In this document: positions 1 through 23,975 of the stretch, in pieces
Layout: every line of letters begins with the position of its first letter
How positions within the stretch are numbered: the first letter of the stretch is position 1
Origin: a virus
Direction: 5' to 3' (one strand)
Virus record (IMG/VR): IMGVR_UViG_3300045836_000072
Span: 1 to 23,975 of that record
Length of the DNA: 23,975 bases
Notes under the pieces: model-generated
Database searches by the model: none
What the model was told of the DNA's origin: nothing
Seen by the model: the letters and a program-made list of their open reading frames with translations, nothing else
Position numbers and translations under genes: made by a program

Positions 1-30
1 GTTGATGAGAAATTGATTGGAAACTGGTAA
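1..30 (+). CDS. possible C-terminal tail of the preceding gene (partial)
   Basis: Frame 1 reads VDEKLIGNW and then TAA at 28-30. The portal gene starts 42 bases later, with the palindromic repeat and an SD between. In tailed phages the gene ahead of the portal is usually the large terminase subunit, but nine residues cannot identify it. Frame 2 is also open briefly before a stop, so the frame choice rests on the spacing. Confidence 0.3.
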   Translation, partial: VDEKLIGNW

Positions 31-36
31 AGCATG

Positions 37-52
37 AACCCTTGCAAGGGTT
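37..52. repeat. CCCTTGCAAGGG palindrome, copy 1 (16-bp perfect)
   Basis: AACCCTTGCAAGGGTT is a perfect 16-bp palindrome lying between the preceding stop codon and the portal SD (GAGG, 58-61). It is the most extended of the copies in the window. Confidence 0.85.
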
Positions 53-72
53 AGAAGTGAGGAAATAACACT

Positions 73-2265
73 ATGTCAAAGCACCGCCACAGAAAGGCAT
101 TACAACGCGCCACACCAGGGCAAAACATGCCGGGCGGCGCTACGATGTATGTACCTGCACACATGTTGCAATCGATTCTTGGCCAAACCTTCTATGGGAG
201 CAAGGCCAATATTCCTACTCAAAACTCCACAGCATTCAGCCCTGGCACTCCGCTTGCACCTCAATCCATTGTGAATAAGCAGGGCTTTCCAGTCCAGTAT
301 CCGTTCCAGATTGCAGCGAACACATTCGGAATTGACCGTTCGCAGGGCAAGCCCGATATCCCCTCGTTTCAGCAATTGCGCAACCTTGCCAAGTTATACA
401 GTGGCATCACATTGTGCGAGCGTGCATGGTTTGATATGGTGCCTCGCATGCAGTTGAAGATCTCGCTACGTCCTGAGTGTGTCGCGCAAGGTGCGGAAGA
501 GAAGAACTTTCAGAAAGAAATCAGTTTCTTCAAGAACTGGTTTGAAAAACCAGATGGACGCCGCGACATCCACACATGGCTCCGCATGGCACTGCGTGAA
601 CAAACACAAATCGATGAATTGTATCTCTACAAAAATAAAACCAGGGGTGGTAAGTTGCTCGGCTTGCACGTGGTGGCAGGCGACACCATGAAGCCTTTGC
701 TCAATGATTGGGGTGATATTCCACTGCCAAGCGACCCAGAGCCGTATGCCTTTCAGCAATATCCCTGGGGCATTCCTGGGATGCAGTACACACTTGAGCA
801 AATGATCCACTACCAGGAGTCGCCTGCTGCTGACAGCCCCTATGGGCAATCACGTGTTGAGCGTGTCATCATGGAAGTCAATCAGGCGCTCAGAAAAAAA
901 CGCAGAGACTTAGCCATGTTCACGGAAGGCAATATGCCCAGCGGCATTATGGAGGTGCCAGAGAGCAGCAACTGGACGCCTGACCTCATCGACGCATACG
1001 AACAATCCTGGAATGCGCTCATAGCAGGCAATCCACAGCAGCAAGTGCGTGTCAAATTCACCCAACCCGGCATGCGGTTTCAACGCCTGGACAATGGCGA
1101 GATCCTGACCGACTTTGACATGTTCCTCTTGAATATCACCACTGGCTGTTATGGCATGTCGATGCAGGATATTAGCTTCACTGGTGATATCCACAAGAGC
1201 AGTGGCGACTCACAGCAGAACGTGTTGTATCGTCGTACCATTGGCCCATTGGCCCTCGTCTACGGTGCTATCCTCACTGACATCATGGCGAATGACTTTG
1301 ATCCGAGCTTGCAGGGCAATAAGTTGATGGTGAGCTTTGGCGGATTTGAAGAAAGTGAGGATATTGGTGCGCTGGCCAGTGCATATAGCACATTGACCAA
1401 TAGTGGCATTCTGGGATTGACCAATGCTGCCAAGCTTATGAAATTGCCTGAAGATCCCGATGCGCCACATATTGGCCGCGTGATAATAACCAAGTCAGGG
1501 CCAATCTTCCTTGACGATATGGCAAGCGACGAGATGCGCAATGCACAGCAGCAAGCACAATTGGCAGGCTTTCAACTTGCTGCACAAAATCCAGGTGGGC
1601 AGCAAGCAGAGCCAGGGCAAGACGATGAAGAAGGAGAAGATGATGCTGAAGATACGCAAAGTCAAAGCAAGACGAATACAGCGTCGCAACCAAAGGGATC
1701 AGCAAATAAAGCTGCATCTCATGGGAAAAATGACAAAAAAGATACTTCAGACGATGACAATGGAGGAGCTCAGGAAAGAAGTAGTGGCAATGGCAGAAAG
1801 GATGCCATCACTCAATCTGCTGGAGATACTTCGCAATATAAAACTCCAGCAAGAAGTAGTGACAGTGTTCGAGAAATGGCTGGAGACAAAGCCAGACCAG
1901 AAACAAGTAGATCTGGCAATGGCTATGATGCTTCCTCCTTCTCCACTGAGACGCATGATACCAAGGCTCAGCAACGAGCAGACTTTAGACGTTGGCGAGA
2001 CATTGCGCTCAAAGACATCAAATCTGGAAAGCCCATCCGCTCGTTTGCCTCTGATGCCATCGATGCTCGCGAGCATGCCCAGATCACAGAGGCCCTGGCA
2101 CGCTGCACAAATGCCGACGACGTGCGAGCAGTCTTCAAGCGAGCTCAAGAAGGGGATGTAAGTTTTTTCGCAGTGCCCCAAGTGGGGCAAAGCAATGGAG
2201 AGCACCAGACAAAAAGCAGCTTAATCTGGAGAAACGCTTTGCCAACCGGCTCAAAACGTTCATAG
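73..2265 (+). CDS. phage portal protein
   Basis: This 730-residue protein is the portal, the dodecameric ring at the capsid vertex through which DNA is packaged and ejected. The portal core spans roughly residues 80-500. It includes SPYGQSRVERV near 255, the long basic helix that follows it, and NITTGCYGMSMQDISF with DIHKSSGDSQQ near 355-380, which corresponds to the usual 'GVPP.llG' turn and downstream helix of SPP1/HK97-type portals. Residues about 510-640 are a low-complexity D/E/Q/S/K linker. Residues about 637-696 form a helical segment (RRWRDIALKDIKSGK...) common at portal C-termini. The ATG is preceded by GAGG at 58-61. The last 31 residues (after Phe699) follow a slippery site and may be made only by ribosomes that do not shift into the MuF frame. 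The family assignment is firm and the exact subfamily is not. Confidence 0.9.
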   Translation: MSKHRHRKALQRATPGQNMPGGATMYVPAHMLQSILGQTFYGSKANIPTQNSTAFSPGTPLAPQSIVNKQGFPVQYPFQIAANTFGIDRSQGKPDIPSFQQLRNLAKLYSGITLCERAWFDMVPRMQLKISLRPECVAQGAEEKNFQKEISFFKNWFEKPDGRRDIHTWLRMALREQTQIDELYLYKNKTRGGKLLGLHVVAGDTMKPLLNDWGDIPLPSDPEPYAFQQYPWGIPGMQYTLEQMIHYQESPAADSPYGQSRVERVIMEVNQALRKKRRDLAMFTEGNMPSGIMEVPESSNWTPDLIDAYEQSWNALIAGNPQQQVRVKFTQPGMRFQRLDNGEILTDFDMFLLNITTGCYGMSMQDISFTGDIHKSSGDSQQNVLYRRTIGPLALVYGAILTDIMANDFDPSLQGNKLMVSFGGFEESEDIGALASAYSTLTNSGILGLTNAAKLMKLPEDPDAPHIGRVIITKSGPIFLDDMASDEMRNAQQQAQLAGFQLAAQNPGGQQAEPGQDDEEGEDDAEDTQSQSKTNTASQPKGSANKAASHGKNDKKDTSDDDNGGAQERSSGNGRKDAITQSAGDTSQYKTPARSSDSVREMAGDKARPETSRSGNGYDASSFSTETHDTKAQQRADFRRWRDIALKDIKSGKPIRSFASDAIDAREHAQITEALARCTNADDVRAVFKRAQEGDVSFFAVPQVGQSNGEHQTKSSLIWRNALPTGSKRS
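2147..2189 (+). promoter_or_regulatory. programmed -1 ribosomal frameshift signal (portal to MuF)
   Basis: All three parts of a dnaX-like -1 frameshift signal are visible. AAGAAGGGG at 2147-2155 is SD-like and ends 7 bases before the slip site. T TTT TTC at 2163-2169 is an X XXY YYZ heptamer in phase with the portal codons (AGT TTT TTC). A hairpin TGCCCC-AAGT-GGGGCA at 2174-2189 has six perfect pairs and starts four bases after the heptamer. Shifting back by one moves from the portal frame to the MuF frame, which is open without stops from 2169 to 2843. The alternative is a miscounted T run in the assembly. Confidence 0.75.
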
Positions 2266-2843
2266 CCGCTGGCTCGCGCTCAATCCACGCGCCATACTTT
2301 ACTGTGCTACAAGCTATTCAGGATGAGCTTGTTGAGGACGTACAAGCTCTGTTGCAAGAGGCTCAGGCAATTGGCACTGCACACGCACAAGTGATGTTGA
2401 AAAAGCTGAATAGAGCGTTTGTGATAGGCAGTTATCGCAATCTCTTCAAGCAGGCGAAGAATATTGTGTCTGGCATTATCGATCATGTGAGTGAATCCAT
2501 CCAGAAGGCCCTGGGTAAAGAGCAGGATGAGGATGGTGAGCAGTCCAGCCCGTCTGATGTTGTGGACGAGACCATCAATGATCTCATCGATGAATTGCCA
2601 GAACTTGTAGCAGAGACAGAGATCACAGGCGCTATTGAGAGTGCAGTCCTGGGCACGCTCAAAGATGGCGGTGTGCAGCGCGTGCGTTGGATTGCAGAGC
2701 CCGATGCGTGTGCAATGTGTCGTGAACTGGCAGAGCAAGGGGCTATTGATGCAGATGGTGGCGAGTTTTTAGGTGGTATTTCATCGCCTCCCTTGCACCC
2801 GCGCTGCAAATGCAATTTGGCCCCTGTAGATGAAGGAGAATAG
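2169..2843 (+). CDS. MuF/SPP1 gp7-like head morphogenesis protein, probably made as a portal fusion
   Basis: The protein ends with a typical MuF signature: WIAEPDACAMCREL and then PPLHPRCKCNLAP, a W...D..C..C...HP.C.C arrangement likely to bind a metal. MuF-type proteins are minor capsid proteins carried at or near the portal. The upstream part is helical (LVEDVQALLQEAQAIG, LKKLNRAFVIGSYRN). The only usual start codon is GTG at 2304, without an SD. The frame is open and protein-like well upstream of it (NLEKRFANRLKTFIAAG lies at 2223-2273), with no ATG, GTG or TTG between 2169 and 2304. I therefore give the frame from the slip site. The predicted fusion has about 699 portal residues plus 224 MuF residues. 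Expression from GTG 2304 alone would give 179 residues. Confidence 0.75.
   Translation, partial: RSAPSGAKQWRAPDKKQLNLEKRFANRLKTFIAAGSRSIHAPYFTVLQAIQDELVEDVQALLQEAQAIGTAHAQVMLKKLNRAFVIGSYRNLFKQAKNIVSGIIDHVSESIQKALGKEQDEDGEQSSPSDVVDETINDLIDELPELVAETEITGAIESAVLGTLKDGGVQRVRWIAEPDACAMCRELAEQGAIDADGGEFLGGISSPPLHPRCKCNLAPVDEGE
2831..2842 (+). repeat. 12-bp direct repeat, left copy (TGAAGGAGAATA)
   Basis: TGAAGGAGAATA overlaps the MuF stop codon and recurs exactly at 2950-2961, where it is the SD of the next gene. The two copies bracket the 107-bp non-coding segment with the inverted-repeat element. This looks like an insertion or duplication at an SD that originally overlapped the end of the MuF gene. 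Confidence 0.6.
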
Positions 2844-2844
2844 T

Positions 2845-2921
2845 TGGAGTGCGCAACATTGTTGCATCAGGGGCTGCTGTTGCGGATATATCGCGACTCA
2901 CCACGCTAGCAGGGCACTCCA
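2845..2921 (+). ncRNA. structured RNA candidate between MuF and the accessory cluster
   Basis: The segment is closed by eight perfect pairs, TGGAGTGC (2845-2852) with GCACTCCA (2914-2921). Inside, GCAAC-ATT-GTTGC (2853-2865) forms a hairpin directly abutting the closing stem. CTGCT (2874-2878) pairs with AGCAG (2908-2912), enclosing GTTGCG-GATATAT-CGCGAC (2879-2897). The result is a three-way junction with conserved-looking unpaired stretches ATCAGGGG and TCACCACGCT. There is no T tract, so it is not a simple terminator. I do not recognise the RNA class. It lies inside the 12-bp direct-repeat pair. Confidence 0.45.
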
Positions 2922-2949
2922 CACCCCGGTCTCAATTATTATACATCGT

Positions 2950-2961
2950 TGAAGGAGAATA
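2950..2961 (+). repeat. 12-bp direct repeat, right copy, serving as SD
   Basis: This is an exact second copy of TGAAGGAGAATA from 2831-2842. Here it supplies the AAGGAG ribosome binding site directly before the ATG at 2962. Confidence 0.6.
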
Positions 2962-3201
2962 ATGGATACTCCAACAGAAACATGTCAAATTGCCGAATAT
3001 ATGGAGGCTGCATGTGACAAGAAAATTGATGTATGCTCTAATACTGCCACTGACCCTGTAGGACTAACGGTTTGTGGCGCCACTTTTTACTTCAAAGTGT
3101 GCTCAGAGTGTAGAGCAAATTTGCTAGAGTCTATGAAATTGGCTGTAGCTGAAATGATGAGAAAAGAAAGAAGCGAAAGGTATAGGTCTTATAATGTCTG
3201 A
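2962..3201 (+). CDS. small Cys-rich protein, probable zinc binder
   Basis: This 79-residue protein has a strong SD (GAAGGAGAAT) before its ATG. Six cysteines are present: Cys8, Cys18, then CSN and VCGATFYFKVCSEC, the last forming a CxxC pair. The layout suggests a small zinc ribbon or treble clef. The C-terminus is basic and helical (MMRKERSERYRSY). It opens the accessory cluster and its end overlaps the start of the Acb2-like gene by eight bases, so the two are probably co-translated. I do not recognise the family and assign no function. Confidence 0.7.
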   Translation: MDTPTETCQIAEYMEAACDKKIDVCSNTATDPVGLTVCGATFYFKVCSECRANLLESMKLAVAEMMRKERSERYRSYNV

Positions 3202-3412
3202 AGAACAAAAGCAACGAATTGAGAATAATTTCACCTATCATGCACCGAAACCTGGGCAACCACAACGCTATGAGGTGATTCGCAACGAAGCCAAAGAGTT
3301 GGCAATGCTCATTGTAGAAGAGACACCTGTATCAAGAGAGCAGTCGTTGGCTCTCACGAAACTGGAAGAAGTGGTGTTCTGGGCAAATGCTGCCATAGCG
3401 CGCAATGAGTAG
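3194..3412 (+). CDS. acb2: Acb2-family anti-CBASS cyclic nucleotide sponge
   Basis: This 72-residue protein matches the Acb2/Tad1-type helical hairpin family from end to end. It has NNFTYHAPKPGQPQRYEVIR at the N-terminus, AKELAMLIVEETP in the middle and the hallmark SREQSLALTKLEEVVFWANA followed by AIARNE at the C-terminus. Acb2 proteins form hexamers that bind cyclic di- and trinucleotides made by CBASS cyclases, so the effector is not activated and infection is not aborted. Recognition is by motif from memory; ligand preference cannot be read here. The gene is in a translationally coupled chain inside the structural operon, so it may be made late or carried in a co-transcribed block. Confidence 0.85.
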   Translation: MSEEQKQRIENNFTYHAPKPGQPQRYEVIRNEAKELAMLIVEETPVSREQSLALTKLEEVVFWANAAIARNE

Positions 3413-3418
3413 CGTATC

Positions 3419-3817
3419 ATGAGCATAAAACACTATATTAAGTGTGAGATGTGTGATAAGACACATCCATTTTACCAACGACCGTATGAAAAAGCTTTGC
3501 CTGAAGAATGGGTAACGCTTGCTGTGAGTATGCATGATGATCAGCATTTCTGCTCACGAGATTGCCTCGTAAAGTGGGTTGGCACTTCAGAGCAAGCAGA
3601 CAAGCCAGAATGTAAGGCACGCCGTTTTGTCATGAGTGATGGTACAGAGGGTGTGAAGTGGAAAGATGGTTGTGTTGATCTTGATACGAATTCTCCTCAT
3701 TGCTTGCTCCAATCCGATTCCAGACATTGCAATGGCATATTCTACAGTTGGAACGAGTTTATTAACCATCACTTTAACTGTGAGATCACTTGGATTGATG
3801 AGGAGCGCAAAGCATGA
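3419..3817 (+). CDS. small zinc-finger-like phage protein, unknown function
   Basis: This 132-residue protein has an N-terminal CEMC pair (residues 9-12) and a downstream FCSRDCLVKW motif (about 43-52). Together these look like a treble-clef zinc site of the CxxC...CxxxC type common in small phage proteins. A second Cys/His-rich patch follows (PHCLLQSDSRHCNG, INHHFNCEITW). The gene starts six bases after the Acb2-like gene and shares an ATGA stop/start overlap with the next gene at 3814. I see no catalytic signature. It could be DNA- or protein-binding, or a defence-modulating protein given its neighbour. Confidence 0.7.
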   Translation: MSIKHYIKCEMCDKTHPFYQRPYEKALPEEWVTLAVSMHDDQHFCSRDCLVKWVGTSEQADKPECKARRFVMSDGTEGVKWKDGCVDLDTNSPHCLLQSDSRHCNGIFYSWNEFINHHFNCEITWIDEERKA

Positions 3818-4200
3818 CGATCTATCTTAGCGACAGCAGCAAAACAACAGGTGTTATTGCATATGACGACATAAGTCAAGTCAGCGATGGATACCACACC
3901 TTCGATGAGCTATACAAGCATCGTATCCTGCTGTTTATCGCACTGATGAAAGAGTTGTATGGGATATCTTGGTGGTCTCGCAAGCATGCAGACGGGACTG
4001 AGTGGGATGGCTGGATTATTGCTGGTATACATCTTACTACTGGTGATATCACGTATCACCTGAGCGCTGATTATGCTACTCTATTGGATGATATTGGTAT
4101 ACGGTGTCTTGAGAAGGCCCCTGCATGGGACGGGCACACGTCTGATGACGTGCTACAGCGGTTAAGTGATTGGATCTCAGAAAAGGGCACAGTAATATGA
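3814..4200 (+). CDS. conserved phage protein of the DGYHTFDELY...WDGHT type, unknown function
   Basis: This 128-residue protein carries the recurring phage pattern DGYHTFDELYKHRILLFIAL, followed by WWSRKHADGTEWDGWIIAGI, GDITYHLSADYATLL and APAWDGHTSDDVLQRLSDWI. I know this pattern from many tailed phages as a protein of unknown function. Conserved His, Trp and Asp residues suggest a small-molecule or metal site, but no enzyme family is evident. The SD (GAGGAG) lies in the end of the preceding gene and the ATG overlaps that gene's TGA (ATGA). The next gene starts at a second ATGA overlap at 4197. Confidence 0.75.
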   Translation: MTIYLSDSSKTTGVIAYDDISQVSDGYHTFDELYKHRILLFIALMKELYGISWWSRKHADGTEWDGWIIAGIHLTTGDITYHLSADYATLLDDIGIRCLEKAPAWDGHTSDDVLQRLSDWISEKGTVI

Positions 4201-4652
4201 GCTTATACAAACATACCCCACATCCTCATACCCCTAAAAACGTCAATCAAGCCCAAAAAGAAGAGCAGCAGAGCTTCAATGATCGCATTGCAGTTGCAAT
4301 CACGCGTGCCCTGGGCTCAATGTGGGCGGCGTATCTCTTCATGATCCTTGCCCTTATTGGCTTTCCTGGCCTGAATGCAACACCATTTCAGTATGTGCAA
4401 TGGGTATCGCAGACATTTATTCAGCTTGTGGCTTTGAGCATTATCCAGCTTGGAACGCAGATATTAGGGCGCAAGGCCGAACTACAAGCAGAAGAGCAGT
4501 ATAATACAACTGTGAAAAGCTTTCACGATATTGAGCAGATTATGCAACATTTGGACGCTCAGGATCGTGAACTTGAGCGCATTGGGCAGTTGTTGGAAGC
4601 CAGGAAACGTACACCTGTGCGCAAGGTTGAGACAAAGGAGCAAGTGCTGTGA
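4197..4652 (+). CDS. DUF1003-like two-helix membrane protein
   Basis: I start this gene at the ATG of the ATGA overlap (4197), giving 151 residues, rather than at the longer 4170 option, which would overlap its neighbour by 31 bases without an SD. The pattern FNDRIAVAITRALGSMWAAY, a first membrane helix (LFMILALIGFPGL), a short loop, a second helix (FIQLVALSIIQLGTQIL) and a basic cytoplasmic stretch, then a coiled coil (HDIEQIMQHLDAQDRELERI), follow DUF1003 proteins. Their role is unknown. A membrane position is probable and the phage function is open: superinfection exclusion, a lysis accessory or anti-defence are all possible. Confidence 0.65.
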   Translation: MSLYKHTPHPHTPKNVNQAQKEEQQSFNDRIAVAITRALGSMWAAYLFMILALIGFPGLNATPFQYVQWVSQTFIQLVALSIIQLGTQILGRKAELQAEEQYNTTVKSFHDIEQIMQHLDAQDRELERIGQLLEARKRTPVRKVETKEQVL

Positions 4653-4906
4653 GCGATCAGAACCCACGAGATACACAGTTTGTGAATTTTGCCAAGCTGG
4701 TTATTGCTGATCTGGAAGAAGATCATGATTTACGCATGGATATCGCGATTGATGATGTTATAGCAATCATTGCGCGTCGTGGCTATGACCTTGTGGAGCA
4801 TGCACTGGAAACAATGAACCCTATTGCGCACCAATATGCAAAATCAACTGAAGAGATTGTCCGCAGTATTCCAGATATGGAATGGCCAGAGGATCAGGTA
4901 TTATGA
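4649..4906 (+). CDS. small acidic hypothetical protein
   Basis: This 85-residue protein starts at a GTG that overlaps the previous stop (GTGA). The SD AAGGAG lies 9 bases upstream, inside the end of the preceding gene. The sequence is acidic and mostly helical (FAKLVIADLEEDHDLRMDI, IDDVIAIIARRGYDLVEHAL) without cysteines or membrane segments. It ends in DQVL, like its two neighbours, because their last codons double as the next gene's SD. I do not recognise a family. Confidence 0.6.
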   Translation: MSDQNPRDTQFVNFAKLVIADLEEDHDLRMDIAIDDVIAIIARRGYDLVEHALETMNPIAHQYAKSTEEIVRSIPDMEWPEDQVL

Positions 4907-5130
4907 GTCATAAATACATTGAATATGTCAAAGCGTGGCATGTTCTTTATGGGGGGTATCCAGTGACTATCCCAGCAGCGTACTACCAAGACGTTGGCAA
5001 AACACTTTATCTAACCAATAGTGCGCTCAATGGAGATCCAGAGCAGGATGGATTTATTGCCTCACTTGATAAGCCAATAGAAATTGCTCTTGTTGAAAAA
5101 GTGGAGCAACGGAAGGATCAAGTGCTGTGA
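4903..5130 (+). CDS. small hypothetical protein
   Basis: The ATG at 4903 overlaps the preceding stop (ATGA) and has AGAGGA about nine bases upstream, so I prefer it over the in-frame start at 4882. The product is 75 residues, aromatic-rich at the N-terminus (YIEYVKAWHVLYGGYPVTI) and beta-like afterwards (KTLYLTNSAL, PIEIALVEKVEQ). It ends in KDQVL over an SD-bearing junction nearly identical to that at 4634-4652. No family is recognised. Confidence 0.55.
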   Translation: MSHKYIEYVKAWHVLYGGYPVTIPAAYYQDVGKTLYLTNSALNGDPEQDGFIASLDKPIEIALVEKVEQRKDQVL

Positions 5131-5432
5131 ATAAACTTATTATCACAACTCAATTTGCTGAAGCTGTTGTACAACTTCTGCTACAGCACGAGCTTATTGA
5201 GCGTTATTATTTGCGACGGGTTTTACTTCCTGGCTCGCTGGAGATCAATTATCCAGACGATGCAGTTTGTCAAGCATTGACTCTGTGGTTGCATTTGGCG
5301 GTTGGTTGTGGTTTGATCAGTAATTATCGCTTTGAGTCATCTTATGAGAAGTTGCCTGAAACTGCATTTGAGGCTGCGGAGCGCATACGCTCGCTTGGTC
5401 GTGCATTTGGACAAACATTAGGACAATTGTGA
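5127..5432 (+). CDS. small hypothetical protein
   Basis: This 101-residue protein uses GTG at 5127 overlapping the previous TGA, with AAGGATCA as SD. It is predominantly helical and hydrophobic (FAEAVVQLLLQHELIERYYL, VCQALTLWLHLAVGCGLI) but has no clear membrane helix. Its C-terminus (AAERIRSLGRAFGQTLGQL) contains the SD-like AGGACA for the next GTGA start. No family is recognised; its place in a coupled chain with the Acb2-like gene makes it one of the accessory set. Confidence 0.55.
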   Translation: MNKLIITTQFAEAVVQLLLQHELIERYYLRRVLLPGSLEINYPDDAVCQALTLWLHLAVGCGLISNYRFESSYEKLPETAFEAAERIRSLGRAFGQTLGQL

Positions 5433-5554
5433 GAACGGTTCTCGCATGGATCATAACCCTTGCAAGGACGTACTTGATCGGTTGGTTCGTCATGCACGGC
5501 ATGCCACGCGAGCAAGCTGTGCAGATGGTACAGCAGAAAGAGAGTGCAGAGTGA
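5429..5554 (+). CDS. 41-residue single-helix membrane protein
   Basis: This ORF falls below common length cut-offs but fits the operon exactly. It starts at a GTG overlapping the previous stop (GTGA, 5429-5432), and its own TGA (5552-5554) overlaps the next GTG (GTGA, 5551-5554). It encodes a single hydrophobic segment (VLAWIITLARTYLIGWFVM) followed by a polar helix (PREQAVQMVQQKESAE). The palindromic repeat lies inside it and encodes ITLART. An alternative reading, a start at 5446 in the next gene's frame, has no SD and no overlap logic. Confidence 0.6.
   Translation: MRTVLAWIITLARTYLIGWFVMHGMPREQAVQMVQQKESAE
5455..5467. repeat. CCCTTGCAAGGG palindrome, near-perfect copy
   Basis: AACCCTTGCAAGG followed by A matches the 12-bp core at 11 of 12 positions. 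It is inside the 41-residue gene. Confidence 0.6.
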
Positions 5555-5769
5555 ATATAGATTTGCTTGTATCTGTTGGCTATGTTCTTGCCTTATGTGC
5601 AAGTACTTCACTTGTGATTGTATTTATGCGTTGGCGTAGACGGTCCTACTCACAAACAATCCAACGAGAAAAGCCTATAAGGTATTATCGAATTGGGCAA
5701 GATGTAGATTATGACAAGCTTAAATTCCCCATTGGTCGGAGTGGAGTACGAGAAAACGATAACCTATAG
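5551..5769 (+). CDS. small membrane-anchored protein
   Basis: I start at the GTG of the GTGA overlap, preceded by a purine-rich AAAGAGAG, giving 72 residues. The N-terminus is a transmembrane helix (NIDLLVSVGYVLALCASTSLVIVFM) with a strongly basic flank (RWRRR), which predicts a cytoplasmic tail of about 45 residues (PIRYYRIGQDVDYDKLKF). It is the last gene of the accessory chain; a non-coding RNA-rich segment follows. No family is recognised. Confidence 0.55.
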   Translation: MNIDLLVSVGYVLALCASTSLVIVFMRWRRRSYSQTIQREKPIRYYRIGQDVDYDKLKFPIGRSGVRENDNL

Positions 5770-5778
5770 TCATACATA

Positions 5779-5807
5779 TTGCACAATCAATAACTTGAGA
5801 TTATACT
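5779..5807 (+). promoter_or_regulatory. sigma70-like promoter ahead of the non-coding RNA locus
   Basis: TTGCAC at 5779-5784 and TATACT at 5802-5807 are separated by 17 bases, four and five matches to the TTGACA/TATAAT consensus. It lies ten bases after the last accessory gene's stop, and the predicted start near 5814 precedes all RNA structures up to 6246. The surrounding sequence is AT-rich, so a chance match cannot be excluded. Confidence 0.5.
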
Positions 5808-5822
5808 ATATGTGAGTGGATG

Positions 5823-5877
5823 GCTTGCACATGGTTTTCATCAGTTTAACATCGTCCTACACTCGCCATGTGCAGGC
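5823..5877 (+). ncRNA. long stem-loop at the 5' end of the non-coding locus
   Basis: Positions 5823-5834 pair with 5866-5877 in twelve consecutive pairs (one G-T), with a 31-nt loop. It directly follows the predicted transcription start. It may be the first domain of a longer structured RNA. The 74-codon ORF that crosses it has no SD and is not protein-like. Confidence 0.45.
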
Positions 5878-5891
5878 GACAATTTTCACAT

Positions 5892-6000
5892 TGGGTGTTG
5901 CCAGAGTCAGGCCTATTGGTGATCATAGCAAGAACCCTAAGTCAAATACCGCTATGAGGGAAAGGCAAGGGGTCCATCCGTTCGAATCGGATACACCCAT
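5892..6000 (+). ncRNA. tRNA-like structure with an expanded anticodon side
   Basis: A seven-pair acceptor stem (TGGGTGT 5892-5898 with ACACCCA 5993-5999) is followed by exactly two bases, TG, and a four-pair D stem (CCAG/TTGG, one G-T) with an 11-nt loop containing GG. The T arm is perfect: ATCCG-TTCGAAT-CGGAT (5976-5992), immediately before the acceptor strand. In place of a 5/7/5 anticodon arm there is TCATAGC (5923-5929) pairing with GCTATGA (5951-5957) around a 21-nt loop, then 18 unpaired bases. No anticodon can be assigned and no CCA is encoded. It could be a tRNA mimic, a degenerate tRNA or a domain of a larger RNA. Confidence 0.45.
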
Positions 6001-6007
6001 CCCGTGG

Positions 6008-6034
6008 GGTCTCCAAGAGTCGTTGCAAGAGACC
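6008..6034 (+). ncRNA. stem-loop between the tRNA-like fold and the ribozyme
   Basis: GGTCTC (6008-6013) pairs with GAGACC (6029-6034) around a 15-nt loop. It fills the space between the two larger RNA domains and suggests that the whole segment is one structured transcript. Confidence 0.35.
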
Positions 6035-6040
6035 ATCTAG

Positions 6041-6109
6041 CCCTGCATTTTCGGCTGATGAGCGAAAGCGAAACATCGTAAGATGTCCCGTGGAGTGCTC
6101 CCAGCAGGG
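6041..6109 (+). ncRNA. type I hammerhead self-cleaving ribozyme
   Basis: The complete conserved core is present in order. CTGATGA (6055-6061) is followed by stem II GC-GAAA-GC (6062-6069) and then GAAA (6070-6073), whose last A opens stem III ACATC-GTAA-GATGT (6073-6086). C6087 is the cleavage nucleotide of a GTC triplet. CGG (6052-6054) pairs with CCG (6088-6090) next to the core as stem I, and an outer stem I, CCCTGC (6041-6046) with GCAGGG (6104-6109), closes the molecule across internal loops of 5 and 13 nt that could make the usual stem I-stem II tertiary contact. Cleavage is expected between 6087 and 6088. Stem II is only two pairs, which is short, but its GAAA loop is stable. Confidence 0.88.
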
Positions 6110-6149
6110 GAATAACCGAGCACCTAGACGGCTCAACATATTTTTACAA

Positions 6150-6206
6150 GACGACTGATTGATATATCCGGGCTGTAAAGCCTTAAACATAGATATATTC
6201 GGCGTC
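6150..6206 (+). promoter_or_regulatory. covarying RNA leader element, copy A
   Basis: The element folds as GACG/CGTC (6150-6153 with 6203-6206), an internal loop, ATATATC/GATATAT (6162-6168 with 6192-6198), a loop TTAAACAT and an apical GGCT-GTAA-AGCC (6171-6182). Copy B at 14124-14180 aligns without gaps and keeps the loops TGATTG, GTAA, TTAAAYAT and TTCGG while its stem pairs change in compensation. The 3' CGTC is also part of the following terminator stem, so the two folds exclude each other as in an attenuator or riboswitch. Known class not recognised. Confidence 0.65.
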
Positions 6207-6245
6207 TCTGGATCGCATTGTAAGCGGTTCGGAGGCGCTTTTTTT
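6202..6245 (+). terminator. intrinsic terminator-like hairpin ahead of the prohead protease gene
   Basis: GCGTCTC (6202-6208) pairs with GAGGCGC (6232-6238), with inner pairing around CGC/GCG (6214-6216, 6224-6226), followed directly by seven T. The SD of the protease gene begins three bases after the T run, so the hairpin ends the leader rather than an upstream operon alone. Confidence 0.7.
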
Positions 6246-6264
6246 ATTGAGGAGTGAGCGTTAT

Positions 6265-7830
6265 ATGGAATTATTCGAGATCTTCCCAGAAGGCGCTGAG
6301 GAGCTGGGCATACAACGCTCACTCTCTAAAGCTGAGCGTGACGCCATTGATGATGAAGACTTTGCGTGGCCAGAAGAGCACAAGTATCCAATCAACACAC
6401 AGGCTCATCTTGATGCTGCTGCAAAGCTGATTGGTCGCGCTCCTGAAGCTGAGCAGGCCAAAATTAAGGCTCGTGCAATCCGCATTGCAAAGCGCAAAGG
6501 CTTTACTCTGCCAGAGTCCTGGCAAGAGGATGAGGGTAAAGACGACAAGAAAGAAGAGCGTGCTGTCTCTGCTGCTGCAACCCCTGCTGCAAACCTGTCC
6601 ATGTACTTCCCGATTGTGCGCACTGATGCAGACCAGTGGATAGTGGAAGGGCAGGCCACAAGCGAGGCCATAGACTCATACGGCACGATCTTTGAGTATG
6701 AGAGCAGCAAGAAAGCCTTTCAAGAGTGGATCAAGCGTGGCAACATTCGTGAGCAGCATGATCCACGCAAGGCCGTAGGCAAGGCCCTGGCAGTCGAATT
6801 TGATGATGTCAATAGAGCCATTTACGTGCGTGCCAGGATCTCAAAAGGTGCTCGTGACACGTGGGAAAAGATCTTAGACGGCACACTTTCAGGCTTCTCT
6901 ATCGGTGTTCCTGGTGACGCCAAAGTCAAATATGTGGAGCGTGGCAATAACAAGCGCGTCCCGATGTACTATGACCATCGTTTGGCTGAATTGTCCGTTG
7001 TTGATGCGCCTGGCTCTCCTAATTGCGACATGCGCCCTGTGGTCAGGGCAGACGGCTCATTCACTGATCTCATTGACGATGTGACAGAGGAAGAGACGAC
7101 CCCAGAACCTGCACAGCCCGAACAGATTGAGCGTGCTGGTGCGCGTGTCTCAACCGACACAAAGAGCAAGATGCACACATCCATTGGACACGCGTTGCAC
7201 TCAGTTGTTGGTCAAATGCAGAATTGTGGTTGTGAGGACTGCAGTGCCGCCATGAAGATGATTGACCCTGACAATGATGGTGACATCGATCTTGGTGGCT
7301 ACGATGACCCAGACCACGACTGGCAAGAACTGTACAACCAATCCTCAAATGATGAGGAGATGGAGCGCAAAATCTCAGGAATGATTGAGCGCGCGCTTCA
7401 ACCTGTTTTCGCAAGATTCCAAGGCATAGCCGGTACCCTTGCAAGGGTCAACGGTGGTGCCTCTTTACATACATCAACCCCATCAATCGAGACGATTGTA
7501 TCCGGTGCGATCACACGCGCTGTGGAAGCGGCTACTACTGCCCATGCTTCAAGCCTGACTGAAGTACGCGCTGATTTGTCAGCGGTAAAAGAGCAGGTTG
7601 GACGAATTGCAGACACGCCCATGCCTGGTGCCCCGATTATGAACGCTGGTGCAATGCCTCGCCCAACAGTCGAAAAGCGACTGGCAACCGATCCATATCA
7701 AGCCCATCCACGCTCTGGTAGCTCTGTGTATGACGCACTTGCTCGCATGAGTGAAGCCGGGATGCTTGATACCCCTGAAAGACAAGCAGATGCTATTGCC
7801 GCTGGCTACATAGCACAGCGCAGAGGATAA
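6265..7830 (+). CDS. prohead protease with N-terminal DUF6582-like and C-terminal scaffold-like regions
   Basis: I start at ATG 6265 (521 residues), with GAGGAG at 6248-6253 as SD; the TTG at 6247 overlaps the SD. Residues about 25-85 (FAWPEEHKYPINTQAHLDAA ... IRIAKRKGF) resemble the DUF6582 module found on phage proteases. Residues about 115-265 are an HK97/XkdF-type prohead protease: EGQATSEAIDSYGTIF, then REQHD with candidate catalytic His165, GTLSGFSIG with candidate Ser212, and LAELSVVDAPGSPNCD. The remaining 250 residues are acidic, Ala-rich and helical, as expected for a scaffolding region cleaved during capsid maturation. The major capsid gene follows after six bases. Confidence 0.85.
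   Translation: MELFEIFPEGAEELGIQRSLSKAERDAIDDEDFAWPEEHKYPINTQAHLDAAAKLIGRAPEAEQAKIKARAIRIAKRKGFTLPESWQEDEGKDDKKEERAVSAAATPAANLSMYFPIVRTDADQWIVEGQATSEAIDSYGTIFEYESSKKAFQEWIKRGNIREQHDPRKAVGKALAVEFDDVNRAIYVRARISKGARDTWEKILDGTLSGFSIGVPGDAKVKYVERGNNKRVPMYYDHRLAELSVVDAPGSPNCDMRPVVRADGSFTDLIDDVTEEETTPEPAQPEQIERAGARVSTDTKSKMHTSIGHALHSVVGQMQNCGCEDCSAAMKMIDPDNDGDIDLGGYDDPDHDWQELYNQSSNDEEMERKISGMIERALQPVFARFQGIAGTLARVNGGASLHTSTPSIETIVSGAITRAVEAATTAHASSLTEVRADLSAVKEQVGRIADTPMPGAPIMNAGAMPRPTVEKRLATDPYQAHPRSGSSVYDALARMSEAGMLDTPERQADAIAAGYIAQRRG
7435..7448. repeat. CCCTTGCAAGGG palindrome, inside protease gene
   Basis: ACCCTTGCAAGGGT is a perfect 14-bp palindrome. It is read as TLARV in the scaffold-like region. 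Confidence 0.8.
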
Positions 7831-7836
7831 AGAAAC

Positions 7837-9663
7837 ATGGCAACAGAATCCGCAATTAAAGCACAATTGCCAGTTGACGCAAAGAAAGAGACTGGCAACA
7901 CGAAAGAGATTGCCGGTGTCATTGACGAGTCATTGGGTGGAGAAAGTGATGTTCTCCTCAATCAGGCTCGTATGATGGCTCGTGCAAGGCGTGGCGTCGT
8001 GTATGAAGCAGGCGGCAATATGAGCGATGAGTTCATCAATCAGCACCTCCTTCGCACGCCCAAAGAGTTCGTCAATCGCTCACTGAATAGCGAAACTATC
8101 CAGATGTTGCAACAGGGTCAGATCAACCGCGATCAACAGTACATTGGCAATAACAGCGACTGGACCGGCTACTACCTGGAGCCGCTCGCAAAGTTTGTTG
8201 TGCCATTTGACACTCCATTTCGTAACATGCTGCCACGCACGCCAAGCGTTGGCATTGACGTGGAGAATTGGCGTGCAATCACCAGCGTGTTCAATGGCAC
8301 TGGCCCTGCAATCACAAACTTTATCTTAAATCAGCAATCAGCCCCACAAAAAGCACAGTACGTCTGGGCAAACAAATCAAACCTCTTGCGACAGATTGCA
8401 TGGTCTGACGTTGTGACCGATGAGGCCGAAATCTACGGCAAAATGTTTGAGCCCGATGTGCGTGCAAAGGTTGCTGCAAAGCTTGCTCCTTCCCTGATGG
8501 TTGGTCAGGAAATGTGGTACTTAAACAGCGCACAGAACATGTGGAGCCCAGCGGTTGGCAATACTCCAAGCACTGCATCAACCGGTGGTCAGCTCTCCAA
8601 TGCCACATATTGGATTATTGTCACTGCCTATAACGCCAATGGTGAAACCCTTGCATGGAGCATTCCACCATCGAGTTCTACCGTTCCTGGTGCTGTATCG
8701 CAGACGGTCAGTGCAGGTGGCAACACCAATACAATCAGTTTCAATCTGATGCGTATTCCGAATGCGATTGCAGGCGGTTCTGGTGTGACTGGTGGTTGGA
8801 GCTACAACGTGTATGTTGGTACTGGCTCAACTCAGCCTGCTAACTCTGCTATGTGGAAGCAGAGTGCAACGCTGTGGACCAATAACAGCTATCCTTCTCA
8901 GACCGGATCTCATGCATTGGACGATCCAGGTGGTTACAGCCAGGGCTGGATGAACATCACGCTCACTGGCACACTGGCGACCTCTGGGACTGCCTACAGC
9001 ACCGTTGTCAGCGCTGGTAACACGGCTGTTGTTGCCTCATCCGGTGGCGGTGGCACACCTGCAAACCAAGCATTAACCTTTGATGGTATTCAGTCCCTCA
9101 TTTACTTGAATGCAGGCACGCTCTCAACCGTTGGAGAAGGTGGCGAGACTGCTGTTGTGAAGCGTGTGGCAGACGCAGGTGGAACGCTTTCCAAGTCTGA
9201 CATTGATGCATGGCTTGAAGCGATGTACTTCAACGGTCGCGCCAATCCTGAGTGTCTCTTAGTGGGCATTAAAGATCACAAAGCGATCTCCAATATTGTC
9301 ATGCAGTCCAGCAACTTCCGTGTGAACACGGCACCATCACAATCTGGGCTCTCCAATCTTGTCGGTGGTGGACGTGCTACGGGCTGGGTTAACCAGACGA
9401 CTGGCAGACTCATGGATATTGTGATGTGCCCATACTTGCCACAAGGCACAATCCTTGCGATCTCGCTCACATTGCCATTTACTGTTGCTGAGATTGAAAA
9501 GCCGCCTCTGCGCATCAGTGTGAACCGCGAAATGTGGAGCCGCGAATATCCGCCCGACCAGTCGCACCCAACCCAGTGGCTCTATGCCGCGTTCGGAAAC
9601 GAAACCATGGTGTCAAATTATCTGGCAGGCCAGGGTGCTCTAACGGGTATTGTAACTGCTTAG
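7837..9663 (+). CDS. major capsid protein with an inserted Ig/FnIII-like domain
   Basis: This 608-residue protein follows the prohead protease, as the HK97-fold capsid protein does. The N-terminal part (residues 1-240) has a charged delta-like start, WTGYYLEPLAKFVVPFDTPF and the N-arm/E-loop-like region. The C-terminal part (about 405-608) resumes the fold with ALTFDGIQSLIYLNAG, ECLLVGIKDHKAISNIV and CPYLPQGTILAISL. Between them (about 245-400) is a Gly/Ser/Thr-rich beta domain (LSNATYWIIVTAYNANGET, GWSYNVYVGTG) that looks like an Ig or fibronectin III-type insertion, likely displayed on the capsid surface. That makes the protein much longer than the typical 300-400 residues. SD AGAGGA is at 7822-7827. 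Confidence 0.85.
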   Translation: MATESAIKAQLPVDAKKETGNTKEIAGVIDESLGGESDVLLNQARMMARARRGVVYEAGGNMSDEFINQHLLRTPKEFVNRSLNSETIQMLQQGQINRDQQYIGNNSDWTGYYLEPLAKFVVPFDTPFRNMLPRTPSVGIDVENWRAITSVFNGTGPAITNFILNQQSAPQKAQYVWANKSNLLRQIAWSDVVTDEAEIYGKMFEPDVRAKVAAKLAPSLMVGQEMWYLNSAQNMWSPAVGNTPSTASTGGQLSNATYWIIVTAYNANGETLAWSIPPSSSTVPGAVSQTVSAGGNTNTISFNLMRIPNAIAGGSGVTGGWSYNVYVGTGSTQPANSAMWKQSATLWTNNSYPSQTGSHALDDPGGYSQGWMNITLTGTLATSGTAYSTVVSAGNTAVVASSGGGGTPANQALTFDGIQSLIYLNAGTLSTVGEGGETAVVKRVADAGGTLSKSDIDAWLEAMYFNGRANPECLLVGIKDHKAISNIVMQSSNFRVNTAPSQSGLSNLVGGGRATGWVNQTTGRLMDIVMCPYLPQGTILAISLTLPFTVAEIEKPPLRISVNREMWSREYPPDQSHPTQWLYAAFGNETMVSNYLAGQGALTGIVTA

Positions 9664-9691
9664 TGCAGTAGCTTCATAAGGAGAAAACATC

Positions 9692-10834
9692 ATGGGACAA
9701 GCTACTGATGGGCAGTTGCCATTTGACACATTGGGCTATCGTGCTGAGGGTGTCTATGTGCCTGGAGTTGGCACTGTTGCACAACAGGGCGCGACGCTTG
9801 GCACGGATAGCCAGGGCACGAACTACGCTGCAACGGTCGTCACAACTGCATCAGGTAGTGTAACCGCTCTCTCAGCGACAAATACAGGCTTGCCTGTCAA
9901 TTTGCCAACGATTGTGCAGAAGGCCAATGCGGTGAGCACTGGCTCTGTGGCATCACTTGCCAAGGCTTTTACCAATGCGAACACGGCTGGTAACTCTATT
10001 GTGGTCGTGTGTGGCGTTGGCAACAACTCCACCATTACGGTTACTGACTCCAATAGCAATACCTATACCCAGGCGGTGAGCGTTGCCAACAGCACAACAT
10101 TTGAGTCTGCCATCTTCTTTGCTACCAATATTGCAGGCGGCGCAAACACTGTTACAGTGGCTGCAACATCTGCCTCGATTGCAATGGAGATCTATGAAGT
10201 CAGTGGACTCATTGCGCAGTCTGGCAGTGTGTTAGGGCAAACCGTCACGAACACTGGCACAAGTGCAACACCAACCGGACCAAATATCACCGCTGGTGTT
10301 CCCAATGAGCTTGCATTTCTAGGTGTGGCAGTTGGCACGGCAGCCCAGGCAGTGAGTGCTACATCTGGCACATTCTGGTCTCTGGATAGCACCCAGAATA
10401 GTGGTGGTACACCATCCGGCCTGTTTAGCTTCGGTGCGCTCAATCAGCCCCTCGGCTCATTGAAAAGTGTGCAGCCAGCGGCAACCCTCGCAGGGTCAGA
10501 GCCCTATGCGTTGGCGGCGGCCTCCTTCAGGCCAGTTGCAGTCAGTGTGCAGGGCTCAGTCAGCATTGCAGGAAGCAACTATACCAACATCACCACGAAG
10601 ACCACAACAGTCGTCAAAACTGGCCCTGGTGTGTTGAAGTCGATCATTATCAACGCGCCTGGCACTGCTGACACGCTCACCATCTATGACAACACAGCGG
10701 CATCAGGCACAAAGATTGGCACCATCACGGTGACGGCTGGCTATCAGTACACGTATGAGGCTGCTTTTAGCACTGGTCTCACGATTGTCTCAGGTGGCAC
10801 AACGGCTGGTGATTATACCGCCATTTGGCGCTAA
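9692..10834 (+). CDS. beta-rich structural protein, probable head decoration or fibre
   Basis: This 380-residue protein is almost free of charged residues and is rich in Gly, Ser, Thr and Ala. Residues about 85-280 resemble a beta-sandwich module found in secreted bacterial and phage proteins (GNSIVVVCGVGNNSTITVTD, SNSNTYTQAV, IAGGANTVTVA, IYEVSGL). The last 70 residues (GVLKSIIINAPGTADTLTIY, GLTIVSGGTTAGDYTAIW) form a second small beta domain common in phage head or decoration proteins. SD AAGGAGAA lies before the ATG. Position just after the major capsid gene favours a decoration protein; a fibre is possible. Confidence 0.65.
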   Translation: MGQATDGQLPFDTLGYRAEGVYVPGVGTVAQQGATLGTDSQGTNYAATVVTTASGSVTALSATNTGLPVNLPTIVQKANAVSTGSVASLAKAFTNANTAGNSIVVVCGVGNNSTITVTDSNSNTYTQAVSVANSTTFESAIFFATNIAGGANTVTVAATSASIAMEIYEVSGLIAQSGSVLGQTVTNTGTSATPTGPNITAGVPNELAFLGVAVGTAAQAVSATSGTFWSLDSTQNSGGTPSGLFSFGALNQPLGSLKSVQPAATLAGSEPYALAAASFRPVAVSVQGSVSIAGSNYTNITTKTTTVVKTGPGVLKSIIINAPGTADTLTIYDNTAASGTKIGTITVTAGYQYTYEAAFSTGLTIVSGGTTAGDYTAIWR

Positions 10835-10842
10835 GTTTTTGT

Positions 10843-10866
10843 GGGTGAGGGTTTAGACTCTCACCC
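10843..10866 (+). other. stem-loop in a gene gap
   Basis: GGGTGAG pairs with CTCACCC across a ten-base loop. No T run follows, so it is not a standard terminator. It stands just before the palindromic repeat at 10873. Confidence 0.4.
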
Positions 10867-10872
10867 CTGCAC

Positions 10873-10887
10873 AACCCTTGCAAGGGA
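10873..10887. repeat. CCCTTGCAAGGG palindrome overlapping an SD
   Basis: AACCCTTGCAAGGGA contains the perfect core. Its right arm runs into AAGGGAGAGG, the ribosome binding site of the gene at 10894, so pairing of the palindrome could hide part of the SD. Confidence 0.8.
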
Positions 10888-10893
10888 GAGGTT

Positions 10894-11607
10894 ATGGCAG
10901 CACCAACAACAGCACCAAATGCGGAGTTCCAATCAGCCGGAAAACCAGTTGCACAGCCGTTTTATCTCGTTGATGTGAATGGCAATCCGATCACATCGAC
11001 AAACGGTGCCAGTATTCCCGTGTCGCTCAGTGCTGGTACAAATCTGATTGGCGGTGTCAATGTTGCTCAGTTTGGCGGCGTCAACACAACGATGGCAACT
11101 GCCGATGGTGTGGCGGCTGCTAATCTGCCTGAAATGGCGATTGGCCTGTATAACACATCATCAGGTGGCACAATCGACCGTATGCGTGACGCGGGTAGTG
11201 TTGGCGATGGCTCTACTATTGGCCTTGTTGCGGCTGCACACTACCTGTTCAATGGTGGCAGTTTTGATCGCCAACGCACACCTGGAAAGTTCATATCGAT
11301 CAAAAATGTGGCGGTGACGGCTGGCACTGCCCAACCTGTTTGGACGCCAGGATCAGGCAAAAAGTTCCATCTCATGGGTTTTGCGATTTCGCTCAGTGTG
11401 GCTGGCTACATCATTTTTGAGGATGGTAACGGTGGCTCAAGTGCTGAGTTCATCCGCACACCAGGAATGGCAGCAGGGATAGGTCTCGTCAATCCGGCCA
11501 ACTTTGGCAATGGCTACACCAGTACAGCAGCCAACAATGCGCTATACATGGATGTAAGTGCATCAGGCAATATTAACGGCTTTTTGTTCGGGACTGAAGA
11601 ATTCTAA
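10894..11607 (+). CDS. structural protein, probable head decoration or fibre-like
   Basis: This 237-residue protein has AAGGGAGAGG as SD. The N-terminus (AQPFYLVDVNGNPITSTNG) is a Gly/Asn turn-rich motif often seen at the start of phage decoration or fibre proteins. A second part (FISIKNVAVTAGTAQPVWTP, GKKFHLMGFAISLSVAGYII, NGYTSTAANNALYMDVS) resembles small beta domains of phage surface proteins. It sits between the capsid module and the head-tail connectors, which supports a virion role. No enzymatic motif is present. Confident as structural, not as to location. Confidence 0.6.
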   Translation: MAAPTTAPNAEFQSAGKPVAQPFYLVDVNGNPITSTNGASIPVSLSAGTNLIGGVNVAQFGGVNTTMATADGVAAANLPEMAIGLYNTSSGGTIDRMRDAGSVGDGSTIGLVAAAHYLFNGGSFDRQRTPGKFISIKNVAVTAGTAQPVWTPGSGKKFHLMGFAISLSVAGYIIFEDGNGGSSAEFIRTPGMAAGIGLVNPANFGNGYTSTAANNALYMDVSASGNINGFLFGTEEF

Positions 11608-11628
11608 TTAAAGACAAGTGGGAAGTGC

Positions 11629-12531
11629 ATGACCAACTGTTACATAGATTGCTTATCGTACAAAAATGCTGCAACTGGCATTGTGCTCAATATGCTGTAT
11701 GGCAATATCGGGCGCATTGCCACGACAGCACAAGGAGCCACGTCGCTCACGGTGACGGCGGCGCTCGCAACCGCGCTTGCCCAGTACGATAGCATCTATA
11801 TCACGGATGGCCCAAACAGTGAGATCTTGCAGGTTGGCAGTGGTGGAGCTGCTCAAGGCACAACCACCATACCCCTGCAAGGGGCAACACAGTTTGCTCA
11901 TGCAGGAGGCACGGCATATGTAACCGATGGGACGTTTGGCAGTCTGGGGCAAGCCATTTTTGAAGCTTCACAGCGCGTAGAAGACATTTGCTACCAGCCG
12001 CTCTATAGCACAGCATACACAGGCGAGATCTTGACGTTGCCAACAATGCGAGCTGCAATTGACAACCAGTACAATTTGCATTTCAGGCCGCGTCATTTTC
12101 CCATTACATCGCTCTCAACGATCACATTGCAGCTCAATCAGACCTATAGCGTGTCAATTGATGCAACACAAGCGATTATTGACAGTGATCAAAAGACGGT
12201 GGATATCCCGAATATCAACGTCTTGAACTCAACCCAACCGCAAGGCGGGCCCTATGTCTGGGGATTGTTCAATAGACAGATCAACGCATGGATTACGCTC
12301 TCGTACACATCTGGCTATAGTGCAGCGCAATTGCCACAAACGATCACCAGGGCGTGCAAATTGCTTGTCAGTGATGCATTAGGGCTTTTAGAGAACCCAA
12401 TAGGCGCAGATAGTATCCAACAGAACAAGCGCAATGTGACCTTTACGCTACGTGGTGATCAATCTGGGGAGTCTTTACTGTTTAAGCAGGCATCGGCTTT
12501 GCTCAGTCCATATATTGCACAAAGTTTCTGA
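11629..12531 (+). CDS. head-tail connector / adaptor protein
   Basis: This 300-residue protein has a beta-rich N-terminal extension (about 1-105, GATSLTVTAALATALAQYDS, ITDGPNSEILQVG). It then has an adaptor-like helical start (LGQAIFEASQRVEDICYQPL), a beta core (RHFPITSLSTITLQ) and a C-terminal helical pair (ITRACKLLVSDALGLLENP). This matches the layout of HK97 gp6 / SPP1 gp15-type adaptors, which bind under the portal, with an extra N-terminal domain. It is followed by three short genes in the usual neck order. Assignment is by layout and partial motif. Confidence 0.6.
   Translation: MTNCYIDCLSYKNAATGIVLNMLYGNIGRIATTAQGATSLTVTAALATALAQYDSIYITDGPNSEILQVGSGGAAQGTTTIPLQGATQFAHAGGTAYVTDGTFGSLGQAIFEASQRVEDICYQPLYSTAYTGEILTLPTMRAAIDNQYNLHFRPRHFPITSLSTITLQLNQTYSVSIDATQAIIDSDQKTVDIPNINVLNSTQPQGGPYVWGLFNRQINAWITLSYTSGYSAAQLPQTITRACKLLVSDALGLLENPIGADSIQQNKRNVTFTLRGDQSGESLLFKQASALLSPYIAQSF
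11871..11885. repeat. variant palindrome CCCCTGCAAGGGG
   Basis: This is a shifted variant of the dispersed palindrome (CCCCT-GCA-AGGGG) inside the connector gene. I count it as a diverged or related site, not a perfect copy. Confidence 0.4.
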
Positions 12532-12552
12532 AGTTTCTGATTGGAGGGCTGC

Positions 12553-12849
12553 ATGGGCTTTTTTGCAACGCACATTGTCAGTGTGCAGCACGTCAATGGG
12601 CAGGTCGTGGCGACTAACTTGCCTGTGCAGCTTGATCCTGTCAATTTGCCCATTGATCTCCAGGTGCAAGGGCTGGTGCCGGTGGATGTGTATGATTGTG
12701 AAACCATTGGATGGATGAGTCCCGTGCCAATCCGCACGGATTATCTGGTAGATCAGAACGGGATCAAGTATCAAATGTTTTCAACGGTGTTTGTAGGCAT
12801 TAACTCTCTCCAATTTCGTGTCACGAAGTACTTAGGAGCAACGCCTTGA
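12553..12849 (+). CDS. head-closure (stopper) protein candidate
   Basis: ATG 12553 follows TTGGAGGGC at a normal distance, so I reject the TTG at 12541 that overlaps this SD. The 98-residue product is beta-rich (VVATNLPVQLDPVNLPIDLQ, DYLVDQNGIKYQMFSTVFVG), consistent with SPP1 gp16 / HK97 gp7-like stopper proteins that close the connector after packaging. The final codons overlap the TTG start of the next gene. No specific stopper motif is decisive, so this rests on size, fold type and gene order. Confidence 0.5.
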   Translation: MGFFATHIVSVQHVNGQVVATNLPVQLDPVNLPIDLQVQGLVPVDVYDCETIGWMSPVPIRTDYLVDQNGIKYQMFSTVFVGINSLQFRVTKYLGATP

Positions 12850-13271
12850 GTACATTTGAACTTCATGCAGAGGTTGATCCGGTAAGCCTTGTACAGTTGA
12901 GTCGCTTGCAAAACTATCAGGCGGCGTTCAAGACGCATGTGCTTAAAGGCTTGTGGCGAAGTGTGGAGGTCCTGGAAACAACGGCGGTTGGTTACATGTG
13001 GGATCACTTTCAAAATCCCACAGGACAGCTTGAGAATGCATTCACATGGGGCATTCTCGACTGGAATAGGGTGTATCTGGACAATACGCAACCATACGCA
13101 AGGCGTCGCAATTGGGGTTTTAGCGGTATGACAGACTCCCTAGGTCGAACGTATCTTGATGATCCGGGAATTTATTGGGCTGAGAACTCAATCGAGACGG
13201 TCTCATCTGAAGTTGAGGATATTTTTCAAGAGGAGATGCAGGATGCCATTAATGGCATAGCTGCATATTGA
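12846..13271 (+). CDS. neck/tail-completion protein, HK97 gp10-like
   Basis: This 141-residue protein starts at TTG 12846 overlapping the previous TGA, with AGGAGC about seven bases upstream. It begins with a helical basic segment (LQNYQAAFKTHVLKGLWRSV), followed by WDHFQNPTGQLENAFTWGIL and an aromatic middle (YARRRNWGFSGM), and ends in an acidic amphipathic helix. Gene order and length match HK97 gp10-type neck or minor tail proteins. The following gene starts a few bases later. Confidence 0.55.
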   Translation: MSTFELHAEVDPVSLVQLSRLQNYQAAFKTHVLKGLWRSVEVLETTAVGYMWDHFQNPTGQLENAFTWGILDWNRVYLDNTQPYARRRNWGFSGMTDSLGRTYLDDPGIYWAENSIETVSSEVEDIFQEEMQDAINGIAAY

Positions 13272-13275
13272 TGGT

Positions 13276-13791
13276 ATGGCAAACACGAGCATGAGATTGA
13301 CCATTGCACAGGGGCTGGTTGCCATGTTGCAAGGGGTACAGAATCCCAATACAAGCTCTGCCCTCTTTGCTCTGGTTAAATTGGGTCATGTGTTCGACCC
13401 TAGCGCTTATGCTACTGGTTGGTGTGAAGTGTCATTCTCGCAAGCAAAGAGCGGTCCTGCTGGTAGTGGGGGAAACCTCGTTGGGTGGCGCATTGAAGAC
13501 AATCCAGTGTTTGCCATCACAAGTGGTTGGCCGTATGACACTGATAGCACAGCAGCAGAGACCAATATGCTCACAGCCATGGATATCCTAATGCCAATCT
13601 TGCATAGTCATTATCAGATCCCAGCGCCAAATAATCCGACACAGCCCATTGCGACCGTGTACAGCCTGCTTGAAGACCAACAGCCCGAACAGGCACGTGT
13701 GGTTAGATATGCCAATGGTAAAGTTTATATTTTATGGAAAACCTATGTACTTGTAAAACAACAATACTCAGTCCTATTAGTTAATCCGTGA
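13276..13791 (+). CDS. tail terminator candidate
   Basis: This 171-residue protein begins MANTSMRLTIAQGLVAMLQG. It contains PYDTDSTAAETNMLTAMDIL and ends with VVRYANGKVYILWKTYVLVK. The mixed helix-sheet pattern and its place as the last neck gene before the tail tube suggest the tail terminator (lambda gpU / HK97 gp11 type). ATG 13276 lies five bases after the previous stop; an out-of-frame ATG at 13271 overlaps it. No strong SD is seen, so coupled translation is likely. Confidence 0.5.
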   Translation: MANTSMRLTIAQGLVAMLQGVQNPNTSSALFALVKLGHVFDPSAYATGWCEVSFSQAKSGPAGSGGNLVGWRIEDNPVFAITSGWPYDTDSTAAETNMLTAMDILMPILHSHYQIPAPNNPTQPIATVYSLLEDQQPEQARVVRYANGKVYILWKTYVLVKQQYSVLLVNP

Positions 13792-13802
13792 GGAATGCAA
13801 TC

Positions 13803-14096
13803 ATGACTGAAATTGTCTTTTTCCCTAGTGCAGGATCATACCCTGGCTTTCCTGGTACCCATGGCCCTGGCCTGTACGAGGTTAATTTTGAGGCTCGCAC
13901 AATCACACCAGTGCCAGATATCTCAACTATTGTTGATTCGACAATTGAACCTGTTGCACCGCTTGCGGTATCAGAGCCTGCGCAAGAACCCTTGCAAGGG
14001 TCAGAGCAAGAACCAGATCCCAATGCAACACAGCCATTAGAAGAACCAACAGAGCCAGTCGTAGAGGGGCAAGAGCAATCCCCTGCCTGGCAGTAG
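13803..14096 (+). CDS. short Pro/Glu-rich protein with disordered C-terminus
   Basis: ATG 13803 follows GAGGAA; the GTG at 13788 lies before the SD. The 97-residue product has an ordered first third (IVFFPSAGSYPGFPGTHGPG, LYEVNFEARTITPVP) and a P/E/Q-rich remainder that is probably disordered. The palindromic repeat falls in it and is read EPLQGS. Proteins of this form (short beta start, PE-rich tail) occur beside tail-tube genes, but I do not recognise its role. Confidence 0.6.
   Translation: MTEIVFFPSAGSYPGFPGTHGPGLYEVNFEARTITPVPDISTIVDSTIEPVAPLAVSEPAQEPLQGSEQEPDPNATQPLEEPTEPVVEGQEQSPAWQ
13987..14001. repeat. CCCTTGCAAGGG palindrome, inside the Pro/Glu-rich gene
   Basis: AACCCTTGCAAGGGT has the perfect 12-bp core. 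It is read in a different codon phase from the copies in the protease and tape measure genes. Confidence 0.8.
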
Positions 14097-14123
14097 TAGT
14101 ACTTACTAACTGAATACACATTA

Positions 14124-14180
14124 GACGTTTGATTGATATTCTCGGCTCGTAAGAGCTTAAATATGAGCATATTCGGCGTC
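14124..14180 (+). promoter_or_regulatory. covarying RNA leader element, copy B
   Basis: This aligns gap-free with copy A over 63 bases. The closing GACG/CGTC (14124-14127, 14177-14180) and the loops GTAA and TTAAATAT are kept. The apical stem is GCTC/GAGC (14145-14148, 14153-14156) instead of GGCT/AGCC, and the middle stem pairs ATATTCTC with GAGCATAT (one mismatch). At least five stem positions change on both sides and stay paired. It ends in the terminator at 14175-14217, 19 bases before the tail-tube start. Confidence 0.65.
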
Positions 14181-14217
14181 TCTGGACCACTTTCTTTGTG
14201 GCCTGGAGACGCCTTTT
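14175..14217 (+). terminator. intrinsic terminator-like hairpin ahead of the major tail protein gene
   Basis: GGCGTCTC (14175-14182) pairs perfectly with GAGACGCC (14206-14213), with an inner CCAC/GTGG stem (14187-14190, 14198-14201), then TTTT. The SD AAGGAGAG starts at 14221. As at 6202-6245, its left arm overlaps the strand needed to close the leader element. Confidence 0.7.
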
Positions 14218-14235
14218 GTTAAGGAGAGATTGAAA

Positions 14236-15900
14236 ATGCCAGTCATCACCGGCGTTCAGGGTTACAGTGGCCTAAGCCAACAAACTCGCTTGGTCCTTGA
14301 GCCTACAGCAGGGGAGCAGGTGCTCTTAGCCCAGACAGCGGGGGCTGGCACCATGAGTCTCACAACTCAACCAAACACGCTCTCACCAACCACAGGCATG
14401 GCCCTGCACTTTTACGTGATCGGCAATACTGGAGCTGGTTCCATCACGATTGCAGGCACTAATCCGAGCGGTGGAAGCTTCACATCGATCACATACCACG
14501 TGCCAGCCGCGCCGCAAAATAATCAAGGATATACCGAATTCACGACCAAAGAGGCATTTGCAACCGTCAACGCATCGGGTATCACACTCACCAGCCTCAC
14601 CCCGTGTCAGATTATCGTGTTCGGTAGCTATTGTGGAAAATACTTGATCCCCATCACAGCCGATGCTGAGGAGAAGATTGCACACTTCAGCCCACAAGAC
14701 AAGCGTGGCATCTTATTCAAAAACCTTCGTGTCACCCAGATCACAAAGGGCGCATCACTGGACAAGTTTGATGCGGCACTGTATCCAGATAGCCTGTGGG
14801 CTCCGTATATGCTGATTGGCAATACGCCAACCGTTACCACAGTACCTGCCTCACCGACTGTCCTGCTGGCTTCCACTGCCATTGCGGCAACCATGACGCT
14901 CACATCAGGCCCTGCGGCTCCTGGTGAGTTTTTGGTCTTTACCATCACATCAAACACTGCATCGGGCACGATTGTGGTTGGTGGCACCGATCAATACGGC
15001 AATCCGTACGGCTCTACTGAGACCATTACGTTTACCAATGCTGCATCGCAGACGGTGTATAGTTCACGCCGCTACAGTGTGGTCAACAATGGCGGCGCAA
15101 ACAAGATTGCCACGACGGGTGGCACTGGTGCAAGTATCGCAGTCGGTGGCGTGTACGCCTGGCAATACGCGTGGACGTATGACGGGCTTAACAACACGAA
15201 TATCTACACTGCAAGCCTGGAAATCTTCAATGGTGTGTTCGGTTACAAGCTCCCCTACACCTTCTTTTCAGAAGGTACATTCTCCTGGGAGAAAGAGAAA
15301 GAGATCTCTTTTGCAGGCAAGGGAGAGGCTCAGGACTACCTTGTTGTGGGCGATCCTACCTCAACAACTGTTGGCACAAACCCATTCGCCACGCTTTCAC
15401 AGCCATCGTCAATCCCGATGGTCTCCTGGCCAGCGTCGTTCTATATTGATGCAGGCAATGGCGGCGTGCCTTTGACCACGCAAGATGGCAGCCTCAAATC
15501 ATTCAAAATCCAGATCTCGACAGGTCGCAAGCCGTTCTATACTGGCGACGCCTTCCAACGGTGGAACAACATTGCGATTGAGAGCGAGCCCGATATTGCG
15601 CTTGATGCAACAATTGTCGTTCCAAACTACCAGAACTACATCAACTACTTCAAGCCTAACACGCCTTTAATCTTCGGTGCCACTTTCCAAGGCAACTTCC
15701 TGGGCACGATCAGCAGCACAACTTACTATGAGCAAATTCAATGGATCGTCCCCGCAAAGATCGATTCTTGGAAAACGGATATGTCTAAAAATCCCGTAGA
15801 AGGGACTTTAAAACTGTTAAGCGAATATTCGTTCGCAAATCTTGGATATGCATATAAAACGATATGGATCGCTCAGCAACCGCCTGTATACACTGCTTAG
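14236..15900 (+). CDS. major tail (tube) protein with Ig-like domains
   Basis: ATG 14236 follows AAGGAGAG by seven bases; the TTG at 14230 is too close to the SD. The 554-residue protein has tube-protein features after residue 320: NIYTASLEIFNGVFGYKLPY, TFSWEKEKEISFAGKGEAQD, LKSFKIQISTGRKPFYTGD and DTYYEQ-like strands near the end. Residues about 20-125 and 198-305 are Gly/Thr-rich beta regions (TMSLTTQPNTLSPTTGMALH; MTLTSGPAAPGEFLVFTITS) that look like Ig-type decorations. It is followed by the chaperone pair and tape measure, the standard order for long non-contractile tails. Confidence 0.75.
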   Translation: MPVITGVQGYSGLSQQTRLVLEPTAGEQVLLAQTAGAGTMSLTTQPNTLSPTTGMALHFYVIGNTGAGSITIAGTNPSGGSFTSITYHVPAAPQNNQGYTEFTTKEAFATVNASGITLTSLTPCQIIVFGSYCGKYLIPITADAEEKIAHFSPQDKRGILFKNLRVTQITKGASLDKFDAALYPDSLWAPYMLIGNTPTVTTVPASPTVLLASTAIAATMTLTSGPAAPGEFLVFTITSNTASGTIVVGGTDQYGNPYGSTETITFTNAASQTVYSSRRYSVVNNGGANKIATTGGTGASIAVGGVYAWQYAWTYDGLNNTNIYTASLEIFNGVFGYKLPYTFFSEGTFSWEKEKEISFAGKGEAQDYLVVGDPTSTTVGTNPFATLSQPSSIPMVSWPASFYIDAGNGGVPLTTQDGSLKSFKIQISTGRKPFYTGDAFQRWNNIAIESEPDIALDATIVVPNYQNYINYFKPNTPLIFGATFQGNFLGTISSTTYYEQIQWIVPAKIDSWKTDMSKNPVEGTLKLLSEYSFANLGYAYKTIWIAQQPPVYTA

Positions 15901-15939
15901 TCAATAACAAGTAAAAAAGGCAGAGCCCTTCTAGACTAT

Positions 15940-15953
15940 ACCCTTGCAAGGGT
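15940..15953. repeat. CCCTTGCAAGGG palindrome in gap before tail chaperone gene
   Basis: ACCCTTGCAAGGGT is perfect. Its right arm can alternatively join an 11-pair stem, GCAGAGCCCTT with AAGGGTTCTGC (15920-15930 with 15948-15958), so the site can take part in two exclusive RNA folds. Confidence 0.8.
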
Positions 15954-15979
15954 TCTGCTTACAGAAAGCGAGAAAGCAT

Positions 15980-16390
15980 ATGGCAGAAGACACAATTGGG
16001 ATTCCTAATGCATCATGGTGGTTAAATCACTCACATGTCGAGATCAAGGAAGATCTATTAGCAGAGGATATGGCATGGATTGCGAATAATTGTACACGTG
16101 TGGTAAATCCTGGTACGCAATTTGCGCGTGTTGAGCAATCTTTGGGAGATAACAACATCCTGCTTGTAAAGCGCATGGTCAAATCTGGTGTGGTCGCTGT
16201 AGAGCGTGCTAATGGCCGTGTAAAGACGGTCTCATTGCCTCAGGATGCAGGCAAATTGTTGCAGCAGGATCTGGAATACATCGTTGAGCAGATCAATAAA
16301 AACAATGCTCCGATGGACGAGGCGCAACAGCAAGATTTTTTGACCGGTGCCGACGCGCCGTCAGAGACGAGCTTGCAGACGACGAACTAG
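15980..16390 (+). CDS. tail assembly chaperone (lambda G-like)
   Basis: ATG 15980 (136 residues) has a weak purine-rich leader; the in-frame ATG at 15944 has no SD and would cover the palindrome. The protein (LAEDMAWIANNCTRVVNP, LLVKRMVKSGVVAVERANGR, LLQQDLEYIVEQINKNN) is small and acidic. It sits between tail tube and tape measure, where the G/GT chaperones that coat the tape measure before tube assembly are encoded. Near its 3' end is T TTT TTG (16336-16342) in phase, leading to a second frame. The unshifted product ends about 15 residues after the slip site. Confidence 0.7.
   Translation: MAEDTIGIPNASWWLNHSHVEIKEDLLAEDMAWIANNCTRVVNPGTQFARVEQSLGDNNILLVKRMVKSGVVAVERANGRVKTVSLPQDAGKLLQQDLEYIVEQINKNNAPMDEAQQQDFLTGADAPSETSLQTTN
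16319..16360 (+). promoter_or_regulatory. programmed -1 frameshift signal in tail chaperone gene
   Basis: T TTT TTG at 16336-16342 lies in the chaperone frame (GAT TTT TTG). A hairpin CGGTGC-CGAC-GCGCCG at 16345-16360 (six pairs, one G-T) begins two bases later, and GAGG at 16319-16322 is SD-like 13 bases upstream. A -1 shift enters a frame open to 16617. Frameshifted G/GT chaperones are a known, conserved feature of long-tailed phages. The two-base spacer is short. Confidence 0.75.
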
Positions 16391-16617
16391 TACCAGACAT
16401 TTATCTCCTGAGAAGGATGTATCAGGAGCTGGGCGGCTACCAGGGCTATCAAAAAACGCCCGTAAAGGTCCTGCAAGAGATCAGGCTCTCTATGATTGCA
16501 GAGCTAGAAAAGCAAGCAGAAGACCAGGAAGAAATAGACCGAATAAATGCTGAGATGCGACGCAAGCAAGAAGAAGCTGAACGCAAAGCAGAAAGAGAAA
16601 GTATGAGGTATAGATAA
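16342..16617 (+). CDS. tail assembly chaperone frameshift extension (lambda GT-like)
   Basis: This frame is open from the slip site to TAA 16615-16617 and adds 91 residues, giving a G-GT fusion of about 212. It includes DELVPDIYLLRRMYQELGGY, PVKVLQEIRLSMIAELEKQ and a long charged coiled-coil end (EEIDRINAEMRRKQEEAERK). The first ATG in this frame (16417) has AGAAGG directly upstream and could give a 66-residue product. However, the conserved-looking residues before it (VPDIYLLRR) argue that translation normally enters by frameshift. In known phages the extended form recruits the tape measure to the tube protein. Confidence 0.7.
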   Translation, partial: DRCRRAVRDELADDELVPDIYLLRRMYQELGGYQGYQKTPVKVLQEIRLSMIAELEKQAEDQEEIDRINAEMRRKQEEAERKAERESMRYR

Positions 16618-16618
16618 A

Positions 16619-19552
16619 TTGGCCGATTTGAACATGCGTATCCTGCTTTCTGCTGTGGGCGGCGCGCAAGTCCTAAGCACTATTGGACAGATTGGCAGTG
16701 CTTTGACCGGCGGTGGTGGTCTTGTTGGCGCGTTGGGCACTGTCGGCGTGGCCGCTGCTGGTCTTGCTGTTGGGTTGGGCGTAAAAGCAGTGCAGGCGGC
16801 TGGCAATTTTCAGGAGGGGCTTACCTCTCTTGTCACAGGAGCTGGTGAAGCTCAAAAGAATATCGGCATGGTTGGCAATGGCATGCTTGACTTAGCTGTA
16901 CAAACAGGAACAACGACACAACAGCTTACATCAGGCATGTACGAAATAGAGAGCAGCGGGTATCACGGCGCGGCTGGCTTGAGTGTGCTGAAAGCCGCTG
17001 CTGAGGGCGCTAAGGTGGGAAATGCAGACCTTGGTACCGTCGCCAACAGCGTCACGACCATTTTGACCGACTACCACTTGTCTGCCAACCAGGCGAGTGC
17101 AGCCACTTCAGCTCTAGTGACCACCGTAGCCGATGGTAAGACCCATATGTCTGACCTTGCAGGGGCAATGGGTTCTGTCCTGCCTCTTGCAAGCTCGCTA
17201 GGCATCTCGTTTCCCCAGGTGGCTGGTGGCATTGCTGTGATGACCAATAGTGGCATGCAGGCCCAACGTGCAAGCATGAACCTTGCTAATGCGATCCGCT
17301 CACTAGCAGCACCAAACGCGACGGCGCAAAAGTCGATGCAGGCGGTTGGTCTCACAGCGCAACAGTTGAAGGATACACTCTCTACGCAAGGGCTGACAGG
17401 CGCTATCAAGCTTGTTGAACAGCATGTTGGTGATACGTTCCCTGCTGGCTCAGTGAAGGGTGTAGCAGCATTCAAGGCGATCATGGGTGGCGCGACTGGC
17501 TATAATGTCGCATTGATGCTGGGTGGCAAAAACATGGCCGCGTACGAGGCCAATGTAAACAACATCAGTGGAGCTTTGAACAAAGGCAAAGGTGACGTAC
17601 AGGGCTGGGCTCAAGTGCAGCAAGACCTGAATTTTAAAGCTGCCCAGGGCAAAGAGGTCCTGGAAACACTGAGTATCAAAGTCGGTCAGCAGCTCCTACC
17701 CTATGTGACAAAGCTCCTTGGTCAAATTATCCCTATGGTCTCTAAATTTGGAGACTGGCTCATCAAAAGCGGCGCGCTAAAGAACGCTATGGACACACTT
17801 GTAGGAGCTGTCTCCAATGTCAGTGGCAAAGTCTCCGCGATGGTCAATTTCTTTCAAAACAATCAAGCGGCTATGACTACCCTCAAAGTGACCATTATCG
17901 CCCTTGCAGGGGCTATTGGTGGTGCTCTGGTCTACTCAATTGTGACCATGACTGTGGCCGCGTGGGCAGCAGCGCCGGCTCTGTGGGCAGCCGCTGCCCC
18001 AATGATGCCCTTTATTCTCATCGGTGCGGCGGTTGCACTGGCAATTGCAGGGATCGTCTTGGCTATAAAAAATTGGGGGGCTATTGCGCATTGGATTCAG
18101 GGTGTCTGGGCACCAATCGGCGCATTCTTTGCCAATCTGTGGAAGGGCATACAGCAAGCTCTGGGCAATGTTGGGCAGTGGTTTAAGGATCGGTTTAAGC
18201 AGGCCCAGGACGGCGTAAAATCGGGTTGGAATAACGTTACAGGCTTTTTTCAGGGCGTTGGCAACAATATTCACAATACATGGCAAACAACTGCACAAAA
18301 CACCGTGAAGTCTTTCCAGTGGTTGTATAACCACAACTACTACTTCAAAGACCTGTGCGACTTTATCATGAACGTGTCCAAAGCCGTGCAGTCCTGGCTC
18401 TCTAATGCTTGGAATACCGTGGTGACGTTCATCTCAACTCAATGGCAGCGGCTGGTAGGCTTTGCCTCCTCTCTGTGGGGAAATGTCAGTTCTGCAATAC
18501 AGGCGGCTGTAAGCGTTGTGTGGGGCTGGTTGCAAGGGATCTGGAATACTGCGAGTGGTTGGCTCAATGCGCAGTGGGGGCGCTTTGCAGGCTTTGCACA
18601 GAACGCCTGGAATAATGTCACATCTGCTTTTCAGGGCGCATGGGGAAGTATCAGCGGTGCGCTGTCTGGACTGTGGAACAACATTTCAGGCTGGTTCTCA
18701 AATTTAGCAGGACAAATGTTCCAGTTCGGAAGCAATCTCATCAATTCGCTGGCCCAAGGGATCACGAATGCGGCGGGCGCGGTTGGTGATGCTGCTGCAA
18801 ATGTGGCGGGAAAAATCCATGATCTGCTTGGCTTCCACAGCCCTGCCAAGAAAGGGCCTGGTTCGACTGCACACTTGTGGGCTCCTAACCTCGTCAACAT
18901 GTTTGCCAATGACCTCAAATCGCATAGCCCGAAGGCACAAGCAGCAGCTGAGGGCATGATCAGGCAAGTTGCCAATGCGCTTAAGAGCTATCCAAAGGAG
19001 ATTGCACAGGCAAGTCTTGAGGGGAATAAGGCGCTGGAAAAGTCTCTCAGGCAACAAAAAGCAGATATGGCGCTCCAGATGAAGGACTACAAGGATCTGC
19101 TTACGATCTATGGAGACCGCTATAGTGCAAAAACGCAAAGCATTATCTTTGGTGGTGCAACAGGAACCCTTGCAAGGGGAAGTGGGTCAGGCTCTGCGTC
19201 GCGTGGCACTGTCCTCAGCGGTTGGGCATGGCTCAAAGACGACATGAATAAGATCATTAGCCTGTTGGGTGGGTCAACCTCTGGTGGCGTGTCCAGCACT
19301 GGCACATCCACCAACAACAAAATTGCCGCGCTCACAGGCGGTTCCATCAAGTGGATAGCAGAGCCAAAGGATAAAGTGCTGCCACATCACAAACAGCATC
19401 ACACGGTTGTCCACCATCACCATCACTATGAAATTCACACCATGGCACGCTCTCCAAATGAAGTAAAACGGCTTGTGGACATGATTGATCAGGAGCAAGC
19501 AAAGCGATTTAGGACGCAGACACCGGGATACGCAACAGGAGGGATTCATTAA
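16619..19552 (+). CDS. tape measure protein
   Basis: This 977-residue protein starts at TTG 16619 with TGAGGT about 10 bases upstream. It begins with a glycine-rich hydrophobic segment, then a TP901-type tape measure region (about 65-330: GNFQEGLTSLVTGAGEAQKN, TGTTTQQLTSGMYEIESSG, ADGKTHMSDLAGAMGSVLPL). Hydrophobic membrane-like helices occupy about 424-487 (IIALAGAIGGALVYSIV, MPFILIGAAVALAIAGIVLA). Trp-rich repeats (WNNV.SAFQGAWGSISG) follow at about 530-710, then LLGFHSPAKKGPGSTAHLW. It sets tail length; at about 0.15 nm per residue a tail of very roughly 145 nm is expected. A His-rich patch (HHKQHHTVVHHHHHYEIH) lies near the C-terminus. Confidence 0.9.
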   Translation: MADLNMRILLSAVGGAQVLSTIGQIGSALTGGGGLVGALGTVGVAAAGLAVGLGVKAVQAAGNFQEGLTSLVTGAGEAQKNIGMVGNGMLDLAVQTGTTTQQLTSGMYEIESSGYHGAAGLSVLKAAAEGAKVGNADLGTVANSVTTILTDYHLSANQASAATSALVTTVADGKTHMSDLAGAMGSVLPLASSLGISFPQVAGGIAVMTNSGMQAQRASMNLANAIRSLAAPNATAQKSMQAVGLTAQQLKDTLSTQGLTGAIKLVEQHVGDTFPAGSVKGVAAFKAIMGGATGYNVALMLGGKNMAAYEANVNNISGALNKGKGDVQGWAQVQQDLNFKAAQGKEVLETLSIKVGQQLLPYVTKLLGQIIPMVSKFGDWLIKSGALKNAMDTLVGAVSNVSGKVSAMVNFFQNNQAAMTTLKVTIIALAGAIGGALVYSIVTMTVAAWAAAPALWAAAAPMMPFILIGAAVALAIAGIVLAIKNWGAIAHWIQGVWAPIGAFFANLWKGIQQALGNVGQWFKDRFKQAQDGVKSGWNNVTGFFQGVGNNIHNTWQTTAQNTVKSFQWLYNHNYYFKDLCDFIMNVSKAVQSWLSNAWNTVVTFISTQWQRLVGFASSLWGNVSSAIQAAVSVVWGWLQGIWNTASGWLNAQWGRFAGFAQNAWNNVTSAFQGAWGSISGALSGLWNNISGWFSNLAGQMFQFGSNLINSLAQGITNAAGAVGDAAANVAGKIHDLLGFHSPAKKGPGSTAHLWAPNLVNMFANDLKSHSPKAQAAAEGMIRQVANALKSYPKEIAQASLEGNKALEKSLRQQKADMALQMKDYKDLLTIYGDRYSAKTQSIIFGGATGTLARGSGSGSASRGTVLSGWAWLKDDMNKIISLLGGSTSGGVSSTGTSTNNKIAALTGGSIKWIAEPKDKVLPHHKQHHTVVHHHHHYEIHTMARSPNEVKRLVDMIDQEQAKRFRTQTPGYATGGIH
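19165..19178. repeat. CCCTTGCAAGGG palindrome, inside tape measure gene
   Basis: AACCCTTGCAAGGG has the perfect core, read as GTLARG. Two weaker variants occur earlier in the same gene, near 17155 and at 17901-17912. Confidence 0.8.
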
Positions 19553-22003
19553 TTGAAAGTCATACTTGGAGGGCAGTATCAGAGTGCCCTGGACGCCTCT
19601 ACGGTGAATATCACGCGCTCAATGAGTGATCCGGTGCCAACGTGCTCACTTACGCTTAAAGACGCCTCTAGCACGATCACGCCGCTAGCGATGCAAGAGC
19701 TCATAGTGTTGGATGAGCAGGTGTACACCAATCCGACTACCAACTTGATACTTAATCCAACGTTGAACCCGTACACAACGACCTGGACACACACCAATCC
19801 AGGTGTCAACGGTATCACCGTATCTCAGTTTGGTGGTGGTGGTGCCACGCTTACTGCAAGCAATGCTGGTGCCGCTGGTACACGTGTGTTTGCAGTGTTT
19901 CAAGGCAACACAGGAAGCGTTACAGGGGCAGCAGGAGCGCCATATGCCGTGATCCCTGGGCAAACCTATGTACTCTCTTTCTATGCCCAATCTTCAAGTG
20001 CGAGTGGCATCACTGCAAGTATTGAGTTTAGATGGACTGATGCAACGAGCGTGTATATTGGCAGCCCTACATTTTTTGATGTATCTCCCAATACTCCAAC
20101 CAGTGCGACCAGATACAGCGTGACGCTCACAGCGCCATCAACGGCTGCATACTTCTATTTGGAATTGGGTTTGTCTGTCAGCAATAACACCAATAGCGGA
20201 TCGATCACGTTCACCAATGTGCAGCTTGAACCACAATGGTTCCCTACCAGCATCAGCTATCCCACGCCCTTCTGTGGCCCATCGCAAACGAACTGCCAGC
20301 TCTTGCCAAGTGGCAATTATATCCGGCAATATCGCAAGTTTGCCGGGTTTGTGAACCATGTGAAGTATGAAAACTACGTGGGCAATAGCCGAGATGTGAC
20401 GATTGATGCGGCTGGCTATGCGTGGTTGTGCTCTCTCATACTGTGCAACGACAGCTTTAGCTCTACTTACGACAGTGCGATGATCACGACCCTGGTCAAC
20501 AAATACATTACAGACTGGGGCTCTGCGATGGTCGCAACGTCCAACATTGTGCAGGGCTCGCTGTTTACCACGCTGCAATCGAATTGGGATGATTTGCGCA
20601 CGCTCTTTGATAATGCGGCGGCGCAATCCACGTTCTACTGGACTATCGACTACTATTGGGCCTTTGTGTATGCGCCTCCTGGCTATTATAGTATGCAAAT
20701 TAGCCTCATTTGTGATAACAGTGCAACGCCCAATTTTACGACCACCTATCCAGCGTACAATTTCAGCGCTGAGATGGATTTTACCCAGCCAGGAGCTGTT
20801 GCATTGGTCATCGGAAGTGGCACGAATGTGGCTGAAGTGATCGATGGAAGCATGGCGGCTACACTTGGCAATACAAGCGGCTATGTACTCCCTACTGCCT
20901 CATCGTACATGCGCAAAGTCAACGAGAGCCAGCTTGGCAATATCAACGACTGTGTACAGCGTGGCATGGCTGAATTGTTCCAATATGATTATCCACGCTG
21001 GATTTACCATCTCACGACCAATGTGGAGCTTATCCCTGGTCAAAGTGTCCAAATCACAAGCGCAACCGACAATCTGAGCAATACCACGTTGCTTATTCAG
21101 CAGACCACCGCGACATGGCTTGGCACAAGCGAGACCATGACCACAACATGGGAATATCAGTCCGATCTGGGAGCAGTAAACAGGCACGCCACGAATATCA
21201 TGTCCCGATTGTTCCGCTTGGCAAATAGCAACAGTAGCGCACCAGCCATTACCAACACAACACTGGCAATTATAGAACGCCTTGGCGCTCAGGAGAGCGG
21301 CATCAGCACCGGCACATACAGCACAAGCGCATATCCAGCAGCCATTATGGCAGACGGCGCTCTTGCTTACTACAGGCTTGGTGAGCAAGTCGGCACGGTT
21401 GCTGATGATATCTCTGGCAGCGGCTATAACGGTACACTGCATGGCACGGTGACACTCAACCAGGCTTCATTGATCACACACGCAAGCACAGACGCTGCCA
21501 TGAAGTTTGACGGTTCCACTGCCTATATCAGCCTGCCAACTGGTGTGACACAAACAGGCAATAGCACCTGGACGCTTGAGGCATGGGTAAAGATCAACGC
21601 ATTCCCATCTACGGGTGTTAATGGCACTATTGTCTGGTTTGGCACAAAGAGCAATCAGGAGAGCGCCGCACTCAAAGTGATCGGTGTCACAGGCGGCAAT
21701 GGCGCATTTGTGCTCAGCACATACTTTGGCGATATCCAGTCGTCCAATGTCAGTTTGAACACGATCTATCACGTCGTGGGCACGTATGACCAGTCGTCAA
21801 CCAGGCTCTATGTGAATGGCAGCCTTGCAGCAGGCCCATCTGCATTCACGGTGAATATCGTCACCGGCTTTGCAGGCATTGGTGCAACGGACGCGGCAAC
21901 AACAACAGAATTTTTTAATGGAACCATCGATGAAGTGGCGATCTACCAAGCGTGTCTCAGCTCAACGCAGGTTGCAAACCATCACACTATTGGCGTGTCC
22001 TAA
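19553..22003 (+). CDS. tail-tip / distal tail protein with carbohydrate-binding and LamG-like domains
   Basis: This 816-residue protein starts at TTG 19553 directly after the tape measure stop, with AGGAGGG as SD. The first 55 residues (KVILGGQYQSALDASTVNIT, MSDPVPTCSLTLKD) look like the start of a distal tail or hub protein. An inserted CBM_4_9-like beta sandwich (about 60-230: NLILNPTLNPY, AYFYLELGLSVSNN, FTNVQLEPQWFP) follows. The hub-like part resumes to about 575 (YRKFAGFVNHVKYENYVGN, NVELIPGQSVQITSA). The last 220 residues are a LamG/concanavalin-type fold (ALAYYRLGEQVGTVADDISG, FDGSTAYISLPTG, TLEAWVKINAFPS, FFNGTIDEVAIYQACLS). The two sugar-binding-type domains suggest it contacts host surface glycans. 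Confidence 0.75.
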   Translation: MKVILGGQYQSALDASTVNITRSMSDPVPTCSLTLKDASSTITPLAMQELIVLDEQVYTNPTTNLILNPTLNPYTTTWTHTNPGVNGITVSQFGGGGATLTASNAGAAGTRVFAVFQGNTGSVTGAAGAPYAVIPGQTYVLSFYAQSSSASGITASIEFRWTDATSVYIGSPTFFDVSPNTPTSATRYSVTLTAPSTAAYFYLELGLSVSNNTNSGSITFTNVQLEPQWFPTSISYPTPFCGPSQTNCQLLPSGNYIRQYRKFAGFVNHVKYENYVGNSRDVTIDAAGYAWLCSLILCNDSFSSTYDSAMITTLVNKYITDWGSAMVATSNIVQGSLFTTLQSNWDDLRTLFDNAAAQSTFYWTIDYYWAFVYAPPGYYSMQISLICDNSATPNFTTTYPAYNFSAEMDFTQPGAVALVIGSGTNVAEVIDGSMAATLGNTSGYVLPTASSYMRKVNESQLGNINDCVQRGMAELFQYDYPRWIYHLTTNVELIPGQSVQITSATDNLSNTTLLIQQTTATWLGTSETMTTTWEYQSDLGAVNRHATNIMSRLFRLANSNSSAPAITNTTLAIIERLGAQESGISTGTYSTSAYPAAIMADGALAYYRLGEQVGTVADDISGSGYNGTLHGTVTLNQASLITHASTDAAMKFDGSTAYISLPTGVTQTGNSTWTLEAWVKINAFPSTGVNGTIVWFGTKSNQESAALKVIGVTGGNGAFVLSTYFGDIQSSNVSLNTIYHVVGTYDQSSTRLYVNGSLAAGPSAFTVNIVTGFAGIGATDAATTTEFFNGTIDEVAIYQACLSSTQVANHHTIGVS

Positions 22004-22007
22004 TCTC

Positions 22008-22019
22008 CCCTTGCAAGGG
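22008..22019. repeat. CCCTTGCAAGGG palindrome after the tail-tip gene
   Basis: This is a perfect core located four bases after the stop codon of the tail-tip gene, as copy 1 lies just after a stop ahead of the portal. Confidence 0.8.
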
Positions 22020-22079
22020 TCAGGAATAGGTTTTGGAATATTTTTGCTGGCTTTTGCAAAATTCAGCAGGAGGCTATCT

Positions 22080-22664
22080 ATGGAAAATATCGACATACAC
22101 GGCATGATCACGCTGTATAAAATACCTGATGAGTGGGGTGATGAAGAGTTCAAATATTGGTGGTGCCCTGAAACTGACAGAGCTGGCCGCATTATCCGAC
22201 CTGCCAGAATAAGCGATGAGGCCAAAGCACAACGCATTGCAAAAGAACCCGTCGAGAACCTGATCACCAATAACGGCCTGACATCACTGCTCTCGAATAT
22301 GTGCATATCTGGCATTGGATCGCTCTATCCCTTCTTCCAGATCCTGAGCGTAGGAAACGGCGCAATCACAGGCGTGGCACGTGCTGATACAGCAGTTGCA
22401 GGCGATGGGTTTACCACTGGAGCGCGCAAAGCGCCCACATCCTACGCTGTAACCGGTTTCTCAGCCCAAGTCGTGACAAACTTTGCCAGTGGCGATGCAG
22501 TTGGCACGTGGACCAATGTTGGCATCTATGGCTACAACTCAGGATCTGCCCAGAGTGCAACCACAACCAGTGGCACCGGGAACCTGAACACGCATGCACT
22601 CTATAATTTTGTGAAGGGTGCAAGTAGCTATGCGCTCAATTATGCTTTTACGCTGTCTAATTAA
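22080..22664 (+). CDS. tail-fibre-like structural protein
   Basis: ATG 22080 follows AGCAGGAGG, so the upstream in-frame extension to 21870 inside the tail-tip gene is rejected. The 194-residue protein has an N-terminal linker (KIPDEWGDEEFKYWWCPETD), a pattern common in phage tail proteins (NLITNNGLTSLLSNM, FFQILSVGNGAITGVARADT) and a Gly/Ser/Thr-rich end (GTWTNVGIYGYNSG, YALNYAFTLSN). It is likely a fibre or tip-attached virion protein. The gap before it holds the palindrome and a weak TGCTG/CAGCA stem that partly covers the SD. Confidence 0.65.
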   Translation: MENIDIHGMITLYKIPDEWGDEEFKYWWCPETDRAGRIIRPARISDEAKAQRIAKEPVENLITNNGLTSLLSNMCISGIGSLYPFFQILSVGNGAITGVARADTAVAGDGFTTGARKAPTSYAVTGFSAQVVTNFASGDAVGTWTNVGIYGYNSGSAQSATTTSGTGNLNTHALYNFVKGASSYALNYAFTLSN

Positions 22665-22686
22665 CCAAATTAGAAATATAACCATA

Positions 22687-23202
22687 ATGCGACGCAATAC
22701 CAATCAAGATCTTATAGAGATTGCTCAAATTGTACAAACAGCCATTGTGCCATTGACGAATAAAATTCAGCAGTTGGATGACAAAGTGAATGCGCTGGCA
22801 TTGGATCGTGTGACGCGCTCAGATATTGAGAAGTTGCGAACTGAACTCATTAGCTCTACCGTATCGAAAGATGTGTACGAGACGAGACACATAACGCTCA
22901 TTCAGCGCGATTCGCAGATTGAAGAGTCATTGCGCAACGCGATACGAGATCACCAGGATGCTATCAAGACAATGCAAGCACAACACGATGTAGAGATGCA
23001 ACGCGTTCATGAGCGTTTGGAGAGTGGCAAACAGCAAATTGAGGATCGCTTGAAGGAGATTGACGCGAAATTTGATAAGGAAAGAGAGGCGGAACTCTCA
23101 GCGAAAGATAAGTTCTGGGTGCGTGCCAGCATCTTCAGTGGGATCATTGCGGTCGTGGTGGCACTTCTTGAGTTTCTTTTAGTTCATGTGCATTTTAATT
23201 AG
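22687..23202 (+). CDS. coiled-coil protein with C-terminal membrane helix, possible lysis accessory
   Basis: I start at ATG 22687 (171 residues); earlier in-frame starts lie inside the preceding gene. Residues 1-130 are a long charged coiled coil (IQQLDDKVNALALDRV, LRNAIRDHQDAIKTMQAQHD, IEDRLKEIDAKFDKEREAEL). The end is a single membrane helix (RASIFSGIIAVVVALLEFLL) with a short tail. It lies directly before the amidase gene. The layout resembles XhlA-type holin-associated proteins, but it is longer, and a tail-associated role is possible. No strong SD is seen. Confidence 0.6.
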   Translation: MRRNTNQDLIEIAQIVQTAIVPLTNKIQQLDDKVNALALDRVTRSDIEKLRTELISSTVSKDVYETRHITLIQRDSQIEESLRNAIRDHQDAIKTMQAQHDVEMQRVHERLESGKQQIEDRLKEIDAKFDKEREAELSAKDKFWVRASIFSGIIAVVVALLEFLLVHVHFN

Positions 23203-23211
23203 GAGGCCAGA

Positions 23212-23975
23212 ATGATCGGATATACAGGCGCAATCCAGATCCCGAATGGTAACGCCTTTGCCAATCGAGACGGGCAAAAGCCTTTGTACATTATTGTCCA
23301 TGGTACAGCAGGCGGCTCCAGTGCGCAAAATATCGCCAACTATTTTGCCTCAACACAGGGCACTGACAACCCTGTGTCTGCTCACTATGTGATTGGAGTG
23401 GATGGCACCATTGTGCAATGCAATGATGAGGGAGATGGAGCCTGGTGCAATGGGGCGCTCACTCCTGGGCACGACAGTTGGTGGGATAACTACTCTGGTA
23501 TCAATCCGAATGACATCACGATTGGCATAGAGCACTGCAAGCCTAGTACTGACAATAGTGATCAACTCACAGCAGCACAACAGACGGCATCATTCAAACT
23601 CATAGAAGATATCTGCAACAGGTGGGGTATTCCCAAACAGCCTGCCGATGCTTCAGGAGGCATCACCGGGCACTACTCATTGGACCCTGTAAATCGTTCT
23701 GATTGCCCTGGACCTTATCCATGGGATCAATTGTACGCTTATCTCAAACATGGAGGTGATACCGTGGTTGGAGTACCAACCGGATGGAAAGATGATGGGC
23801 AAACGCTCACAGCTCCTAATGGCATTGGGGTGATTAAAGGCTTCAGAGATTATATTCTCAATAATGCGTGGGACCCTGGAAACCTTCCCCTTGCAAGGGA
23901 ACAGGGGCTCAATCCACTAGAACTGGGCAATCCTGGCCTGGGCAGTGGCACACAGCAGATCTTCAGGTGGTCTGT
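23212..23975 (+). CDS. N-acetylmuramoyl-L-alanine amidase endolysin (3' end outside window)
   Basis: AGGAGG stands at 23201-23206, six bases before ATG 23212, and 254 codons are open to the window edge. Residues about 20-175 are an amidase_2/PGRP-type zinc amidase: YIIVHGTAGGSSAQNIANYF with His30, SAHYVIGVDGTIVQC, ITIGIEHC, TGHYSLDP with His154 and SDCPGPYPW with Cys165, the three expected zinc ligands. It should cut the amide bond between muramic acid and the stem peptide for host lysis. The C-terminal part (NGIGVIKGFRDYILNN, PLELGNPGLGSGTQQIF) is probably a wall-binding or accessory region. No signal peptide is seen, so export by a holin is expected. Confidence 0.9.
   Translation, partial: MIGYTGAIQIPNGNAFANRDGQKPLYIIVHGTAGGSSAQNIANYFASTQGTDNPVSAHYVIGVDGTIVQCNDEGDGAWCNGALTPGHDSWWDNYSGINPNDITIGIEHCKPSTDNSDQLTAAQQTASFKLIEDICNRWGIPKQPADASGGITGHYSLDPVNRSDCPGPYPWDQLYAYLKHGGDTVVGVPTGWKDDGQTLTAPNGIGVIKGFRDYILNNAWDPGNLPLAREQGLNPLELGNPGLGSGTQQIFRWS
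23888..23899. repeat. CCCTTGCAAGGG palindrome, inside endolysin gene
   Basis: This is a perfect core, read as PLAR in the linker-like stretch after the amidase domain. Confidence 0.8.

Follow-up and report, generated by a model that had tools for sequence, protein, structure and literature searches.

A double-pseudoknot phage RNA with an exchangeable hammerhead tip: apparently a new RNA class in tailed phages

Introduction

Type I hammerhead ribozymes, which have the core CUGAUGA/GAAA/UH and an open stem I, are found in intergenic regions of phages (PMC3088659; Rfam clan CL00010); a stem II of 2 bp is common among natural examples and a swap to U3-A8 in the core is active (PMC3088659). The ROOL and GOLLD RNAs are structured RNAs of phages and prophages with unknown function, often located near tRNA islands, and in GOLLD tRNAs are possible in the linker (PMC12286853). 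HDV-like theta ribozymes are self-cleaving RNAs positioned downstream of phage tRNAs (PMC10879173), and the permuted two-piece tmRNA is an example of a functional RNA in circularly permuted and nicked forms (PMC10085705).

The locus described here has features in common with each of these systems. Its ribozyme is an intergenic type I hammerhead with a 2-bp stem II, but one that not every relative has: it occupies a stem tip of a conserved double-pseudoknot RNA, whose pseudoknots lie outside the ribozyme and are kept where the ribozyme is missing. In contrast to ROOL and GOLLD the family is much smaller (a core of ~100 nt), has another fold, contains a ribozyme and has no Rfam match to either. 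Unlike theta ribozymes, the hammerhead has its predicted cut a long way from the tRNA end, within a folded RNA that is also found with no ribozyme at all; a theta (HDV-like) identity was rejected, with a different helix order, a catalytic core that is that of a hammerhead and no Rfam match of HDV type. No tmRNA features are detected at the locus by ARAGORN or Rfam, and, unlike in tmRNA, the break would be the work of a ribozyme within the RNA, or there is none. Three further candidates were also set aside: PaP3 and Bcep176, phages with hammerheads that PMC3088659 had tested, are not family members; the non-circular hammerhead permutations of PMC10085705 are a different phenomenon; and the Pas sRNAs of E. 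coli prophages (PMC13192938) are described with no mention of a ribozyme or pseudoknot. No Rfam 15 family matches the double-pseudoknot RNA at gathering or permissive thresholds, and a literature search found no description of it, an earlier report in journals outside the search being possible. The ribozyme is of a known kind, and by comparison the RNA class that surrounds it appears to be new.

Organization of the RNA locus

The window analysed is a 23,975-nt IMG/VR virus fragment (IMGVR_UViG_3300045836_000072, positions 1 to 23,975), which encodes a portal protein (73-2265), a prohead-protease-like protein (ATG 6265 to 7830) and more large ORFs downstream. The RNA locus is the ~500-nt gap 5′ of the protease gene and comprises the following elements:

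5780-5807, + strand: weak match to a sigma70-like promoter (TGCACA-16-TATACT), its count within chance
5810-5891, + strand: long imperfect hairpin, a 12-bp stem (5823-5834/5866-5877) plus an outer stem, judged by fold z-score
5892-5999, + strand: type II tRNA-like fold, with acceptor 5892-5898/5993-5999, T arm 5976-5992 and a stem 5923-5929/5951-5957
6003-6138, + strand: double-pseudoknot RNA with a hammerhead tip, matched at 110 bits (E=3e-29) by covariance model R1 built without the window
6156-6246, + strand: separate leader element and terminator, directly 5′ of the protease start ATG 6265

As a whole the locus folds at z=-2.9 in a nested fold, to which pseudoknots are invisible. The original prediction had placed here a promoter followed by a row of separate domains (a 12-pair stem-loop, a tRNA-like fold, a short stem-loop, a hammerhead and a terminator-ending leader). 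The 12-bp stem is indeed present and closes a 31-nt loop within a longer imperfect hairpin; the region 5808-5893 folds at z=-3.2, with none of 200 shuffles equally good, and no relatives of the hairpin 5810-5891 were found. The promoter did not hold up, as it scores 9/12 and two such sites were found where 1.5 +/- 1.2 are expected. An ORF at 5816-6040 (74 aa), which overlaps the tRNA-like fold and hairpin A (see below), has no support as a gene. Rfam 15 returned no family above its threshold on the whole window, locus-wide BLAST against phages and plasmids gave no matches, and for the locus as a whole no match supported group I or II introns, tmRNA, Y RNA or a theta ribozyme.

The leader element consists of a GATATAT-type stem around a GGCU-GUAA-AGCC hairpin, followed by a 16-bp terminator (6201-6239) with a T run extending to 6245; the region 6150-6246 folds at z=-5.2. 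The terminator of the predicted leader stands, but nt 6088-6138, assigned to the same leader, are the 3′ half of the hammerhead-bearing RNA. A second copy, delimited as 14121-14217 or 14130-14217, is located before a tail gene (14230-15900). The repeated element, comprising the GATAT stem, the GUAA hairpin and the CGGCGTCTCTGGA terminator, may serve the structural genes as a shared site of attenuation or antitermination. A related terminator follows an unusual tRNA in the contig L130 (around 1290-1450, minus strand), ahead of another ORF.

The double-pseudoknot RNA

The RNA begins 3 nt past the acceptor end of the tRNA-like fold and is made up of the following parts:

6003-6008, + strand: conserved CGUGGG; in relatives that no tRNA abuts, the inner GUG belongs to closing helix P0
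6008-6034, + strand: hairpin A (6008-6013/6029-6034), its loop (6014-6028) carrying the 5′ strand of pseudoknot 2
6017-6023, + strand: pseudoknot 2 5′ strand GAGUCGU, pairing with 6128-6134
6035-6038, + strand: conserved AUCU linking hairpin A and stem I, from family alignments
6041-6046, + strand: stem I 5′ strand CCCUGC, pairing with 6104-6109
6052-6090, + strand: type I hammerhead in the stem I tip, cleavage 6087^6088
6052-6054/6088-6090, + strand: hammerhead inner stem I, followed by CUGAUGA (6055-6061)
6062-6063/6068-6069, + strand: hammerhead stem II, followed by GAAA (6070-6073)
6073-6077/6082-6086, + strand: hammerhead stem III, cut at UC^C
6092-6100, + strand: GGA and pseudoknot 1 5′ strand GUGCUC (6095-6100), pairing with 6118-6123
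6104-6124, + strand: stem I 3′ strand (6104-6109), GAAUAAC (6110-6116), pseudoknot 1 3′ strand GAGCAC (6118-6123) and C6124
6128-6134, + strand: pseudoknot 2 3′ strand ACGGCUC, in a run of at least 6 bp in 88/90 members

All of the family's elements occur in order in the window (CGUGGG, hairpin A, AUCU, stem I, GGA with pseudoknot 1, GAAUAAC, the second strand of pseudoknot 1, ACC and the second strand of pseudoknot 2), and the four helices are all present, with 6/6 pairs in pseudoknot 1. Family comparison indicates that the 'short stem-loop', the hammerhead and some 47 nt at the start of the 'leader' are one RNA with two pseudoknots, a single structure at 6003-6138 that the earlier domain order had split into three; the short stem-loop exists (6008-6034) as hairpin A of this RNA rather than as a separate unit. 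As shown by covariation, one predicted pseudoknot joins the stem I loop with the 3′ side and the other joins the hairpin A loop with the 3′ tail, and the ~100-nt core is almost certainly composed of hairpin A, stem I and these two pseudoknots.

The family was reached through a 20-mer of the hammerhead core, which occurs in one other IMG/VR contig, L132. The likeness between the window and L132 exceeds the ribozyme, comprising CGTGGG and a hairpin upstream and GGAGT, GAATAAC and ACC downstream. A first pattern derived from this comparison added L134 and L141, and full covariation is seen in the first four members (GTGCTC/GAGCAC, GTCTCC/GGAGAC, GTTCCC/GGGAAC and GTGGCA/TGCCAC); BLAST with the L134 RNA reached named phages. 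The final pattern, GGAGT-N13-GAATAACNGNNNACC, which represents the 3′ half, matches at least 119 IMG/VR stretches, where roughly 28 are expected by chance assuming a collection of ~60 Gb, and the real test is covariation. Of the six pseudoknot 1 pairs, the outer two were fixed by the pattern (GU/AC) and the remainder were free; all six are formed in 105/107 pattern matches among the collected loci.

In a fixed-offset parse of the 90 members with standard order, paired cells make up 98% in hairpin A, 98% in stem I and 100% in pseudoknot 1, compared with 68, 70 and 77%, respectively, when partners are shuffled in the same parse; the pseudoknot 2 run of at least 6 bp is retained in ∼26/90 with shuffled partners. 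Alignment of the 41 hammerhead members gives 99.2% of cells paired and a covariation score of 0.73 (0.17 shuffled), and that of 19 hammerhead-less members 99.7% and 0.688 (0.185 shuffled); sliding the strands reduces pairing in the alignments to 30-45%. Covariance model R1, built from the 41 hammerhead members with the window left out, finds the window at 6003-6138 with the score given above and also recovers the held-out L134, L141 and L144 and the hammerhead-less L151. It gave no convincing match in PaP3, Bcep176 or the phages related to the window. The proposal of a dedicated phage non-coding RNA with a hammerhead is thus well supported by the family covariation and the covariance model, and the family is apparently spread over many unrelated tailed phages.

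The hammerhead and the exchangeable stem I tip

The predicted hammerhead was confirmed as a complete type I motif at 6052-6090, with the cleavage position at 6087^6088, the core CUGAUGA/GAAA/UC^C and stems I, II and III of 3 (plus an outer 6), 2 and 5 bp. A descriptor specifying the core and minimum stems of 3 (I), 2 (II) and 4 bp (III) matched this site alone in the window and 114 comparison loci. The best Rfam hammerhead match at the window is HH9 with 16.2 bits (cut-off 52); the sibling L193, which has a textbook core, is also missed by the Rfam hammerhead models, so these models do not cover hammerheads of such form. A strict parser accepted 42 hammerheads, of which 41 have C-G at positions 3 and 8 and one has U-A, with no mixed C-A or U-G; the parser admits only C/U at position 3 and G/A at position 8, and the absence of other bases is therefore no evidence.

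Stem I ends in a hammerhead-like core in 64 of the 90 members, in a loop of 12 nt or less in 19 and in something else in seven, frequencies that are biased by pattern-based collection, which also leaves out off-pattern variants; the ∼20% without a hammerhead may include tips too degenerate for recognition. Circularly permuted members (L142, L146, L186, L229, L234, L254 and the E. coli loci examined) have carriers that include Enterobacter phage SDFMU_EhYP, Pectobacterium phages and the E. coli copies. In these the hammerhead comes first, followed by GGAG..ACC, a hairpin that connects the former ends, CGTGGG, hairpin A, AUCU and the stem I 5′ strand. By comparison of the members, the stem I tip is shown to be exchangeable, being a predicted short loop, a hammerhead or, in permuted members, the site of the RNA's two ends. 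It is mainly because the tip is closed, self-cut or the site of the ends that the hammerhead is read as making a break in a folded RNA and not as a transcript terminator; that ∼20% of relatives keep the fold without it means that cleavage cannot be the core purpose.

Permuted copies in L142, L229, L254, L267 and L269 start just 3′ of a hairpin resembling an intrinsic terminator, with a T run. These hairpins may be a trace of the mode of expression or insertion.

tRNAs and the closing helix

The predicted tRNA-like fold is present at 5892-5999, with a 7-bp acceptor (TGGGTGT/ACACCCA) and a perfect T arm (ATCCG-TTCGAAT-CGGAT, a 5-bp T stem with a TTCGAAT loop), although its fold energy is ordinary (z=-1.1). 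At the position of the anticodon arm a 7-bp stem closes a 21-nt loop instead of the 7-nt anticodon loop with U33 of a tRNA, and neither ARAGORN nor Rfam calls the fold; it is for these reasons termed tRNA-like, and it is predicted not to decode. A homologue with the same loop motif (AAGAAC..AATACC), likewise upstream of a protease gene, was found at 6031-6130 of L004, a related phage fragment with portal and protease 62 and 56% identical to those of the window. Loop-motif pattern scans of IMG/VR and GTDB yielded L004 alone, other matches being read as coding or chance. The search for the locus in related phages thus recovered a homologue of the tRNA-like fold but not the double-pseudoknot RNA, which is absent from the window's phage relatives; those identified via protease and portal have other tRNAs or none at the same place. 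Since these relatives lack the RNA, it is not essential to the window's phage group.

Unusual tRNAs occur in the related phage contigs L127, L128, L129 and L130 (contigs of L121, L119, L004 and L006, respectively). The anticodon regions of those in L127, L129 and L130 are larger by about 25-35 nt; the L128 tRNA has an anticodon loop of normal length that lacks U33. Decoding by the odd tRNAs of the window and its relatives is unlikely as they stand, and the enlarged anticodon regions may represent small introns, removed by splicing, or non-decoding tRNA scaffolds.

An ARAGORN tRNA lies within 500 nt of 31/105 family members, compared with 8.9% of random positions in the same loci (p=5e-9, neighbouring positions not being fully independent), and the link is clear for no more than about 30% of the family. 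phiGD24-3 and similar mycobacterial prophages have the RNA between two tRNA genes, directly after tRNA-Ser and a short way ahead of tRNA-Trp; the Gaia copy comes after a short tRNA-like gene that is annotated as tRNA-Ser, and in L141 the RNA lies within an island of 22 tRNAs. In 10 members (nine by script, L145 by eye) CGTGGG lies 2-4 nt beyond the end of a T arm and acceptor; ARAGORN calls the abutting tRNA in four of these (L143, L163, L177 and L245) and makes no call in the other six, which include the window, Gaia (L144) and Karkharias (L145). An outer helix P0 with a run of at least 8 bp is found in 47/82 other members and in 0/10 tRNA-abutting members (p=0.0004). The comparison shows that the base of the RNA is closed either by a predicted P0 or, as in the window, by the 3′ end of an abutting tRNA or tRNA-like RNA without P0, and the simplest reading is that such an end can replace P0. 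The abutting tRNA-like RNA of L246 (10102 and upstream) is Leu-like, with a variable region enlarged to 115 nt.

Distribution and neighbouring genes

Phages with relatives of the RNA include those of mycobacteria, Arthrobacter, Pectobacterium and Enterobacter, and among complete E. coli genomes 15/5,426 carry the element. Three E. coli copies were viewed, all in prophages, two between Q and holin in lambdoid prophages and one between portal and terminase. Neighbouring genes across the family are diverse (holins, HNH endonucleases, scaffold, tail tube, terminase small subunit and the Q antiterminator) and include no recurrent partner, the commonest, HNH endonucleases and holins, being seen 2-3 times each. 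By crude ORF tiling the next downstream ORF is on the opposite strand in 39/99, and together with the diversity of flanking genes this argues against a cis-acting leader.

In L256 a copy of the RNA in its hammerhead form (450-593) is followed at a distance of ∼25 nt by the start of an rtcB RNA ligase gene (618-1772). Including L212, L162 and L191, rtcB is found in 4/105 family loci and 0/168 others (p=0.02, uncorrected), the family loci being fragments, and the association is suggestive only.

Small ORFs annotated as 'hypothetical protein' lie over or at the edge of the RNA in Pectobacterium phage Pappous (L146, 2497-2613) and in Gaia (L144, 2546-2839, gene 147), and are probably misannotations.

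Discussion

Overall, the locus is best explained, with reasonable probability, by an autonomous, self-nicked structural phage RNA at 6003-6138. Hammerhead cleavage leaves a 2′,3′-cyclic phosphate and a 5′-OH, and by analogy with this established chemistry the window's ribozyme would very likely cut at 6087^6088 during transcription, giving these ends. The two halves would probably stay together through stem I and both pseudoknots, and the nicked RNA would remain joined to the tRNA-like domain. Like ROOL and GOLLD, it would then be produced in the course of phage development as an RNA in its own right, not as a leader of the protease gene. Action in trans, to which we give an even chance, is suggested by flanking ORFs in either orientation, by the variety of neighbouring genes and by the ROOL and GOLLD parallel (PMC12286853). 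Within the window, the promoter is within chance and the terminator precedes the protease gene, both of which count against the preferred explanation, as do the absence of the RNA from the window's phage relatives, the limited share of members with a clear tRNA link and the 2-bp stem II, although stems this short are common in natural hammerheads (PMC3088659).

The main rival to trans action is a cis processing role, in which the hammerhead would free a tRNA-like precursor from the capsid-operon mRNA and the pseudoknots would guard the new ends from nucleases. Such a module would fit the window, with the tRNA-like fold directly upstream and the protease gene downstream, as well as the direct tRNA fusions of 10 members and the location between Q and holin in two of the E. 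coli prophages examined, and theta ribozymes have been proposed to trim phage tRNA trailers (PMC10879173). Against it, the cut falls ∼90 nt from the tRNA end rather than at it, stem I and both pseudoknots bridge the cleavage site, about 20% of members share the fold without a hammerhead, and the orientation to the next ORF is mixed; we regard the cis role as unlikely. Less likely still, and distinctly doubtful, is that an RtcB-type ligase rejoins or circularises the self-nicked RNA. RtcB accepts the ends that a hammerhead makes, and the L256 arrangement and the excess of rtcB in family loci point in this direction, but most loci, though fragments, show no rtcB, a phage rtcB could rather repair tRNAs cut by host nucleases, and hammerhead-less members need no ligation. 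The original prediction of a functional ∼270-nt RNA (5814-6087) with a ribozyme-made 3′ end and a mere leader beyond it, although right about the cleavage site at 6087, is very improbable, as the conserved fold spans the cut and needs nt 6088-6138, among the family's most conserved parts. The cut lies in a stem tip that three helices span, which makes release of a free product of this kind unlikely; a 6-bp stem I, a 6-bp pseudoknot 1 and a 7-bp pseudoknot 2 join the two sides, so cleavage should nick the folded RNA.

The self-nicked RNA would belong to an undescribed, widespread class of phage RNA whose tip is closed, hammerhead-cut or permuted, whose closing helix may be replaced by a tRNA or tRNA-like RNA, and which would act in two pieces and in trans during phage development, a full description that is about evenly poised between holding and failing. 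The new class is supported by comparison of many distinct members with near-perfect covariation, and its carriers in culturable hosts (E. coli prophages, the M. smegmatis phage Gaia, and Arthrobacter and Pectobacterium phages) make its fold, cleavage and function directly testable. Ribozyme, tRNA-like RNAs and the tRNA islands of phages come together in this one element. To our knowledge, the function of phage hammerheads has been open since their discovery in prophages; the family suggests that, for at least some of them, the role may be to make or replace a break in a larger structured RNA and not to trim transcripts.

Follow-up and report, generated by a model that had tools for sequence, protein, structure and literature searches.

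The locus and its genes

The window, which is the whole stretch of DNA analysed here, is a single IMG/VR virus record of 23,975 bases. Two related elements are located on its plus strand, at 6149-6243 (copy 1) and 14123-14217 (copy 2), and each of them consists of a 58-nt leader that runs into a terminator-like hairpin with a T-tract. Copy 1 is situated in front of a prohead protease gene (6265..7830, +; phrog_9427, E 7e-31, with a sub-threshold match to Peptidase_S78), and a capsid-like gene (7837-9663) follows directly after the protease gene. Copy 2 is situated in front of a gene (14236..15900, +) for a putative tail tube or major tail protein. Family searches with the product of this gene gave no match, and its structure model is of low confidence (mean pLDDT 50) and therefore too poor for a fold search. 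A preliminary description of this DNA had placed the two copies before the protease-capsid module and the tail-tube gene; the protease is confirmed, whereas the name tail tube is given by position only.

Shortly before copy 1 comes an accessory island (2962-5769) that carries a gene with an Acb2/Tad1 domain. This gene is a 72-aa ORF (3194-3412, +) within the virion gene cluster; judged by its Acb2/Tad1 hairpin domain (PF24729, E 3e-20), the product is likely an anti-CBASS/anti-Thoeris protein. An ORF with a WDGH domain (PF25311, E 2.5e-35) is observed at 3814-4200 (+). A tRNA-like sequence with acceptor and T-arm is present at about 5892-6000, and similar sequences are found in the related contigs L006 (6037-6131) and L102 (about 2055-2160). 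In the window and in L006 the anticodon loop has grown to about 20 nt, and the two have ATAGC-AAGAAC...AATACC-GCTAT in common; ARAGORN called no tRNA at the tRNA-like sequences, and its output at a low threshold was noise. A hammerhead-ribozyme-like motif (6041..6108, +), recognised by a regular expression for its core and by its stems, is located between the tRNA-like sequence and the leader of copy 1. It is composed of CUGAUGA, a 2-bp stem II with a GAAA loop, GAAA, a 5-bp stem III with a GUAA loop, GUC, and a stem I formed by CGG/CCG plus CCCUGC/GCAGGG. Cleavage is predicted after GUC near 6087, the score against Rfam HH9 (16.2 bits) is under the gathering score, and the motif is the single match to the pattern among the window and the related records searched. 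We also note that the palindrome CCCTTGCAAGGG is dispersed in the window at about seven sites (38, 7435, 11871, 13988, 15934, 19166 and 22007); some copies are imperfect, some lie within genes, and it may be a host-like iterated palindrome.

Promoter scans revealed nothing convincing next to either copy in the window. The region upstream of copy 1 contains two promoter candidates against 1.0 expected from shuffles, which is a weak excess. One sigma-70-like candidate, TGCACA-16-TATACT (5780..5807, +; 9/12 score), is located upstream of the tRNA-like element, the hammerhead-like motif and copy 1. As copy 1 has no convincing adjacent promoter and this TATACT lies at 5802, its RNA may start at the 5802 candidate, in which case it may extend across both the tRNA-like element and the hammerhead-like motif. 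Polymerases that are already moving along the operon probably transcribe copy 2.

Two copies of a covarying leader

The two copies are 7974 nt apart and align without gaps over 95 nt with 71% identity. This agrees with the earlier claim of two gapless copies 8 kb apart, and the aligned block extends beyond the 63 nt given then because the terminator is common to both copies as well. The homologous block starts with AGACG, the 5' strand of a proposed closing stem P1, and ends with the T-tract. The sequences upstream of the two copies bear no likeness to each other, and the homology has its start at P1 and not at a promoter.

The leader of copy 1 (6149..6206, +) forms four helices, namely P1 (6150-6153/6203-6206), P1b (6155-6158/6199-6202), P2 (6162-6168/6192-6198) and P3 (6170-6174/6179-6183), the last of which carries a GUAA loop, and an 8-nt bulge is present on the 3' side (6184-6191). 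The leader of copy 2 (14123..14180, +) has the same architecture. Both leaders are delineated by the ungapped repeat, by covariation, by RNAalifold, which recovered P1, P1b, P2 and P3 unaided from the two-copy alignment, and by a covariance model, R2, against which copy 1 scores 87.6 bits, R2 having been built from copy 1 itself.

A script count over the two copies gives 20 leader pairs, among which five are changed on both sides with compensation, one shows a single compatible change and one is broken. From copy 1 to copy 2, the apical stem P3 changes from G-C to C-G, from C-G to U-A and from U-A to C-G, which are the three double changes reported in the preliminary description. The middle stem P2 changes from U-A to C-G and from C-G to U-A, so that the two compensated pairs claimed for it are found as well, together with one lost pair (A-U to U-C). 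When the substitutions were shuffled among positions, at least five compensations arose in 22 of 200,000 trials (p about 1e-4), and confining the shuffle to paired columns gave p 2.8e-4 for five compensations; both values apply to a leader structure that was picked after inspection of the sequence. The loops had been described as unchanged, and this is correct for GTAA, TGATTG and TTCGG, which are the same in both copies, but TTAAAYAT contains a single C/T difference. The leader is under selection for RNA structure, and the covariation in P2 and P3 shows that it folds.

The terminators and the proposed switch helix

In copy 1 the terminator comprises a hairpin (6201-6239) and a T-tract (together 6201..6246, +), and ends ~20 nt upstream of the protease ATG at 6265. 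In copy 2 the hairpin (14175-14213) is followed by the tract TTTTGTT (together 14175..14219, +), 16 nt upstream of the ATG at 14236. All 15 terminator pairs are kept between the copies, which differ there by one double change and five single ones. Each copy folds with an energy of about -27 kcal/mol (z about -7), and the plus strand of the window has no other strong terminator-like hairpin outside long ORFs.

The strand CGTC (6203-6206 and 14177-14180) is the closing strand of the leader and at the same time part of the 5' arm of the terminator, as the preliminary description had stated. The further claim was that closing the leader prevents the terminator. The geometry is right for this; nevertheless, P1 shows no covariation and the terminator is the favoured form. 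P1/P1b is kept in both copies, with a change from C-G to U-G as the sole difference and no double change, and therefore carries no covariation. Shuffling of its 5' strand gave an equally stable leader in 7% of trials for copy 1 and 34% for copy 2. Relative to RNA in which P1 is enforced, the terminator form is favoured by 5.6 kcal/mol in copy 1 and by 11.2 kcal/mol in copy 2. Folding of successive prefixes places P1 within the minimum-energy state up to nt 86-88 of 98, and P1 would therefore be present before the terminator is complete. The closing pairing P1/P1b is weakly supported as a switch helix and could have a chance origin. According to the calculated energies, termination is the expected default and read-through would require help; since P1 lacks covariation and the terminator is energetically favoured, an extra factor would be needed.

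The thermodynamic dominance of the terminator is what would be seen if the hairpin were passive. It could end the transcript of the accessory island (the anti-CBASS-like gene and the tRNA-like sequence), or tune expression by partial termination, with the leader serving only in the processing or stability of the mRNA end, and late transcription either leaking through or using a global antiterminator that is blind to the leader. The position of the island, which adjoins copy 1 and carries the Acb2/Tad1-domain gene, fits such an insulator. Copy 2, in contrast, sits between late genes, and the loops and stems of the leader are kept with compensation in both copies, neither of which a passive terminator would lead one to expect. 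We consider this explanation unlikely, though it deserves to be taken seriously, and the related phages discussed below bear on it further.

Search for further copies and for known families

Pattern scans of viral contigs in IMG/VR gave no further copy of the leader, and neither did BLAST, regular expressions or covariance model R2 in ~25 related contigs. A covariance model of the kind proposed in the preliminary description, R2, thus added no leader from the related contigs. A sensitive blastn search of the copies against 50,697 phage records yielded no match. The 58 pattern matches obtained in viral contigs are ascribed to chance, and R2 gave them no support. Another pattern scan gave three matches, which were also rejected; an R2 score of 20.9 bits was obtained for L118, which had been selected via the P1 pattern, and as its region 5200-5460 has no terminator hairpin with T-tract it was dismissed as a chance match. 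Neither a host nor a prophage emerged when genomes were scanned with the portal and capsid proteins. Domains of the NusG and AntitermQ (PF06530) type are absent from the 12 records searched, several of which are fragments.

Rfam gave no match at gathering scores and nothing credible at relaxed thresholds. This bears on the suggestion, also made in the preliminary description, that the element is a riboswitch. A metabolite riboswitch controlling the virion genes would account for an aptamer-like stem with conserved bulges beside an expression platform. The leaders of relatives at the same gene are unrelated, however, a metabolic logic for gating virion genes is lacking, and neither a ligand nor Rfam speaks for it; we regard it as highly improbable.

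Terminators and leaders in related phages

About 25 related IMG/VR contigs were collected through capsid and tail-protein scans, and their capsid-like proteins, where aligned, are 52-78% identical to that of the window. Among 17 distinct phages (window counted), 15 have a terminator-like hairpin with a T-run immediately ahead of the protease gene; the phages share ancestry, so that the count reflects conservation and not independent repetition. Such a hairpin is present at 2 of 87 other homologous gene starts, tube starts being left out (Fisher p 4e-14, for a pattern that was first seen by reading upstream of protease genes and scored afterwards), and in 6.5% of dinucleotide shuffles of the same protease leaders. 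Terminators before the protease gene are thus kept across the lineage. An extended -10-like box is situated 23-68 nt upstream of the hairpin in most relatives with no gene between them, which disagrees with a hairpin that merely ends an upstream transcript. G014, L018 and L030, where an ORF lies immediately upstream and a nearby promoter is missing, are the cases that a passive terminator would explain. We also note that in G028 (L094/L102, from 2279) and G007 (L009) the protease is apparently fused N-terminally to a 2H phosphoesterase-like domain, as judged by eye.

Of 16 relatives, 11 carry a short GAGCY box close to the hairpin, compared with a mean of 1.1 and a maximum of 7 in 2000 rounds of shuffling, and in 10 of those 11 it lies at -21 to -23 from the hairpin. 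The corresponding sequences in the window are AAGCC in copy 1 (6178..6182, +), at -23 from the terminator and spanning the loop end and the 3' strand of P3, and GAGCT in copy 2 (14153..14157, +), at -22 and in the 3' strand of P3. The contig L025 contains, at 693-753, four GAGCC units including three GAGCCAA repeats with a 7-nt period that run into the hairpin; by its sequence the array looks like a multi-site RNA-binding target.

The protease leaders of nine relatives can be aligned, and covariation is seen in them at two places, the terminator stem and a 3-bp mini-hairpin that follows the box. The alignment cells are paired in 95% of cases, compared with 79% after shuffling and at most 52% with partners slid, and 23 cells with double changes are observed against 7.6 in shuffles. 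A covariance model built from these nine leaders, R3, recovers its members (56-75 bits) and a few more protease leaders, and found no match in unrelated viral DNA totalling 497 kb. The window copies gave no R3 score above noise (7.8 bits, E 3.4 for copy 1), and the window is therefore not filed as a member of the R3 family; its copies have the layout and the box position in common with the relatives' leaders.

More than one module per phage is observed among the relatives. In G028, the protease gene is preceded by one module and the tail-tube homologue by a second, partly similar one (80% over 40 nt); the window has its two copies at these two genes as well, but with a different sequence. In G026 and the kindred G009 and G011, several genes are preceded by terminators built as GAGCC-stem-GAGCCAC-stem; these genes include the protease, a g11-like gene close to the tail tube and, in G009, the portal, and several of the terminators have a -10-like box 8-16 nt upstream. 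The attenuator or antiterminator layout put forward in the preliminary description is supported by a covarying leader that overlaps its terminator, by the hairpin at the protease gene, by the covarying leaders of relatives and by the two modules of G028.

The -10-like boxes of the relatives also raise an explanation at the level of DNA. TTGATATATC in one copy and TTGATATTCT in the other would be extended -10 promoters, with the RNA starting inside the element, so that P2 and P3 would never be transcribed, and the inverted repeat would be a DNA operator. The extended -10 of relatives lies upstream of the hairpin, as does TGaTATTCT in copy 2 at 32 nt, and the position of GAGCY agrees. Against this, TATATC of copy 1 lacks the conserved final T, the copies differ in this hexamer, with two of the three changed positions compensated in P2, and the distance from -10 to box is 9-10 nt as opposed to 16-29 nt in the box-bearing relatives. 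Symmetric double changes are, moreover, not expected of a single operator, and this explanation appears improbable.

Proposed mechanism

The reading that we favour, with a little more than even confidence, is that each copy is a conditional terminator, promoter-proximal or within the operon, that gates a virion module, and that the leader of the window is a lineage-specific elaboration. RNA polymerase would transcribe the 58-nt leader, which would fold co-transcriptionally. By default, the strong terminator would end transcription just upstream of the protease gene or the putative tail-tube gene. With its P1 probably closed and a factor attached, the leader would hide the 5' arm of the terminator, CGGCGUC, or modify RNA polymerase, and read-through would ensue. 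A putative phage or host factor would recognise the conserved loops, the GAGCY box in P3, or both. The -10-like TGATAT in each copy is a possible pause signal of the putL kind (PMC9378689), the rival role being that of a promoter.

As relatives have different leader-terminator modules at the same gene, the gating is taken to be a trait of the family, and the leader of the window to be lineage-specific and duplicated. Weighing against a conditional terminator are the small number of leader copies known, just two, the lack of covariation in P1 and the energetic preference for the terminator. The RNA element is real and apparently undescribed, and is probably a variant of transcription attenuation or antitermination. 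The different modules that the relatives carry at this place suggest that these phages activate virion genes by overcoming an inbuilt stop signal, and not solely via transcription start.

A wider proposal, which we put forward as tentative, is a phage antitermination system so far undescribed. An uncultured tailed-phage lineage would have terminators for individual modules (prohead protease, tail tube and in some cases portal) and a putative factor that reads an RNA GAGCY box and leader hairpin. The RNA signal would be specific to a phage but common to the modules of that phage, and the duplicated 58-nt leader of the window would be its most elaborate form. Late gene control is known in few phage groups. 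The comparative data suggest that a whole uncultured lineage sets terminators before the prohead-protease gene under the control of covarying RNA leaders, with no recognisable Q or NusG-type protein in the 12 records, several of them fragments. On this view an antiterminator of a new kind is to be expected, as is a compact RNA switch.

Comparison with known systems

The put RNA binds the zinc-binding domain of the beta' subunit of RNA polymerase and suppresses distant terminators. In phage HK022 it consists of two stem-loops, about 70 nt in all, that act on RNA polymerase, and putL contains a -10-like pause sequence (PMC9378689). The preliminary description had named put-like RNA among its options, and a leader acting in cis on RNA polymerase, protein-free, would confer resistance to the adjacent and to later terminators. 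Each phage would then have two similar, related RNA elements of about 60-70 nt with bulged stems, putatively permitting read-through, and the internal TGATAT recalls the putL pause sequence (PMC9378689). The window, however, has one bulged 58-nt stem-loop whose base overlaps its own terminator, in contrast to the two free stem-loops of put, and the phage collection of 50,697 records contains nothing similar at the BLAST level. We give this option little chance, and the conditional terminator remains the preferred reading.

Late control of the lambda type combines a promoter, an early terminator and antitermination by Q. The arrangement in most relatives is similar, in that a terminator lies ahead of the virion genes, some tens of nt at most downstream of a promoter-like site. 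It differs in that the AntitermQ domain was not found in those 12 records, in that several modules are present per genome, in the RNA-level covarying leaders, and in that the window has no clear adjacent promoter. The lambda nut site is composed of boxA and the boxB hairpin. The relatives resemble it in having a short conserved GAGCY box and, between this box and the terminator, a covarying 3-bp mini-hairpin. Unlike nut, the box has another sequence, the site abuts the terminator, no N-like protein was identified, and the window has no mini-hairpin.

Compared with attenuators and terminator riboswitches, the window element has no known leader peptide or ligand, and it would gate phage virion genes. 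It shares with them a predicted leader helix that is mutually exclusive with an intrinsic terminator before a gene, and their generic feature, a terminator hairpin with a T-tract between a putative transcript start and the gene, is seen at both window genes.
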